A DNA stretch of 64,000 nucleotides from assembly GCA_000687975.1 (NCBI GenBank), contig JIAB01000001.1, positions 1,054,001 through 1,118,000 of the forward strand, written 5' to 3'. This document shows, in pieces, positions 1 to 64,000 of this stretch (the first letter of the stretch is position 1; each line of letters starts with the position of its first letter). Position numbers and translations under genes: made by a program. The notes below the pieces were generated by a model. It searched no databases and was not told where the DNA came from. It saw nothing but the letters and a program-made list of their open reading frames with translations. This DNA comes from Lachnospiraceae bacterium AC2031 (GTDB lineage: Bacteria > Bacillota > Clostridia > Lachnospirales > Lachnospiraceae).

Positions 1-2642
<2,642 letters not shown>

Positions 2643-2658
2643 AATTATTTCCTTTCTT

Positions 2659-2692
2659 AAAAAAATGGGCGTATCCAAGATAAGATACGCCC
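2659..2692 (-). terminator. Rho-independent hairpin before the GH43 gene
   Basis: On the minus strand a 9-bp stem (GGGCGTATC paired with GATACGCCC, 2667-2692) is followed by ATTTTTTT. It sits between the membrane-protein gene ending at 2742 and the GH43 start at 2642, so it probably lowers or stops read-through into the GH43-GH51 part. Confidence 0.75.
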
Positions 2693-2741
2693 GTCAAAAA
2701 AACTTTTAAGGAGGTTTTAAGTATCCGCCCCAATTTTTTTG

Positions 2742-3410
2742 TCATCTTTCCAGAATGTACTTCAGCATAGCAACTGCTGAGTCGTACTCTTTCTCCTTTC
2801 CGGAGATGACAAAATATACTTTTCCCCCTGATTCAATATATTCCTTTGCAAAGGCTGTATCAGTTATATCAATAGCTGCTGCTATTTCCGTTCCTGACTC
2901 CTTTAGCTTCTTATATATTTTTTTGTCTGAAACCTGTCCTGAAACCTCTGAGTCAAGTACGGTATCCAGGTCAGCCAGACACTCAAGTTCAACTATGAAG
3001 TCCAGTCCCTTATCATCTGTGATCAGATAATTATATGAATTAGTCGCAAGCTCTGCCTGAAAGATAGTATACGACTGCGGATCATCGTCATCTAAGAAAA
3101 TATCTGGTGCAATATTCACCTTATTAAATACTTTGCTAAGCTGAAGGTGTTCCAGATACTGCTTTCCTAGAAGTTCAGTTCCCTCCGTAGTCAGCTTTGT
3201 ATTTACAACACCACCAGTAACGACATTATGTCTAAGATTGAGTCCAATATCTATCATTAACCATAAGAGAAGAATTAAAACTACTACACCAAAGATGCAG
3301 AGCTTCAGATAGTACTCCTTAAAGTAATCTATCTTTTCCTCTTTATTCATCTCGCTAAGTTTCTGTTTTTCTTCCTCAACATATTCCTTAAAGGTTAATC
3401 CGTGAATCAC
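2742..3410 (-). CDS. Single-pass membrane protein of unknown function
   Basis: I do not recognise a family with certainty. The 222-residue product has a charged, Lys/Glu-rich N-terminus (about residues 1-35), one strong membrane segment (about 38-58, CIFGVVVLILLLWLMI) and a soluble extracytoplasmic part of about 160 residues. The GTG start overlaps the TGA of the YesL-like gene upstream (GTGA), so the two are translationally coupled and probably work together. The outer half has no cysteines near the membrane and no catalytic motif that I can see. By position it belongs to the oligosaccharide locus; a helper role at the membrane is a guess. Confidence 0.7.
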   Translation of the reverse strand: MIHGLTFKEYVEEEKQKLSEMNKEEKIDYFKEYYLKLCIFGVVVLILLLWLMIDIGLNLRHNVVTGGVVNTKLTTEGTELLGKQYLEHLQLSKVFNKVNIAPDIFLDDDDPQSYTIFQAELATNSYNYLITDDKGLDFIVELECLADLDTVLDSEVSGQVSDKKIYKKLKESGTEIAAAIDITDTAFAKEYIESGGKVYFVISGKEKEYDSAVAMLKYILER

Positions 3411-4219
3411 TCTTCTTCAGTCTCCTCGCCAGTCTCCTCTTCGGTTGAATCCTCTTCCTCATCATTCTCTGGCTCTTCTACTTCATCCTCAGACTCATCA
3501 ATCTCAGACTCTTCCTCCTGAGATTCAGGATCTGAATCTTCTTCATCTGATTTTTCATCATCCAGAACATACTCTGGATCTCCAGCAGTTTCCTTTGGTC
3601 CAAAGGTTCTCTCTTCAAGCTTATCAAAACTCTTTATGAAAAATCTTGAATTATAATAAAGCGCTATACAAGCAAAAAACAGCCATATGAGCCATGCCCA
3701 CTTAAAATACCAGATACTAATGACAAATGGTATTACAGCCAGGAAGATTCCGAGAGCAACTCTTGGAAGATGAATTATTCCAAAAACCAATGCATTCCTA
3801 AGGGAATCAAAGGTCTTCATTTCAAATCTAGCAATCATAGGGAATACGCAGAAGGTTATAATAAGTATCATCGCAGTAAACATACTTAACATACCTATAA
3901 CTACAGGACTAAGTGATCCCACACCTTGTTTGTAGATATATAACCAATCATATGCGAAGAATGCGCAAATCAGAATAAGTATCACTGTAACCTTCAGATC
4001 CTGAAGGAAGTTTTCCTTAAATGCACGAAAGAAAGTTTTGGTAACTCCAGGCGCCTGTCCACGCTCAAGTTTCATAGCCGTATAATACTTTGCGGTGACA
4101 GCAGCTCCTGCGGTAAATATCGGAAAGCAGCAGATCGCACACAGTATATTTAGCCACGCCAGATCAGCTATTCTGCCGAGCGCTTGCATAAAATCACTGT
4201 CGTATCTGAAAATATCCAT
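3407..4219 (-). CDS. YesL/DUF624-family membrane protein with long acidic tail
   Basis: Integral membrane protein of 270 residues with five or six hydrophobic segments between residues 20 and 200. The N-terminus and the motif pattern around CAICCFPIFTAGAA are typical of the YesL/DUF624 family, which sits in Firmicute ABC sugar-transport loci next to YesM/YesN. Its role is not known in molecular terms. Odd here is the tail: the last 60 residues are almost only Glu and Asp with some Ser/Thr, whereas family members usually end soon after the last helix. The gene lies 11 bp downstream of the GH8 gene and overlaps the next gene, so it is part of the operon. Confidence 0.85.
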   Translation of the reverse strand: MDIFRYDSDFMQALGRIADLAWLNILCAICCFPIFTAGAAVTAKYYTAMKLERGQAPGVTKTFFRAFKENFLQDLKVTVILILICAFFAYDWLYIYKQGVGSLSPVVIGMLSMFTAMILIITFCVFPMIARFEMKTFDSLRNALVFGIIHLPRVALGIFLAVIPFVISIWYFKWAWLIWLFFACIALYYNSRFFIKSFDKLEERTFGPKETAGDPEYVLDDEKSDEEDSDPESQEEESEIDESEDEVEEPENDEEEDSTEEETGEETEEE

Positions 4220-4230
4220 TAATACTTAAC

Positions 4231-5355
4231 CTACCAAACTTTATAATTTCCACTAAGAATCATGTAAGAGAAGAAATACAGACAATTGTCATAGTATCTT
4301 CTATCCCCCAGCCTAAGTGGAGTATCTAAAAATCTTTTAACCCATTTAGAAGTTTTATCATTATCGACTAATACTGCAGTAGTAGCATTTGTCGCAATAA
4401 TCGCAATCGGATGAAGTGCAGGCTCATCTAACTTTGTACCATCCACTTCATATATATGATCCCAGTCATCCTGATTTTCAGGTCTTTCAAAGAAAGAAAT
4501 ATACTTATCAGCTTCTTCCTTAGCCCAATCAGATGCACCAAACCATACGCTGTCAACAGCAATATTGAGAATAGTTCTATAGGCGTCACTATAAAACCAG
4601 TCATGACGTCCACCGAAATATTCAGGATGATCTAACTTATGAGGTGTTCCATCATAATTAGCGTATTCAGCTGAAAGACCAGTCTCTGGATGACAAGCCT
4701 TCTTCCAGTATTCTCTACTGGCAACAGCTGCTTTTTTACAAAACTCAGCGTCAGCCGGTTCAGCTACCTGAGCATACAGTTCATAAAAATGCGGAAGATG
4801 GTAAGATGGATCAGTGAAATTGCAGTCAGCAATAAACTTTATATATCCTGTTTCTGCATCAAACATTGCACTACCTTTAGAACCATCTGTGATTCCCTTG
4901 TTAATGCAAGTATGAATTATCTGACGGGCCTCTTCATGATAATTGAAGATTCCCTCTCCATTACCCCATCTATTTCCCGCAAAAATAAGAGACATAATAA
5001 AGAACTCTTCGCCATCTGGAGCAGCGCCATATGAATTCATCTCTCCATTGGTCTCACAAGACCAAGCGAAGTATCCTTTATTAGGGCCCTTATCTAAGTA
5101 CATATAGGTCCTAACCCATTTCCATAAACGGTCGAACTCTTCCTTACGGTCCATCTGCACGCACATCATCATGCCATAAGACATGCCTTCTGTGCGTACG
5201 TCATGATTTCCCGTATCTTCGATATATCCCATATCCTCACCAACTGGTGTGTATACTCGTTCTCCTTCTGCACCATAGAAGATTGTCTGGAAAATCTCCA
5301 GACATCTCTCCTGTGCAGTTTCATTTGATATATCGAATCTAGATAAAAAGTTCAT
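4231..5355 (-). CDS. GH8 reducing-end xylose-releasing exo-oligoxylanase (Rex)
   Basis: A 374-residue (alpha/alpha)6-barrel enzyme of glycoside hydrolase family 8. The closest known type is Rex, which removes one xylose from the reducing end of short xylo-oligosaccharides. Supporting features are the general-acid region RTEGMSYGMMM and the base region WFYSDAYRT, plus the absence of a signal peptide, as expected for an enzyme acting on imported oligomers. It directly follows the permease gene (18 bp gap) in an operon with the ABC importer, which supports uptake of xylo-oligosaccharides. Endoglucanases of GH8 are secreted and differ around these motifs, so the Rex call is fairly safe. Confidence 0.9.
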   Translation of the reverse strand: MNFLSRFDISNETAQERCLEIFQTIFYGAEGERVYTPVGEDMGYIEDTGNHDVRTEGMSYGMMMCVQMDRKEEFDRLWKWVRTYMYLDKGPNKGYFAWSCETNGEMNSYGAAPDGEEFFIMSLIFAGNRWGNGEGIFNYHEEARQIIHTCINKGITDGSKGSAMFDAETGYIKFIADCNFTDPSYHLPHFYELYAQVAEPADAEFCKKAAVASREYWKKACHPETGLSAEYANYDGTPHKLDHPEYFGGRHDWFYSDAYRTILNIAVDSVWFGASDWAKEEADKYISFFERPENQDDWDHIYEVDGTKLDEPALHPIAIIATNATTAVLVDNDKTSKWVKRFLDTPLRLGDRRYYDNCLYFFSYMILSGNYKVW

Positions 5356-5373
5356 AAGTAATCTCGCCAGTAA

Positions 5374-6369
5374 TTATTCCTTAACACCACCGATTGTAAG
5401 ACCTGCAACGAAATACTTCTGCAGGAAAGGATACAGACAAACGATAGGTGCCATTGTTACGATTGTTGCAGCTGAACGAACTGATATAGGCTGCAGATTT
5501 GCTCCCTCACCTGAGTTTGTATCAACCTTACTTGACTGACTTGATACAGATGAAAGAAGCTTCATAAGCTCGTACTGAAGTGTTGTATACTCAGCTGAAA
5601 GTCTGTTATACAGCATTGTATCGAACCATGAGTTCCACTGTCCTACAGCTATGAAAAGTGCGATTGTAGCATACATAGGCTTGCAGAGTGGAGAAATAAT
5701 CTTAAGGAATATTGTTGAATAGCTTGCACCATCCATCTGAGCAGCTTCCTCAAGTGAATCAGGAATACCTTCCATGAATGTTCTCATAACCAGCATGTTG
5801 AATGCTGAGATAAGTCCTGGGATAACATATACCCAGAATGTGCTTGTAAGATGAAGAGTCTTATAAAGCAGAAGTACAGGGATCATACCACCATTTACAT
5901 ACATGGTGAATACCCAGAATGCTGTAAGCTGCTTCTTGAGGAGGAATCTCTTTCTACTTACAATGAATGCAAGGATTGCATTTACGAAAAGTCCGATAAG
6001 TGTACCAAGTACTGTTCTAGCTACTGATATGAAAAGACCTGTTGTAAGGTTCCTCATAGCAAATACAGACTTATAGTTGTTTAATGAGAATTTTCTAGGA
6101 ATAATATGTATTCCACCTCTAACTGCATCGATACCATCGTTAAATGATAATGCAAGTGTATTGAGGATTGGGTACACCGTAATTACTACGAAGAGTACCA
6201 TAAATATAATATTACAAACTGTAAAAACATGATCTCCAACGGATCTCTTGTACTTCGTTGGCTTTGGAACTGGAAGATATTCGTTTCTTCCGCCAGTAGC
6301 GCTTGGAGCACGTCTCATATCACCCGATGAAGTCTGTTCTAATTCAGTTTCATTTTTGAATTCGTTCAT
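5374..6369 (-). CDS. ABC transporter permease, oligosaccharide type (LplC/YtcP-like)
   Basis: Inner-membrane permease of 331 residues in the carbohydrate-uptake-1 class. It has a cytoplasmic N-terminus of about 40 residues and six predicted helices. The conserved EAA loop is seen as SLEEAAQMDGASY followed by FLKIISPLCKP, and binds the shared ATPase (probably an MsmX-type subunit encoded elsewhere, as none is present here). The sequence ends in AGLTIGGVKE, a common ending in this family. It lies 14 bp after its partner permease and forms the importer with it and the lipoprotein at 7416. Confidence 0.93.
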   Translation of the reverse strand: MNEFKNETELEQTSSGDMRRAPSATGGRNEYLPVPKPTKYKRSVGDHVFTVCNIIFMVLFVVITVYPILNTLALSFNDGIDAVRGGIHIIPRKFSLNNYKSVFAMRNLTTGLFISVARTVLGTLIGLFVNAILAFIVSRKRFLLKKQLTAFWVFTMYVNGGMIPVLLLYKTLHLTSTFWVYVIPGLISAFNMLVMRTFMEGIPDSLEEAAQMDGASYSTIFLKIISPLCKPMYATIALFIAVGQWNSWFDTMLYNRLSAEYTTLQYELMKLLSSVSSQSSKVDTNSGEGANLQPISVRSAATIVTMAPIVCLYPFLQKYFVAGLTIGGVKE

Positions 6370-6383
6370 CTTTCAAAACCTCC

Positions 6384-7325
6384 TTAGAATAGTTTATCTT
6401 CACCGGTTCTACGCGCAACGTAGTTGGATATCAGAATAAGTGCGATAGAAACGGCACTTCTGAATATACCGGCTGCAGTACCAAGGGAATAGTCGTTCTG
6501 ACTGATACCCCATGTCAGTGTGTAAATATCTATTGTTTCTGAAACACGCTTTACAAGACCATTTCCGAGGATATACTGAACCTCGAAACCTGCATTGAGG
6601 ATCCAACCAATGTTCATAAGAAGAAGAATCATGATTGTAGGTCTAAGTGAAGGCAGTGTGATATGTCGTATCTGACCCCATCTTCCGGCTCCATCTATTT
6701 TAGCTGCCTCATAGAGGTTAGGATCTATAGATGTAATAGCTGCAAGATAGATAATTGCATTCCAACCAGTCTCTTTCCATACGTTTGCAAATGCAACGAT
6801 GCCCCAGAAATACTTTGGCTCAGCAAAGAAATTGATTGGCTGACGTCCAAGATTACCAAGAATCTCATTAACGATACCTGATGCAGAAAGTGCATCATGA
6901 AGGATACCTGTAACGATAATCCATGAAAGGAAGTGTGGAAGGTAAGAAATTGTCTGTACGACTCTCTTTCCACCCTTTGACTTTAACTCATTTAAGAGAA
7001 TGGCAAAAAGAATTGCCATAACGAAAGTAGATACCAGATTAAGAATACCCATTGCAAGAGTATTTCTGATATCAATCAAGAAATTTGCATCTGAGAACAA
7101 GAACTTAAACTTGTCCATTCCAATCCACTTAGAGTGGAACAATCCTGTCTTTGGCTTGTAATTCTGGAAAGCCATTAACCAACCAGCCAATGGGATATAA
7201 TTAAACAGGATACCATATGCAAAGAAAACTGCTGACCAAACAAGAAGTGGCCACTGTCTCTTTACCTCTTTTTTCGAAAACCTAACTTTTGACGGCTTAA
7301 TCAATTTGGTTTTATTAGCACTCAT
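6384..7325 (-). CDS. ABC transporter permease, oligosaccharide type (LplB/YteP-like)
   Basis: First permease of the importer, about 313 residues. The start MSANKTKLIK at 7325 is preferred over a TTG five codons upstream because GGGAGAG stands seven bases before it. Six helices are predicted. The EAA loop reads LYEAAKIDGAGRWGQIRHITLP. Like other members of this class it begins with a basic region and the first helix LVWSAVFFAYGILFNYIPL. With the downstream permease it should form the heterodimeric channel for xylo- or arabino-oligosaccharides. A hairpin separates it from the binding-protein gene, which would allow more binding protein than channel. Confidence 0.92.
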   Translation of the reverse strand: MSANKTKLIKPSKVRFSKKEVKRQWPLLVWSAVFFAYGILFNYIPLAGWLMAFQNYKPKTGLFHSKWIGMDKFKFLFSDANFLIDIRNTLAMGILNLVSTFVMAILFAILLNELKSKGGKRVVQTISYLPHFLSWIIVTGILHDALSASGIVNEILGNLGRQPINFFAEPKYFWGIVAFANVWKETGWNAIIYLAAITSIDPNLYEAAKIDGAGRWGQIRHITLPSLRPTIMILLLMNIGWILNAGFEVQYILGNGLVKRVSETIDIYTLTWGISQNDYSLGTAAGIFRSAVSIALILISNYVARRTGEDKLF

Positions 7326-7343
7326 AACTATCTCTCCCAACTT

Positions 7344-7388
7344 TTAAAAGGATAGCAGCCATATTGCTATGGCTGCATAACCCCTTTT
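7344..7388 (-). terminator. Attenuating hairpin between binding-protein and permease genes
   Basis: GCAGCCAT pairs with ATGGCTGC (7355-7376) and the flanks AAAAGG and CCTTTT extend the stem. The hairpin is in the gap between the abundant binding protein and the permeases. The 3' side is TATCCTTTTAAAAG rather than a clean T run, so partial termination or mRNA stabilisation is more likely than a full stop. Confidence 0.6.
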
Positions 7389-7415
7389 AAAGATTTCAGA
7401 TCATTTTTTGTAATC

Positions 7416-9143
7416 TTACTGTCCAGCTCTTCTCTCAAGCTCTTCCTGCATCTCATCAAGGAAGTCCTGAGGATTACATGCATTGTATGCATCCATGTAG
7501 TCATTCCATGTTGACTCGAAGTCAGATGCCATAACTACCTTTGGAAGCCACTCATGCTTTGTCTCGCCCATCTTAACCCAAGCAACACCACCTGGTGTAT
7601 CTGTTGTCATATTGTTTGAATATGAATACATTGGGAACCAAGGACCATTTGACTCAACTACAGAACCAATAAGCTCTGGATATGTTGTTGCGCCATAAGC
7701 GTTAAATACATCGATAACAGGCTGTGGAAGTGTATCGAAGAACTCGGATGTCTGCTCTTCTGGCTTGTTAGCGTTCTTGCCATCTGTTGATGTACCATGG
7801 TACTGAGGCATGTAGCTGTAAGCACACTCGTGTGATGCCTGATACTCAGGATCTGACCACTTTGTTCTCTGCTCTTCTGTTCTGTAGAAAAGACCATTCT
7901 CATCTACTTCATAGTCAACACCTTCAACACCCCAGAATCTGAGGTCTCTGATTTCCTGTCCGCAAAGATCATCGAGGAACTGGAATGCAGCTTCGATATC
8001 ATCGCAGTCCTTAGTAATAGCAACACCTGATGACATATTAAGTGTATCATCATATGTATGCCATCTGTTCTCCATACCCTTCTCTGCTACAAGTCCAAGA
8101 GGGATATAGCTGCAGCCTTCCTCATCAAGACCAGACTGCTTGAATACGTCAGAAATTGTAAAGTTGAAGTCCCAGTTCTGATCGCACATACCAAGTACTC
8201 TACCAGTAGAGAGCTTTGAAATGTACTCATCATATGTCTGTGTACCAAACTCAACATCAATGATACCCTTGTTGTACTCTTCATTAAGCTTCTGGAAGTA
8301 CATCTTAGCTGTATCTGTTGTGTTGTAGTCAACAATCTTCATATTTTCCTTATCAACGATTACAGAACCGTCGTTTGGATATCCATCAAGGAACTCAGGA
8401 GCGTTCTCAAGACAGAAGTATCTCCAGTCCTCACAAAGAATTGTGTAAGGAATTATTTCTGTACCATCATCCATTGTTGGATGCTCAGCATAGTATCTCT
8501 CAAGAAGATCGAAGTACTCATCAAGAGTCTCAATCTTTGGATAGTTATCCCACTCAAGAACCTTTGCCTGAATCCAGAAAGCCTCATCATTGTGAGTTGT
8601 TGTCTTAGACTCACCAAGAGTATTTCCGAATACGTTCATCCAATAGATGTGTCCATCATCCATACGGAACTTATCCCACTCTTCATCAGTGTAGAACGCC
8701 TTAAGGTTTGGATAATCATCAAGATAATCATCCCAAGCAACAAGTACATCATTGTCATAGAGCTGCATCATAGCATCTCCACCGTTGATGAAGTCAGGAT
8801 AATCACCACCAGCGATGATTGTACCAATTGCCTCAGCGTCTGTCTGACCTGTAAGCCATGTTTCTTTAACCTTTACACCAGTCTTATCAGCGATGATCTG
8901 CTGAATCTCATTATCATCATTGATCTCTGTACCTGGCATTGCTATGAACATATCAAATTCCTTAACATCCCCAGATGCAGTAGCTGATGACTCTGAAGCA
9001 GTCTCAGTTGCTGTATTACTACTAGTGTCCCCTGTGTTTGAAGTATCACCATCGTTTGATGAACCTCCACATCCCGAAAGCATTGTGAGCATCATAGTAC
9101 CAGCAAGCGCACAAGCTCCGAGTCTTTTTGCCTTAATTCTCAT
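7416..9143 (-). CDS. ABC transporter extracellular solute-binding lipoprotein
   Basis: Sugar-binding lipoprotein of 575 residues, the large LplA/YtcQ type. The N-terminus has a basic start, a hydrophobic stretch and a lipobox MLSGC (Cys at about residue 25), followed by a Gly/Ser/Thr/Asp-rich linker to about residue 55. The mature domain carries many Trp, Tyr and Asp residues, as expected for an oligosaccharide pocket. The start has a strong AGGAGG site. It is the first gene after the two-component system and its terminator, and is preceded by its own promoter-like TATAAT, so it is the likely target of the YesN-type regulator. Ligand (probably xylo-oligosaccharides) is inferred from the GH8 and GH43 neighbours. 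Confidence 0.93.
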   Translation of the reverse strand: MRIKAKRLGACALAGTMMLTMLSGCGGSSNDGDTSNTGDTSSNTATETASESSATASGDVKEFDMFIAMPGTEINDDNEIQQIIADKTGVKVKETWLTGQTDAEAIGTIIAGGDYPDFINGGDAMMQLYDNDVLVAWDDYLDDYPNLKAFYTDEEWDKFRMDDGHIYWMNVFGNTLGESKTTTHNDEAFWIQAKVLEWDNYPKIETLDEYFDLLERYYAEHPTMDDGTEIIPYTILCEDWRYFCLENAPEFLDGYPNDGSVIVDKENMKIVDYNTTDTAKMYFQKLNEEYNKGIIDVEFGTQTYDEYISKLSTGRVLGMCDQNWDFNFTISDVFKQSGLDEEGCSYIPLGLVAEKGMENRWHTYDDTLNMSSGVAITKDCDDIEAAFQFLDDLCGQEIRDLRFWGVEGVDYEVDENGLFYRTEEQRTKWSDPEYQASHECAYSYMPQYHGTSTDGKNANKPEEQTSEFFDTLPQPVIDVFNAYGATTYPELIGSVVESNGPWFPMYSYSNNMTTDTPGGVAWVKMGETKHEWLPKVVMASDFESTWNDYMDAYNACNPQDFLDEMQEELERRAGQ

Positions 9144-9206
9144 ACTTTACCTCCTTCAAAATATGTATTTTGTATGATAGCCCTTACCAGGCAATTAAGT
9201 ACCTTT

Positions 9207-9212
9207 ATTATA
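9207..9212 (-). promoter_or_regulatory. Putative -10 box for the sugar-transport operon
   Basis: A perfect TATAAT on the minus strand lies about 65 bp before the binding-protein start. No good -35 is seen at 16-18 bp, which would fit activator-dependent transcription by the AraC-type regulator encoded upstream. Confidence 0.4.
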
Positions 9213-9245
9213 CTCGTTAACAAGATATATTTCCCCCTACTAACT

Positions 9246-9309
9246 CCAAAAAAATACCCTACAAATTCTTAAAATTTACTTAAATTTTACAGGATTTTGT
9301 AGGGTATTT
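9246..9309 (-). terminator. Terminator of the YesM/YesN-type operon
   Basis: A 14-bp perfect inverted repeat (9252-9265 with 9296-9309; core ATACCCTACAAA) encloses a 30-nt AT-rich loop that can itself fold. On the minus strand it is followed by seven T. It lies between the regulator stop and the binding-protein promoter, so it separates the regulatory and structural transcripts. Confidence 0.8.
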
Positions 9310-9402
9310 AGTTATGTTAACTATAAAATTGATATTTTTCGCAGTTTTTTAACATACCTTTTGGTATATTTTAACATATTGCTCATGTTTCGTTAATATT
9401 CT

Positions 9403-10992
9403 TTACAGGTTGTTCTTTTTCTGTCTTCTGTACTGAGAAGGAGTCATTCCTTTTATCTCAATAAAGCGTCTGATAAAGTAATCGCTATTCTTATATCCAA
9501 CTGCAACAGATATATCAACAATCTTATCATTTGTATTGAGCAGAAGCTTTGCAGCCTCATTTATTCGGTAGTCTGTAAGGTAATCTTTAAATGATACTCC
9601 ATACTTCTTTGTAAAAAGAGAACCCAGATAACTACAATTAATAAAGTACTTCTCACTCAGCTTCTTAAGGCTGAGGTTCTCGTTGTACCTCTCTTTTATT
9701 TCATTTTCAACATCCTTCAGAATACCTCCGGACACATTTTTCCTAAGCTGATTCAGATACTGTGCATATTCTGTTGCAAACTTATACATATGTTTGCCGC
9801 TTCCACGCTTTATCCCTTCATCAAAGGAACTCTCTGATATTCTATGAAGAATTTCTTCCTGATCCAGTTCATCATCCAGCTCTGTGGCTATATGAATCAG
9901 CTGGAATAACAGATAGTTCATGTTAAGACTTACTGAATCTCCAAGTCCGGCCTTTGATATATCACTATAGAAAACATCAACGCATCTTTTGATCTCTTCA
10001 TCATCACTCTGCTCGATAGCCTTTACCAGATCATCCAGGCTCTTCTTAAACAGTGTTGCCTTGTTAGGGTTGATGCTCATTTCTCTTTCATATATAACTA
10101 CCGGACGAACTTCATGGAATACCTCCTGAGATTTAAGGATACATGCCGAACTATAGGATTTGGATACCTGAGAGATATCAGGAACTTTCTTACCAGAAAG
10201 AATACGTACATTTCTCTTAAGTGAAGCCTTCAAACGATTACTTAGGTCAAGAAGGAATTCAAAGTCATCCATATCCTTATCTTCAGCCATATAATCGCAG
10301 TAAATAAATCCTGTATCATATACGCTGTGATTAAGAGATACATCATATATAAGATGATTATTATCATCTCCCAGTATCTGCATTGCAGCCTCGTTCATTT
10401 CTCTTCGATACTGCATCAAACTTCCTTCGGTAGTCTCCAGATCATCTATTTCAGGAAGTTCAATTATCACATATCTGACTCCTTCGGAAAGACGCATGTT
10501 CTTTTCCAGATAGTCCAGATTCAGTTCATCATATCTTCCTACTATGAGAGCGATCAGATGTCTCTGAAGATATGCAGTCTCTGTCTCTTTATGATGTTTC
10601 TCAAGGATTGTATTTTCCTTACTAAGAGCCGAGATCTTTCTCAGGATAGAAACAAGTTCATCCTTCTTGATAGGCTTAAGCAGATAGTCCATACATCCAA
10701 GACGCATACTCTCTCTTGCATACTGGAAATCATTATAACCGCTAAGTATTACAAAATAAGCATCTGATACAGCTTCCTCTTTTATTTTCTCAAGAAGCTC
10801 GAGACCTGTCATAAGCGGCATTCTGATATCAGCAATTATGAGATCAACCGTATTCTCCCTTAGATAATCCAGGGCTTCGATTCCATTTTCCGCTACCTTT
10901 ACTATCTCAAAGTTTTCTTTTTCCCAATCGATAAGAACCTTAAGTCCTTCTACTATATAAGGCTCATCATCAACAAGCATTACCTTTAACAA
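9403..10992 (-). CDS. YesN-type response regulator with AraC DNA-binding domain
   Basis: A 529-residue transcription regulator. The N-terminal receiver domain has the phosphoacceptor Asp55 in LIIADIRMP and the acidic pair at VDDE. A middle region of about 250 residues without a clear motif follows, and the last 100 residues hold two AraC-type helix-turn-helix motifs (LSLKKLSEKYFINCSYLGSLF and VDISVAVGYKNSDYFIRRF). It is four bases from the kinase gene and thus its partner. It probably activates the sugar-transport operon just downstream. The family is typical of Firmicute loci for plant-cell-wall oligosaccharides. Confidence 0.93.
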   Translation of the reverse strand: MLKVMLVDDEPYIVEGLKVLIDWEKENFEIVKVAENGIEALDYLRENTVDLIIADIRMPLMTGLELLEKIKEEAVSDAYFVILSGYNDFQYARESMRLGCMDYLLKPIKKDELVSILRKISALSKENTILEKHHKETETAYLQRHLIALIVGRYDELNLDYLEKNMRLSEGVRYVIIELPEIDDLETTEGSLMQYRREMNEAAMQILGDDNNHLIYDVSLNHSVYDTGFIYCDYMAEDKDMDDFEFLLDLSNRLKASLKRNVRILSGKKVPDISQVSKSYSSACILKSQEVFHEVRPVVIYEREMSINPNKATLFKKSLDDLVKAIEQSDDEEIKRCVDVFYSDISKAGLGDSVSLNMNYLLFQLIHIATELDDELDQEEILHRISESSFDEGIKRGSGKHMYKFATEYAQYLNQLRKNVSGGILKDVENEIKERYNENLSLKKLSEKYFINCSYLGSLFTKKYGVSFKDYLTDYRINEAAKLLLNTNDKIVDISVAVGYKNSDYFIRRFIEIKGMTPSQYRRQKKNNL

Positions 10993-10995
10993 TTG

Positions 10996-12798
10996 TTACA
11001 CTTCCTTTATGTCACTACTAGTATTTTCTATATCTTCCTTTGATTCATCAAGATTTTTCGGAACAGCCACAAATACTATAGTTCCTACTCCAGGTTCAGT
11101 TTCCAGATCAAACCTTGCCCTATCCTCTGTTATCATCTTGAGTCTCAGGCAGGCATTTGTCATTCCGACGCCGCGTCCTGTCTTGATCAGTTCCAGACTC
11201 GCGTTGTTCATCTTGAAGAGGAGGTTATCCTTCATCTCCTCATCCATTCCGATTCCCGTATCCTCTATCTCGAAGATTACTTCATCTTCTGTATCATAGA
11301 TTCTTACAAAGATCCAGCCCGGCTCAGTCTTACTCTCGATGCCATGTACACATGCATTTTCCACAAATGTAACTATAAAAAGCTTAGGAACCATTACATT
11401 GTAGCAGGACGGCGATACATCCACGCTATAACTGAGTCTGTCACCGAATCTATACTTCTGAAGCTTAAGATAAGCTTCTATGAATTTCATTTCCTTTTCT
11501 ACAGATACGATATCCGACTGCCAGTCCACATTAACTCGTTGCATCATAGCAAGGTGTTCAACCATTTCTGCCGTCTCCTCTTCATCCTTAAGAAGACTGT
11601 GCATTCTAATACTCTCCAGAGCATTAAAAAGAAAATGGGGATTTATCTGGCTATGCAGTGCAAGCAGCTCTGCGTTCTGTCTCGCAATATCCATTTCCTG
11701 TTTTTTAAGTTTATCAATATAGACAGTCTGAATCAAGTCATTCATTCGGTCAGCCATGACATTATAGTTTGTCATCAGTGACGAAATCTCATCAGTTCCT
11801 TCTATATCAGAAATCTTAGTCAGAGTTTCAGACTTTGCATCCTCAAACAGTTTTCCAAGAAGCTCAATTCTTCGTGTTACTGAGTGATCCAGTCTCTTTA
11901 TCATGTAAAGAGGAAGCATAATACTTGCGATAAGGAGAATGAATACTATAATAGTAGATTTGAGATCCAGCATCCAGATTCCATGCTTACCACTCTTAAG
12001 ATATATGGTGTAACTATCACCATATAGATTCATATCATACTTATAGTCATACTTAATGCTTTTATCAAAGAACTTATAAGCTTCCCTATAATGTGTTCCG
12101 CCCACATTTGTCATGATAAGCTTATCGCCCTGACATATATATACGTCTGACTCAATACCATCATTAAAGATAGCATTCTGAAAGCTTTTATAATTTATAG
12201 TGAGCTTAAGAACCTTTTCAACACGGTTCTTTCTAGCCATCTCCATCTTACGCATGAGAAGGATCTTTCGCTCAGAATAAGCTTCAGTCGGAGCCTTGCT
12301 GAATTCAAAGCTAAGAACAATTCCTTCGTTCTCGCTAAGCTTCTTATACCAGTTTTCATCCCTCTCAGGCTCCAGCTTATAGAACATTCCACCATTAAGA
12401 ATGGTGTTATTGTCCGCATATATTTCAAGTGTTTCATTATTCAGTCCAAGCCAGCTGTCATAGATAGAATTCTTCTTAAATTCCATATAAGATGTATAGT
12501 AATCCAGCGGATCATAATATTCTTTATTGAGCAGATCCTCTATCTCAGAGTTTTTGTATATATTCTGAATAATGATAGAAGGATAATTCAGTTCATCGAT
12601 GAGTCCGTACTTGATCGCTTCAGCATCGCTTCGAAGTTCCTGTTCCTTTGTGATCTTATTAACCTTATAAAGATTATAAAAGACTATACTATCTGTTACA
12701 AAAAGTGGGATCAGAACACAAAAAACAAAAAGGAGCATCAGCTTCCTTTTAAGACTAAGTCTATTTATGTAGCTGTTAATCTTTGAACGCAGCTTCAT
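10996..12798 (-). CDS. YesM-type sensor histidine kinase
   Basis: Membrane sensor kinase of 600 residues. Two membrane helices (about residues 18-40 and 280-300) frame an extracytoplasmic sensor of about 240 residues. A HAMP region comes next, then the HisKA_YesM box with SQINPHFLFNALES, and the HATPase domain with VENACVHGI, DTGIGMDEE and GRGVGMTNACLRL. It phosphorylates the regulator encoded next to it. Signals for this family are oligosaccharides or the binding-protein complex, as inferred from other systems. The gene diverges from the PBP-GGDEF gene at 13001 over a 200-bp region. Confidence 0.93.
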   Translation of the reverse strand: MKLRSKINSYINRLSLKRKLMLLFVFCVLIPLFVTDSIVFYNLYKVNKITKEQELRSDAEAIKYGLIDELNYPSIIIQNIYKNSEIEDLLNKEYYDPLDYYTSYMEFKKNSIYDSWLGLNNETLEIYADNNTILNGGMFYKLEPERDENWYKKLSENEGIVLSFEFSKAPTEAYSERKILLMRKMEMARKNRVEKVLKLTINYKSFQNAIFNDGIESDVYICQGDKLIMTNVGGTHYREAYKFFDKSIKYDYKYDMNLYGDSYTIYLKSGKHGIWMLDLKSTIIVFILLIASIMLPLYMIKRLDHSVTRRIELLGKLFEDAKSETLTKISDIEGTDEISSLMTNYNVMADRMNDLIQTVYIDKLKKQEMDIARQNAELLALHSQINPHFLFNALESIRMHSLLKDEEETAEMVEHLAMMQRVNVDWQSDIVSVEKEMKFIEAYLKLQKYRFGDRLSYSVDVSPSCYNVMVPKLFIVTFVENACVHGIESKTEPGWIFVRIYDTEDEVIFEIEDTGIGMDEEMKDNLLFKMNNASLELIKTGRGVGMTNACLRLKMITEDRARFDLETEPGVGTIVFVAVPKNLDESKEDIENTSSDIKEV

Positions 12799-12900
12799 CT
12801 ATCCTAATTCCTTCATCATAACCGGTTACTCTTATCACTAAAAATACGAACCTACTATACCATAAAATCACACCATAAAACAAAGAAATCTTTTTATGTG

Positions 12901-12930
12901 TTGGCAAATAAAATCAATAACTGATATAAT
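12901..12930 (+). promoter_or_regulatory. Sigma-A-like promoter for the PBP-GGDEF gene
   Basis: TTGGCA at 12901-12906 and TATAAT at 12925-12930 are separated by 18 bp, and the start codon is 70 bp further on. The transcript would include a short stem-loop-prone leader. No operator was recognised. Confidence 0.6.
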
Positions 12931-13000
12931 ATTAACCAGAGATGTGAACTCCACATTTCTTCGGGGTAAATTAAGGTATTTTGCTTTTAGGGTATAACAC

Positions 13001-14902
13001 ATGAAGAAAAAGATTGCTGTTTTTTCAACAGGATGGTGTAGCGAGATCCTGTCTCAATTTCTTACGGGCATGCAAAGCGCCCTTTCTAAAGAGGCTGTAG
13101 ATATATGCCTTTTTTTGTGCTATCCAATATATATCGATACACCAGCCATGAAACATGGTGAAATGAATATCTTCAAGCTGCCAAATCTAAAAGATTTTGA
13201 CGGCACAGTTATCTTCGGAAGCGGTCTGAACTTTCCTGAAGAAATTAACGATATAATAGAAAGAAGTCAGTTTGCTAATATCCCTGTCATCATTCAGGGA
13301 GCCAAGCATGAAAACACTCTTTATGTTGGTTCAGACAACTATCTTGCCACTATAGAGATGTGTGAACACCTTTCCTCAGAACATAACGTTCGCCGCATCA
13401 TCTTCTTTGCGGGAACCGAGGATTCACTTGACTCTGAGATTCGTCTTCAAGCTGTTAAGGATTATCTTGAACAGCAGGGACGCACAGAAGATCTTGTCGA
13501 AGTTTACTATACGAAGTGGGAAAATGCCGCTGTAACAAGATATATAAATAAATTCGCTAAAGAAGGTCGCGAGCTTCCAGATGTATTTATATGCGCAAAC
13601 GACGGTCTCGCCATGGAGACCTGCATTTCACTTAGTAACAATGGACATAGCGTTCCAGAAGATGTTCTTGTATGCGGATATGACTTTATAGATGAAAGTC
13701 AGATATTCGACCCTTCTATCGCTTCTGTCGATCAGTGTTTTACAGAAATGGGAGAAGCAGCCGGAAAGCTATGGATCGACACAACAGCTGGAAACACCTC
13801 TACTGATTCTTTGATAATTCCTTGTAAGTTCATTCCAGGAGAAAGCTGTAACTGTTATTCATATCGTAACAGTGACAAGATAAGAAGACGTGTAGGCAGA
13901 GAAAACTTTAAGAATCGCACAAAAACCACTTACTTTAATAGAAAAGTCAACCAGATAGATAGTACAATTCTGTCATGTCTCAGCTACCAGGAATTCATGA
14001 ATAGTCTTCAAAATCTGCTCATTGAAAATCATGATTACGAAGGAGATTCATTCCACATTCTTTTAGAGCCTAATTTTGGTTTATCTATATATGATCAAAA
14101 TGTTAAGCTAAGAACATCCGGATACAGCAAATTCATGGAGGTTCTTTATTCTACAGAGAATGGTATAAGCTACGAGGATAAGCAGTTTGCTTCAAACGAT
14201 CTCATTCCTGGTTACCAGGGAGATGATGAAAATCACTTGTATGTATTCCTGCCTCTTCACGAAGCAGATGAATCCTATGGTTATCTAATTTTCCGGGACT
14301 GTATAGAAAAGATAGAAGACCATTTCCTTCAGACTTACCAGAGCCGTATGGGACTTGTTTTTGATAAGTTCCGTCACGCCATAAGTCTTGATCTTATCAA
14401 CAAGAGACTTCTTGAAGTAATGAGGCGCGATCCTCTTACTAATGTAAACAACCGCATGGCCTATGATGACAAGGAAAGACACCTTCAGTCAGAGATAGAT
14501 GCTGGAACCTGTCCTAACTTCACTATAGCCATGTTTGATGTAAATAATCTTAAACTGGTAAATGATACCAAAGGACATGATGCTGGAGATAATTATCTAA
14601 TAAAATGCTGTCACTTGATATGCAGTGTTTTTAAGCGCAGTCCAATATACAGAATCGGTGGTGATGAATTTGTCGCCGTTCTGTCTGGTGATGACAATGA
14701 CAATGCGGATATACTTCTTGCTCATCTGCAGAGTCTTATGACTCCATACACAAACAAGTTGCCGCTCCCAGATAACTATGTATCCATAGCATTTGGAACA
14801 GCAACCTATAATCCAGGTGTGGACACAGACATCAACGAAGTTGAAAAACGTGCTGATGCAGCAATGTATAAAAATAAAGCAATAATGAAGGGACTAGCAT
14901 AG
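13001..14902 (+). CDS. Cytosolic diguanylate cyclase with LacI/PBP1-type sugar-sensor domain
   Basis: A 633-residue protein with three parts. Residues 1 to about 290 resemble the periplasmic-binding-protein-like effector domain of LacI regulators (KKKIAVFSTGW, VYGSDN-type turns, DVFICANDGLAMET, VCGYDFIDES), but there is no HTH. Residues 300-460 form a linker/GAF-like region. Residues 465-633 are a GGDEF domain with an intact active-site loop YRIGGDEFVAVL and the conserved DPLTNVNNR entry. No signal peptide or membrane helix is seen, so sugar sensing should take place in the cytosol. An RxxD inhibitory site is not evident before the GGDEF motif. Adjacent to the xylo-oligosaccharide operon, it may make c-di-GMP in response to imported sugar; that link is inference. 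Confidence 0.88.
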   Translation: MKKKIAVFSTGWCSEILSQFLTGMQSALSKEAVDICLFLCYPIYIDTPAMKHGEMNIFKLPNLKDFDGTVIFGSGLNFPEEINDIIERSQFANIPVIIQGAKHENTLYVGSDNYLATIEMCEHLSSEHNVRRIIFFAGTEDSLDSEIRLQAVKDYLEQQGRTEDLVEVYYTKWENAAVTRYINKFAKEGRELPDVFICANDGLAMETCISLSNNGHSVPEDVLVCGYDFIDESQIFDPSIASVDQCFTEMGEAAGKLWIDTTAGNTSTDSLIIPCKFIPGESCNCYSYRNSDKIRRRVGRENFKNRTKTTYFNRKVNQIDSTILSCLSYQEFMNSLQNLLIENHDYEGDSFHILLEPNFGLSIYDQNVKLRTSGYSKFMEVLYSTENGISYEDKQFASNDLIPGYQGDDENHLYVFLPLHEADESYGYLIFRDCIEKIEDHFLQTYQSRMGLVFDKFRHAISLDLINKRLLEVMRRDPLTNVNNRMAYDDKERHLQSEIDAGTCPNFTIAMFDVNNLKLVNDTKGHDAGDNYLIKCCHLICSVFKRSPIYRIGGDEFVAVLSGDDNDNADILLAHLQSLMTPYTNKLPLPDNYVSIAFGTATYNPGVDTDINEVEKRADAAMYKNKAIMKGLA

Positions 14903-14925
14903 TTATATGCTAGTCCCCATTTTTT
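14891..14925 (+). terminator. Rho-independent terminator of the PBP-GGDEF gene
   Basis: GGACTAGCATA (14891-14901) pairs fully with TATGCTAGTCC (14906-14916) and is followed by CCATTTTTT. The left arm includes the last codons and the stop region. It stands between convergent genes. Confidence 0.85.
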
Positions 14926-16525
14926 AGTTTAATCGAAAATCCATAAAGCCCGCACTTCCACCTGTCTCTTTTTCAGAATAGATAAAAAGTCCAAAACGGC
15001 ATCCAGTAAAGTGATCAAGTCTGAAGGTAAGCTTATGTGTAGCGCCAATTCTTTCAAAGCCTGTTCCTCTATCAGCTTCGCAGTATACTGTATCATCCTC
15101 AAAACTTGAATTTAGTCTTAGTTTCAATTTACTACTATCTATTACATTTTCATCTAATTCGATCTTTTCTTCAATTGTTCCTTTTTCAGAACTCAGTTCC
15201 CAGATATCTCCACTTGTATTTTCAAAGGAACACATTACAGCGTATAGTTTTCCCTCTTCCTTCTGAACACCTACCCAGGCATAGTTACCCTGAAATGCAG
15301 CAAGACCAGCAGAGTCACCATCATTTAACCTCGATGCATCCAGAGTTACTTCAGCTGAGCACTTAGGAAATGTCATTCTCTGCGTAAGTGTATTTTTAGC
15401 TCGGTAGATAGAGTTGGTAAGCTTATCAGTCTTTATCCAAAGGCACCCTTCTTCTACATCCTGACTTACGAGACTGAGATCCGGCTCATGATTAAACTGC
15501 CACATACTACGAAGGCCGTAAGTACCAAAGTGTTCCTTATCTTCTTCGTACTTCTGTTTCATATCATACTTAAAATCATCACTATCTGTAAGCGGATGAT
15601 ACTTATAGTCCTCACGAAAGCTTATGGTTTCCAAATCGCGAGTTGCCTTTCCATCTGTACCAAATATAGGTACTCCATCCTTCCAGTTAACTGGAACAAG
15701 CATCGGTAGTCTTCCTATAGCTCCACTATCCTGGAACATTATCGCATGCCATACTCCTTCAGGGCCTTCAACAATACCACCCTGAGCTATACCAGAATTT
15801 CTAAACCCAAGATCATCATCAAAAAGGTCACCATCTGTTATATCTATATTCTTAAACTCTCCCTCAAGAGAATCAGCCACATAGCAGGCTTCAACGCGTC
15901 TCCATCTATCCTTCTTCGAATGAATAAAGAATAGATAATATCTGCCTTCTATCTTGTAAAGATGTGAGCCTTCATAACCCAGCATAGGATTACCTATATC
16001 CTCTACAATAAGACGATGGAGACCTCCTTCCTTCGGCGCTGTCATTTCATCATTTAGCTCTGTAAGATAAATCTTGGTATTTCCATAAACAATATATTTT
16101 CGAACTATATTCTTTCCTTCGGCATCTGATTCAGTATCAAAAAGAAGGGAAGCATCATGATAGAAACCTTCTACTATACTTTTCTCCCATGGGCCATCTA
16201 TCTGTTTTGACTTATATAGATAGGTCTTCTGAGTATCATTACATACGAACAGGATATAGAACATTCCATCAAAGAATCTAATCGTGGCCGCCCACATTCC
16301 TTTTCCATATATATGTTCATCCCCTTCCAGCTTCTGTCCAGGAGTACTATCTAGTCTTTCATAAACATAAGCAGCATGTTCCCAATTTATAAGGTCATAG
16401 GATCTTAGTATTTCTGCACCAGGCATATAATGCATGGTTGTAGTCACCATATAAAAAGTATTATCTACACATATAACATCTGGATCTGGATAATCCATCT
16501 TTATTACTGGATTGGTTCCCTTCAT
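14924..16525 (-). CDS. GH43 beta-xylosidase-type enzyme with C-terminal lectin-like domain
   Basis: Glycosidase of 533 residues without signal peptide. The N-terminal five-bladed propeller covers about residues 1-310, with the base Asp in MDYPDPDVICVDN and the acid Glu in LGYEGSHLYKIEG. The remaining 200 residues form a beta-sandwich (DUF1349/GH43_C2-like, ending in SAGFMDFRLN), which usually completes the xylosidase active site. The usual WAPD motif reads MWAATIRF here, a pattern I cannot interpret with confidence. The gene stands alone with its own promoter region, between terminators. It probably splits xylo-oligosaccharides delivered by the importer upstream. Confidence 0.88.
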   Translation of the reverse strand: MKGTNPVIKMDYPDPDVICVDNTFYMVTTTMHYMPGAEILRSYDLINWEHAAYVYERLDSTPGQKLEGDEHIYGKGMWAATIRFFDGMFYILFVCNDTQKTYLYKSKQIDGPWEKSIVEGFYHDASLLFDTESDAEGKNIVRKYIVYGNTKIYLTELNDEMTAPKEGGLHRLIVEDIGNPMLGYEGSHLYKIEGRYYLFFIHSKKDRWRRVEACYVADSLEGEFKNIDITDGDLFDDDLGFRNSGIAQGGIVEGPEGVWHAIMFQDSGAIGRLPMLVPVNWKDGVPIFGTDGKATRDLETISFREDYKYHPLTDSDDFKYDMKQKYEEDKEHFGTYGLRSMWQFNHEPDLSLVSQDVEEGCLWIKTDKLTNSIYRAKNTLTQRMTFPKCSAEVTLDASRLNDGDSAGLAAFQGNYAWVGVQKEEGKLYAVMCSFENTSGDIWELSSEKGTIEEKIELDENVIDSSKLKLRLNSSFEDDTVYCEADRGTGFERIGATHKLTFRLDHFTGCRFGLFIYSEKETGGSAGFMDFRLN

Positions 16526-16546
16526 TACTTTCCTCCAAAATACAAA

Positions 16547-16580
16547 AGAGTCAACTGATAAAAATCAGTCGACTCTTATT
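16547..16580 (-). terminator. Terminator hairpin between DUF4867 and GH43 genes
   Basis: GAGTCAACTGAT pairs with ATCAGTCGACTC (one mismatch) around an AAAA loop. It is followed by CTTTTGTATTTT on the minus strand and TTATTAT on the plus strand, so it ends the DUF4867 transcript. Confidence 0.7.
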
Positions 16581-16660
16581 ATACATAGGATTCACGCTTA
16601 TACAATCATAAAGCTTATTTACTTTTTACGATTTTTTACGCTATTACGAATTAGATACTA

Positions 16661-17281
16661 TTAGATAGAGATATTCTCTCCAACAAGACCTACATAAGCG
16701 CCCTGCTTTGCCTCAGCAGAATCTGCATGAGCAATGAGCCACTTATTTCTAGCCCAAAGCCACTTATCTTCTTCGTTCTTAGCATCAAGCTTATCAATAT
16801 CTGTATTAGTTCCCTTTGGAAGAACTACTGCTACTCTGAATCCATCATCTGTTACCATACATGGTGCATAGTGAAGTGATGTTGCATATACTTCAACAAC
16901 TGCTCCTGCAGGTGCCTTGAATGCAACTACATCAGCTGTATCAAGCTTTCCGTTAACGATCTTCTCCTGCTTAGCAAGAAGAAGTACGAAGTCAGTTGCA
17001 CCGATGTTGATCTCGCTATTTCTATGATACTCAAGACAGTTAAGTGCCTTGTTATATCCCCAGCACATACCAAGCTCTATTGGCATACCACCAAAACCAT
17101 TGTCAGTAAGCTGCTTCATGATTCCACAAGCTTCAAGTGAGTCAATACCTGGCTCATATGCAACTCCCTCAGCAGGCATATCGATAGCTTCCATAGCCTT
17201 TACAAGCTCAGCTGTATCATAGCCATCAAGAACCTTACCAAACTCAGCAAACTCTGGATCAAATACAGAATAAATAGTCAT
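16661..17281 (-). CDS. DUF4867-family protein
   Basis: A 206-residue soluble protein resembling the DUF4867 family of Clostridia. The sequence has a run of short beta strands (VVAFKAPAGAVVEVYATSLHYAPC), suggestive of a cupin-like fold, with conserved His and Cys in LHYAPC. Family members tend to lie among carbohydrate genes, and a role in sugar metabolism has been assumed but not shown. The start has a clear AGGAGG site. It is monocistronic here with a terminator downstream. I cannot assign a reaction. Confidence 0.65.
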   Translation of the reverse strand: MTIYSVFDPEFAEFGKVLDGYDTAELVKAMEAIDMPAEGVAYEPGIDSLEACGIMKQLTDNGFGGMPIELGMCWGYNKALNCLEYHRNSEINIGATDFVLLLAKQEKIVNGKLDTADVVAFKAPAGAVVEVYATSLHYAPCMVTDDGFRVAVVLPKGTNTDIDKLDAKNEEDKWLWARNKWLIAHADSAEAKQGAYVGLVGENISI

Positions 17282-17393
17282 TTTACGTACCTCCTAAATA
17301 CTTTCTCTACACTAATTCCTTAGTGACCTTTGATGTGTTTTCACGGATTATTTTGATATCTATTATCTTATCCGCAGTCCAGTTGGTATTATA

Positions 17394-17657
17394 TCACATG
17401 GTCCTCTTACCTTCAATAAACCATCTGTGATTATCTCCATAAAATATATAACTTTTGAAGCCATCCACATATACTGTATATCTAAGTCCAGTTGCACCTG
17501 CAATAAGACTGGCCGCCCGCTTCACTTCAGTTATCTTCTGTATCTCATATGCTGTATCATCATCCAGAAAAATCTTCTTTGGAACTAATCCCCCATCCTT
17601 CGTAAATACCGCATCAACCTCTACGTATATTTTACCAGGACTCTCAACTTCGCTCAT
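17394..17657 (-). CDS. Small conserved-looking protein divergent from LexA-like repressor
   Basis: An 87-residue soluble protein, mostly beta structure, with the pattern IYVEVDAVFTKDG, PKKIFLDD, RAASLIAGATGLRYTVYVDG and YIFYGDNHRWFIEGK. The start is backed by an AAGGAGAG site nine bases away. I recall similar small proteins near LexA-like or DNA-polymerase-IV genes in Firmicutes, but I cannot confirm this from the sequence. It is divergent from the S24 repressor gene and shares a 267-bp intergenic region with it, so it is a likely target of that repressor. Function unknown. Confidence 0.7.
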   Translation of the reverse strand: MSEVESPGKIYVEVDAVFTKDGGLVPKKIFLDDDTAYEIQKITEVKRAASLIAGATGLRYTVYVDGFKSYIFYGDNHRWFIEGKRTM

Positions 17658-17830
17658 CTCATATCACTCTCCTTTTTAACTATTCTATCTAACTATAGAC
17701 CTACAAAAACAAAAGATTATTATAAAGCGCTTTGGGGACAGTATAATTCTATATTTTGTCGATTTCAAGTGTAATTTTTATGTAATTGTAGATATTTTAT
17801 AGATTTTTCTTGCATCATTCCACGAAATGT

Positions 17831-17909
17831 TGTATATTCCTATATAGAGAAATGATACATATTGTGATTATTTAACATCGAAAAAAATCTACAAAATTTC
17901 GAATATACA
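17831..17909. promoter_or_regulatory. Candidate repressor operator pair in the divergent intergenic region
   Basis: TGTATATTC at 17831-17839 is repeated in inverted form as GAATATACA at 17901-17909, just before the ribosome binding site of the LexA-like gene. A 9-nt match in an AT-rich region is only suggestive. Its place between a self-cleaving-type repressor and a divergent gene is what makes it a candidate. Confidence 0.35.
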
Positions 17910-17924
17910 GGGGAGGAGGATCAG

Positions 17925-18638
17925 ATGAAAGATATAGGCAATATACTTGCTGAATACAGAAAGAAAGCCGGATATTCCCAGAAGGAGGCAGCCGAGCTAC
18001 TTACTAAAGAAGGCACAGCTACAAAGGATAAGAGTATCTATACCTGGGAAAAAAGAAAGTCAACTCCTAACCCAACCCAGTTTCTTTTACTCTGCAAAAT
18101 ATACGGTATCACAGACATATACTCAACCTTCCTGGAACCAAATCCTGATAATCCTCTTTCCTCTCTCAATGATGCCGGCAAAGAGAAAGTACAGGATTAC
18201 ATCAAACTTCTAAAACTGTCTAAAGAATATCGTATAGAAGAGAATAAAGAGGAGAATGTTATAGAGCTCCCAGTTAAAAGAGAACTTCCACTCTATCTTC
18301 TAGCAGCATCTGCCGGAACTGGAGAATTCCTGGATAGCGAAGCTCATGAGATGGTTGTTGTTGGAAGCGAAGTTCCAGAAAAAGCAAGCTTTGGAATAAG
18401 ACTTAACGGAAATAGTATGGAACCACGTTATATGAACGGCCAGATTGTCTGGGTATACAGAACCACCGAACTCTTCGATGGTGACATAGGTATCTTCTAC
18501 CTGGATGGACAAGCCTACTGCAAGAAGCTCCATAAAGGAAAGGGCTTCTTAGAACTACTATCCTTTAATCCAGATTATAAGCCTATTAGGATAAATGAAG
18601 CCAGTGACTTCAAAGTATTTGGAAGGGTTGTGTCATAA
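17925..18638 (+). CDS. XRE-S24 (LexA-like) self-cleaving-type transcription repressor
   Basis: A 237-residue regulator. Residues 1-65 form an XRE helix-turn-helix (YRKKAGYSQKEAAELL), and after a linker residues 120-237 form an S24 peptidase domain. The catalytic Ser164 is in LNGNSMEPRY, the Lys is K200 in AYCKKL, and the presumed cleavage pair is Ala130-Gly131 in AASAGTGEF, all at LexA-like spacing. So the protein should be able to cleave itself in response to RecA or a similar signal. It has a strong GGGGAGGAGG site. It differs from true LexA by its XRE-type DNA-binding domain, as in phage CI and stress repressors. No phage genes are near. Confidence 0.88.
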   Translation: MKDIGNILAEYRKKAGYSQKEAAELLTKEGTATKDKSIYTWEKRKSTPNPTQFLLLCKIYGITDIYSTFLEPNPDNPLSSLNDAGKEKVQDYIKLLKLSKEYRIEENKEENVIELPVKRELPLYLLAASAGTGEFLDSEAHEMVVVGSEVPEKASFGIRLNGNSMEPRYMNGQIVWVYRTTELFDGDIGIFYLDGQAYCKKLHKGKGFLELLSFNPDYKPIRINEASDFKVFGRVVS

Positions 18639-19955
18639 TTAACTAACCCAGGATTTATCAAGCTTCTTAACGTCAGCAACAACAGATGTGGTCCCTAATA
18701 TCACTATGTTGTTGCTCTTGTCTTTCGCAAGTTGGAGAGCTTCTTCCACACTATCAGTTTGAATAACCTTTATTCCTTCAGATGCAAGAGTTGAAACCTG
18801 CTTATCTGTAAATACATAATGAGGATTCGAGGATCTGGTTAACATAATGTCAGATGATATATCTGCCATTTCTTTGACCACTCCTGCATAATCCTTATCA
18901 TCAGGAATACCAACTATTGTTGTCACATCCTTAATATCTAAGTTTTCCAGAACCTCTTTTACTAACTTACAGCTTTCACGATTGATACAGGCATCCAGCA
19001 TAATAAAAGGTGACGTAGATATAACCTCCATCCTTCCTGGCCACTGTATTTTTGACAGTCTATCCCTGATCATATCTATATCGAAAGCCATTCCATGCTC
19101 TTCAAAATAATCATAGCAAAATGCAAGAGCGAGTGTTGCATTCTCAGCCTGATGTTCACCCATGAGAGGAACCAGAATATCTGTATACTTGCTAGAATTA
19201 ATAACAACATCGAAAAGCATGCCAGTTTTACTGAATCTAATATTCTCAGCCCAGAAATCCTTGCCATATTCCTTTACTGCAACACCTAAAGAATCTGCAC
19301 GATTTATCAAAACTGTTCGCACCTCAGAATCCTGCTCAGCTATATAAACTCTTGTTTGATTTTCTGTGATGACGTACGCTTTATCTTCTGCTATCTCAGC
19401 AAGTGTACTTCCAAGTTCACGTGTATGTTCAAGAAATATTTTATTGATTATAGAGTACTGATGAATAATATTATTCACATCGTCGTACTTCGCACCCTTG
19501 CCACATTCGAAGACATTTGCCTCCGTATTCTGAGACTTAAAATAGTCGAGAGCAACAAGCGTTTGAATCCCCATAGGGCTGATATATACATTCTCAGGAA
19601 TCTTTGCTTCGATTGTCTCAATCTCTTTTTCGAGAACTGATACATGCTTAGCAAAATCCTCGTCAGAGATATCCACACCATTTACCTTAAATCTCTCACA
19701 GAAGCTGCTGATATGAGGGCTGGTCATAAGTCCAGTCTTAATCTTTGCAGAGAGAATCTGAGAGATCATACTGGCAACAGAACCTTTGCCCTTACTGCCC
19801 GTAACAAGAACAGCAGGCATTGATGACCTTTGCTGAATCAGTTCATGAGTTAGTTCGGGATGTCTCTTATAACAGTCCTTGCTGCTATAATCTATATTCT
19901 TTTCAGCTTTCATGTAGGATTTATATATAAAATCCTCAGCTTCTTTTCTATTCAA
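18639..19955 (-). CDS. Mur ligase / folylpolyglutamate-synthase family ligase
   Basis: ATP-dependent ligase of about 438 residues. The ATP-binding loop is VTGSKGKGSVASM and further Mur-type motifs are SPHISSFCERF, FECGKGAKYDD and MEVISTSPFIMLDA. It resembles FolC but has weaker folate-pocket features. I choose a TTG start at 19955 that overlaps the TAG of the upstream ATP-grasp gene (TTGAATAG context) and has AGAGGA eight bases before it; the longer frame would overlap that gene by 98 bp. The tight coupling suggests that the two ligases make one product, perhaps an amino-acid chain or tailed metabolite. Substrate unknown. Confidence 0.82.
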   Translation of the reverse strand: MNRKEAEDFIYKSYMKAEKNIDYSSKDCYKRHPELTHELIQQRSSMPAVLVTGSKGKGSVASMISQILSAKIKTGLMTSPHISSFCERFKVNGVDISDEDFAKHVSVLEKEIETIEAKIPENVYISPMGIQTLVALDYFKSQNTEANVFECGKGAKYDDVNNIIHQYSIINKIFLEHTRELGSTLAEIAEDKAYVITENQTRVYIAEQDSEVRTVLINRADSLGVAVKEYGKDFWAENIRFSKTGMLFDVVINSSKYTDILVPLMGEHQAENATLALAFCYDYFEEHGMAFDIDMIRDRLSKIQWPGRMEVISTSPFIMLDACINRESCKLVKEVLENLDIKDVTTIVGIPDDKDYAGVVKEMADISSDIMLTRSSNPHYVFTDKQVSTLASEGIKVIQTDSVEEALQLAKDKSNNIVILGTTSVVADVKKLDKSWVS

Positions 19956-20826
19956 TCTCAAAATCCTCTTGTATAGTCCTGATAATTTTCTCTGCCACAT
20001 TAATGCCTGACGCTTCTTCGATACCTTCGATACCTGGCATAACATTTATCTCGCAGAAGTAGAGCTTATCTTCTTTCTTCTCTTCTAAAGCATTTCCAAA
20101 CAGGAGATCTATTCCTACAAAATCAAGGCCTGTCTCCTCATAGATATCCGCCGCAATCTTACTTATCTGAGGAGTGATCTCGTGGGCTTCGACGCTTGCG
20201 CCTAATGCCACATTTGCCCTGAAATCTCCTTGGGACTTACGTTCCATGGCCGCAACTGCATTACCTCGAATGCTGTAGAATCTCAGATCCCTGCCATAGC
20301 TTGTACTAATATATTCTTCGTAAAGCCATTCTTTTTCGCTGCTGTACCTTGTACTTAGTGACTTATACTCTTCAGGAGTCTGGATCAGTTCAATCTCCGC
20401 ACCCATAGAGTTTTCAAGACCTTTGGCGACGATAGGACATCCCAGTTCCTTGGTCAGACTGTCATAAGGAAGCGACGCAGTTCCAAGAATATTTTTAGGA
20501 ATAAGAAAGGCGTCGCTTCGAAGTTCCTTCACCTGATTATATTTATTCACATATTTAGCAAAGGCATCAAAGCTATTGTAGCTTCTGGTCACTAGACTGT
20601 TCAGCGCTTCAACTGTTTTGCCCCATTTATATCTGTTGATCAGAAAGTCTCTTTTTTTCAGTAATTCACCGGAATTATAAATCTTTCCATCAGTGATATA
20701 CGTATCATGCACACCGATGATCTTTAGGTCGATTCCAAGATTCTTTGCTTCTTCCACCAGATGATTGCAGGTGTATGCCCCCAGCATGTTATTATATTTT
20801 TCTACAAGATATCCTTTTAAAGCCAC
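19948..20826 (-). CDS. RimK-type ATP-grasp ligase
   Basis: A 292-residue ATP-grasp enzyme with GTG start preceded by AAAGGATTAATAAA. An N-terminal pre-ATP-grasp region covers about residues 1-110. The grasp domain shows CPIVAKGLENSMGAEIELI, EEYISTSYGRDLRFYSIRG and the metal-binding end FVGIDLLFG...LYFCEINVMPGIEGIEEASG. This family (RimK, LysX, MptN/CofF) joins an amino acid to a carboxyl group. The next gene, a Mur-type ligase, overlaps its stop codon. In cyanophycin synthetase an ATP-grasp and a Mur ligase unit are fused in the same order, so an iterative peptide-forming pair is possible. No precursor peptide was found. Confidence 0.85.
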   Translation of the reverse strand: MALKGYLVEKYNNMLGAYTCNHLVEEAKNLGIDLKIIGVHDTYITDGKIYNSGELLKKRDFLINRYKWGKTVEALNSLVTRSYNSFDAFAKYVNKYNQVKELRSDAFLIPKNILGTASLPYDSLTKELGCPIVAKGLENSMGAEIELIQTPEEYKSLSTRYSSEKEWLYEEYISTSYGRDLRFYSIRGNAVAAMERKSQGDFRANVALGASVEAHEITPQISKIAADIYEETGLDFVGIDLLFGNALEEKKEDKLYFCEINVMPGIEGIEEASGINVAEKIIRTIQEDFEIE

Positions 20827-20949
20827 TTTATTAATCCTTTATTTATTAGTTCAATAGAAACGATTGTATCACACTTCGGATTATAATCGAACCCCTGTTT
20901 GTTTCCAAGATAAAGGGTTTGTGGTAATATAGGACGAGTGAGGTAAATT

Positions 20950-21744
20950 ATGGAAAAGTTAGTTACATTTGAACATGTTACAAAATCATATAGCGGAAAT
21001 ACCATTATCGACGATGTTTCACATGATTTTTTCGAAGGTGAAGCGATAACATTTGCCGGTCACAATGGTTGTGGAAAAAGTACCATGCTAAAAATCCTGG
21101 CTGGATTTACGGGTATAAATCATGGAAATTTAACATATCATAAGAAGGTCAGATTCTCTTACGTCCCAGAAAAGTTTCCGGGGCTGGATGTGAAGATGAT
21201 CGATTACCTGAAATCAATTGCAGATATGGAAGGAGTTTCCCATTCCAACGTAAACAAACTGATCGAAGAGTTCTTTCTGGAAGATATGACTGAAACCAAA
21301 ATGAAAAACATGTCTAAGGGAAGTCTTCAGAAGGTTGGAGTAATTCAGGCTCTTCTGGTTCCTCATGATATAGTCCTTTTAGATGAACCACTTTCCGGTC
21401 AGGACACCGATTCGCAGCGTGTATTTATAGACAAGATGATCGAACTTAAAAAACAGGGCATCACCGTATTTATGTCCTGTCACGAAAAGAAATTAATGGA
21501 TGAGCTGTCGGACAAAATATACACAATAAATAAAGGAAAGCTGGAGGCACTGAAACTAGAGGACGTTGCCGATTCAACATTCAAAATATATGTAAATAAG
21601 GATAGCAAAATCAATCGCTGGCCTGAGATGACAGAGCACGGTAACAAGTATGTGCTCACTGTTCAAAGAGACGAAGTAAAAGCTACAGTTATGAAACTAT
21701 ACAGCGAAGAATGGGAGCTTGTGGGAATTGAAGAATATATTTAG
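20950..21744 (+). CDS. ABC transporter ATP-binding protein
   Basis: Cytoplasmic ATPase of 264 residues. Walker A is GHNGCGKST, the signature is MSKGSLQKVG (a divergent LSGGQ), Walker B is IVLLDEPLSG and the switch His is in MSCHEKK. The short, export-type architecture and the downstream membrane gene suggest an efflux or bacteriocin-immunity-like exporter. The reading frame of the permease begins inside its last codons, so the two are coupled. GAGGTAAATT precedes the ATG. Cargo cannot be told. Confidence 0.88.
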   Translation: MEKLVTFEHVTKSYSGNTIIDDVSHDFFEGEAITFAGHNGCGKSTMLKILAGFTGINHGNLTYHKKVRFSYVPEKFPGLDVKMIDYLKSIADMEGVSHSNVNKLIEEFFLEDMTETKMKNMSKGSLQKVGVIQALLVPHDIVLLDEPLSGQDTDSQRVFIDKMIELKKQGITVFMSCHEKKLMDELSDKIYTINKGKLEALKLEDVADSTFKIYVNKDSKINRWPEMTEHGNKYVLTVQRDEVKATVMKLYSEEWELVGIEEYI

Positions 21745-22459
21745 CCTATATAAACTTAGAATGAAAGAAACAATTAAAAATGCAGTTCTGGTTATCCCAG
21801 CTGTACTCCTTCTGGCATTTCTAGGAATCATGTATTCAATAAGACCGGTTCAGGTCAGTGGTAGTTTTCTTATCTCAGGAATATTTCTCTTTGTACTTGC
21901 TACTTATATAGCTAACAGTATCCAGGAAAAAGAAAATGATATACATGAAGAAATATTGCTGCTACATAGTAATTCATCTCTAAATTATTATATATCCAGA
22001 GAGATGGTGTTGATCAGTGTAATACTTATCTTCGCAGCTGTGCTTATAGCCTACCCCGCAATCCGTTCTTTAATAAATAGTTCTAACTTTACGAGACCTA
22101 TGGAAAAACCGGATGTTATCTGGGGAGGATTAATAGTACTTGGAAATGGACTCTGTGGTATTGCAGTTGGTGATTTGTGTCATCAGAGAATTGTATTCAC
22201 ACGAAGATATCGCCTTACCGCCGTATTCTGTATTATTATCATTACCATATGCAAAACTCCACTGATCCACTCTTTTAAATTTCTGACATTTTTGAACTAC
22301 CTGCTTCCACCTGTTACGGATGGACTTACTATGGTTGGAAATACGGATTACTTTGATGGGACCGGATCAACAATGATCTTTATTCATACACTAATCTTTT
22401 TGGTAGTGATCACTATTTTAAAGATCAAAATACTAAAGTTTAAAAAATATAATAATTAA
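21728..22459 (+). CDS. ABC exporter membrane subunit
   Basis: Polytopic membrane protein with six hydrophobic stretches, about 243 residues. The start is uncertain: TTG codons at 21719 and 21728 and the ATG at 21761 are all possible. I use 21728 (LKNIFSLYKLR) since GGGAG stands about ten bases upstream and ABC permeases often begin this way. It overlaps the 3' end of the ATPase gene and forms the channel for it. No clear family name; it is like small ABC-2 exporters. The terminator that should follow it is split by the IS element. Confidence 0.75.
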   Translation: MKNIFSLYKLRMKETIKNAVLVIPAVLLLAFLGIMYSIRPVQVSGSFLISGIFLFVLATYIANSIQEKENDIHEEILLLHSNSSLNYYISREMVLISVILIFAAVLIAYPAIRSLINSSNFTRPMEKPDVIWGGLIVLGNGLCGIAVGDLCHQRIVFTRRYRLTAVFCIIIITICKTPLIHSFKFLTFLNYLLPPVTDGLTMVGNTDYFDGTGSTMIFIHTLIFLVVITILKIKILKFKKYNN

Positions 22460-22552
22460 AAACTATAATAAATACAAAAGAGCCACGTACAAATGTTGAA
22501 CCGACCCCCAAAAGTTAGACCTATAAAATCTAACTTTTGGAGGTCGTTTTTT

Positions 22553-23137
22553 ATGGGTAAAAGCAAGTATACCTACGAATTTAAAAAGCAAGTCGTCAAT
22601 GATTATCTTAATAATGAAGGTGGGTACAGGTACATTACGGCAAAATATTCCGTGTCAGATAGGAGATTGGTTCGACAATGGGTTGCTAACTATAAAAAAT
22701 ATGGTGATAGTGGTTTATTTCGCTCACGAAAGAAGACAGTGTATTCTTTTAAAAAGAAATTAGATATTGTAGAATTATATCTATCAAGCGAGCTCTCTTA
22801 TCAGGAAATAGCTCTTCAGGAAGGAATCAAAAATCCTTCTGTTATTGCTGCGTGGGTTAATCGATACCGTATCGCTGGTCCTGATGCATTGAGACCTCAA
22901 AAGAAAGGTAAGAATAAAACTTTGGATAAATCTAAGATAGATTGTAAATCTATAAAATCAGAAGAACACATTGTTGATACTAGTGCTGAACATGTAAAAG
23001 AACTAGAGGAAGAACTCCTTAAATTAAGAATCGAGAATGCCTTTTTAAAAGAACTGAGGAGACTGCGTTTAGAGGACGAGGAAAAAATGAGAGAACGGCG
23101 CTCGTCATCAACAGCCTCCGAGGAGACTTCAGACTAA
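22553..23137 (+). CDS. IS3-family transposase OrfA (two-HTH DNA-binding subunit)
   Basis: About 194 residues. The start is MGKSKYTYEF, 20 codons inside the open frame, because GGAGG lies nine bases before it. Two helix-turn-helix segments (YRYITAKYSVSDRRLVRQW and YQEIALQEGIKNPSVIAAW) recognise the IS ends, and a C-terminal leucine-zipper-like coil (VKELEEELLKLRIENAFLKEL) serves for assembly. A run of six A at 23082-23087 near its end is the likely -1 frameshift site that joins it to OrfB. Confidence 0.9.
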   Translation: MGKSKYTYEFKKQVVNDYLNNEGGYRYITAKYSVSDRRLVRQWVANYKKYGDSGLFRSRKKTVYSFKKKLDIVELYLSSELSYQEIALQEGIKNPSVIAAWVNRYRIAGPDALRPQKKGKNKTLDKSKIDCKSIKSEEHIVDTSAEHVKELEEELLKLRIENAFLKELRRLRLEDEEKMRERRSSSTASEETSD

Positions 23138-23160
23138 AAGACCTTCTCTCTTATACCGGA

Positions 23161-23979
23161 ATGCCTAAAGCAACGTATATGTATTGGCAAAAAAGATTTG
23201 ATAGAGAAAATCCGGACAAAGAAATCGAAGAAAAGATGCTTGCGATTCGAAAGATAAATAAAGATTACGGTTATCGTAGAATGTTAGGAGAACTAAAAAA
23301 TCAAGGGTACTGTATCAATAAAAAGAAAGTACAAAGAATTATGCAAAAACTTGATTTGCAGGTTACATCATTTACTCGAAAAAGCCGTAAATATAGCTCT
23401 TATAAGGGTAAAGTTGGAACTATTGCCCCTAATAGAATCCGACGCCGATTTAACACACACATACCTCACCAAAAGATTACGACTGATACAACTGAATTTA
23501 AGTATTATGAGATTGATGTTAAAGGTCATATGACTATGCAGAAGCTCTACCTGGATCCATTTATGGATATGTGTAATGGTGAGATTATCAGTTATGCAAT
23601 ATCAAAACACCCGTCTGCTCAAAATGTGATGGATGCGTTAGAACAGGCTATAGATGTAACATCTGATTGTCCATATCGCAGAACTTTTCACTCGGATCAA
23701 GGTTGGGCATATCAGATGAAAACTTATTCTCATCGTCTTAAGGAAGAAAGAATATTTCAGAGTATGTCCAGAAAAGGAAACTGTCACGACAACTCAGTTA
23801 TGGAGAACTTCTTTGGTCTTCTTAAGCAGGAAATTTATTACGGAGTTGTTTATTACAGTTATGAAGAATTAAAATCAGAAATTGAGCGATATATAAAGTA
23901 TTACAATGAACAAAGAATTAAAGAAAAACTAGGATGGTTAAGCCCTGTACAATACAGGCTTCGCCTCTTGGCTGCATAA
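23161..23979 (+). CDS. IS3-family transposase OrfB (DDE integrase)
   Basis: Catalytic subunit with an HTH_21 region (YGYRRMLGELKNQG) and an rve integrase core. The catalytic residues are the Asp in TTDTTEFKYYE, the Asp in FHSDQGWAYQ and the Glu in NSVMENFFGLLKQE, followed by the family motif YNEQRIKEKLGWLSPVQYR. The frame is open upstream of the marked ATG: conserved OrfB N-terminal sequence (ALVINSLRGDFRLKDLLSYTG) is read in the -1 frame relative to OrfA. So the real product is most likely the OrfAB fusion made by frameshifting at the A6 run. Confidence 0.92.
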   Translation: MPKATYMYWQKRFDRENPDKEIEEKMLAIRKINKDYGYRRMLGELKNQGYCINKKKVQRIMQKLDLQVTSFTRKSRKYSSYKGKVGTIAPNRIRRRFNTHIPHQKITTDTTEFKYYEIDVKGHMTMQKLYLDPFMDMCNGEIISYAISKHPSAQNVMDALEQAIDVTSDCPYRRTFHSDQGWAYQMKTYSHRLKEERIFQSMSRKGNCHDNSVMENFFGLLKQEIYYGVVYYSYEELKSEIERYIKYYNEQRIKEKLGWLSPVQYRLRLLAA

Positions 23980-24077
23980 AAATAGCGTAGCAGCCATAAA
24001 ACTGCTACGCTTAAAAAGTCTAACTTTTTGGGGTCACCTCATGTACGTGGTTCTTTTTAGGGAAGAAGGTTATGTGA

Positions 24078-26111
24078 TCAACCTTTGATTATTCTTTTAC
24101 TGGTAAAGTATGTTACCAGGAAGTAGCCTCCATAAATCACTACTATGATCAGAGCTGTCACAAAGATTGCAAGCCCCATACCATCAGATATGAACACTTC
24201 TAAAATCTTGCTGGAAGCACGAAGTCCAAAGACTGAATGGATCACCGCCAGAAGCATTGGGAAAAAGAAGAACATACCAATCTGTTTAAAGAGAGCTCTG
24301 TTGATCATCTTTTCGTCAGTACCAATTCGACGAAGCACTGAAAATCTCTCAATGTTATCTGCAGACTCTGAAAGCTCTTTAAGTGAAAGAACTGCTGCAC
24401 TGGCAATAAGGAAGATGATTCCCACATAAAGGCTTACAAATGTAGCTATAGCACCAAGACCAACAGAACCAGCCTTAAAAATATCCTTTGTTGAATAATA
24501 CATATACCACTTTGTGTAATCTTCAATCTGATACGTATCATTCATAAAGTCTACAACATATTTTTCTGTCTCATCTCTATCTTCATCTGATGATGATACA
24601 TAGTCCGCAAAAAGCAGTTCACAAGACTTAGTTGCACCTTCTACAAGGCTATCTGGAACAACAACAACACCTGAATTACATTTATTTATATTCATCTGAA
24701 TTGGTCCATCAATACATTCATCAAATGCAGGAGAAAGTTCTCTGCCTCTATATGTAAAAGTGCTACCCGCCTTCATTGCATTTCCGCGGGCTTCCATAAC
24801 GATAGACAGATCAGCAACAACTGCATATTCATTTTCCTCAAGAGTAATATCCTTAAGGTCAAATACCCTGGCAAGCTTTTTATAATCAGAAAGAGAGATT
24901 ATCTCTTCTTCTTCCTCTTCATTAACAAATGTATAATAATTTAGAGCTGACTGAATATATTCTCCCATGGTATCTCCCATGGTCAGACCTTCAGAATCAT
25001 AAACACTTAGGTCTTCGATATTCTCGAACTTACCAGTATCAAAACCTTTGGTACTTAAATCAGAGAGTATATCAGATTCTGGATCAACTCCCTCTACATC
25101 ATAGCTCATAAGAAGCTGAACATCCTTAGTAAGTGTATTCTTTATGGATGAATTCATTGAATATGTAAGACTTATAGCACTTCCCAGGAGGACTATAGTA
25201 AGGAATAGCATCAGGCAGATTACTGTCATAGACATCACCATAGTATTTGCCTTACTGCTAAACTGTCTAAGTGTAAAACTGTTGAGCTTCTTAAGATAAA
25301 CGCCTTTCATCTTGGTCGCAATAGTAAGGATGCTTCCTGAAACAGACCAGAAGATGAAAAATGTTGATACAGAACCCATGATAATAACCTTTACAAGGTC
25401 ACGTGATTCAAACGCCTGATCCACATTAAAGCCTACTGTTACAAGGTAATACGCTCTTCCAAGAACCACGCAGGATATAGTAAAGATAACAAAACAAAGT
25501 ATTGGATTACGAACCTTAAGCTGTTCATTCTTCTTCTCTCCATGAAGAAGATCAATAAGCTTACATCTACCAACTGATATAGTATTGAAGATCATTACAA
25601 CAACATACATGATGCCGAAGAAAATGATAGTTTTTACAGCAGCTTTTGCAGAAAAGACAAATGTGAATTTGCTCATATCTGCTTCAAACATATTAGCAAC
25701 TGCAACACTCATGAACTGAGACAAAACCACACCAAGGATAAGTCCGATAGCGAGAGATATAACACCTACAAGAACAGTCTCAGTAAGAAGAATTGTAGAC
25801 ATACGACGCTTACTCATTCCAAGAGTAAGATAAACTCCGAATTCTTTCTTACGTCTTTTAATAAGAAAGTTGCTGGCATAAATTATAAGTGCACCAAGCA
25901 CTATTGCTACAAACACACTGACTCCATTTAGGAATGTATTCATAAGGATCAGTATTTGTTTAGTAGACTCGGACACATTCAGCATCGCCGTCTGTGAATC
26001 TAATGCATTGAAAATATAGAAAATAATAACGCCGATTACAAGAGTGAAGAAATAGATTGAATAATCCTTCACACTCTTTTTTATATTTTTAAGTGCAAGT
26101 TTAAAGAGCAT
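24078..26111 (-). CDS. BceB-type ABC permease (FtsX-like, antimicrobial-peptide module)
   Basis: Membrane subunit of about 677 residues with FtsX-type segments at both ends and a large extracellular domain, about residues 315-535, between helices 7 and 8. That architecture is typical of BceB/VraG permeases, which free lipid II-cycle intermediates from peptide antibiotics and act as the real sensor for the partner kinase. I use the ATG (MLFKLALKN) with GGAGG 11 bases before it rather than a GTG lying in that site. It starts within the last codons of the ATPase gene. The gene is convergent to the exporter genes, with the IS between them. Confidence 0.9.
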   Translation of the reverse strand: MLFKLALKNIKKSVKDYSIYFFTLVIGVIIFYIFNALDSQTAMLNVSESTKQILILMNTFLNGVSVFVAIVLGALIIYASNFLIKRRKKEFGVYLTLGMSKRRMSTILLTETVLVGVISLAIGLILGVVLSQFMSVAVANMFEADMSKFTFVFSAKAAVKTIIFFGIMYVVVMIFNTISVGRCKLIDLLHGEKKNEQLKVRNPILCFVIFTISCVVLGRAYYLVTVGFNVDQAFESRDLVKVIIMGSVSTFFIFWSVSGSILTIATKMKGVYLKKLNSFTLRQFSSKANTMVMSMTVICLMLFLTIVLLGSAISLTYSMNSSIKNTLTKDVQLLMSYDVEGVDPESDILSDLSTKGFDTGKFENIEDLSVYDSEGLTMGDTMGEYIQSALNYYTFVNEEEEEEIISLSDYKKLARVFDLKDITLEENEYAVVADLSIVMEARGNAMKAGSTFTYRGRELSPAFDECIDGPIQMNINKCNSGVVVVPDSLVEGATKSCELLFADYVSSSDEDRDETEKYVVDFMNDTYQIEDYTKWYMYYSTKDIFKAGSVGLGAIATFVSLYVGIIFLIASAAVLSLKELSESADNIERFSVLRRIGTDEKMINRALFKQIGMFFFFPMLLAVIHSVFGLRASSKILEVFISDGMGLAIFVTALIIVVIYGGYFLVTYFTSKRIIKG

Positions 26112-26868
26112 CGCTAGCGTCACCTCCTAACAGTGAGATAACATCTATGATCTCATTAAAGAATTCTTTTCTATTCTTTCCTCCACGAATGATCTCATTA
26201 AAGATCTTTCCATCTTTAATAAAGATTACACGCTTTGCATATGAAGCAGTAAATGCATCATGAGTTACCATGAGGATTGTAGCTGGGATAGACTCATTTA
26301 GATACTTAAAACTTTCAAGCAGCATCTTACTTGACTTAGAATCAAGAGCACCTGTTGGCTCATCAGCAAGCACAAGCTTAGGTTCAGTGATGATAGCACG
26401 GGCAGCTGCAACTCTCTGCTTCTGACCACCACTCATCTGATAAGGATACTTCTTAAGAACCTCTTCTATTCCAAGAGCTGCAGAAATATCTCTGATGCGA
26501 CTGTCAATCTTTGCCGCACCCATTCCCTGAATGGAAAGGGCCAGAGCAATATTCTCATAAGCTGTCATGGTATCAAGAAGATTGAAGTCCTGGAATACAA
26601 AGCCAAGTTCCTCACGTCTAAACTTGTTGAGAGCATTTCCCTTCAGCTTTGTGATATCCTTTCCAGCCACATAGATATGACCAGAGGTTACTTTATCAAT
26701 AGTTGAAATACAGTTAAGAAGTGTTGTCTTTCCACTTCCACTGGCTCCCATAATAGCAACGTACTCGCCTTCATCAACCTCGAAGCTTATTCCGTCTATT
26801 GCCTTTGTAAGAGACGACTTGCTTCCGTAATATTTTTCGATTGAATCAATTTTAAGTATTCCTTCCAT
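26101..26868 (-). CDS. BceA-type ABC transporter ATPase
   Basis: A 255-residue ATPase of the MacB/BceA class. Walker A GASGSGKTT, Q-loop VFQDFNLLD, signature QMSGGQKQRVAAARA, Walker B LVLADEPTGALD and the H-loop in MVTHDAFTA are all present. It partners with the downstream BceB-like permease, with which it overlaps. Transcription should begin in the 108-bp region to the kinase gene, where a TNACA-N4-TGTAA operator is found, so the gene is probably induced by its own two-component system when a peptide antibiotic is present. Confidence 0.93.
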   Translation of the reverse strand: MEGILKIDSIEKYYGSKSSLTKAIDGISFEVDEGEYVAIMGASGSGKTTLLNCISTIDKVTSGHIYVAGKDITKLKGNALNKFRREELGFVFQDFNLLDTMTAYENIALALSIQGMGAAKIDSRIRDISAALGIEEVLKKYPYQMSGGQKQRVAAARAIITEPKLVLADEPTGALDSKSSKMLLESFKYLNESIPATILMVTHDAFTASYAKRVIFIKDGKIFNEIIRGGKNRKEFFNEIIDVISLLGGDASDAL

Positions 26869-26907
26869 AATTCCTCTTTCCTCTTTCGTATAATTTCTTT
26901 GTTCTGT

Positions 26908-26920
26908 ACGTATAATACGT
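26908..26920. promoter_or_regulatory. Short palindrome upstream of the BceA-like gene
   Basis: A 13-bp perfect palindrome ACGTAT-A-ATACGT lies 40 bp before the BceA-type start. It contains a TATTAT that may be the -10 box on the minus strand. It may be a second protein site or only part of the promoter. Confidence 0.35.
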
Positions 26921-26955
26921 CATAAGAAAGAGGATGTCGTTTTTCTAACATTACT

Positions 26956-26979
26956 TAATATTACAATGTTGTAATATTA
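26956..26979. promoter_or_regulatory. Putative BceR-type operator (TNACA-N4-TGTAA)
   Basis: An 11-bp inverted repeat with 2-bp spacer contains TTACA-ATGT-TGTAA (26961-26974), an exact fit to the consensus known for BceR-like regulators. It lies 93 bp upstream of the ATPase start and overlaps the end of the kinase gene, the usual arrangement for such modules. Confidence 0.65.
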
Positions 26980-28038
26980 CATCACATCATAGAATGAATC
27001 ATTGGTTATTCTGATATTAACTCTGGTCCATTCATTCTGCTTAGACTCAATAGTCACCTCATGACCAAGTTTTTTACATAGTTCCTTCACAATGTAGAGC
27101 CCCATACCTGTAGACTTGGTACGACCCTCACCATTAAAACCAGTAAATGACTTTTCAAAAACTCTCCTTAGATCATTTTCAGGAATTCCGATACCATTAT
27201 CCTCCACAGATATAGTTATACCGTTTTCTCCTTCACCTAAAGTTTCACTATTAACAACTATCTTTACAAAGGACTGAACCTCGTCACGCTTATACTTAAT
27301 GCTATTCGAAATAAGCTGTCCCATAATAAAGATAAACCACTTATGATCAGTATTTACTTCTACTGCATTTATATCTGTATCACCTGCATCAATGATAAAA
27401 TCTATATTATTATCCTGAAGGTTTTCTCTATATGTCATAGCTGTCTCATGAATGATATCAGCAACGCGTGACTTTGCGATATGATAATCCTTCTCAATAC
27501 TTCCTGATCTGACATAGTAAAGTACCTGATTAACAAGAGTCTCTATCCTTCTTGTTTCAGCAAGAAGTTTCTTATACTCAGTGTTATCTATATCTAAATT
27601 CATAAGATTATGGAGCTTTAAACTTATAGCAGATAAAGGCAGCTTCACCTCATGAAGCCACATCTCGATATATTCAGAAAAGTCTTTACTCTGCTTCTGA
27701 TAGAGAGCCACATTTTCTGCCATGGATTTATCAATATCATAAAGAATTTCTGAGATGATCTCCCCCTCAAGGAATCCCGGAGTTTCCATAGTTTCAAGAA
27801 CAAGATATGCCTTATCCAACTTATCCACGCTCTCAGATAACCGATTATAAAAACCTTTTCTTCTGTAATAATCATAAATAAAAACAGAAATCCAGGACAG
27901 GATAAAAAGTCCTGTAATAAGAGTAATCGCAACCAGGTTAACCTTAAATATAGTCAGCAGCCAAAGGATTATCACTCCTACGACTGCTGCAATTATTATC
28001 TCTATTATTTTGTCTTTTACATACTTCTTTACTGTCAT
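26977..28038 (-). CDS. BceS-type intramembrane-sensing histidine kinase
   Basis: A 353-residue kinase with two adjacent helices near the N-terminus (about residues 10-30 and 34-55) and almost no extracellular loop, as usual for BceS kinases that read the state of the ABC transporter. The phosphoacceptor box is MWLHEVKLPLSAISLK, and the ATPase part has NSIKYKR (N box), VEDNGIGIPEND and GMGLYIVKELC. Its start overlaps the regulator stop by 4 bp (ATGA). Works with the regulator upstream and the ABC pair downstream. Confidence 0.92.
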   Translation of the reverse strand: MTVKKYVKDKIIEIIIAAVVGVIILWLLTIFKVNLVAITLITGLFILSWISVFIYDYYRRKGFYNRLSESVDKLDKAYLVLETMETPGFLEGEIISEILYDIDKSMAENVALYQKQSKDFSEYIEMWLHEVKLPLSAISLKLHNLMNLDIDNTEYKKLLAETRRIETLVNQVLYYVRSGSIEKDYHIAKSRVADIIHETAMTYRENLQDNNIDFIIDAGDTDINAVEVNTDHKWFIFIMGQLISNSIKYKRDEVQSFVKIVVNSETLGEGENGITISVEDNGIGIPENDLRRVFEKSFTGFNGEGRTKSTGMGLYIVKELCKKLGHEVTIESKQNEWTRVNIRITNDSFYDVM

Positions 28039-28700
28039 ACCAGGATGTATCCTTGTCCTTTTCGAGTTTCGATAGCATTTGCCACCCCTGCATCAGCCAG
28101 TTTGCTTCGCAGTCTGCTTATATTAACTGTAAGTGCATTATCATTTAGATATTCACTATTGTTCCAAAGATCTGTCATAAGGTCATCACGACTAACAATC
28201 TGGCCCTTATGATTATAAAGAAATGACATTATCAGCATCTCATTCTTCGAAAGAACCGTCTCCGTCCCATCACTTCCAATGATCATGCTGCGTCTGAAAT
28301 CTAGTTTTACATTGCCATATTCTGCCACATCTGTACTTCCACCCAGACGCTTAAATATATTGCCTATTCTAAGGAGCAGCAGTGTTGGATTATATGGTTT
28401 TGTAATATAGTCGTCCGCCCCATAGCCCATGGATATAAGCTCATCTCGCTCCGAATCACTGCTGGTTACCATGATGACCGGAACATCAGAAACCTGTCTT
28501 ACCTCACGCAGGATATCCTTACCATTCTTAACTGGCAGATTAATATCTAGAAGCACCATATCAGGAGCAGCATTTAATATATCTTTCACCGCAGTATCAA
28601 ATGTGGTCAATGTTTCCACAGCGTAACCCGACGTACTAAGCAGGATCACAATCTCGTCTCTTATATTTTCTTCATCTTCAAGGATCAAAATCTTCTTCAT
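28035..28700 (-). CDS. BceR-type OmpR-family response regulator
   Basis: A 221-residue regulator with receiver domain (acidic pair EDEEN, phosphoacceptor Asp in MVLLDINLPVKNG, Lys in YITKPYNP) and winged-helix C-terminal domain (SKNEMLIMSFL, VSRDDLMTDLWNN, VNISRLRSKL). It is coupled to the kinase gene. The exact match of a site downstream to the BceR consensus supports its assignment. It should activate the ABC genes. Confidence 0.93.
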   Translation of the reverse strand: MKKILILEDEENIRDEIVILLSTSGYAVETLTTFDTAVKDILNAAPDMVLLDINLPVKNGKDILREVRQVSDVPVIMVTSSDSERDELISMGYGADDYITKPYNPTLLLLRIGNIFKRLGGSTDVAEYGNVKLDFRRSMIIGSDGTETVLSKNEMLIMSFLYNHKGQIVSRDDLMTDLWNNSEYLNDNALTVNISRLRSKLADAGVANAIETRKGQGYILV

Positions 28701-28728
28701 AAGTCCCTCACCGGTGTTTTATATTTCT

Positions 28729-29838
28729 TTAATCAGACATATCTACATCAAGAGTCGCGTTAACCTCATACTGAGGATATATTTCCTTTAATTCAGAAAC
28801 TACCTTATCATAAATACTTTTTCTATCTTTAATATCAAAATCAATAATTACATCGAAGCGATAATTCTTCTCCTCTTTATCAAAGAAGAAACCGTGGACT
28901 TCCAAAATTTCCTTATACTTGCCACATACTTCTCTTACCTTTTTCTCAATATCTTCAGACTCTTTATCACCTGTATTTACGGCGTACACCGAAACTCCTG
29001 TGATAATAACTCCCGTCTCTTCAAAAACTTTTTCACCAATCTTTCTCTCCAGCTTATCCAGTTCTTTAACAGTCATAGACGCAGGAACCTCGGCGTGAAG
29101 TGATCCCACCATCCTGTCAGGTCCATAGTTATGAATTACCAGATCATATACACCAGTAACCTCTTCAAAGGAATCCACAACAGTTGACTTTACTTTCTTT
29201 GCCAACTCTGAATCAATTCGTTTTCCAAGCAGCTCGCTAATTGTATCCATAAGAATATCGTAGCCTGCTTTTAAAATAATAACGGAAATGATAACACCAA
29301 GATAGCTTTCCAGACTGATACCAGTAAGCAAAAAGAATATAGCCGCAATAAGTGTAGCAGTTGAGATAATAGCATCGAAAAATGCGTCTGTACCAGATGC
29401 TATAAGAGACTCCGACTTAACCTTTTCTCCAGTCTTCTTAACATATGTACCAAGAAGAAGTTTTACAAATATAGCTACCACAACAATAACTATAGTAACA
29501 GCTGAATAGTCAGGAGTCTGCGGATGTATTATCTTCTTCACAGATTCAATCAGAGCCGCAACACCGGCATAAAGAACGATTACTGCTATTACCATAGCTG
29601 TAAGATACTCATACCTTCCATGACCTAACGGATGATCCTTATCAGGTGCTCTGGAAGCAAGCTTAGTACCTACAATAGTAATGATAGATGATAGAGCATC
29701 GCTTAGATTATTTACCGCATCTAAAACGATAGCTACTGAATGAGACAGGAGTCCAACCCCTGCCTTAAAGCTTGCCAGAAATATATTTGCTATTATGCCT
29801 ATTATACTGGTACGTATAATCTTCTTTTCTCTATCCAT
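28729..29838 (-). CDS. Cation diffusion facilitator (CDF) family transporter
   Basis: A 369-residue divalent-cation/proton antiporter (Zn, Mn or Fe class). Six membrane helices lie in residues 10-210, with metal-site motifs DAVNNLSDALSS in helix 2 and HPLGHGRYEY in the loop, and a ferredoxin-like cytoplasmic dimerisation domain from about 215 onward (VYDLVIHNYGPDRMVGSLHAEV). A further C-terminal segment of about 75 residues resembles a second copy of the cytoplasmic domain. The metal cannot be fixed from the sequence. Standing alone, 28 bp upstream of the BceR-type gene. Confidence 0.92.
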   Translation of the reverse strand: MDREKKIIRTSIIGIIANIFLASFKAGVGLLSHSVAIVLDAVNNLSDALSSIITIVGTKLASRAPDKDHPLGHGRYEYLTAMVIAVIVLYAGVAALIESVKKIIHPQTPDYSAVTIVIVVVAIFVKLLLGTYVKKTGEKVKSESLIASGTDAFFDAIISTATLIAAIFFLLTGISLESYLGVIISVIILKAGYDILMDTISELLGKRIDSELAKKVKSTVVDSFEEVTGVYDLVIHNYGPDRMVGSLHAEVPASMTVKELDKLERKIGEKVFEETGVIITGVSVYAVNTGDKESEDIEKKVREVCGKYKEILEVHGFFFDKEEKNYRFDVIIDFDIKDRKSIYDKVVSELKEIYPQYEVNATLDVDMSD

Positions 29839-29889
29839 ACTTTATGCCTCTTTATCAATGATCACACTATACTGTATCACTTCATCTAT

Positions 29890-30759
29890 TTAGCCAACAT
29901 GTCTTTTTAGAAATTCACATTGATCATTATTTGCCTGTGTGGCAAGCTCGCTCTTAATATTTACATGGAATACATGTCCCGTAGTTTCATCACCATAAAC
30001 TCTGCTTTCACACTCCACATCTCGGGATTTTAAAAGTTCAGTCATAGGTTCTAGATTCTTTAACAGGAAATCACCTCCTGAACTAAAGATAAAACAAGGT
30101 GGATAATCCTTTGTTATATAGTCCAGCACTTTTAATTTCTCTCCAAAGCTCTCAGGTTTCGACGAAAAATAATCCTTTATAAGTCCCGTTCTTTTACCAG
30201 ACAAATGGTCTTCTAGATCATAAAGTCCGCAAGCCAGGGAAATACCCTTTATGGTGATTTCTGGTTTTCTTAGACGAAACAGATTCCTGTATTTTTCATT
30301 TGAATATATAGCAGCGTACTGGCTTACAAGCTGAGCCCCAGCTGAATCCCCGATCAGAAATACGTTACTTAAGTCTACCGGATATCTATCTTTCTTACCC
30401 TCCAGCCACTGAATAACCTGAGACAGATCCTTTAGTGGTGTAGGAAATTTATACTTGGGAGCCAGTCTATAGTTGAAATTAATTACTACAAACCCACGGT
30501 GTGCAAGATCTGCTGCGTAAAACTGATATGTTTCTTTACTGCCATATACGTAAGCACCACCATGTACATTTATAATAACAGGCAGTTTTTTACCCTCTTT
30601 ATCCTTGGGATAACATATATCCAGCAGATTATATGCGCCCTCTTCCCCATAGGTATTATCCCTTATATATCTAATATCTTCAGGAATTGAAAGACCTGCA
30701 TCTCTCTTATCATCATTCTTTTTCCAGGTTATATTTATTACAAAACTTTCAAATGACAT
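29890..30759 (-). CDS. HSL-type alpha/beta-hydrolase (esterase)
   Basis: A 289-residue esterase or lipase of the hormone-sensitive-lipase family. The oxyanion motif is NVHGGAYVYG, the nucleophile Ser is in GDSAGAQLV, the acid is probably the Asp in FSSGGDFLL and the His is in TTGHVFHVN. No signal peptide. GGGGGC precedes the ATG. Such enzymes remove acetyl or other acyl groups from small esters; in a xylan-degrading organism, deacetylation of imported xylo-oligosaccharides is possible but unproved. Confidence 0.88.
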   Translation of the reverse strand: MSFESFVINITWKKNDDKRDAGLSIPEDIRYIRDNTYGEEGAYNLLDICYPKDKEGKKLPVIINVHGGAYVYGSKETYQFYAADLAHRGFVVINFNYRLAPKYKFPTPLKDLSQVIQWLEGKKDRYPVDLSNVFLIGDSAGAQLVSQYAAIYSNEKYRNLFRLRKPEITIKGISLACGLYDLEDHLSGKRTGLIKDYFSSKPESFGEKLKVLDYITKDYPPCFIFSSGGDFLLKNLEPMTELLKSRDVECESRVYGDETTGHVFHVNIKSELATQANNDQCEFLKRHVG

Positions 30760-30784
30760 TTTAGCCCCCTTGTCACTTAAGCAG

Positions 30785-31369
30785 CTATACCCTCTGTGTC
30801 ATAAGCCACGCCATAACATGCATCGCTTGTTTAAAGTTCCCCTCTGATATCATTTGCTCTATCTCATCAGCTGAATATTTTTCCACATTTAGGAATTCCA
30901 TCTCATCCAGATTCTGACCTGACATTTTCTTACAATTTCTAGCAAGATAAATATGCGCCAGATTATCCGCTATAGTTGCATTTGATGGAATGGTAATAAG
31001 ATGTGTCCACTCATCTGATTCATATCCCGTCTCTTCACTAAGTTCTCTTTTTGCAGCTGCAAGTGCATCCTCAGAAGATGTAGGCACTCTATCCCCATAC
31101 TGCTTTCCATCTGCTCTTTCAATGCCACCTGCAGGAAACTCAGTTGTAACCTCTCTTATTCCCTGGCGGAACTGTCTTACACATAAATACTTTCCATCTT
31201 CATCTGATGCGACTATTACTACATAATCGCGTCTTGAATATGTATAAAATGGTTCAAATATCTTTCCATCTGGAAATCTATATGCTGTCTTTCTAAAATC
31301 AATCCATTCATCCTGTACTATATGCTCAGTACTGACCTCTTCCCACATTAAATCCTTATCGTCTGTCAT
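30785..31369 (-). CDS. Nudix hydrolase, ADP-ribose pyrophosphatase-like
   Basis: A 194-residue Nudix protein. The helix of the Nudix box is clear (EDALAAAKRELSEETGY), but a loop of about 15 residues (ERADGKQYGDRVPTSS) is inserted after the leading PAGGI, which is longer than the usual spacing. The N-terminal beta sheet with YRFPDGKIFEPFYTYSRRDYVVIVA resembles ADP-ribose/NDP-sugar pyrophosphatases. It should hydrolyse nucleoside diphosphates linked to another group. 25 bp from the esterase gene in the same direction. Confidence 0.88.
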   Translation of the reverse strand: MTDDKDLMWEEVSTEHIVQDEWIDFRKTAYRFPDGKIFEPFYTYSRRDYVVIVASDEDGKYLCVRQFRQGIREVTTEFPAGGIERADGKQYGDRVPTSSEDALAAAKRELSEETGYESDEWTHLITIPSNATIADNLAHIYLARNCKKMSGQNLDEMEFLNVEKYSADEIEQMISEGNFKQAMHVMAWLMTQRV

Positions 31370-31387
31370 AATAAATCCTCCAAAAAA

Positions 31388-31438
31388 AGTTGCTACTTCG
31401 TAACCATTACATATTGTAACACATTACGAGTAGCAACT
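31388..31438 (-). terminator. Terminator of the PEBP lipoprotein gene
   Basis: A stem of about 15 bp (arms 31388-31403 and 31424-31438, one bulged T) is followed on the minus strand by seven T. It lies between the PEBP stop and the Nudix start. Confidence 0.85.
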
Positions 31439-31459
31439 GTTAATCTAGAACCAAAATAA

Positions 31460-32167
31460 TTATTTATTTGTAAAATCACCTGAAAGATGTCCGATAGATA
31501 TTATATTTCCAGTATTTCCTTCGGCATCAGTATCTGTTGAATCAATAAAATCCTGAATATTAAGTGTTGAAGTATTAACACCACCCTTCAGTCTTTCTAT
31601 AGGATTCTTCAGAGCAATAACATATATATCATATGTATGAGATCCACCCTCTGGAGGATATGGACCAACATATTCAGAAGTGGTTGCCCAACCCTCAGGA
31701 AGGGTTGTTTCAGTTACTCCTGATGAATTCCAATGCAGGAAATAATGCATACTGATATCAACCATATATATTGCATATTCTGTAGCTCCATCAACTGGTT
31801 CCCATGAAAGCTGAGGAGATACATTAGATCCCTCGTCTGTATTTGATATAACATCATCCCATACTCCATCATGAAGACTGCTTGATGTTAGTTCAAAGCT
31901 TTCATACTTACTAACCAGTTCATCACCATCATATGGCAGCACACCATTTGTTGAGCTTTCCTCAGTAGATTCTTCTATTTTCTCTTCTGTATCTTCTTCT
32001 GTTTTCTCTTCTGTTGGTTCTTCAACCACCACAGTTGTCATTTCGGTTGTCACCTTAGTTGTCTCATCTTCCGTAGCTGCAGAACTATTCTCCGTTGTAC
32101 CACAACCCGAAAGAGATAATATAAATACTGAACTAAGAAGAACCGTTATTAGTTTCCTTAATCGCAT
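31460..32167 (-). CDS. YbhB/YbcL-type PEBP lipoprotein
   Basis: Surface lipoprotein of about 235 residues. The start MRLRKLITVLL (ATG at 32167) is preferred to an upstream GTG. It has a signal peptide with lipobox LSLSGC, then a Thr/Glu-rich linker of about 60 residues. The phosphatidylethanolamine-binding-protein fold follows, with SPQLSWEPVDGATEYAIYMVD, HWNSSGV and YVGPYPPEGGSHTYDIYVIAL. In bacteria this family has no settled function; ligand binding or protease-inhibitor-like roles are discussed. It is monocistronic with its own terminator. Confidence 0.9.
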   Translation of the reverse strand: MRLRKLITVLLSSVFILSLSGCGTTENSSAATEDETTKVTTEMTTVVVEEPTEEKTEEDTEEKIEESTEESSTNGVLPYDGDELVSKYESFELTSSSLHDGVWDDVISNTDEGSNVSPQLSWEPVDGATEYAIYMVDISMHYFLHWNSSGVTETTLPEGWATTSEYVGPYPPEGGSHTYDIYVIALKNPIERLKGGVNTSTLNIQDFIDSTDTDAEGNTGNIISIGHLSGDFTNK

Positions 32168-32239
32168 ACACTCCACCTTTCCTTTTGTTTATTTGTCCAT
32201 ATAATAAACATTCATTGTTTCAAAAATGTATCCATAAAC

Positions 32240-32267
32240 AAAAAAAACGCTGGCATTCAGCCAGCGT
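32240..32267 (-). terminator. Terminator of the Cache hybrid kinase gene
   Basis: ACGCTGGC pairs with GCCAGCGT (32247-32267) and is followed on the minus strand by a run of T. The hairpin overlaps the last codons of the gene. Confidence 0.85.
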
Positions 32268-34845
32268 CTTTATCATTAAGAAGGACATTTAGTTTTTCAG
32301 CCAGATTTTTATATTCTTCCATTACAGCTTCATGATGTGCCCTTACATACTCTATATCTTCATCTGCAGCTGCCTTCTCAAGTTCTCTTGCCTTTTCAAA
32401 GAGACTGCTGCATCCTATAGTTTTAGAAGAACTCTTCACAGAATGAACAAGTACCTTATAATCCTTCATGTTCTCTTCCGAAAGAAATACAGAAAGATTC
32501 TCTATCTTTTCTGATGCTGCCGCAGCATAATCAGAAACTATCTCAAAGTAAAATCCTTCATCATCACCACAATACGCCAGTCCATCTTCAGTATTAAGTC
32601 CCAGTTTCTTTAAGCCTTCCAGGTTACTTAGGCCAACGAAATCAGCAGGGACCTCCTCTGATTCAGAACCAACAGGGGTGATTTCATCAGAAGGCAGATA
32701 CTTTACCAGCAGCTTTTCCATCTGGGATAGCTGCACCGGTTTCGACAGATAATCATCAAAGCCTGCACTTATATATTGTTCACGAGCACCTACTACAGCA
32801 TTTGCTGTTAAAGCAATAACTACTGTATTATCAACCAATGACTCTTCTCGAAGAATCTTTAATGTCTCTATACCATCCATCTCAGGCATCATATGATCGA
32901 GGAATAGCATTTCATACTTATTCTTCCTCATTAATTCGATAGTTTCCTGGCCCGACTGACATATATCAGGATTAATTCCAAAAAGCTTCATCAGATTGGA
33001 TGCAACTTTACGATTTATCTCATTATCATCGGTTATCAGGATACGAGCATTTGATACACTGACAAGCACATCGCTTGCAGCAGCATTATTTGATGACTTA
33101 GTAGTAATATCATACTTACCAATAGGAGTATCATCAACAACCTCTATCGGAAGCTCAAAGTAAAATTCTGAACCAACACCATATTCACTCTTAATCTTAA
33201 GAGAACTGCCCATCATTTCAAGAAGCTTTGTAACAATGGAGATTCCAAGTCCTGTACCTTCAATATGACGATTTTTCTTCTCATCTATACGTTCAAAGGA
33301 TATGGATAGTTTATCTATATCTTCCTGCTTGATTCCAATACCTGTATCCTTAACAGATACCAGCAGACGGCAAAAGCCCTTCGATGTACCAAGATTCCTG
33401 ATCTTGAAAAGCACATAACCCTTTTCAGTATACTTAACAGCATTCGTAAGTATATTCATTATAACCTGACTGATTCTTACATCATCCCCCATCAGCACCG
33501 ATGGGATAGACTCATCTATATCAAGTCTCAGTTCAAGATTCTTGGACTTTGCTCTTTCGTTTATGGAATGTACAAGTCCATTTATCATGGCGGAAAGTTC
33601 AAATTCTACCGGCACAAGACTCATCTTACCATCTTCAATTTTTGAAAAATCCAGGATTGTGTTTATGATAGAAAGAAGCGTATTACCTGCACTCTTAATA
33701 TTTGCAGCATAATCAAGGGTTTCCTCTTCCTGTGATCTATGAAGTATCATCTCATTCATGCCTAGGATTGCATTGATAGGCGTTCTGATCTCATGACTCA
33801 TATCTGCCAGGAAATTACTCTTTGCTTTATTTGCACTGTCCGCAGCAGACTTTTCAAGCTTAAGCACCTTCGCCTCATAGTCCTTCTTACGCTCATTTTC
33901 TTTTGCTTCTTCGAGTTTAAGATATGACTTTCTTTCACTTCTATAACCCAGCATATAAAATGTGGTCGTCAGGATAAATACTATAAGGGTAATAATGATA
34001 CTGACGATCAGAAGGGACATAGGAGCCTGATACAGTTCCGAATTCTTTGTAACGATAACCAGATACCACTGATCCATAACTGTATCAACAAACACAGTAC
34101 ATTTATCCCCATCTATAGTCGTAGTAAAGCTTCCCTTTCCAAGCTCTGTCGCTTTCTGGAATACCTCCTTCTGCTCAGGGATTTCATTATAATATTTTCC
34201 ATTTTCGGATTTATCATGATGGGCTATTACCATTCCATCATTATTAAGGATATAACCATAGCCGTATCCATTTATCTGGATATCTTCAACTATTTCCTGA
34301 ACACCATTAAGTGTAAGATCAAGCGCCAATGCGTTTTCATTATCAGAAAGTGCTCTTCCAACTGAAATGATAACATTTCCGGTCTGAGCATCAACGTAAG
34401 GAGAGATAATGATTACATCTCCCTGTCCTGAGATGGTAGTCTTATACCAGTTTCTTGTGGTAGGATCATAATCTTCTGGAGGGACCCAGCCAACACCATC
34501 TATATATTCACCTCTGATGTAGCCATATATGCCAGTATAGCTTTCATCAAACTGTTCTTCAGTGTTTGATGACTCTCTTGTAATATACTCAACTATCTCG
34601 TCGTTTGTCGCACCTTCTTCCACCATATGATCTACGGTGTCTGCGGCAAGCCAGAGAACACTTTCAGCGGTCTCAAGATAGTTCTCAAGATCTGCTGTAA
34701 CAGCTGTTGCCTTATCTTTCCCCAGTTCCTCAACAGATGTAAAAGCAGTCCTGAAGATAACACGCGACGTAAAGATAACCATAAGTGCCATAAGCACAAA
34801 TGTGCATATCAAAATAATCGCAAGATTCTTTTTACTACTAATCAT
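32257..34845 (-). CDS. Hybrid sensor histidine kinase: Cache - kinase - receiver - HPt
   Basis: About 862 residues from the ATG at 34845 (MISSKKNLAI), which has GGAGGGG before it; 39 upstream codons are not credible as protein. Helices at 8-30 and 277-298 frame a dCache sensor with YGYI, DPTTRNWYK and SPYVDAQTGNVIISVGR. The phosphoacceptor is His351 in DMSHEIRTPINAI, the ATPase has NILTNAVKYTEKG, DTGIGIK and GTGLGISI, the receiver Asp is D650 in MLFLDHMMPEMDG, and the HPt His is H801 in LVHSVKSSSKTIG. A whole phosphorelay is in one chain. The gene is divergent from the REC-GGDEF-REC-HD-GYP gene, a likely partner. Confidence 0.92.
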   Translation of the reverse strand: MISSKKNLAIILICTFVLMALMVIFTSRVIFRTAFTSVEELGKDKATAVTADLENYLETAESVLWLAADTVDHMVEEGATNDEIVEYITRESSNTEEQFDESYTGIYGYIRGEYIDGVGWVPPEDYDPTTRNWYKTTISGQGDVIIISPYVDAQTGNVIISVGRALSDNENALALDLTLNGVQEIVEDIQINGYGYGYILNNDGMVIAHHDKSENGKYYNEIPEQKEVFQKATELGKGSFTTTIDGDKCTVFVDTVMDQWYLVIVTKNSELYQAPMSLLIVSIIITLIVFILTTTFYMLGYRSERKSYLKLEEAKENERKKDYEAKVLKLEKSAADSANKAKSNFLADMSHEIRTPINAILGMNEMILHRSQEEETLDYAANIKSAGNTLLSIINTILDFSKIEDGKMSLVPVEFELSAMINGLVHSINERAKSKNLELRLDIDESIPSVLMGDDVRISQVIMNILTNAVKYTEKGYVLFKIRNLGTSKGFCRLLVSVKDTGIGIKQEDIDKLSISFERIDEKKNRHIEGTGLGISIVTKLLEMMGSSLKIKSEYGVGSEFYFELPIEVVDDTPIGKYDITTKSSNNAAASDVLVSVSNARILITDDNEINRKVASNLMKLFGINPDICQSGQETIELMRKNKYEMLFLDHMMPEMDGIETLKILREESLVDNTVVIALTANAVVGAREQYISAGFDDYLSKPVQLSQMEKLLVKYLPSDEITPVGSESEEVPADFVGLSNLEGLKKLGLNTEDGLAYCGDDEGFYFEIVSDYAAAASEKIENLSVFLSEENMKDYKVLVHSVKSSSKTIGCSSLFEKARELEKAAADEDIEYVRAHHEAVMEEYKNLAEKLNVLLNDKDAG

Positions 34846-34960
34846 ATGCAACACCCCTCCAGCTACAGTATAAGTGCAAAAAATAATCATTTCAAGTTTA
34901 TAATCGCTGCAGTTTTTGATACAATAGAACATGAAGTTTCTACCAGAAAGGAACCAAGGC

Positions 34961-37342
34961 ATGAAAAGTCATATCGTATTAGTTGATGATGATTCTATCA
35001 ACCTTAAAATTGCCACTAATATTCTTACAAAGCACGAGATATCTGTTACTCCGCTGGGGTCAGGTTTTGAACTGCTTGACTATCTAAAGAGTGAAATCCC
35101 TGATCTTATACTTCTTGATATCATGATGCCGGAAATGGATGGTTTCGAAACCCTTACGAAGATACGAGTTCTTGAAAAAGAAAGAGGCCTGGAAGAGATT
35201 CCTGTAGTCTTTCTCACTTCTGATGAAACAAATGAATCAGAAGCCAGAGGCTTTGAGATGGGAGTTTCAGACTATATCCATAAGCCATTCAAGGCGGATA
35301 TTCTTATAAAACGTATCGAGAATATTCTAAACCGTCAGAAGCTGATAAACCATTTCCATGAAGAAGCTATAATCGATCAGCTGACTGGTCTATTAAATAA
35401 GGTGGCCACAACTGACAAGATAGAGATGATATCCTCCAGAAAACCTGGAGTGCTTTTGATGATCGATCTTGATTCCTTCAAACTGGTAAATGATATCTAC
35501 GGCCATGCTGCTGGCGACGAAATACTTATCGCTTTTTCCTCCCAGCTTAAGAAACATCTTGGTACTGATGATATAATAGGCCGAATCGGTGGAGATGAGT
35601 TTAGCGCCTATTCCTTTGCCCTAACGAATGAAAACGATATTCACATCCTTACAGAAAAGTTAAATTCTGACTTCCTGCAGGATGCCAGACGTATACTTGG
35701 AGAGGATATGGATATTCCTCTTGGAGCATCCATAGGTGCGCTGTTCATAACTCAGGGCTGTTCTGATTATGATGATGCGCTTAAAAAAGCTGATAAAGCT
35801 CTCTATCAGGTAAAGAACTCTGAAAAGCATGGTTATGCTATCTATACAGAAAACGCTCACGAGGACGATGATGAAACTGTAATCATGGATCTTGATACTC
35901 TCACCAAGATCATGGCTGAACGAAATGATGCAAGAAGTGCACTTAAGCTGGATAAATCATCCTTTGTCAGTGTTTATAGATTTGTCATGCGCTACGCTAT
36001 GCGCTATCACAGAAACGCCTGCAAGCTCCTTATCACTTTATTCCCTGGAGCCGAATATAATGAAGAGAATACATCTTCTAAAAATATATCTGAATACTAT
36101 GAGCTTTTCGGTGAGCATATAACAAATATTCTTAGACGAAGCGATCTCTTGATGCAGGTCAGAAAGAATATGTACTTCATTGTCCTTACTGATATCAAGG
36201 CAGAGGCAGTTGAACAGGTAGTAGGAAATATAATCAGAACCTGGCGTGATAAACAGGGAAATGTTCTCGACATCAGATACGAGACAGAGTTTATGGAATC
36301 CGAACAATTATTTACAGGTGGTGGAGATAAGCTCTGGGTTACTATTGTAGATGATGATGAGATGAACCTTAAGCTTGCCGAAAGAATTCTGACAAAAAAT
36401 GATATAGAAGTAACAAAGCTTACTTCTGGCGAAGAACTTATGACATTCCTTAAAGATCATCGTCCTGATCTCATCCTGCTTGATGTAAATATGCCAGGAA
36501 TGGACGGCTTTGAAACACTCAGCCTGCTTCGTGCGGAAGAAACTGAAATTGCTGATATTCCAGTTGTATTTCTCACCTCAGAAAATGATACTGACACAGA
36601 AAAAAGAGCTCTGAAGCTTGGTGCAAAAGACTTCATTAAGAAGCCATTTATCCCTGAGATTCTGACTCTTCGTGTAAAGCAGATTGCTGAACTGCTTCGA
36701 CTTCAGAAGAGACTTTCAGATGAGGTTGAAAAGAAAACTAAAGAAAACGAACAGCTGTTCCTTAATGTCGTTAGTTCACTTGCAGGTGCTATCGATGCAA
36801 AGGATACCTATACAAATGGTCATTCCAGCCGTGTTGCTGAATATGCGAAAGAGATAGCAAGGCGATATGGCTATAACCTGAAGGAACAGAGCGATATCTA
36901 TATTATGGGACTGCTCCACGATGTTGGAAAGATAGGTGTTCCTGATACCATCATTAATAAGCCTGATAAACTGACAGAAGAAGAATTTAAAGAGATAAAG
37001 AAACACCCAGTTATTGGTTCTCAGATTCTGAAGAACATAAATGAGATGCCTAAGCTTTCTATAGGTGCAAGATGGCATCACGAAAGATACGATGGAACAG
37101 GATACCCAGATGGACTGGCTGGTGAAGAGATTCCAGAAGAGGCACGTATTATTGCAGTAGCCGATTCTTATGATGCCATGTCCAGCAACCGAAGTTATCG
37201 AAGCATCATCTCTCAGGACCATATCAAAGAAGAATTAATTAACGGAAGTGGAACACAGTTTGATCCACGTTTTGCTGAGATCATGCTGAAGATGATCGAG
37301 GAAGATAAAGACTTCACCATGCGTGAAGGCGGACGAGATTAA
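34961..37342 (+). CDS. REC-GGDEF-REC-HD-GYP c-di-GMP turnover protein
   Basis: About 793 residues from the ATG at 34961 (MKSHIVLVDDD), with AAGGA upstream. Order of domains: receiver 1 (Asp53 in LILLDIMMPEMDG), GGDEF (about 140-295, intact IGRIGGDEFSAY), a region of about 150 residues that looks like a degenerate second cyclase fold, receiver 2 (LILLDVNMPGMDG), and HD-GYP at about 600-793 (LLHDVGKIG, HHERYDGTGYPDGL). Both the synthase and the hydrolase motifs are intact, so the same chain may make and break c-di-GMP under control of two phosphorylation sites. Cytosolic. It likely receives phosphate from the adjacent hybrid kinase. Confidence 0.92.
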   Translation: MKSHIVLVDDDSINLKIATNILTKHEISVTPLGSGFELLDYLKSEIPDLILLDIMMPEMDGFETLTKIRVLEKERGLEEIPVVFLTSDETNESEARGFEMGVSDYIHKPFKADILIKRIENILNRQKLINHFHEEAIIDQLTGLLNKVATTDKIEMISSRKPGVLLMIDLDSFKLVNDIYGHAAGDEILIAFSSQLKKHLGTDDIIGRIGGDEFSAYSFALTNENDIHILTEKLNSDFLQDARRILGEDMDIPLGASIGALFITQGCSDYDDALKKADKALYQVKNSEKHGYAIYTENAHEDDDETVIMDLDTLTKIMAERNDARSALKLDKSSFVSVYRFVMRYAMRYHRNACKLLITLFPGAEYNEENTSSKNISEYYELFGEHITNILRRSDLLMQVRKNMYFIVLTDIKAEAVEQVVGNIIRTWRDKQGNVLDIRYETEFMESEQLFTGGGDKLWVTIVDDDEMNLKLAERILTKNDIEVTKLTSGEELMTFLKDHRPDLILLDVNMPGMDGFETLSLLRAEETEIADIPVVFLTSENDTDTEKRALKLGAKDFIKKPFIPEILTLRVKQIAELLRLQKRLSDEVEKKTKENEQLFLNVVSSLAGAIDAKDTYTNGHSSRVAEYAKEIARRYGYNLKEQSDIYIMGLLHDVGKIGVPDTIINKPDKLTEEEFKEIKKHPVIGSQILKNINEMPKLSIGARWHHERYDGTGYPDGLAGEEIPEEARIIAVADSYDAMSSNRSYRSIISQDHIKEELINGSGTQFDPRFAEIMLKMIEEDKDFTMREGGRD

Positions 37343-37345
37343 AAC

Positions 37346-37378
37346 AACAGGGATGCACTGGCATCCCTGTTTATTTTA
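37346..37378. terminator. Bidirectional terminator between HD-GYP and GH27 genes
   Basis: AACAGGGATGC pairs with GCATCCCTGTT (37346-37371, loop ACTG), followed by TATTTTA on plus and GTTTTAA on minus. Convergent genes on both sides. Confidence 0.85.
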
Positions 37379-39199
37379 CATTGGAGTTATTCGAATTGTC
37401 AGATTATCATTAGCTGCAAGTCCAGATACAGAGAATCCCTTCTCTGCTATCTCTGCAGCACTAATTACTGTTTCTTCCTTTGTCCATAGATTCTTGACAG
37501 AGTATTTATCTGCATTTACAAAGGCATCAGCATTCACCATCTTCTTTCCAAGATAAAGCTTTATAAGCTCAGGACTGATTGATATCCTGTCTTCTCTAAA
37601 GCCCATACTGACATTTATAAATGACAGAGCAACACTGCCATCCGAAAGAGGTTTTGCAAGAACATCCACTCTATCATTATCACGAAGATAAGTTGTATCC
37701 GGCTTCACACCCTTTGATGTAAAGATTCTCTTTGCCTGAACACCAAGACTATCCTGGTTCAAAGCTATTACATCTTCATTCGTAATAACCTTATATATGT
37801 CGTCATCTTTTTCTACATTTCTAAGATCCATTCCCAGCATAAGTGGAGAATTAAGCATACACCACATAGTCATATGAGTCTTATTCATCACATCGGTCAT
37901 GCCATTCATTCCAATGACCAGCATATCAGGATCATTCCAGCCCTTTTCTAGACCTGCAAACTCATCCATAATTACAGCTTTATTATACTGAGCTGTAACA
38001 CTTACAGTGTAAGCCCCTTCCCAGGATACTGTTCCAGGATCTCCATCTGATCCAACCTGAAATGTTATATCATTTAGAATTCTCCAGGAATCACCTACCT
38101 TGTATCCCCAATTCTGTGGCTGAGTCTTACCCCATTCACATATTGAAAAGAGAATGTCCTTATCAGGAGCTATTTTACTAAAGCTTTCCTGAATCCTTGT
38201 ATAAGAGGTAAGTGTATTCTCCTGACGACGATGATTCATTAATCGCAGAGTATTCTCGCCCTTCTTAAGGTTTATTCTAATAGGAGCATATAACTCTGTA
38301 TCACCTGGTTCACCAAGCATATCATCATAGTAGTAATTTACTACTAAGTCTTCTGCCTGTCCCACTGCAACCTGCAGCCAGCTTCCAGAGCCTTCCTTAG
38401 CCCCACACCTGGCATCAATATAGAGATCATACTCTCCATCTTCTGAAGCTTTAATCTTAAAGTGAAGTTCACTGCTTAGCTCATCTACAGGGGAAGCATC
38501 AGGACTTGTTCCATCAAAGGTACCAATACCAGTTACATACTCACCCTCAACAAAAGCACGGCTTCCAGTGATCACTCCATCAAGTAGTGCGTCGAATACC
38601 ATTTCTTTACTTTTATCAGTTGTTCCATCATCAGAAACCTTTATTAATCTAATGCCTTTTATATCAGGTGCAAATGTAAACTTCGCATTCCTTGGACAGG
38701 AAAATGTAGCATTATCATAAACGTTATAACAATTGTCGACTTTAATATAATCTATCTTCCAGTTTACATAATCTTGGCAATCAATATCTTCATATCCAAC
38801 AGTTCCAACCTCAAGACCCGAACAAAGCCTGTCTCCTACATCATTATACATACCAAACTTAAGGCCTTTATCATGAATGTAATCAGACATAGCCATAAAG
38901 CCGCTAGGAAACTTTTCTGCGTCACTGGTAAGATGTCCGTCAACTCTCTTTGAACCATAGCATCCATCATCAAGCACTACATATGTATAGCCCAGCTTAT
39001 CCAGCCCAAGCTCGATCATCTTATCTACCATAGCCTTGGTAAGAGTCTCATTATTTCCGCTTCCAAATGCATTCCAGCTGTTCCAGCCCATAGCAGGCAG
39101 ATGCCCCTTCTTGCCAAAGAGAACCTCACCATTCTTAAAGGCGTCAAATCGTAATCTATCATCCTGTATCTCTACAGGCTTCCACATCTTTTCACTCAT
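37376..39199 (-). CDS. GH27 alpha-galactosidase with inserted beta-sandwich domain
   Basis: About 607 residues from the ATG at 39199 (MSEKMWKPVE), which has AAGGAG nine bases upstream. The barrel begins with AMGWNSWNAFG, the nucleophile is Asp155 in YIKVDNCYN and the acid/base is Asp377 in SWRILNDI; WNDPDMLVIGMNG and NSPLMLGMDLR are also GH27 hallmarks. Between about residues 165 and 345 a beta-rich domain (CBM6/35- or NPCBM-like, YDLYIDARCGA, LKKGENTLRLMNH) is inserted into the barrel; most GH27 enzymes are near 400 residues and lack it. No signal peptide, so action on imported galactosides is expected. Confidence 0.9.
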   Translation of the reverse strand: MSEKMWKPVEIQDDRLRFDAFKNGEVLFGKKGHLPAMGWNSWNAFGSGNNETLTKAMVDKMIELGLDKLGYTYVVLDDGCYGSKRVDGHLTSDAEKFPSGFMAMSDYIHDKGLKFGMYNDVGDRLCSGLEVGTVGYEDIDCQDYVNWKIDYIKVDNCYNVYDNATFSCPRNAKFTFAPDIKGIRLIKVSDDGTTDKSKEMVFDALLDGVITGSRAFVEGEYVTGIGTFDGTSPDASPVDELSSELHFKIKASEDGEYDLYIDARCGAKEGSGSWLQVAVGQAEDLVVNYYYDDMLGEPGDTELYAPIRINLKKGENTLRLMNHRRQENTLTSYTRIQESFSKIAPDKDILFSICEWGKTQPQNWGYKVGDSWRILNDITFQVGSDGDPGTVSWEGAYTVSVTAQYNKAVIMDEFAGLEKGWNDPDMLVIGMNGMTDVMNKTHMTMWCMLNSPLMLGMDLRNVEKDDDIYKVITNEDVIALNQDSLGVQAKRIFTSKGVKPDTTYLRDNDRVDVLAKPLSDGSVALSFINVSMGFREDRISISPELIKLYLGKKMVNADAFVNADKYSVKNLWTKEETVISAAEIAEKGFSVSGLAANDNLTIRITPM

Positions 39200-39257
39200 T
39201 TTGTTACTACTCCTTAACCAAAAATCCCCTAAATGACCCCACTGCACTTTATTTAAA

Positions 39258-39509
39258 TTAAGCTGTCATACGCTCATTTTCACGAGCAACCACGATGATC
39301 TCATCCATGGTTACGCCGAAAACCTCAGCTAAAACAACCAGATTATCTATAGTCGGAAGTGTCATTCCACGCTGCCATTTGTATATAGCCTGTGGAGTTG
39401 CAAATCCAAAAACATCCTGCAGATCTGCTACAGAGAGACCTGCTCTTTTACGTAGGATGGCAATGTTTCTGCCAGTACCAATAGTATCAATCATAGGTAT
39501 CATGTTCAT
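39258..39509 (-). CDS. Small XRE-family DNA-binding protein
   Basis: About 83 residues from MNMIPMIDTIG (ATG at 39509, with GGAGG six bases before it). The helix-turn-helix is GRNIAILRKRAGLSVADLQDVFGFATPQAIYKWQRG, read as two segments, followed by LPTIDNLVVLAEVFGVTMDEII. No sensor domain. It is 58 bp upstream of the GH27 gene and may regulate it, or be an orphan. Its target cannot be told. Confidence 0.85.
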   Translation of the reverse strand: MNMIPMIDTIGTGRNIAILRKRAGLSVADLQDVFGFATPQAIYKWQRGMTLPTIDNLVVLAEVFGVTMDEIIVVARENERMTA

Positions 39510-39578
39510 TCTTGTCCTCCGATCTAGGCCCCCTGTGGAGAACAAGCATCCGACAGTCAATCCTGCTAGATGTTTGCA

Positions 39579-40781
39579 CTACTCAGAAGCCTTGAAGTTA
39601 TAAACAGGCTTTAGTACCTCTATGACATCTACTGACTCTTTTATAACATCTATGATGTCACCAAGAGACTTATATGCCATAGGCGCCTCATCCAATGTGT
39701 TCTCATTAATAGAAGTAGTGTATACTCCCTTCATCATTTCGTGATACTCATCCATAGATAGAGTATTCTTCGCCACTGTACGTGACATGATTCTTCCAGC
39801 CCCATGTGGTGCTGAGAAATTCCACTCAGGGTTTCCCTTTCCTACCGCTAGAACGCTGCCATCCCTCATATTTATAGGGATCAGGACCTTCTCGCCCTTA
39901 TGTGCAGCAATGGAACCCTTTCTCAGTATCATTTCATCTGTATCAATATAGTTATGAATGGTATGAAATGCCTCACCAGGTGTGATTCCAGTCATTTCGA
40001 AGATAAGCTCAGCCATCTTCTCTCTGTTTCGTCTTGCAAATCTCTGGCAAATCTCTACATCATGAAGATAATCCTCAAAGTATGTGCCATATAAATAACA
40101 AAGATCATCTGGAATTAAACATTCTCTATTCTCCCATTCAATCTCCTTGAGAGCCGCCTCAATCTCAGATCTTCTGCCCGCCGCCTTATATTCAGCGATC
40201 AGAGCATCTCTCTTGGCATAGTATTCATCCTTTCCAGAGTGAATTTCTACTGCAAGCTTCTGATAATATTCACAAACCTGCTTTCCAAGATTACGACTTC
40301 CTGAATGAATAACGAGGTACTTTGTTCCATCAGCCGCTTGATCAATCTCAATAAAATGGTTTCCCCCGCCAAGTGTACCAAGGCTTCTCTCTATGTATCT
40401 GGAATCCTTAAGTACTCGATTGCATCTAAGCTCACTCAGATCAAATCTTTCCTTACGACCATCCCATACATGCATTCCCGATGGAATCGTATGACAGGCC
40501 TCATCGAATCTTTCGAAATCAATATCTGCCTTTCCCATTTCCACCGTATACATACCGCATCCAATATCCACTCCCACTATATTTGGAACTGCTTTATCGA
40601 TGACGGTCATTGTTGTGCCGATCGTGCAACCCTTTCCCGCATGAACATCAGGCATTATTCTGATCCTGCTGCCAGCAGTAAACTCGTAATCACACATTCG
40701 ACGAATCTGTTCTATAGCTACATCCTCGATTATATTGGTGTAGCATATTGCTGTATTAACGTTTCCCTTAATTTCAAGCAC
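39579..40781 (-). CDS. rtcB: RtcB-type RNA ligase
   Basis: A 400-residue RNA-splicing ligase that joins 2',3'-cyclic phosphate or 3'-phosphate ends to 5'-OH ends using GTP and Mn. The GTG start at 40781 (LEIKGNVNTAI) is chosen because AAGGAGG lies nine bases before it. Metal-site and guanylylation motifs are present: PDVHAGKGCTIG, GVDIGCGM, GGGNHFIEID, VIHSGSRNLG and the nucleotidyl-acceptor His in APHGAGRIMSR. The protein is shorter than archaeal RtcB (about 480), as is common for bacterial homologues of this subclass. Upstream is a 52-codon ORF in the same direction. Role in the cell is probably repair of cleaved tRNA or mRNA. Confidence 0.92.
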   Translation of the reverse strand: MLEIKGNVNTAICYTNIIEDVAIEQIRRMCDYEFTAGSRIRIMPDVHAGKGCTIGTTMTVIDKAVPNIVGVDIGCGMYTVEMGKADIDFERFDEACHTIPSGMHVWDGRKERFDLSELRCNRVLKDSRYIERSLGTLGGGNHFIEIDQAADGTKYLVIHSGSRNLGKQVCEYYQKLAVEIHSGKDEYYAKRDALIAEYKAAGRRSEIEAALKEIEWENRECLIPDDLCYLYGTYFEDYLHDVEICQRFARRNREKMAELIFEMTGITPGEAFHTIHNYIDTDEMILRKGSIAAHKGEKVLIPINMRDGSVLAVGKGNPEWNFSAPHGAGRIMSRTVAKNTLSMDEYHEMMKGVYTTSINENTLDEAPMAYKSLGDIIDVIKESVDVIEVLKPVYNFKASE

Positions 40782-40830
40782 CGTCTCGACCTCCTTTCCA
40801 AATAAGTGCTGATCTAGCAACTAATGTGCA

Positions 40831-40868
40831 TAAGAAAACCGCTTACCTTGTACACAAGATAAGCGGTA
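40831..40868 (-). terminator. Hairpin between the 52-codon ORF and rtcB
   Basis: ACCGCTTATCTTGT and ACAAGGTAAGCGGT pair almost fully (one mismatch, tiny AC/GT loop), followed on the minus strand by TTTTCTTATG. The T run is short, so this may be a partial terminator that sets the ratio of the short ORF to rtcB, or a processing site. Confidence 0.6.
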
Positions 40869-40902
40869 AATAATTTCAAATGTATTAATATAGAAAAGCC
40901 TC

Positions 40903-41061
40903 TTACTGCCAACCAGGCCTACGCTTTCCCACAATACAAGAGTCTCCGCTCATCTTAAATGCACGCATATTCCCATTACCAATCCCTGTGGATTCAGGCA
41001 ATACACACATAATACTGTCGAGACGACTAATATTAAGTTTTGTGGTTGTATATGCGAACAT
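40903..41061 (-). CDS. Putative 52-residue protein upstream of rtcB
   Basis: A short frame, below common length cut-offs, encoding MFAYTTTKLN at the start and VGKRRPGWQ at the end. It has GGAAAGGAAAGAAAC directly before the ATG, normal codon use for the region, and a hairpin 34 bp after its stop. No membrane helix or signal; Gly/Asn-rich centre (GIGNGNM) and a basic tail. I know of no family. It precedes rtcB in the same orientation and may be a partner, a leader or an unrelated small protein. Coding status rests on the ribosome binding site and context only. Confidence 0.5.
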   Translation of the reverse strand: MFAYTTTKLNISRLDSIMCVLPESTGIGNGNMRAFKMSGDSCIVGKRRPGWQ

Positions 41062-41076
41062 GTTTCTTTCCTTTCC

Positions 41077-41100
41077 AGGGCACGCCTGCCCTCTTTTTTT
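41077..41100 (+). terminator. Plus-strand terminator without an obvious plus-strand gene
   Basis: AGGGCA-CGCC-TGCCCT followed by C and seven T. Nothing on the plus strand between 40782 and 41077 looks like a coding gene. On the minus strand the same hairpin would be just before the ribosome binding site of the 52-codon ORF. A small RNA on the plus strand is possible. Confidence 0.55.
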
Positions 41101-41230
41101 CTAAAACCATTTCACAGAATAACACATATCATTTTATTTGTCATTATACTTCTGGTATAATTTTGAAATTTTTTTCTTAATATGATAATATTTCCTTGGG
41201 GTATATAAAAAAGGAGAAGGAGACAGGGGT

Positions 41231-42922
41231 ATGCATAGTTACAGGGAAACCAGTGGCCTTAGGCGCCACATTCTTATAGTAGATGATGAACTGATAAACC
41301 GTGAGATTCTTGGCAATCTCCTACAACAGGACTACGAGGTTCATTTTGCTGAAAACGGAAAGCAGGCACTTGATATACTGCTGAAGCGAGAGCATATATA
41401 TTCTCTTGTACTGCTCGACCTTCTTATGCCTGTCATGGACGGTTTCGAATTACTTGAAAAAATAAAGGCTGATGATGTTCTAAAGACAATTCCTATTATT
41501 GTCATGACATCCGAAAAGGATGCAGAGGTAAGAAGTATAAAACTTGGAGCCGCTGATTTTATTACTAAGCCTTATGATATGCCAGAAGTAATCCTGGCCA
41601 GGTGCGAGAGGATCATCGAGCTTCAGGAAGATAAGAGCCTGATCAGAGCTGCTGAAAAGGATCACCTTACAGGCCTCTACACCAAAGACTTCTTTACACA
41701 GTACATAAAACAGATTGAAAAGTATAACCCTGAGAATCATATGGATCTCATGGTCATAAATGTGGAGCATTTCCACCTTATCAATGAACTTTATGGTCGC
41801 TCTGAAGGTGATAAAGTTCTTAAATGTATTGCTGATCTGTTGTCTCAGATTTTCGATGATACTCAAGGTATCAGATGCAGAACTGAGGCAGATTATTTCT
41901 ATGTTTATTCTAAAAATGGTACAGACTATGACAAGACCCTCCTCACTCTTCTGGAAGGTCTTACGGATAGAGTGCCTGATTCTCACGTCCGCCTTCGTAT
42001 GGGCGTTTATCCCGATGTTGATAAAGAGCTTATAGCTGAAAACTGGATTGACAGGGCTAAAACTGCCTGTGACCGTATCAGAGGCGACTATTCCAGACAT
42101 ATTGCTTACTACAATAATGAATTCTATGAGAAGGCCAAATATCAGGAGAAACTGATAAATGATATCGACAAGGCTATTCTCTCGAAGGACCTTATAGTTT
42201 ACTACCAGCCAAAGTACAGCATTCAGGGAGATACTCCTAAGCTTAGAAGTGCCGAGGCACTTATCCGCTGGAAGCATCCAGAACTGGGAATGATAAGCCC
42301 TGGTGATTTTATACCACTGTTTGAAAGCAACGGTCTTATTCAGAAGCTGGACCGCTATGTATGGAAGGAAGCCGCAAGACAGGTTGGTGAATGGAAAAGA
42401 GAATATGGCCTGTCTGTTCCTGTATCAGTAAATGTATCACGAATGGATATCTATTATCCAAAGCTTCGAGACGACTTTATAGACCTTCTCAGCAGTAATG
42501 GTCTTGAAAACAACGAGCTGATGCTGGAAATCACTGAGTCTGCCTACGCAGATAACGCAGATCAGTTGGTAAATGTAATTGAAAATCTTCGAAGTGACGG
42601 ATTTATGATAGAGATGGACGACTTCGGTTCCGGCTATTCATCACTGAACATGCTCACTACTATCCCTATTGATGCATTAAAAATGGATATGAAATTCATC
42701 CGCAATATGCAGAAGGACGAGAAGAGTATGAAGCTGGTGGAGCTGGTGCTGGATATTGCCAAGTTCCTTCAGGTTCCTGTAATCGCAGAGGGTGTAGAAA
42801 CTGAAGAACAGTTAATGCTTCTTAAAGAAAGAGGCTGCGATATCATTCAGGGCTATTACTTCTCTAAACCTGTACCACCAGAAGATTTCACTCAGTTCAT
42901 CAAAAAGGAGTTAGGACAATGA
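41231..42922 (+). CDS. REC - degenerate GGDEF - EAL c-di-GMP phosphodiesterase
   Basis: A 563-residue cytosolic protein. The receiver has Asp in LVLLDLLMPVMDGFE. The cyclase fold at about 140-300 has TEADYFYVY where GGDEF should be and so is inactive. The EAL domain (about 310-560) has all catalytic positions: AEALIRWKHP, VNVSRMDI, EITESAY, DDFGSGYSSL, KMDMKFI, AEGVETEEQ and QGYYFSKP. It should hydrolyse c-di-GMP to pGpG under control of phosphorylation. The next gene, an HPt protein, overlaps its stop codon (ATGA), so the phosphate probably comes through it. Confidence 0.93.
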   Translation: MHSYRETSGLRRHILIVDDELINREILGNLLQQDYEVHFAENGKQALDILLKREHIYSLVLLDLLMPVMDGFELLEKIKADDVLKTIPIIVMTSEKDAEVRSIKLGAADFITKPYDMPEVILARCERIIELQEDKSLIRAAEKDHLTGLYTKDFFTQYIKQIEKYNPENHMDLMVINVEHFHLINELYGRSEGDKVLKCIADLLSQIFDDTQGIRCRTEADYFYVYSKNGTDYDKTLLTLLEGLTDRVPDSHVRLRMGVYPDVDKELIAENWIDRAKTACDRIRGDYSRHIAYYNNEFYEKAKYQEKLINDIDKAILSKDLIVYYQPKYSIQGDTPKLRSAEALIRWKHPELGMISPGDFIPLFESNGLIQKLDRYVWKEAARQVGEWKREYGLSVPVSVNVSRMDIYYPKLRDDFIDLLSSNGLENNELMLEITESAYADNADQLVNVIENLRSDGFMIEMDDFGSGYSSLNMLTTIPIDALKMDMKFIRNMQKDEKSMKLVELVLDIAKFLQVPVIAEGVETEEQLMLLKERGCDIIQGYYFSKPVPPEDFTQFIKKELGQ

Positions 42923-43260
42923 TAACAATAGATGCATTAAAGGAATATGGAGCAAATGTAGATGAAGGGCTTTCACGCTGTATGGGAAATGAAGCTCTGT
43001 ACCTAAAACTTGTAGGTATCATTTCTTCTGAAGATAAGTTTGAAACACTTAAAGAAAGCATTGAGTCAAAGGATCTGGACGGTGCATTTGAAAGCGCACA
43101 CGCGCTAAAGGGTGCAGTTGGTAACCTATCCCTTACTCCACTATATGATCCACTGGTTCAGATCACTGAACTACTTAGATCAAGAGAAGATACAGACTAT
43201 TCAGAACTAATCACTGAAATAATTAATAAGAAAACAGAATTAGATAATCTATGTAAATAG
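42919..43260 (+). CDS. Free-standing HPt phosphotransfer protein
   Basis: A 113-residue four-helix-bundle protein with the phosphotransfer His in SAHALKGAVGNLSL. It overlaps the REC-EAL gene by 4 bp, so the two are made together and it probably carries phosphate from a hybrid kinase to the REC-EAL receiver. The HPt is soluble and has no other domain. Candidate kinases are the two hybrid kinases in this window, though both have HPt domains of their own. Confidence 0.9.
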   Translation: MITIDALKEYGANVDEGLSRCMGNEALYLKLVGIISSEDKFETLKESIESKDLDGAFESAHALKGAVGNLSLTPLYDPLVQITELLRSREDTDYSELITEIINKKTELDNLCK

Positions 43261-43272
43261 GATCAAGCTATA

Positions 43273-44403
43273 TTATATGTTATTCGGAAGAACAATATAA
43301 AGCGCCACCAGTAAACATAGGAAAATGATATTGATAACGGTAAATGCCAGAAGATAATGCTCTCCTTCCTTCTTACCCTTATTATAAAACTTATAAGTGA
43401 TAAGACTTGCCATACTTGCGATCAGTGTTCCAAGTCCACCAAGGTTCGTACCAATAAGAAGTGATGGTCCCTTCTGGGTAAATGCAGAAAGGAGCATAGC
43501 TGCCGGAACATTGCTTATGAACTGCGAAGCAAGCACAGCGGTGAGAGTAACATTTTTCTCTATTACACGAGACAAGGTGTCATGAATAATATCAATTCTT
43601 CCTAGATTTCCTATCAGAACAAAGAAGAATATAAATGTAAAGAGAAGTCCATAATCGATACCTACAAAGGCTTTTCTATCAAAGATCAGAACAACCAGTG
43701 CTACTACTCCAAGCATGATACCGAAGTTTATTATATTGGATACCGTAAGAAGACATAAAGCAAAAAGTGCCGTATATACAACAAGCGGTCCTATCTTTGG
43801 TGCAGATACTTCTTCTGTCACTGCTGTATCTACTGTCTTATCAGTCTTATTTAGTATCAGAACGCTTATTACGAGAAGCATCAGTGATACAGCGCTATAT
43901 GGAAGCATCAGCTTAACAAAATCTACAAGCGATATATGATATTCCGTATAAAGATAGAGATTCTGAGGATTTCCAATAGGTGTCAGCATGCTTCCAAGAT
44001 TTGCTGATACTGTCATAAGTATCAGTGTATACATGGTTCTTCTTCTATCCTTAAACGCTTTTAATACATTTAGTGCGAATGGAACCAGGGTTACAAGAGT
44101 AACATCATTTGTGAGCAACATGCTCATAAAGAATGATAAGATCACAAGAAACAAAGATATATACTTTTCTGAATGTATTTTTCCAAGAAGCTTATTAGTA
44201 AAGAAATCAAAGGTTCCAATTCGAATATAGGCACTGACAACCAGCATCAGCGAAAAAAGAATTGCAAGAACCCTAAAGTTAATATAACCAATATATCCCG
44301 AATCAGGCTTAACGAAAAAGCATGAAATAAAAGCAAGTACTCCTGATATTATAAGGATAGAATCCTTCTTGAATATTTCTACAAGCTTTTTAGTGGCTTC
44401 CAA
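43273..44403 (-). CDS. SLC13/ArsB-type anion permease
   Basis: A 376-residue membrane protein with about ten hydrophobic helices. The paired motifs TNDVTLVTLVPFA and SNVPAAMLLSAF and the loop SMLTPIGNPQNLYLY are typical of the ion-transporter superfamily with ArsB, NhaD and the dicarboxylate/sodium symporters. Substrate (dicarboxylate, citrate or arsenite) cannot be decided; no arsR or arsC is near. Shorter than most DASS members (about 430-470). Monocistronic, convergent with the HPt gene. Confidence 0.82.
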   Translation of the reverse strand: MEATKKLVEIFKKDSILIISGVLAFISCFFVKPDSGYIGYINFRVLAILFSLMLVVSAYIRIGTFDFFTNKLLGKIHSEKYISLFLVILSFFMSMLLTNDVTLVTLVPFALNVLKAFKDRRRTMYTLILMTVSANLGSMLTPIGNPQNLYLYTEYHISLVDFVKLMLPYSAVSLMLLVISVLILNKTDKTVDTAVTEEVSAPKIGPLVVYTALFALCLLTVSNIINFGIMLGVVALVVLIFDRKAFVGIDYGLLFTFIFFFVLIGNLGRIDIIHDTLSRVIEKNVTLTAVLASQFISNVPAAMLLSAFTQKGPSLLIGTNLGGLGTLIASMASLITYKFYNKGKKEGEHYLLAFTVINIIFLCLLVALYIVLPNNI

Positions 44404-44430
44404 AACCTACTACCTCGCATTCTATATAAT

Positions 44431-44468
44431 AAAAAAAACACCAAAAGCGAATTATATACTTTTGGTGT
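44431..44468 (-). terminator. Second of two tandem minus-strand terminators
   Basis: ACACCAAAAG pairs with CTTTTGGTGT (44438-44468) and is followed on the minus strand by eight T. It stands just before the anion permease start and should stop read-through from the small membrane-protein gene. Confidence 0.8.
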
Positions 44469-44481
44469 GGAATGTCAAGAT

Positions 44482-44514
44482 AAAAAATATACCACCGAGT
44501 ACTCTCGGTGGTAT
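44482..44514 (-). terminator. Terminator of the small membrane-protein gene
   Basis: ATACCACCGAG pairs fully with CTCGGTGGTAT (44489-44514, loop of four), followed on the minus strand by ATTTTTTATC. Confidence 0.88.
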
Positions 44515-44551
44515 TGGGGAGAAATAAGCTGTAATTTATAAAATTACAACA

Positions 44552-44782
44552 CTACTTGCTATTTTTTCTATATTTAACCAGATTATCAATTCCCAGACCA
44601 ATTGAGAAAATCGCCATTCCTATCTGAGTAATAACAAATCCGTTAAATCCATATCCTGATGCAGTTCCATAAAGGCTGATTCCTGCAGAAAGGAGCCAGA
44701 TGAACGCTCCTGCAAACCATAAGATCATGCATGTCTTTGAATTGTCTTTCTTATCCTTTTTTACTGTAGCTTTATTTGTCAT
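44552..44782 (-). CDS. Small two-helix membrane protein, unknown function
   Basis: About 76 residues from MTNKATVKKDKK (ATG at 44782, GGAGG eight bases upstream). The N-terminus is strongly basic; two membrane helices (CMILWFAGAFIWLLSAGIS and FVITQIGMAIFSIGLGI) are joined by a short Gly/Tyr-rich loop, with a basic tail. I do not recognise a family. It lies 106 bp after the BlaR1-like gene, in the same direction, with two terminators behind it, so it could belong to that regulon. Confidence 0.7.
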   Translation of the reverse strand: MTNKATVKKDKKDNSKTCMILWFAGAFIWLLSAGISLYGTASGYGFNGFVITQIGMAIFSIGLGIDNLVKYRKNSK

Positions 44783-44924
44783 CGAAATAACCTCCATTTC
44801 CTTAATATCTATTTGCATTTGCTTGTTTATATATTTGATGATTGAATATTACCGCAAGTAATGCATAAATACTGGGAATCTGTTGTGAACAGAACAAATA
44901 TTGTCGTAAATGGAAAAACATCTC

Positions 44925-46616
44925 TTATTCTGTTACTTCTACTCCATTATCTGAAGAAGCATATTTTCCATCCATGTAGACAAAATCATACATCAGGTAA
45001 GTTGTTGGATCGTAGCATCTATAAACTCTGAAGCCATCATCCATGTTTATTTCCTGTACATACTTTTCACCATCAAAATCAGATTCATCAAAGTATTGCT
45101 TACCAAAATCCAAACTTCTAAATGCTATACTTCCTGAATAAATCTTTTCATTCTCTACAATATCATTTAGATATACAGTATAGATTTCTTTACCTGTCTG
45201 AATGTTTCCGTCCTGATCGATAAATTCTGCAGGCTCCTCAGTTACTGTAAAGCCCTTATCCTCATATTCCTTTACTGCATTTGCAAGAACTGTATAATCC
45301 TTATAATTAAAGCTCTTACTGAATAACATAAACTCATCTGAAGGAACTGCATCCTCTGGAATTGTAAATACTTCATAACCAAAATTTATCATATGCTCGT
45401 CTGTTGAAGCTGTCTCAGCAAGTGGAATATCAAGTCCGCCCTCTGATGCCTCTTCAGGTTCAGTGACTTCTTCAGGTTCAGCAACTTCTTCTAGGTCAAT
45501 AACCTCCTCTGGTGCCTCCTCAGGGGCTTCTGTAACTTCTTCTGGTGCTTCTTCAGGAGCCTGTGTATCAGGCTCTACCTGATCTTCCACCTTTACACTT
45601 GATGTCTTTTCTGGCTGTTCAGCAGCATCTACTTCATTTGCTCTTACAGCTGCCGATGAAACGCCTGCAATTGCTCCAATAGCAAGAACAGAAACCGCAA
45701 TAGCTACCACCTTTGAAGAAACCTTATTCTTCAACATATTTTTAATTCTCATCTTTACCTCCATTCCACCAAAGGACTTTTGGGTAAAGAATGTTAATGG
45801 CAAAACTCTGCATCTTTTCTGCTTCATAGCACGGCAGACGATTGACGTACAGTAGCTCTTCTTAACTTCATTTCCTAAAAGATTTATGACCTCTTCATCA
45901 CATCTCATCTCCAGGTCACTGCACATCATTCGGTAGGCTATCCAGACAAATGGATCAAACCAGTGCACGCATACTATAAACATGCCCAAAAGCTTGGTGA
46001 TATTGTCGTGATTCTTTAAATGAATCTTTTCATGCAACAGTATATACTTCTTCTCAGAATCATCGAGTCCTGTAGGAAGCCATATACTCTGGTTTATAAC
46101 GCCCACCACAAAAGGTGTTTCTATAAGATTGGATTCAATATATGATGTGCCCTCTACTCTCTTAGTATTTCGAAGGACAATCAATAGTTTAATGGTCTTA
46201 AGCACCACATACATAAGCAATGCTGCAAGACCAACTATCCATATGCTGAATAATACTGTTTCAATGCCAATACTATGGCTGGCTGGACCTCTCGCTTCAC
46301 CGATTTCCCATGCCTTTTCCTTCATCTGATTAGCATAATCCACCAATGTCTGATCAACTGTCACTTTACCATACTCTGTGGCAGTTCCCGATACTGCACT
46401 TGAACTGGCAGGAGTGCCAGCCACCTTAAGATTGAGTATACTAATAATTGAGTTGAAATTAACTGGACATAATAGCCTAACTGCCGGAACAAGCCAGAAA
46501 AGGATAGTATATCTCTTTGGAAATCTTTTTAATACGAATCTAAGAAGAATAACCGCGAGTATTGCTATACTTCCATAAAGACTCATATTTAATAAATACT
46601 TTATAGCTACTTCCAT
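44925..46616 (-). CDS. BlaR1/MecR1-type M56 metallopeptidase sensor with unusual C-terminus
   Basis: A 563-residue membrane sensor. Four helices in residues 5-330 enclose the M56 zinc protease site (His195-Glu196 and His199 in LLHEKIHLKNHD). After the last helix (about 300-320) comes a Pro/Glu repeat linker (PEEAPEEV-type units, about residues 340-395) and an outer domain of 165 residues. This outer domain has no SxxK/SxN/KTG beta-lactam-binding motifs, so the ligand is not a penicillin-type acylating drug, and I do not recognise its fold. It should cleave the BlaI-type repressor encoded three bases upstream when triggered. Confidence 0.88.
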   Translation of the reverse strand: MEVAIKYLLNMSLYGSIAILAVILLRFVLKRFPKRYTILFWLVPAVRLLCPVNFNSIISILNLKVAGTPASSSAVSGTATEYGKVTVDQTLVDYANQMKEKAWEIGEARGPASHSIGIETVLFSIWIVGLAALLMYVVLKTIKLLIVLRNTKRVEGTSYIESNLIETPFVVGVINQSIWLPTGLDDSEKKYILLHEKIHLKNHDNITKLLGMFIVCVHWFDPFVWIAYRMMCSDLEMRCDEEVINLLGNEVKKSYCTSIVCRAMKQKRCRVLPLTFFTQKSFGGMEVKMRIKNMLKNKVSSKVVAIAVSVLAIGAIAGVSSAAVRANEVDAAEQPEKTSSVKVEDQVEPDTQAPEEAPEEVTEAPEEAPEEVIDLEEVAEPEEVTEPEEASEGGLDIPLAETASTDEHMINFGYEVFTIPEDAVPSDEFMLFSKSFNYKDYTVLANAVKEYEDKGFTVTEEPAEFIDQDGNIQTGKEIYTVYLNDIVENEKIYSGSIAFRSLDFGKQYFDESDFDGEKYVQEINMDDGFRVYRCYDPTTYLMYDFVYMDGKYASSDNGVEVTE

Positions 46617-46619
46617 ATA

Positions 46620-46985
46620 TTATTCCTCAATATGTGATCCAATAAGCTCGATGAGTTTTTCTGCTTCTTCCTTGCTTATCGAGCCATTTCCTAAAAATGC
46701 ACTGACAAAAGCAGGAAGGGAACCACCGAAACTCTTTTTAACTAAATGCTCACTTTCAAATTCCTGTACCTGCTCACGAGGCACAAGAACAGTGACTACA
46801 GAGTTATTATTCTCAACCAGTTCCTTTTCAACAAGTTTACGAAGCATTGTGTAGGTTGTAGATTTTTTCCAGGAGAGCTTTTCCTCACAGAGCTTGACTA
46901 GCTTACCTGATTCGATAGGGGCGCTGTCCCAGATCACATCCATCATCCTAAATTCGCTTTCACATAATAATAAATCTTTCATCAC
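46620..46985 (-). CDS. BlaI/MecI-family repressor
   Basis: A 121-residue penicillinase-repressor-family protein with winged helix (SEFRMMDVIWDSAPIES, WKKSTTYTMLRKLVEKELV) and a dimerising C-terminal part with the NF/SF-like protease-sensitive region (LVKKSFGGSLPAF). It is the first gene of the BlaI-BlaR pair and should bind the two dyads found 90-130 bp upstream, thus repressing itself and the sensor until the sensor protease cuts it. Confidence 0.92.
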   Translation of the reverse strand: MMKDLLLCESEFRMMDVIWDSAPIESGKLVKLCEEKLSWKKSTTYTMLRKLVEKELVENNNSVVTVLVPREQVQEFESEHLVKKSFGGSLPAFVSAFLGNGSISKEEAEKLIELIGSHIEE

Positions 46986-47072
46986 TTAATCTCCTAAATT
47001 CAAGCATATATCCTATAGTTCCATCCGCATCAGCTTTTACCGTTGCGCACCGATAGCAACTAACGACAGAAT

Positions 47073-47114
47073 GGTTTATAGTTATAAACCGCTTTTAGTC
47101 TATAACTATAAACC
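47073..47114. promoter_or_regulatory. Two dyad operators for the BlaI-type repressor
   Basis: Dyad 1 is GGTTTATA-GT-TATAAACC (47073-47090) and dyad 2 is the closely related AGTCTATA-AC-TATAAACC (47097-47114), 24 bp apart centre to centre. The second lies on the spacer and -10 box of the promoter. The arrangement matches autoregulated blaI/mecI operators. Confidence 0.75.
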
Positions 47115-47125
47115 AAGTTTGTCAA
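47097..47125 (-). promoter_or_regulatory. Promoter of the BlaI/BlaR1-type operon
   Basis: On the minus strand, a perfect TTGACA (47120-47125) is followed after 17 bp by TAGACT (47097-47102). The operator dyad covers the spacer, so a bound repressor would exclude RNA polymerase. Confidence 0.75.
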
Positions 47126-47145
47126 CACATATTTTTGAGGATTTT

Positions 47146-49812
47146 TTAAAACCCATATTGTCCCTTAAGTCCTTTGTAATCGCTCTCCAGCTGGGCAGCC
47201 GATAACAGCTTTGAGTTTTCTCCCCTGATTATCAGCTGTATCAGCCCATCAGATGTAGCTACTGTAATATCAAGGTTCTTAGAGTTCTCTACCGTAAAAC
47301 GAGCTATATATTGGTCAGCCGTTTCAGCCTCTTTTGTATACACAACATGTACGCCAAGGTAGTCCATCTTCTCAGTAAAATGGCCTCGCACGTTATACGC
47401 ATCGAAGACAACTATAACTTCCGTCCCCTTCAGTGCTTTATATTCGGACATCATATCAAGGAGCTTATATCTTGCTCCCTCCAGATCAAGGGACTGCTGT
47501 TCTTTCGATACATTTGTATTTTCTATAAGTACCTTAAGATCCTTCCATGCATGAATGATATTATAACCATCCACCAGGAGATACTTCTTTTTATCAACCA
47601 CTTTAGTTACGGTCTTTGAAGAACTCGTCCGTCTGTTTTCTGCCTGCACAGTACTCTTACTAAGATATACGCGCTTTGTCCTTCTGTTTTCATTTCCTGC
47701 ATTTGAATGCGTCGCACTTCTTAGAATATCATCTATCTCATCAGTTCCAAGAGCTCTATCTCTATTCTCATGAGACTTATTCTTCTCAGAACGTAGAGCT
47801 GCCTGCCTAAGAGATTCAGCCTCACGAAGAATTCTTTCATCATCTGTCTCATTATCAGTATCAAAATACTCTGACTCCTTAGAATCGAGATGCATCAACT
47901 CTTCGCACTCGAACCAAGGAACATAGTATCCCGCTCCATGATCAATAAATATACTGCCTGAAGGATTATCCTTATCAGAATCTGGATCATATCCCTTTTC
48001 AGTGATCACATCCTCAGATACGGACTCTGGCATATCTGTGTATCCAGCGAACTTCAGTTCTATAGAACCTTCTCCTGAGGTATACTCAGTAAGCTTCGTC
48101 TGATAATCAGCTATACATCTGGCAGGAGCATTTCCAACCAGAGTACCATCTGCACTGAGACTCACGCTTCCTCCCATGTCAGATATTTCAGTCATTACAC
48201 GTCCCACACTTTCTGTTGGTAGCGTGATAACAAAATCATACATAGGTTCCAGAAGCAGATTATCTGTCTTCATCAGTGCCTGTCTTATAGCCCTCCTTAC
48301 AGACTCACGGAAATCCTGACTGTCTGTATGTTTAAGATGAGCCTTACCTGCTATAAGGGTAAATCTTATATCTGTAAGTGCAGCTCCTGTAAGAACTCCA
48401 ACAGGCAGATGATTAGACAGTGTTGAAAGGATTGTCTTCTGCCAGTTAATGCCCAGATCGTCTACACTCAGATCACTTGCCACTTCAATTCCTGTGCCAC
48501 GAGGCAGAGGTTCCAAAAGGATCTGTACCTCAGAATAATGTCGAAGTGGTTCAAAATGTCCATAACCAATAACAGGACTGGCTATTGTCTCCTTATAGAC
48601 AAAGCTTCCCTTGGTGAAATCAATATTAACATCATAGAGCTCTTTTACACGTTCTTTCAGAATCTCCATCTGAAAGACTCCCATTACAGATACACTGGCT
48701 GTATCCTCATTTGTTATCTCAAGCTGAAGAAGGGGATCCTCAGCACATAGCTCCCGAAACTTTGGAAGGAATACTCTGAGAGGAACATCTGGCGGAAGCA
48801 ACAGATCGTACCTAAGAACTGGCTGACATATAGGAGTATCGTCATCGTACTCGTCTCCTATTCCCATACCTGCAAATGTATTATCCAGTCCCAGGAATGT
48901 AACAATATCACCAGCTTCTGCCTTATCCAGGCTATCAAACTTTCCGCCGCTATAGCACCTTATCTGACTGATCTTTTCGCCGACCAATCTTTCATCAGCG
49001 ATTTCATTTCTTACCGATATACTGCCGCCCGTAACCTTGGCATAACTAAGCTTCTGACCATTCTCATAACCAATCTTAAATATCTTGGCTGAGAAGGCAT
49101 CCTTATATTTTATATCAGGAAGATATTCTGTGATCACACTGATAAGCGTATCTACGTTCTCGTTTTTCAGTGCTGAACCAAAGACAACTGGATGAAATCT
49201 TCCGGAAGTCAATAGGTTTACATAATCTTCTTTGGCGAGTGCACCTTCCTCAAGATATTTTTCTATTGTTTCTTCTGAGAGAGACGCAATCTCTTCTTCT
49301 TTTTCTGAGATTCTCTCATATGGAACAAATCCCTCACTGATCTTTTCTGTCAGTTCTGATATAAGCTCTTCCTTTGAGCGTTCGCACATATCCATCTTGT
49401 TAACGAATACCACATATGGAACCTTATAATTCGTCAACATACTTACCAGACGCTTGGTGGATGGCGTCACACCATCAGGACCACTCACTAAAAGAAGAGC
49501 CAGATCAAGCACCGAAAGTACTCTCTCCGCCTCACCTATAAAGTCAGCATGACCAGGAGTATCTATTATTGTGACTCTTAGATCATCTTCGCTCTTGTTG
49601 ATATCATTTCCCTTGTCCACATTGCAGAGAGCCTGCTTTGACAGGATAGTAACGCCTCTTTTCTTTTCCAGAGCTTCTGTATCAAGAAATGCGTCGCCAT
49701 TATCTACTCGTCCTGCATTTCTTATCATTCCCAGATTATAGAGAATGCTTTCTGTAAGTGTGGTTTTACCTGCATCAACGTGAGCAAGGATACCCAATGT
49801 AAGTTTCTTCAT
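47146..49812 (-). CDS. Tet(M)-like translational GTPase fused to YacP/Rae1-like NYN nuclease domain
   Basis: An 888-residue protein. Residues 1-640 are an EF-G/Tet(M)-type GTPase with G1 AHVDAGKTT, G3 DTPGHAD and G4 NKMD, plus domains II-V. At the tip of domain IV the loop reads AGKAHLKHTDSQDF; the YSPVST motif that displaces tetracycline in Tet(M) is missing, so drug protection is unlikely. A charged linker (about 640-740) leads to a NYN domain at 741-888 with the acidic residues D748 (LLVDGYN), D804 (VVFDAYN), D833 (ETADQY) and D855 (VATSDG). YacP/Rae1 cuts mRNA in the ribosomal A site, where Tet(M)-type factors bind, so a ribosome-targeted nuclease is a reasonable idea. Monocistronic. Confidence 0.88.
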   Translation of the reverse strand: MKKLTLGILAHVDAGKTTLTESILYNLGMIRNAGRVDNGDAFLDTEALEKKRGVTILSKQALCNVDKGNDINKSEDDLRVTIIDTPGHADFIGEAERVLSVLDLALLLVSGPDGVTPSTKRLVSMLTNYKVPYVVFVNKMDMCERSKEELISELTEKISEGFVPYERISEKEEEIASLSEETIEKYLEEGALAKEDYVNLLTSGRFHPVVFGSALKNENVDTLISVITEYLPDIKYKDAFSAKIFKIGYENGQKLSYAKVTGGSISVRNEIADERLVGEKISQIRCYSGGKFDSLDKAEAGDIVTFLGLDNTFAGMGIGDEYDDDTPICQPVLRYDLLLPPDVPLRVFLPKFRELCAEDPLLQLEITNEDTASVSVMGVFQMEILKERVKELYDVNIDFTKGSFVYKETIASPVIGYGHFEPLRHYSEVQILLEPLPRGTGIEVASDLSVDDLGINWQKTILSTLSNHLPVGVLTGAALTDIRFTLIAGKAHLKHTDSQDFRESVRRAIRQALMKTDNLLLEPMYDFVITLPTESVGRVMTEISDMGGSVSLSADGTLVGNAPARCIADYQTKLTEYTSGEGSIELKFAGYTDMPESVSEDVITEKGYDPDSDKDNPSGSIFIDHGAGYYVPWFECEELMHLDSKESEYFDTDNETDDERILREAESLRQAALRSEKNKSHENRDRALGTDEIDDILRSATHSNAGNENRRTKRVYLSKSTVQAENRRTSSSKTVTKVVDKKKYLLVDGYNIIHAWKDLKVLIENTNVSKEQQSLDLEGARYKLLDMMSEYKALKGTEVIVVFDAYNVRGHFTEKMDYLGVHVVYTKEAETADQYIARFTVENSKNLDITVATSDGLIQLIIRGENSKLLSAAQLESDYKGLKGQYGF

Positions 49813-49856
49813 ATCTATCTTCCAAACTATATTTTATAACACTTATATCACAGTAT

Positions 49857-49893
49857 ACAAAAAAATGCACCATGTAGAATGTACATGGTGCAT
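49857..49893 (-). terminator. Terminator of the thiamine operon
   Basis: ATGCACCATGT pairs fully with ACATGGTGCAT (49865-49893, loop of seven), followed on the minus strand by seven T. Directly after tenA. Confidence 0.9.
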
Positions 49894-49899
49894 GTCATA

Positions 49900-50565
49900 T
49901 TAGTTTTCTTTATACTCGTATAGAGCGTCCCAGAAACGATTTTCAAATGTTGCGCAGGTTGTAAATATCTCGCAGAGTTTATCTACCTCTTCATCTGGTA
50001 AGTCCGCAGCCTGCTTATTTACCAGAGCGATCCAGCTTTCATTTGCCTCCACATACTCATCACTTGTGTATGCATCAAACCAGGATTTATACTTGCTCTT
50101 GGCGATCATATCAGGATATCTTTCTGTCAGGATTGCTCCCAGGATTGCATAATTCCATGAACACTGAAGTAATGCAGTAAGTCCGTAGAGAAGGCCTCCC
50201 TCTTCCAGTTGCTTCTTCATGTATTCAACATATCGCAGAATTACAGGAGTTCTAACGCAGGATTCTACATCCGCATCTGTCACTCCAAGCGCCTTCATGT
50301 TTGCAGCATGCACATTGTATGTCTCGTACTCGATTGCATCCAGAGTATTCTTTACAAAAGCAGCCACTTCTTCATCATTTGACAGTTCCAGCATTTTCTT
50401 CAAGATAACTATGTAATCCTGAAGATACAGATAATCCTGTATCATGTAATTCTTGAACAGACTTTCATCCAGAGTTCCCTCAGCCATTTCAAGCGGAAAT
50501 GGCTTCTCAGCCGACTCAATCCAATTAATCTCTGCCGCAAGATATAATCTGTCAGTAATATTCAT
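49900..50565 (-). CDS. tenA: TenA-family thiaminase II (aminopyrimidine salvage)
   Basis: A 221-residue helical protein of the TenA/thiaminase II family, which hydrolyses aminopyrimidine products of degraded thiamine to HMP. The catalytic Cys is probably in LLQCSWNYAILG; other family features are FKNYMIQDYLYLQDY and FENRFWDALYEY near the end. Last gene of the TPP-riboswitch operon, 13 bp from the methyltransferase gene. Together with thiD, thiM and thiE it supports salvage rather than full de novo synthesis, since no thiC or thiG is present here. Confidence 0.9.
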   Translation of the reverse strand: MNITDRLYLAAEINWIESAEKPFPLEMAEGTLDESLFKNYMIQDYLYLQDYIVILKKMLELSNDEEVAAFVKNTLDAIEYETYNVHAANMKALGVTDADVESCVRTPVILRYVEYMKKQLEEGGLLYGLTALLQCSWNYAILGAILTERYPDMIAKSKYKSWFDAYTSDEYVEANESWIALVNKQAADLPDEEVDKLCEIFTTCATFENRFWDALYEYKEN

Positions 50566-50577
50566 ATCATTATCCCC

Positions 50578-51285
50578 CTACTGCTTTTCAGCAATGATAG
50601 CAACATATCCGCCGCTCTTATAGCCTTCGATCACCTCTTCTGGCTCCTCATTTGTGTACATAGGATTCTTTACAAGAGTCTGATAGAAGGAGAACTTCTC
50701 AACTCCAAGATTCTTTAATACTTCTATCTTTTCTTCAGTTGAATGCCATACACCTGATGATGCAAGTGCAAGTGGATATGGAAGGGATGGCATAGCGCCC
50801 TCGAGATACTTATGATCATATGTGTTAAGGCTCTTTCCAAGAAGATACATAAAGCCAAATGCACTCTCCTTTGGAACGTCCAGAAGGATCAGCTTTCCGC
50901 CCTTCTTAACAGCCTTAAGACTCTTCTTGTATACAGAAGTAAGATCTTCCATATAGCTTGAGCTTCCGTTGAAATATATGATGTCATATGTCTCATCTGG
51001 AAGATCTACATCCTCGATAAGACCATACTTGATAATGTTGATACCACGCTTCTCAGCAATCTCACCCATATCCTTTGAAGGCTCGATACCTTCAATGTTG
51101 GATGAATCGATGTAGCTTTCAAAAAGACCACTTCCGCAGCCTACGGAAAGAAGCTTCTTTCCACTGATATCACCAAGAACCTTTTTATAAAGTCTAAGTT
51201 CACTTGTAAAAAGGTTATCATTTACCATAAACCATTCATCATACTTATTTGCATAGCCGTCAAATTTCTGCTTTTCGTTACTCAT
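50578..51285 (-). CDS. Class I SAM-dependent methyltransferase in the thiamine operon
   Basis: A 235-residue Rossmann-fold methyltransferase. The SAM-binding motif I is KLLSVGCGSGLFESY, with the acidic strand-2 end in IEGIEPSKDM and motif IV in YDIIYFNGSSSYM (a small-molecule rather than DNA-type motif). Its substrate is unknown. It is 14 bp from thiD and 13 bp from tenA, so it is co-transcribed with thiamine genes, where methyltransferases are not standard. It may modify a thiamine precursor or simply share the operon. Confidence 0.85.
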   Translation of the reverse strand: MSNEKQKFDGYANKYDEWFMVNDNLFTSELRLYKKVLGDISGKKLLSVGCGSGLFESYIDSSNIEGIEPSKDMGEIAEKRGINIIKYGLIEDVDLPDETYDIIYFNGSSSYMEDLTSVYKKSLKAVKKGGKLILLDVPKESAFGFMYLLGKSLNTYDHKYLEGAMPSLPYPLALASSGVWHSTEEKIEVLKNLGVEKFSFYQTLVKNPMYTNEEPEEVIEGYKSGGYVAIIAEKQ

Positions 51286-51299
51286 TATATTTTCCTCTC

Positions 51300-52082
51300 T
51301 TATAAAAACTTATAGTTGTGTGCAAGTGGGCCACTGCCTTTTCCAAGATCTAGCATTGCAGCCAGAGCTCCAGATATATAATCCTTTGCATTCTTAACTG
51401 AATCCTCAAGAGTCTCGCCCTTTGCAAGATTTGAAGCAATAGCACTTGAAAGTGTACATCCTGTTCCGTGGGTGTTAGGATTATCAATTCTTTTCCCTTT
51501 GAACCACACTGGACCATCAGCACTGTACAGAAGATCATTTGCATCATTTACCTGATGTCCACCCTTGCAGAGAACGGCACATCCAAACTTTTCAAAGATT
51601 AGCTTTGCAGCCTTCTCCATATCTTCCTCTGATTCAATCTTCATATCAGAAAGAACCTCTGCCTCAGGAATATTTGGGGTGATCACTGTTGCTAGCGGAA
51701 GCAGGCACTCCTTAAGTGTTTCGATTGCATCGTCACTTATAAGCTTTGCTCCACTTGTTGCTACCATTACAGGATCCACAACGATATTTGATGCATTATA
51801 CTGCTTTAATTTGTCGGCTATAACATGTATCAGTTCACTTGAAGAAACCATGCCTGTCTTAATGGCATCTGGGAAAATGTCAGTGAATATTGCATCTATC
51901 TGCTTCTCAAGAAACTCTGGTGTTACATCCATTATTCCTGTTACACCGGTAGTATTTTGGGCAGTTAGTGCAGTAATCGCACTCATTCCATAGACTCCAT
52001 TTGCAGTCATGGTTTTAAGATCTGCTTGTATACCGGCGCCTCCACTAGAATCACTTCCAGCAATGGTTAATGCTGTGTTCAT
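51300..52082 (-). CDS. thiD: Hydroxymethylpyrimidine/phosphomethylpyrimidine kinase
   Basis: A 260-residue ribokinase-fold enzyme that phosphorylates HMP to HMP-P and HMP-PP for thiamine synthesis. The N-terminal GSDSSGGAGIQADLKT and the C-terminal anion-hole motif NTHGTGCTLSSAIA are characteristic. Cytosolic. The 100-bp gap to the HAD gene upstream holds a weak hairpin (AGCGACAGA/TTCTGCCGCT) without a T run. Confidence 0.95.
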   Translation of the reverse strand: MNTALTIAGSDSSGGAGIQADLKTMTANGVYGMSAITALTAQNTTGVTGIMDVTPEFLEKQIDAIFTDIFPDAIKTGMVSSSELIHVIADKLKQYNASNIVVDPVMVATSGAKLISDDAIETLKECLLPLATVITPNIPEAEVLSDMKIESEEDMEKAAKLIFEKFGCAVLCKGGHQVNDANDLLYSADGPVWFKGKRIDNPNTHGTGCTLSSAIASNLAKGETLEDSVKNAKDYISGALAAMLDLGKGSGPLAHNYKFL

Positions 52083-52184
52083 ATTAATTACCTACCTTTC
52101 ATACATATTTCTTACAGCACTTTTGTATAGCGGCAGAAGGTGGTGCCCCCAATCTGTCGCTTTATAAAACATATACCAATATGT

Positions 52185-52844
52185 TTATTTATCTAGTTCT
52201 TCCCATCTGGTGATGACCTCATCCAGTCCTAGAACGTACAGATCACTGGTCGTCTTTACACCGTCCTGATCTGTCTCGCCTTCCTTATCATATACCCCAA
52301 CCGTTTTGAATCCTGCCTTTTTAGCAGTTTCAAGAGCATATAATGAATCCTCAAAGACTACTACCTCGTTAGCGTCAAATGTCATATACTCCGCTGCTTT
52401 ATAGAAAATATCTGGGGAATGCTTACTTACCCCTATCTCACTGGTAGTATATAGTGCTTCGATATATGAATAGATTCCATTTCGACTGAGAGCTTTCTCC
52501 ACATGCATTCTTGGGCTGGAGGTAGCAACAGTCATCCTAATACCTCTGGACTTAAAGAACTCCATAAGTTCCTTTGCTCCAGGCTTTGCTAAAACCTCAT
52601 CGAAGTAAAAGCTTTCCAGCATCTGCCTTATCCCCTCAAGGATAGCAGCTGTGGATTTCCTAATCTTATAATGCTTCTTCAGATACTCAGCCCCCTGCTC
52701 CATACTCATGGAGAAAAGGACAGTATTCAGCCCTTCCTCAGGCTCTTTCCCGATACTGAGTAAGTATCTTGCTCCCAGATCATTCCATATCCCCATGGAA
52801 TCAAGGATTACGCCATCTATATCAAAAATAATTCCTTTTATCAT
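52185..52844 (-). CDS. HAD-superfamily phosphatase/phosphomutase-like protein
   Basis: A 219-residue HAD hydrolase of the beta-phosphoglucomutase-like subfamily. Motif I is FDIDGVILDSMGIW, motif II the Thr/Ser in TVATSSPRMHVEKAL, motif III the Lys in SKHSPDIF and motif IV VVFEDSLYALETA; a helical cap lies between. It overlaps the stop of thiE by 1 bp, so it is made with it. A role in removing phosphate from a thiamine intermediate (for example TMP) is possible but not shown by the sequence. Confidence 0.85.
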   Translation of the reverse strand: MIKGIIFDIDGVILDSMGIWNDLGARYLLSIGKEPEEGLNTVLFSMSMEQGAEYLKKHYKIRKSTAAILEGIRQMLESFYFDEVLAKPGAKELMEFFKSRGIRMTVATSSPRMHVEKALSRNGIYSYIEALYTTSEIGVSKHSPDIFYKAAEYMTFDANEVVVFEDSLYALETAKKAGFKTVGVYDKEGETDQDGVKTTSDLYVLGLDEVITRWEELDK

Positions 52845-53485
52845 TATGCTTCTACCATCTCACTGGTCACTCTCTTAAGCTCCTTAGTAGCAGCAACGAT
52901 ATCAGGCTGTGCATAGATCGCACTTATTACAGCAATACCGCAGATACCTGTACCTGCAAGCTGAGGAGTGTTATCAACAGTTATTCCACCAATAGCTATT
53001 ACTGGGATATTAACTGCCTCGCATATTGCCTTCAGTGTCTCATGGGATACATCATCAGCATCATCCTTAGAACCTGTTGGGAATACCGCTCCAACTCCAA
53101 GATAGTCAGCGCCTCTCTTCTCTGCCAGGATTGCCTGTTCCACAGTATGCGCAGAAACACCAATGATCTTATCCGTTCCAAGCTTTGCACGAACATCGCC
53201 GGTTTCCATATCACTCTGTCCTACATGAACTCCATCAGCATCCATAGCAATAGCTATATCAACATTGTCATTGATCACAAATGGAACCTTATACTCCGCG
53301 CACAGTTCCTTCAGCTGTTTTGCTTCTTCAAGGAAATGCTCATTATCCAGTTCCTTTTCTCTAAGCTGGATAAATGTTGCGCCTCCATCAAGACTTTCCT
53401 TAACAACCTCATAAAGGGTTCTTCCATCTAACCAATGGCGGTCTGTAACCGCATATAAAAGTAAATCCTTTTTATCGAATCTCAT
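52844..53485 (-). CDS. thiE: Thiamine-phosphate synthase
   Basis: A 213-residue TIM-barrel enzyme joining HMP-PP and thiazole phosphate into thiamine monophosphate. The ATG at 53485 (MRFDKKDLLLYAV) is used; it lies inside the last codons of thiM with GGAGC before it. Motifs: YAVTDRHWLDGRTL, FIQLREKELDNEHF, GADGVHVGQSDM and IPVIAIGGITVDN. The longer open frame at the 5' end is only overlap with thiM. Confidence 0.93.
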   Translation of the reverse strand: MRFDKKDLLLYAVTDRHWLDGRTLYEVVKESLDGGATFIQLREKELDNEHFLEEAKQLKELCAEYKVPFVINDNVDIAIAMDADGVHVGQSDMETGDVRAKLGTDKIIGVSAHTVEQAILAEKRGADYLGVGAVFPTGSKDDADDVSHETLKAICEAVNIPVIAIGGITVDNTPQLAGTGICGIAVISAIYAQPDIVAATKELKRVTSEMVEA

Positions 53486-54293
53486 ACTTTGCTCCTTTAT
53501 CAAGTGTCTCTGCATCCATGTTGTAGATTGCATCAATAATACGGTTGCGGTAAGTAGAATTACCATCACCCTCCTGCATATATGACCAGCCAATCTCTCC
53601 AGCAAGTCCCATAGTACAAACAGCCGCTGCTGCTGCCTCAAGAAGGTTATCTGGATTTGCAACAAGAAATGCAGTCGTAAGTCCTGAAAGCTGACAACCT
53701 GTTCCTGTTATCTTGCCCATCTCTGGACGACCATTTCTGATCACGAAGCATCTATCTCCATCACTTACAAGATCAATAGCACCAGTAATGGCAACCACTG
53801 CGCCTGCCTTCTTTGCAAAATCCTTTACAAACTTCACAGCACTATCAAGAGTCTCATCAGTAACTGCATCAGCCACGTCAGCATCTACTCCCTTTGTAGT
53901 TCCACTTCCAAGTGCAAGTGTCTTTATCTCTGAAATATTACCTCTGATACATGAGAACTTAATCTCATCCATAAGCTTTACAGCTGTATCTGTACGAAGG
54001 GCTGATGCACCTGCACCAACTGGATCAAGAAGAAGTACATGACCAAGCTCTGCAGCCTTTCTTCCCGCCTTAAACATTCCTTCTATAGAATTCTTATTAA
54101 GTGTTCCAATATTGATATTAAGTCCGCCACAGATTGCTGTAATGTCTTCAACATCATCTGGCTCATCAGACATTATTGGGCTGCCTCCTGAAGCCAGCAG
54201 TACATTTGCCACATCATTTACAGTCACATAATTTGTAATGTTGTGAACTAACGGACTATTCTTTCTAACATTTTCCAAATACTTTCCTAACAT
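53472..54293 (-). CDS. thiM: Hydroxyethylthiazole kinase
   Basis: A 273-residue kinase that phosphorylates the thiazole moiety in thiamine salvage. Start MLGKYLENVRKN at 54293 with AAAGGAAG upstream; the longer frame runs into the riboswitch terminator. Motifs: SPLVHNITNYVTVNDVAN, GGSPIMSDEPDDV, LDPVGAGAS and GTGCQLSGLT. First gene after the TPP riboswitch. Confidence 0.95.
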   Translation of the reverse strand: MLGKYLENVRKNSPLVHNITNYVTVNDVANVLLASGGSPIMSDEPDDVEDITAICGGLNINIGTLNKNSIEGMFKAGRKAAELGHVLLLDPVGAGASALRTDTAVKLMDEIKFSCIRGNISEIKTLALGSGTTKGVDADVADAVTDETLDSAVKFVKDFAKKAGAVVAITGAIDLVSDGDRCFVIRNGRPEMGKITGTGCQLSGLTTAFLVANPDNLLEAAAAAVCTMGLAGEIGWSYMQEGDGNSTYRNRIIDAIYNMDAETLDKGAKYEIR

Positions 54294-54347
54294 ATTTTTC
54301 TTCCTTTCTATGTTGGTTTCTTGGAATCTTGCCCAGCAGTTTTTCGT

Positions 54348-54385
54348 TAAAAAAAGCAGATACATCCAACCGGACATATCTGCTT
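54348..54385 (-). terminator. TPP-riboswitch-controlled terminator
   Basis: AAGCAGATA pairs with TATCTGCTT (54354-54385) and is followed on the minus strand by seven T. It lies between the aptamer and thiM, so ligand binding should favour this hairpin and stop transcription. Confidence 0.85.
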
Positions 54386-54394
54386 AATACACGA

Positions 54395-54485
54395 CTATGA
54401 TCCCTACGTTGGCATTATCCAAATCAGGTAATGGGTCCAGACCATACAGTTTGTTCTCAGCCGAATCTCGCTCAGCTCCCCTTTT
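54395..54485 (-). promoter_or_regulatory. TPP riboswitch (THI element) upstream of thiM
   Basis: On the minus strand the conserved aptamer parts appear in order: GGGGAGC, GGCTGAGA, GACCC, ACCTGATTTGGATAATGCC and AACGTAGGGA. The helices P2 to P5 can be drawn with usual lengths. It is followed by a terminator and thiM, so TPP should turn the salvage operon off. Confidence 0.95.
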
Positions 54486-54500
54486 TTATTAACAGAGTGC

Positions 54501-54529
54501 ATTATACACTTTGCATTATTTCTTTGCAA
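54501..54529 (-). promoter_or_regulatory. Promoter of the thiamine operon
   Basis: TTGCAA (54524-54529), a 17-bp spacer and a perfect TATAAT (54501-54506) on the minus strand place the start of transcription near 54493, directly before the aptamer. The promoter overlaps the stop region of the upstream NCS1-PlsC gene. Confidence 0.75.
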
Positions 54530-57185
54530 GATATTCTGTTGCAAATTGTATCTTCGTTGCATTGAATCCATCCTCTAATGGATATATAAAGAAGGTATCA
54601 TCCATTGTGGATAGAGTAACGCACTGTCCCTTGCCCCTGTAATCATACTCAGTATGAATCGATATAGTTGATTTAGGTGCAAAATGAAGTGTCTCCGTCT
54701 TATCAGTTCTGTAGTTATAGAATGTAAGATCGAAACCATTCAGGTTATGAACCAGTCTTCCTTCGCCGCAATCAACAAAGTTAAATGAATTCGGCAGTGC
54801 TTCTATCTTTACGCGGGTATCTAAGAGATATTCCCCGGCATCGATCTCATCATTAACGCACTGTCTTTCCCAATCGTACCACTCTGGAATATACAGGGTA
54901 TCTTTTTCAGGACTCTCAGAACTAATAGGTAAAGTACCGCCACTCTTTTTGTGGAGGGTACCCAGCTCGTCCATTTCGAAGGTGGCTCCGCAGGAATCAC
55001 ATTTGATTTCAGCACCAGCTGTGATCATCTTGAATTCCTTCTTGCAGCAGATGCACTGATAAAGTGGCATGTGAAGCCCTTCAGCTCTGAAGTCGTCCGC
55101 GATCACCATGTTATTCTCACGCTGATATCTATATTCATCATAATCAAGGCTTTCCACCAGCTTCTTATGAATCTCCTGAATACTAAGGCTCTTTGCCTCT
55201 TCAGCACTGAGAACGCAGGTAACGTCCGTATGAAGCTTTACCGACTTTCTCTCTTTAAGATTCCAGATAGGTGACAAGAGATAATTACCCTGCATATTTA
55301 CAACTACCACAGGTACCTTGAGAAGTCTCACCAGCTTTGCCACTGAAAGTGGAAGCTCTGAAGGAGTACCTACATTTGCGTATCTCGCTTCCGGATAGAT
55401 GACCATTATGCCCTTACGTTTTATAACATTTCTTATGTTTCTTATCAGAGCCTGATCATTAATAAACTTTCTGGTTCCAAGACAACCGGTCTGTCTATAT
55501 ATCCATTCACCAAAATTCTCGAACCCCTCTAACTCGGATATGTAATTCGCTCTGTGTGGCGAAAGACAAAGCGGAGTTACATAGAAATCTGTAAAGGAAT
55601 GATGTGTTCCAAGCACCAGATATGGAGGCTTGATTCCTTCCATGTTGTGCTTATCGATTGTCAGCTTATTCTTAGCTGTTATCACCTTGCAGATCAGGAG
55701 CATCAGGGGAAAGAGAAAAAAATTCTGTTTTGGAGGTACCTTATCACGGTCAAATGGCTTCTTGTCCGGAATAACGTACGCATCCTTTCGCACATATCGT
55801 CTGATCGGTGCCAACTTACAAAGCAGGAAGTACAAAATACCTGTAGCTAGGAATGAACATCCTGTTGGAGTCAGTACGAAAAGTGCTGGAACATGAACTA
55901 TACCCTTTATCGGATTATATATTACTAACGAAAGAACAAAGCCAAATGCAAGACATACCAGTCCGACTATATTAAAGCCATGGGTATAGTCGTAGGAATG
56001 GTGTCCTTCTATACCGAATGCACTCCTCAGATCCAGCTTCTGTTTTCTTACCAGGAAGAAATCTACACATAGAAGCGCCGCAAGAGGCGCATAAACTAGA
56101 GCTCCGATTGTAAGGAAGCTTCCGAAGTATTCAGTGATCTTACCCCATACACAAAGAGCTGTCACATAAGCCCCCAGGATAAGAACCAGTACTCTATAGG
56201 ATACCTTAGGAAATGTGGACTTAAGCATTACTCCATAGATATATGAACCAACTGCCTGAGTTCCAATATTTGCAAATGCAACTAAAAGCAGTGAGGACAG
56301 TCCAAGGATAGGAGCAGAAAGAGTTGCCAGCATCATTGTCGGATCGTCTACCATTTGACCTGTAACATGATGCATAGCAATGGCCATAACCGCTCCAACA
56401 ACTACGAAGAAGGAACCTGCAAGTCCCTGTCCAAGAACGCCTGCATAGAAACCGCTGCGTTCAGACTTACAAAGTCTAGGAACCTCAGCCATACCGCCCA
56501 CAAGAGTAATAACGAAGGCGAAGTTTGCCTCTATAGAAAGAATATAATTAGTTGTTTCGCTTACATCACCACTGAGCTCTGGCTTATAGTTCCAGATAAC
56601 GTCTATTGGAACTGATGTAAATCCAACGATAACAACTACAACACCTACCAGAAGAAGGAGTGGCACAAGAATTCGTGTAGTCCATGTGATACTACCGATA
56701 CCTCTGTAGGCGATAAATGTACCAAGCACAACGCAGGATATACTAAGCACCAGGTGGCCTCCTGGGAATAGGCCTATACCGAATAGTCCCAGCAGATTCT
56801 CCATAGAGTCTGCAAAAAGCTCACAGCACACTGCGTACCAAGGGAAATTAACGAGGATAATAAGGATGGTTACAACATTTACACCCTTAAATCCAAAGAC
56901 GCTTCTCAGCCAGATCCAGATATCTATTCCATATCTTACGGAAAGAATAACCGGAAGCTGATAAATAAGAAGCATAAACAGAGCAGCAAAAAATGCTCCG
57001 ATAAGCAGCTGTTTGAAATTGACCAGAGTTGCAAGATATGAACCCTGAGTGTAGCTCCAGGTTGCTATACAGTATCCTGATAGAACCAAAAGAGCATCTA
57101 TAAAGCCATATTTTCTTTCTTTAGGAAGAACTGGATATGTACCAAAGTACACCTCCTGTTCTATAGCCTTTTCAACCTTATTCAT
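54516..57185 (-). CDS. NCS1-type transporter fused to PlsC-like acyltransferase and zinc ribbon
   Basis: An 889-residue fusion, starting at MNKVEKAIEQE (ATG at 57185, in a TAATG overlap with the upstream small gene; GGGGGAT lies before it). Residues 1 to about 480 form a 12-helix permease of the nucleobase:cation symporter-1 family. Residues about 490-700 form a PlsC-type acyltransferase with HHSFTD (H-x4-D, about 528) and YPEARYANVG (about 597), the counterpart of FPEGTRS. A CxxC-x17-CxxC zinc ribbon (about 711-735) and a beta-rich C-terminal part of 150 residues follow. The frame is continuous and intact. I know no function for such a combination; lipid-linked control of transport, or acylation of an imported compound, are only ideas. 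Confidence 0.85.
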   Translation of the reverse strand: MNKVEKAIEQEVYFGTYPVLPKERKYGFIDALLVLSGYCIATWSYTQGSYLATLVNFKQLLIGAFFAALFMLLIYQLPVILSVRYGIDIWIWLRSVFGFKGVNVVTILIILVNFPWYAVCCELFADSMENLLGLFGIGLFPGGHLVLSISCVVLGTFIAYRGIGSITWTTRILVPLLLLVGVVVVIVGFTSVPIDVIWNYKPELSGDVSETTNYILSIEANFAFVITLVGGMAEVPRLCKSERSGFYAGVLGQGLAGSFFVVVGAVMAIAMHHVTGQMVDDPTMMLATLSAPILGLSSLLLVAFANIGTQAVGSYIYGVMLKSTFPKVSYRVLVLILGAYVTALCVWGKITEYFGSFLTIGALVYAPLAALLCVDFFLVRKQKLDLRSAFGIEGHHSYDYTHGFNIVGLVCLAFGFVLSLVIYNPIKGIVHVPALFVLTPTGCSFLATGILYFLLCKLAPIRRYVRKDAYVIPDKKPFDRDKVPPKQNFFLFPLMLLICKVITAKNKLTIDKHNMEGIKPPYLVLGTHHSFTDFYVTPLCLSPHRANYISELEGFENFGEWIYRQTGCLGTRKFINDQALIRNIRNVIKRKGIMVIYPEARYANVGTPSELPLSVAKLVRLLKVPVVVVNMQGNYLLSPIWNLKERKSVKLHTDVTCVLSAEEAKSLSIQEIHKKLVESLDYDEYRYQRENNMVIADDFRAEGLHMPLYQCICCKKEFKMITAGAEIKCDSCGATFEMDELGTLHKKSGGTLPISSESPEKDTLYIPEWYDWERQCVNDEIDAGEYLLDTRVKIEALPNSFNFVDCGEGRLVHNLNGFDLTFYNYRTDKTETLHFAPKSTISIHTEYDYRGKGQCVTLSTMDDTFFIYPLEDGFNATKIQFATEYLAKK

Positions 57186-57370
57186 TATACCCATCCCCCT
57201 ATGATAACAAGAATCAGGCATATAGCTGCAAAGATACCTGTAACTACATAATCCTTCTTAGTCATAGCTGGGATGCCAGTGGTGATACCTCGATCATCAA
57301 TATCATCTTTGATAACATTTTCCTCGAGATACTCAATTCGTTTTTCTAACTCCTGATTTTTCTCTTCCAT
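57185..57370 (-). CDS. Small coiled-coil/membrane protein coupled to the NCS1-PlsC gene
   Basis: A 61-residue protein from MEEKNQELEKR (ATG at 57370 with AAAGGGGAG just before it). Residues 1-25 form an acidic-basic coiled coil, and residues 38-60 a single membrane helix (YVVTGIFAAICLILVIIGG). Its TAA overlaps the ATG of the fusion gene, so the two are produced together; it could be a small subunit of that transporter. No family recognised. Confidence 0.75.
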   Translation of the reverse strand: MEEKNQELEKRIEYLEENVIKDDIDDRGITTGIPAMTKKDYVVTGIFAAICLILVIIGGWV

Positions 57371-57401
57371 TTTCTCCCCTTTCAATACTTTTAAATGTGT
57401 G

Positions 57402-58160
57402 TTAAACATATAGTTTAATATTTATATATAGCTTATCTTTTTTAGTTGTTCCACCTTCACTTTCAAAGATAAACTTACCCTTTCCCCTGACAGATACAGT
57501 GTCGCCTGGCTTCAGCTGCTTTGCGTTCTCAGTCATCTGCCTTCCTGAAACAAAGACCTTTCCTTCGGATATGAAGCGAACCGCCAGATCTCTGGACAGC
57601 TTATAAACTCTTGCGATGATCGCATCCAGCCTGTTACTGCTTACGATAACACTTTCCTCTTTAAATACTGGAGCTATCTCCGCCGGAATATCATCACATA
57701 CATTTACCCTTACTATTGTATGCTTTACCTTGCCCAGGTTCTCTACTATATAATCACCGATACTACTTGCCACAAAGATATAGCCCTCATTATCTCTAAC
57801 TATTATATCTCCAAGCTTCGTTCTCTCCAAGCCAAGACCTATAACAGATCCCAGAAAGTCACGATGAGTCAGCGGATCAGAAAACTTCTTCTGAACCGGA
57901 GTAATATGAAGGAGCGTAATAGGAAATGGCTCGTCGTAGCCGAAAAGAACCGAAGAACCAAATCTCACCATGCACCTCTCGCACCCTTCCGTTCCTCCAG
58001 AAACGAGAGTGCCTACATAATCTACATCCCGTTGAACAGAGTAAAATACAGAAAGCTGTGACATATCGAGAAAGTCTGTGAACATGAATCTATTCTCGCT
58101 ATATGCTCTCTCAGCAAGTTCTAATATTCGGTTTTTCAATGCATTATCTATATCATTCAT
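57402..58160 (-). CDS. ylmH: YlmH-like S4-domain RNA-binding protein
   Basis: A 252-residue protein of the YlmH family. The N-terminal part (about 1-100) and the central RNA-binding part lead to the S4 domain at about 180-235 (RLDAIIARVYKLSRDLAVRFISEGKVFVSG, seen in two parts, and KPGDTVSVRGKGKF). YlmH binds stalled ribosomes/peptidyl-tRNA and is usually near ylmD-ylmG and divIVA in the cell-division cluster; those genes are not here, so the gene has moved or stands alone. 31 bp upstream of the small coiled-coil gene, in the same direction. Confidence 0.88.
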   Translation of the reverse strand: MNDIDNALKNRILELAERAYSENRFMFTDFLDMSQLSVFYSVQRDVDYVGTLVSGGTEGCERCMVRFGSSVLFGYDEPFPITLLHITPVQKKFSDPLTHRDFLGSVIGLGLERTKLGDIIVRDNEGYIFVASSIGDYIVENLGKVKHTIVRVNVCDDIPAEIAPVFKEESVIVSSNRLDAIIARVYKLSRDLAVRFISEGKVFVSGRQMTENAKQLKPGDTVSVRGKGKFIFESEGGTTKKDKLYINIKLYV

Positions 58161-58201
58161 ATTCTATCCTCATTCACGCAATCTTGATTATACCATAATT
58201 A

Positions 58202-58240
58202 AAGAAGAAAGGGGCTGCCAATGGCAGCCTCTTTCTTCTT
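58202..58240. terminator. Strong bidirectional hairpin between YlmH-like gene and kinase remnant
   Basis: AAGAAGAAAG-GGGCTGCC and GGCAGCCT-CTTTCTTCTT pair along nearly the whole length. T-rich ends are present on both strands. It ends the kinase remnant on the minus strand. Confidence 0.75.
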
Positions 58241-58775
58241 ACCTAGGGATGAGGATTGAAAGTGTAAACACGTTATCCTCTTCGTTTGCTTTAAGCATTC
58301 CTTCATATTTCTCAAGAGAACTCATCATGTTCTGGGTTCCAAATCCATGAAGGTTCTTATCCTTCTTTGAGGTCTTACGTCCTACTCCTTCGAAAAGCTG
58401 ATCTGCTGGAATACCATTTTTCTTAGATAAAGTAGAATTGGTAAGCACTATATCAAGGAAATTATCTGTTTTCTTTACAAGAAGCTTTACCCAACGATTA
58501 TTGGTCTCAGGAAGCTTTTCACAGGCCTCGATGGCATTATCGAAAGCATTTGCAAAGATATTGCAGACATCTACAGGCTTCATATCAAGACCGCCGTCTA
58601 TCACACCATCAATCTCGAAATCAATCCCCTTCTCATCCATACTGGATGCCTTCATACCGACGATACAGTCAAGCATCTCATCTCCTGTAATATATTTCGG
58701 AGACATTTCCTTAACAGCACCAAGAAGTTCATCCAGATGATCCTTTGCATCATCAGTCTTTCCATCCTTAAGCAT
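58239..58775 (-). pseudogene. 5'-truncated GHKL (AgrC-like) histidine kinase remnant
   Basis: The 178-residue frame has only the end of the dimerisation helices and the GHKL ATPase part (NIFANAFDNAIEACEKLP as N box, GRKTSKKDKNLHGFGTQNM as G box). Reading further upstream in frame gives INLSLLDA and then unrelated codons to a TGA near 58850, so the break lies in the phosphoacceptor His box. There is no ribosome binding site before the first ATG, and the usual 200-residue membrane sensor is absent. It is most likely a remnant of a peptide-pheromone-type kinase. No peptide or regulator gene is left nearby. Confidence 0.75.
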
Positions 58776-59023
58776 TGCATCCAGAAGAGACAGGTTGATA
58801 TAAGAATAATATTTAATATAGAAAAAGCCTCTGCCACATACGACAGAAACTCAAAAAAACATTGAAGCAGGTATTCCGAATAGAAAAACTCCTTATATGT
58901 AATGATAAGTTTTTAAACCTCTATTTATCTCTAAAATAGCGCATTTACGCGATACTATATATACACCATATTCAATTATAAATGCAAGGGAAACTAAGTA
59001 TTTATCAGACATAAGCCCCAAAA

Positions 59024-59063
59024 ATAAAAAAGCCTGTCTTTGGTGGAAGACAAGGCTCTTTTG
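59024..59063. terminator. Orphan bidirectional hairpin
   Basis: AAAAAAGCCTGTCTT pairs with AAGACAAGGCTCTTTT (one bulge). Both strands have T-rich tails. No intact gene ends here, so it is perhaps the leftover of a deleted gene. Confidence 0.6.
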
Positions 59064-59282
59064 GGGAAATGGGGTGCCCACCATAAAAACACATAAAAGA
59101 GAGAGTGAAAAAGTAGCGGGCACAAAAAAAAGAAAGGTTATATTTCACTTATGAAATACTGTGCTAAAAAATATCATTTTTCTGTCATTAATTTTACAAT
59201 AAATCATACATTTTTTTCATGAATCGACCCTAAATATATTCTTGTTAACAAACTGTTAATTTTCTGTTAAATATGTACAGAA

Positions 59283-59308
59283 AACAAGGGCGGAGCCTTG
59301 TTTTTTTG
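59283..59308. terminator. Terminator-like hairpin before the riboswitch promoter
   Basis: AACAAGG and CCTTGTT pair around GCGGAG, followed by TTTTT on the plus strand. The right arm supplies the -35 region of the next promoter. Confidence 0.65.
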
Positions 59309-59326
59309 TGCATTTTATAGTATTAT
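59298..59326 (+). promoter_or_regulatory. Promoter of the c-di-GMP riboswitch RNA
   Basis: TTGTTT (59298-59303), 17 bp, TATTAT (59321-59326). Transcription would begin near 59333, ahead of the aptamer. Confidence 0.55.
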
Positions 59327-59365
59327 TTTCTTGTGTTAAGGAACACCTTCGGTGGTTCTTAAAAA

Positions 59366-59455
59366 CTTAATCGGCAAAGCAAGAGAAATCTTGTGACGCA
59401 AAGCTATAGGGTCTGAATTTTTTCTTAAAAGTAGTATGACAGCCAGTTGCATTCA
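59366..59455 (+). promoter_or_regulatory. Cyclic di-GMP-I (GEMM) riboswitch aptamer
   Basis: The conserved GEMM-I parts are in order: CGGCAAAGC, a stem AAGA-GAAA-TCTT with GNRA tetraloop, GTGACGCAAAGCTATAGGG, a variable stem, and ATGACAGCCAGTTGC with the tetraloop-receptor region. The aptamer precedes a terminator and the gene for a secreted wall protein. c-di-GMP enzymes are encoded elsewhere in the window. Confidence 0.92.
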
Positions 59456-59489
59456 ATTAAATGTGCTTGAATTAGTTGAATTATCAGAT

Positions 59490-59519
59490 AAGCGTCACAA
59501 GAGAAGTGGCGCTTTTTTG
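59490..59519 (+). terminator. Expression-platform terminator of the c-di-GMP riboswitch
   Basis: AAGCGTCAC pairs with GTGGCGCTT (one G-U) and is followed by TTTTTTG. The segment GCGTCACAAG (59492-59501) is the exact complement of CTTGTGACGC in the aptamer (59390-59399), so aptamer and terminator can exclude one another through this third helix. Confidence 0.88.
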
Positions 59520-59541
59520 TTTGTTATAAGGAGATAAGGGT

Positions 59542-61167
59542 ATGGGACGTAAGAAAAGATTTTTAGCAACTGTTTTGTCCTTTACACTATGTCTCGGGGT
59601 ATGTAGCACAACAGGGTTAAACGTTCAAGCAGCAAGTAGTAAGGTTACCTCCAGAGACTGGGCAGTATACAGAAATGACTATGTATATAATCAGCTAAGT
59701 GGTGATGAGAAGGCAGTCTATGATTCTATAGATGAACTCTGCAAGGATTTTATCTCATCAGATACTTCTCTTAGCGCGCAGTCCATGACTTTCAGCGATG
59801 GTACTACAAGAGATGCTTATTATCTGAAGACAGAGATTGCATCTAAACTTTCCGTAAATGAGATTCTGAATGTATACTACATGTTCACTGTGAATAATCC
59901 GCAGTATTACTTCCTGAATGGTGGTATGAGCTACTGGTATTCTAATGGGGTATACGGTCTGGGATTTGAGGTATATGCCAGATTTGCTGATGGTGCAACC
60001 AGAGCATATACTACTAATACCATATTTAGTTCTATAGACAACATCAAAAGCTCGATCCTTAAAAAATCAAAAAGCAAAGCCGAGATAGTTAGAAACCTTA
60101 ACAAATATATGTGCGATTCTCTGGACTATGATTATTCTACGAGTTATTCCTACGATGATGACTTCACTCAGAGTCTATACAGTGCTGTTGTTGATAATCT
60201 TACCGTATGTGCAGGATATTCAAAGATGGCTGAAGCTGTGCTCAACTCTTGTGGAGTTTCCACTGTAGGTATAACAGCTCCAGGTCATATGTGGAACAGA
60301 GTTCAGCTGGATGATGGAAAGTGGTATTCACTGGATGTCACCTGGAATGATGCTATAGGCAGCTATTATGGCGAGCTCTTCCTCAACAGATCAGATTCAC
60401 ATATAAAGATTAAGGACGATAATACTAAGGCTCACGAGCCAGAATTCCCACAGTATTATCCAACCTGTTCCTCTGATTATTCATATCAGGATTCAAATAT
60501 TCAGATAGTAGATAATGCAGACGGAACTATGACGATCATTGACCTTAATAGCTCAAAGTCTTGGGAGCAGGATGAAAAAACTGCCAATGAGATTACACCT
60601 CCTTCAAATGATACCTCTAATGCAGTTTATGAGACCAATACTGCTGAACAGGCAAATGAGAATCACCCAAGTAACGATGTACCAAACAACTCAACAAATG
60701 AAACAAACAACACAGCAAGTGAGTCAAACACTTCTACTTACAGCAGTGAGTGGGTTAATGGTAAATGGTATAGTGCAGATGGAAGCCAGACCTATGAAGG
60801 AACCCTTTCCTGGAAAGGTAACTCAGTAGGTTGGTGGGTTGAAGATTCATCTGGATGGTATCCTGTAAGCTGCTGGCAAAAGATTGATGGATATTGGTAC
60901 TACTTTGATGCAGCTGGATACATGGTAACATCAGCATGGCAGGATGGCTTATGGCTTGATTCTAACGGCAAATGGACTTACGAAGCAACAGGCTTCTGGA
61001 CATCTGGAAGCGGCGGATGGAGTTTCGAAGATTCCTCTGGATGGTACGCATCCAACCAGTGGCTGAAGATCAACGGAAGCTGGTATTACTTCAATGGATC
61101 CGGATACATGGTAACCAATAAGAAAGTAGACGGTTACTGGATAGGTGCCAACGGTGTCTGCCAGTAA
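59542..61167 (+). CDS. Secreted transglutaminase-like protein with cell-wall-binding repeats
   Basis: A 541-residue exported protein. A signal peptide of about 30 residues (VLSFTLCLGVCSTTGLNVQA) is followed by a transglutaminase/protease-like domain with the triad Cys223 (VCAGYS), His249 (GHMWN) and Asp265 (LDVTWND). After a Thr/Asn/Ser-rich linker (about 350-400), about four aromatic repeats of the choline-binding type (GWYPVSCWQKIDGYWYYFD, GWYASNQWLKINGSWYYFN) bind the cell wall. AAGGAGAT precedes the ATG. The c-di-GMP riboswitch in the leader controls it. It may cross-link or cut surface proteins or peptidoglycan stems; exact reaction unknown. Confidence 0.9.
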   Translation: MGRKKRFLATVLSFTLCLGVCSTTGLNVQAASSKVTSRDWAVYRNDYVYNQLSGDEKAVYDSIDELCKDFISSDTSLSAQSMTFSDGTTRDAYYLKTEIASKLSVNEILNVYYMFTVNNPQYYFLNGGMSYWYSNGVYGLGFEVYARFADGATRAYTTNTIFSSIDNIKSSILKKSKSKAEIVRNLNKYMCDSLDYDYSTSYSYDDDFTQSLYSAVVDNLTVCAGYSKMAEAVLNSCGVSTVGITAPGHMWNRVQLDDGKWYSLDVTWNDAIGSYYGELFLNRSDSHIKIKDDNTKAHEPEFPQYYPTCSSDYSYQDSNIQIVDNADGTMTIIDLNSSKSWEQDEKTANEITPPSNDTSNAVYETNTAEQANENHPSNDVPNNSTNETNNTASESNTSTYSSEWVNGKWYSADGSQTYEGTLSWKGNSVGWWVEDSSGWYPVSCWQKIDGYWYYFDAAGYMVTSAWQDGLWLDSNGKWTYEATGFWTSGSGGWSFEDSSGWYASNQWLKINGSWYYFNGSGYMVTNKKVDGYWIGANGVCQ

Positions 61168-61177
61168 CAACTGTAAA

Positions 61178-61207
61178 AGGCGATAGAGTTCTCTATCGCC
61201 TTTTTTT
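61178..61207 (+). terminator. Terminator of the surface transglutaminase-like gene
   Basis: AGGCGATAGAG pairs with CTCTATCGCCT around TT, followed by six or seven T. Confidence 0.88.
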
Positions 61208-61208
61208 G

Positions 61209-61256
61209 GTGCAGTGGGGACGGACCCCACTGCACGGAGGTCTGTCCCCACTGCAC
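61209..61256. repeat. Palindromic repeat with an extra third arm
   Basis: GTGCAGTGGGG (61209-61219) pairs fully with CCCCACTGCAC (61225-61235), and the second arm is repeated at 61246-61256, so the first arm has two choices of partner. GC-rich compared with its surroundings. The last copy includes the stop region of the AraC-type gene. It resembles the GGGGACRGACC palindromes dispersed in some Clostridia (REP-like), but only this copy is clear here. Confidence 0.6.
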
Positions 61257-62005
61257 TATTCATCGCTCATGTTCTTATTTGAGTAGCTATCTCTAAACTT
61301 CTTCGGGGTAACACCCGTAATTTTTTTAAATGTGGATGTAAATGCACTCTGTGATGCAAATCCGAGAGAGACTGATATATCAAGAATCGAGGACTCTGAA
61401 TACCTGAGCATATTCTGGGCTGTGTTGATCTTTGCCTGATTTACAAACTGATTTACATTCATTCCCGTCTCTTTAATAAAGAGTCTGGAGAAATAACCAG
61501 TACTGAGACCTGCTCTTTCAGCCAGTTCATTGACTGATATCTGTCTCTGAAGATTATCATATATGAACTCTATACTTCTTCTGATATGAATTGATACCGC
61601 ATCATGCTTCTTCAGGTCTCTCATACGGGTGGCATAATCTATCTGCATTTCAGCCATTATATCTAAAACTTCTTCTTCATCTTTTGCCACATCAGCTTTT
61701 TTAATATAAATATCACTTAATGTGTAAGCTACATCTCTTTCCATACCTGCATCGATGCACATACGACTTATTACAGCTGCAGCTACTACACAATGATATT
61801 TCATATTTCTAAGAGGATCATCAGAAAGGGTTCCCCTGGTATCAGCAAATTTCTTTCTGGCAACCTTAAACCTTTCACGAGCTCCCTCAACATCACCAGT
61901 TTTGATCCTGTTATATTGCCTGAATTCAGCATGATAATCATCTCGAATAAATTCCTGCTGACGCTGCAGATATAACCTATAATTTAATGTGCTGTTAGTA
62001 TCCAT
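61256..62005 (-). CDS. AraC-family transcription regulator
   Basis: About 249 residues from MDTNSTLNYRL (ATG at 62005 with GGGGGAT before it). The N-terminal 140 residues are helical and lack the cupin-type sugar pocket of AraC. The last 100 residues have two HTH motifs (ISVNELAERAGLSTGYFSRLF and ILDISVSLGFASQSAFTSTF), with the usual ending GVTPKKFRDSY. The ATG lies one base after the stop of the hybrid kinase gene, so the two form an operon and are likely a sensing pair. Confidence 0.9.
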   Translation of the reverse strand: MDTNSTLNYRLYLQRQQEFIRDDYHAEFRQYNRIKTGDVEGARERFKVARKKFADTRGTLSDDPLRNMKYHCVVAAAVISRMCIDAGMERDVAYTLSDIYIKKADVAKDEEEVLDIMAEMQIDYATRMRDLKKHDAVSIHIRRSIEFIYDNLQRQISVNELAERAGLSTGYFSRLFIKETGMNVNQFVNQAKINTAQNMLRYSESSILDISVSLGFASQSAFTSTFKKITGVTPKKFRDSYSNKNMSDE

Positions 62006-62006
62006 A

Positions 62007-64000
62007 TTATATATCCCCCAACTTTTTACACAGGTTAATATATTCATTAATGTATGACTCTGAATCTCCATAAATAAAAGTCAGGTCATTATCCTTAGCA
62101 GCATACTCATGTTTTCTTGAACGTTCACTGAAATCCTTTAGTCCTATAGTTGCCATAGAACTCTTTATGGTATGAGCATCAATCCTGTAAGCCTGTATAT
62201 CCTTTGCCTCAAGGCTCTTTCTCATTCTTTTAGAGCGTTCTTCGCATTCCTTAACTATATCAGCTATGATTTCCCTTAGAAGATCTTCTTCGCCACCACA
62301 ATAGCTGAGAGCAGTATCATAATCAAGTCCATCTATAGACGATAGTCTATCCTTTAAAGAACCTGTATTTTCGATATGAGCTTCGACAGCAGCCTCAGTT
62401 ACTATATCTGCAGGCAGCAGTCTTTTTACCATTTCTTCAAGAATACTGGAATCCAATGGTTTAGTTAGATAATCATCAAAGCCTGAACTCAGATACATAT
62501 GGCGGCTTCCAGCTACAGCATTTGCAGTGAGTACTACAGCTTTTGTATCTTTATTTAGTGAATCTTTATCCTCTCTAATAATGTGAAGAGCTTCTATACC
62601 ATCTGGTTCTGGCATCATATGATCCATAAGGATCAGATCATACTTTTTCTCTTTACATAGCTCTATAGCTTTTTCACCTGAGTTACAGAGATCAGGAACT
62701 ATACCATTTCGCTTTAAGAAAAGCTTTACAATAGTAAGATTAGATTGATTATCATCTACCGCTAAGATCTTTGCATCAGGAGCTATAAAGCTGCTATTCG
62801 AGGTTTCAACATACTGTTCTGATCTACGCTCCAGAAAATCCTTTTCCAGTGGTTCTGAGTCTTTTATCTTAACAGGAAGCGTTACCCAAAATTCAGATCC
62901 CGCTCCATATTCACTCTCTACTCCTAGCTTTCCATTCATGGAATCAACTATGCTTTTAACTATAGCAAGTCCTAGTCCCGTACCCTCTATATTTGCATTT
63001 GACTTTATATCTGCTCTTGAGAATGCTTCAAAAAGGTGGGCCTGTTCTTCTTTTTTGATTCCCTTTCCAGTATCTTTTACATAGAATCTCAGCTCATAGC
63101 CTGAAGGAGTATCTCCTCCGCCAACTTTAAGGGTGATACTACCCTTCTCCGTATATTTAACTGCATTGTTTAAAAGATTGATAAGGATCTGTCTTATTCT
63201 AAACTCATCACTGATCATCTGACATGGAACCTTATCTACTATCTCAGTGCAAAGCTCCAGATCTTTCTCCTCAGCCCTTTCTTTAATAAGCGAGATAACA
63301 TCATACAGCATATCTGACATCAGAAAATCAGCTTCTTTTATCTCCAGCTTTCCAGACTCGATCTTTGTAAAATCGAGTACATCATTAACCAGCATCAGAA
63401 GCATCTTTCCAGACGTCTTAATATTTCTTGAATACTCTTCGATAGCTTTATCGCTGTTCTCCCTAAGTATCATTTCATTCATACCAAGGATTGCATTTAT
63501 AGGTGTTCTAATCTCATGAGACATACTTGCGAGGAATCTGGTCTTAGCAGCAGAAATATCTATAGCATGCTGCTTCTCCTTATTGATCTTTCTAAGATCA
63601 TGTACCTGCTGAATAACAATAAAGGTAAGAAGGAATCCAAGTCCCACAACCATCGGGATTGATTCTCTGATAATTCTGATATCGAAGAGAGTGTTAGTTA
63701 ATTCAATAAGACAGCCAACTAGGAATCCCAGGAATCCCATAAAGGTATAGTGGTAAGATACAGTGTTTCCCTTTACTGCATCCACAACCAGATTTGCAAT
63801 TCCCATTACAGCCAGAAGCACCAGAACGCCATTTGCTACATCTATCACATAATAGAAATCCAGTATTCCAGTAAAATGTAATAACGGCCAGACAACAGCA
63901 TTAAGTACAGAAACGAGCACTACAACCAGCATACTCTTCTTGTACCTTCCACGCTGTATAGAATTTAGATAAATAATAAGACAAAGCGGAATCATCAGGC
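62007..64000 (-). CDS. Hybrid sensor kinase (membrane sensor - kinase - receiver - HPt), 5' end beyond window
   Basis: At least 664 codons; the frame is open to the window edge and the first ATG seen (63995) is in the middle of a hydrophobic region, so the start is most likely outside. Four to five helices (7TMR-type sensor) come first, then the phosphoacceptor box LASMSHEIRTPINAILG, ATPase motifs NLLNNAVKYTEKG, DTGKGIKKEE and GTGLGLAIV, a receiver with Asp in LILMDHMMPEPDG, and an HPt with His in RIDAHTIKSSMATIG. Close in plan to the Cache kinase at 32257 but with a different sensor. Co-transcribed with the AraC-type regulator. Confidence 0.9.
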   Translation of the reverse strand, partial: LMIPLCLIIYLNSIQRGRYKKSMLVVVLVSVLNAVVWPLLHFTGILDFYYVIDVANGVLVLLAVMGIANLVVDAVKGNTVSYHYTFMGFLGFLVGCLIELTNTLFDIRIIRESIPMVVGLGFLLTFIVIQQVHDLRKINKEKQHAIDISAAKTRFLASMSHEIRTPINAILGMNEMILRENSDKAIEEYSRNIKTSGKMLLMLVNDVLDFTKIESGKLEIKEADFLMSDMLYDVISLIKERAEEKDLELCTEIVDKVPCQMISDEFRIRQILINLLNNAVKYTEKGSITLKVGGGDTPSGYELRFYVKDTGKGIKKEEQAHLFEAFSRADIKSNANIEGTGLGLAIVKSIVDSMNGKLGVESEYGAGSEFWVTLPVKIKDSEPLEKDFLERRSEQYVETSNSSFIAPDAKILAVDDNQSNLTIVKLFLKRNGIVPDLCNSGEKAIELCKEKKYDLILMDHMMPEPDGIEALHIIREDKDSLNKDTKAVVLTANAVAGSRHMYLSSGFDDYLTKPLDSSILEEMVKRLLPADIVTEAAVEAHIENTGSLKDRLSSIDGLDYDTALSYCGGEEDLLREIIADIVKECEERSKRMRKSLEAKDIQAYRIDAHTIKSSMATIGLKDFSERSRKHEYAAKDNDLTFIYGDSESYINEYINLCKKLGDI

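Follow-up and report, generated by a model that had tools for sequence, protein, structure and literature searches.

The gene studied here joins, in a single reading frame, a GTPase resembling Tet(M) and EF-G to a nuclease domain of the YacP/Rae1 type, and it raises the question whether such a protein protects the ribosome from tetracycline or brings a nuclease to it. It lies in a window of 64,000 nucleotides (positions 1,054,001 to 1,118,000 of contig JIAB01000001.1) from Lachnospiraceae bacterium AC2031. Rae1 of Bacillus subtilis is reported to cut mRNA in the ribosomal A site (available portions of PMC6613710 and PMC12320835). Ten Clostridiales 'Tet' proteins with a YacP-like NYN domain were described by Atkinson 2015, with a suggested role in resistance (available portion of PMC4342817); they have the same architecture as the window protein and, matched by the description of that architecture, very probably belong to the same group. 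The original prediction had called the architecture widespread yet without described function; the former is upheld by the census below, whereas the architecture has been in print since 2015, according to the part of PMC4342817 available. Besides Atkinson 2015, no paper joining both parts was found in a search that was thin on subscription papers, and an earlier notice elsewhere in the literature is possible. Where that study covered ten species and suggested resistance, the present comparison points to a non-Tet subfamily that replaces yacP; new are the census, the subfamily status, the apparent replacement of yacP at its ancestral site and the shortened tails of fused nucleases.

Gene, frame and domain layout

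The fusion gene is an intact frame of 888 codons with no internal stops on the minus strand (49812 to 47146, Table 1); read on the plus strand, the same stretch contains many stops. Frame and Pfam matches confirmed that a real frame of this length joins the two parts, at the coordinates first proposed, and the strand was corrected to minus. The domain identities proposed at the outset were borne out as well, GTP_EFTU, EFG_IV and NYN_YacP all scoring over their Pfam cut-offs. The G-domain motifs (G1 AHVDAGKT at residues 10-17, RGVTI at 52-56, DTPGH at 84-88, NKMD at 138-141 and GSA at 212-214) are intact, and their core residues are invariant in 14 fused rows of the alignment; by its GTP_EFTU match and these motifs, the protein is assigned on sequence to the translational GTPase superfamily. 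The genome of AC2031 (one contig, 3.19 Mb) contains the fusion gene once, the other translational GTPases scoring lower, and this gene gives its sole NYN_YacP match.

Table 1. Features of the fusion locus (window coordinates)
Feature	Residues	Position	Strand	Basis
GTPase-NYN fusion gene, 888 aa, ATG start	1-888	47146..49812	-	Frame and Pfam
G domain	4-232	49117..49803	-	Pfam GTP_EFTU, 170.5 bits (cut-off 26.5); motifs from alignments
Domains II-III	240-400	48613..49095	-	Pfam EF-G_D2 (22 bits) and EFG_III (19.1 bits), both under the cut-offs of 27
Domain IV	406-516	48265..48597	-	Pfam EFG_IV, 50.1 bits (cut-off 24)
Domain IV tip loop GKAHLKHTDSQDF	489-501	48310..48348	-	Alignments
Domain V	520-600	48013..48255	-	Pfam EFG_C, 55 bits (cut-off 27.9)
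Subfamily tail	601-641	47890..48012	-	Alignments
Linker	about 642-743	47584..47889	-	Short motif (EIDDILRSATH in the window), then basic stretch
NYN_YacP nuclease domain	744-888	47149..47583	-	Pfam PF05991 (aa 745-880), 130.2 bits (gathering score 24.6); alignments; structure-sequence search
Terminator-like hairpin, 12-pair stem then six T		49865..49893	-	Lies between upstream TenA gene and fusion

Linker length ranges from 68 to 115 residues in 25 of the 28 rows, with one of 197 and two unmeasurable (median 75); the window protein has 98. In the AC2029 relative (L216 6001-8955) it is nearly 200 residues long, enlarged by low-complexity repeats, which would be in line with a flexible tether.

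The two halves and their relatives

The GTPase half has the EF-G-like body of Tet(M), Tet(O), Tet(Q) and TetB(P), with an identity of about 27-30% to Tet(M, O, W, S), and shares with EF-G the domain order, the G motifs and a GxxH at the domain IV tip. Trees were computed from 47 rows (without L139, L129 and L104) and from 48 rows (additionally without seven close fused rows). In these trees the subfamily, whether fused or not, stands as a single clade (100/100) separate from EF-G, Tet(M, O, S, W), Tet(Q) and TetB(P)-like proteins; within it, ten unfused GTPases are the sister clade of the fused ones (99/99 and 99/98). The unfused GTPases of Bifidobacterium avesanii, Collinsella and Ligilactobacillus salivarius group with the fused proteins (99/96) and nest inside them with weaker support (87/87); these three seem, from their placement, to have lost the NYN domain.

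At the domain IV tip the window protein has GKAHLKHTDSQDF aligned where Tet(M) has GLYYSPVSTPADF, a difference already noted in the original prediction. The tip reads HTxGGDF in 39 of the 43 subfamily rows, the exceptions being the window protein and its close kin L103 and AC2029, which have HTDS(Q/R)DF, and the degraded L104. The motif SP[VA]STPADF, derived from the rows compared here, occurs in each of the six Tet classes compared (Tet(M), (O), (S), (W), (Q) and TetB(P), the last represented by a row 91% identical to the reference; Otr(A) is outside this set) and in none of the 43 subfamily rows, the window included. Two TetB(P)-like proteins (L141 and L327) have neither motif; L141 is also under the curated Tet cut-off, and L327 is without a score. 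Regarding the curated NCBIfam models, the best match of the window protein was tet_protect with 370 bits, half of the cut-off of 775; the same shortfall is seen for a typical fusion (432 bits) and for an unfused member (406 bits), whereas the control, a Tet protein of a family-mate (L142), passes with 852.6 bits. The curated EF-G model gives 225 bits against a cut-off of 659, and the VDSSEMAF of EF-G is absent. Fused and unfused members carry a tail of about 40 residues with the consensus NPTGSVFCAHGAGFxVPWDEVxxYMH, which the aligned EF-G and Tet(M, O, S, W, Q) rows do not show. A zinc site in this tail was considered and rejected, its cysteines being absent from the window protein. The fusion of genome G149 (L104 4674-7460, 928 aa) is strongly divergent, with 25% identity and a domain IV tip and domain V that are unrecognisable in the alignment; it may serve another role.

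The nuclease half shares with B. subtilis Rae1/YacP (PF05991) the NYN domain, the DGYN and TAD motifs and four acidic residues, and its nearest solved structures by sequence are those of Rae1/YacP (5mq8 and 5mq9, E about 2e-15). The acids lie at the predicted places, D748, D804, D833 and D855 aligning with Rae1 D7, D53, D81 and D104. They are invariant in all 103 rows (57/57 fused and 46/46 stand-alone), an alignment in which about 12 genes occur twice and in which fused and stand-alone rows were split by frame length, so that the stand-alone set includes a few broken fusions; the loss of these acids in homologues, named beforehand as an observation that would speak against the proposal, was not seen. 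Rae1 is a stand-alone protein of 170 aa encoded within cysS-mrnC-rlmB-rae1-sigH, whereas the window nuclease is fused and encoded elsewhere in the genome. The window protein and its genus-mate L103 also have A in place of Rae1 E85 and are without the about 30 C-terminal residues usual in the YacP family; the tail, E85 and R165, all missing in the window protein, are common YacP features and not formally defining. Judged by the alignments, the window copy and its close kin are divergent from the rest of the subfamily, and with A for E85, no tail and an altered tip this genus is a poor bench representative.

Shortened tails are common among fused nucleases. In the full table of the family, 65 of 129 fused proteins have a PF05991 match that stops short of position 160 of 166, versus none of eight stand-alone ones; among the 60 stand-alone rows listed for the class, best scores first, none has such a match. 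The loci L010-L069 are top-scoring matches and as such biased towards complete tails. Some matches continue past the stop codon, so that short tails are if anything undercounted. The equivalent of R165 is kept in 30 of 57 fused versus 43 of 46 stand-alone rows, and R118 in 25 of 57 versus 44 of 46. The available text of PMC6613710 lists Rae1 R166P among B. subtilis suppressors that are ascribed to a loss of Rae1, and places this in one pathway with rlmB; this only hints at the tail, since residue 166 is variable in the stand-alone set (R in 21 of 46 rows), the conserved residue being R165. The tail may aid free Rae1 on the ribosome, a part that the GTPase would now fill in the fusions; other causes of the relaxation are possible.

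Distribution and the ancestral rlmB-sigH site

The family sample consisted of 150 genomes from 149 genera, that of AC2031 included; relatedness is ignored in all census counts. NYN domain and GTPase form one gene in 129 of the 150 genomes, in 124 as frames of at least 800 codons, which argues against an assembly artefact, and in five only in pieces, which lie at contig ends or frame breaks. Both halves occur as separate genes in six genomes (G017, G022, G043, G048, G082 and G137), the NYN domain without a subfamily GTPase in two (G005 and G054) and neither half in 13, and the GTPase without NYN in none of the 150. Among the non-fusion genomes, an unfused GTPase is thus present in six of eight with NYN versus none of 13 without it (Fisher p 0.0005, kinship ignored).

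In the class sample of 293 genomes, NYN_YacP was found in 192 and the subfamily GTPase in 123 (132 matches less nine genomes excluded as Tet-like, their identity being only 31-35%; the partial matches in G295 and G351 were kept). NYN is present in 116 of the 123 genomes with the GTPase versus 76 of the 170 without it; for unfused GTPases the figure is 13 of 20 genomes, which does not differ significantly from the 76 of 170 (p 0.10), and only 13 of the approximately 89 class genomes with an unfused NYN have an unfused GTPase. Seven of the 123 GTPase genomes are without NYN, so the GTPase must have a use of its own too and can outlive the nuclease. Unfused subfamily GTPases without any NYN_YacP match were observed in G174, G177, G203, G217, G326 and G433. 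Within the phylum sample, 19 of 249 genomes match, one of which (G642, 37% identity) may be merely Tet-like. In Lachnospiraceae the fusion is a core gene, in other Clostridia it is common, and within the phylum sample it is rare; the earlier expectation of a wide spread in Clostridia agrees with these counts, which extend to Clostridia families besides Lachnospiraceae.

Regarding plasmids, the GTPase half matches 470 records; 55 of the 60 listed are annotated tet(M)/tet(S) and five belong to this subfamily, with an identity of 39-43%. The NYN half matches 23 plasmid records, those of Agathobacter and Monoglobus being fusions by annotation, and among the records matched are twelve of Clostridioides difficile (about 97-150 kb; H86-H97) at 41% identity. 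A Ligilactobacillus salivarius megaplasmid carries an unfused GTPase labelled tetracycline resistance (L161 3986-5920) beside rpsN, and the GTPase query matches 39 plasmid records of Ligilactobacillus, of which some have true Tet(M). The Agathobacter fusion and the Ligilactobacillus unfused GTPase are annotated 'TetM/TetW/TetO/TetS family tetracycline resistance', as the original prediction had anticipated of automated annotation, and the Monoglobus fusion 'translation factor GTPase family protein'. Two 'phage' records that contain the fusion are probably bacterial DNA. A 129-kb B. subtilis 'plasmid' record (L330) carries cysS-mrnC-rlmB-rae1-sigH-rpmG-secE, which we take to be chromosomal genes.

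The gene order cysS-mrnC-rlmB-yacP-sigH of B. subtilis holds for most stand-alone NYN genes: among 17 such loci, rlmB was found in 13, sigH and mrnC in 12 each and cysS in nine. In the fetched stretches around 25 fused loci, rlmB, mrnC and cysS were not found, and sigH occurred in one (G339). The fusion has not moved far away everywhere, since that of G339 lies only 4.7 kb from rlmB. Of 20 fusion genomes searched for the ancestral site, all have rlmB and 15 have sigH within the flank; no NYN match lies between the two genes at 13 of these 15 readable sites, and in AC2031 they are separated by 56 nt without yacP. G171 retains an NYN remnant between rlmB and sigH (L310, about 2358-2688) with 12-15 stops in each of the three frames, and G430 has an intact yacP at this site beside its fusion. 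When six fusion genomes were rechecked, a second NYN_YacP match over the cut-off was present only in G430; the second matches in G269, G323 and G356, partial and under the cut-off, were rejected as real copies. In the tree, a 100/97 split separates the fused NYN of G430 from the native yacP of this genome, which therefore was not the source of the fusion. Given the sites without yacP and the remnant in G171, the fusion in Lachnospiraceae can be read as the usual YacP, placed away from the ancestral locus, which would largely have taken the place of the separate nuclease.

Proposed function, rival explanations and neighbourhood

The reading we prefer, with a probability of roughly 0.55, is that the fusion represents the Rae1/YacP nuclease of its lineage, permanently tethered to a Tet-like but distinct GTPase, and that it would cut A-site mRNA in a GTP-driven manner. 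In its favour are the conserved G motifs and nuclease acids, the presence of both parts in one frame, the ancestral sites without yacP in most fusion genomes examined, the family sample in which no GTPase occurs without NYN, and the tail features that many fused nucleases have lost. Against it stand the class-wide link between unfused GTPase and NYN, which is not significant, the GTPases that occur without NYN elsewhere, the yacP kept by G430, the nearness of the G339 fusion to rlmB and the divergence of the window copy. Ribosome binding, A-site cleavage, their order and the takeover of docking are what we infer. The GTP-bound GTPase half would dock on a paused or stalled ribosome with a free A site, and domain IV would probe the decoding site. 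Upon GTP hydrolysis domain IV would leave the A site, and the tethered NYN domain could reach it by the flexible linker and cut the mRNA, after which ordinary rescue could act; ribosome targeting would in this way have been handed from the nuclease to the GTPase. Tet proteins and EF-G place domain IV in the A site. Domain IV and NYN cannot share that site and would compete for it, so a sequential model, with the GTPase acting first and the nuclease after hydrolysis, must be assumed.

A bolder form of this proposal is tentative, and we would give it rather less than even odds: the protein might be a single-polypeptide no-go decay factor, whose GTPase surveys empty A sites and on GTP hydrolysis delivers its own nuclease, and which has displaced free Rae1 in most Lachnospiraceae and much of Clostridia, the unfused sister GTPase being a hidden partner of stand-alone Rae1 where both exist. 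Were this correct, a gene that is core to many gut Clostridia and in some copies labelled resistance would encode a ribosome-surveillance nuclease, and resistome counts would be corrected. It would also reveal a way in which Rae1 can be brought to ribosomes, as well as a bacterial GTPase-plus-nuclease system whose logic is comparable to that of eukaryotic no-go decay. Thanks to the unfused sister GTPase, the partnership can be tested in strains that have separate parts.

The two halves might instead merely share a gene, the GTPase being a rescue or translocation helper and the nuclease a Rae1 without need of GTP, fused for co-expression or tethering. GTPases without NYN (the seven class genomes, and the Bifidobacterium, Collinsella and L. 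salivarius members) and the many class genomes with NYN and no GTPase fit such an arrangement; the retention of the fusion across most of Lachnospiraceae and in other Clostridia families does not, nor do the many nucleases relaxed at the tail, as would be expected if the GTPase took over docking, and we consider mere gene sharing unlikely. Less probable again is a GTPase-guided enzyme that processes rRNA or tRNA in ribosome assembly rather than cutting mRNA. An older prediction for NYN domains, cited in the available part of PMC4342817, was of this kind, yacP sits with rlmB and mrnC (annotated as rRNA methyltransferase and mini-ribonuclease 3), and a ribosome-bound GTPase would suit late assembly; the studied relative Rae1, however, is reported to cut A-site mRNA in the papers cited at the outset.

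The remaining candidate, a protein that has gained an RNase and protects the ribosome against tetracycline or some other drug acting there, is the least probable of all. It has the suggestion of Atkinson 2015, the annotation of relatives and tet_protect as best curated match on its side. That match reaches only half the cut-off passed by a family-mate's Tet protein, and the subfamily is a separate clade without the tip motif of the six Tet classes checked (the TetB(P)-like L141 and L327 are without it as well). Moreover, the gene is core and not patchy, and the two genomes looked at in this respect (G117 and G026) carry Tet proteins besides. The fusion is therefore probably not a tetracycline resistance protein, and the original prediction to this effect is in keeping with the tip loop, the curated score and the tree.

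No neighbour recurs in more than three of the 25 fused loci among the clusters listed, so operon logic gives no function for the fusion, and no functional tie of the neighbouring genes to it is apparent. Upstream, the strand of the fusion also carries genes for a TenA-type protein, a methyltransferase and a ThiD-like protein (the last judged by eye). The hairpin between the TenA gene and the fusion suggests separate transcription units, although it is weak by count (one found against a mean of 1.7 in shuffles). Downstream, a BlaI-like repressor is encoded beside a BlaR1-like M56 protein containing a long stretch rich in E, P and A (44925-46985, minus strand). A TPP riboswitch (54384-54492, minus strand, 55.7 bits) probably serves the thiamine-type genes upstream of the fusion, and a c-di-GMP-I riboswitch aptamer is present at 59363-59454 on the plus strand (63.5 bits).
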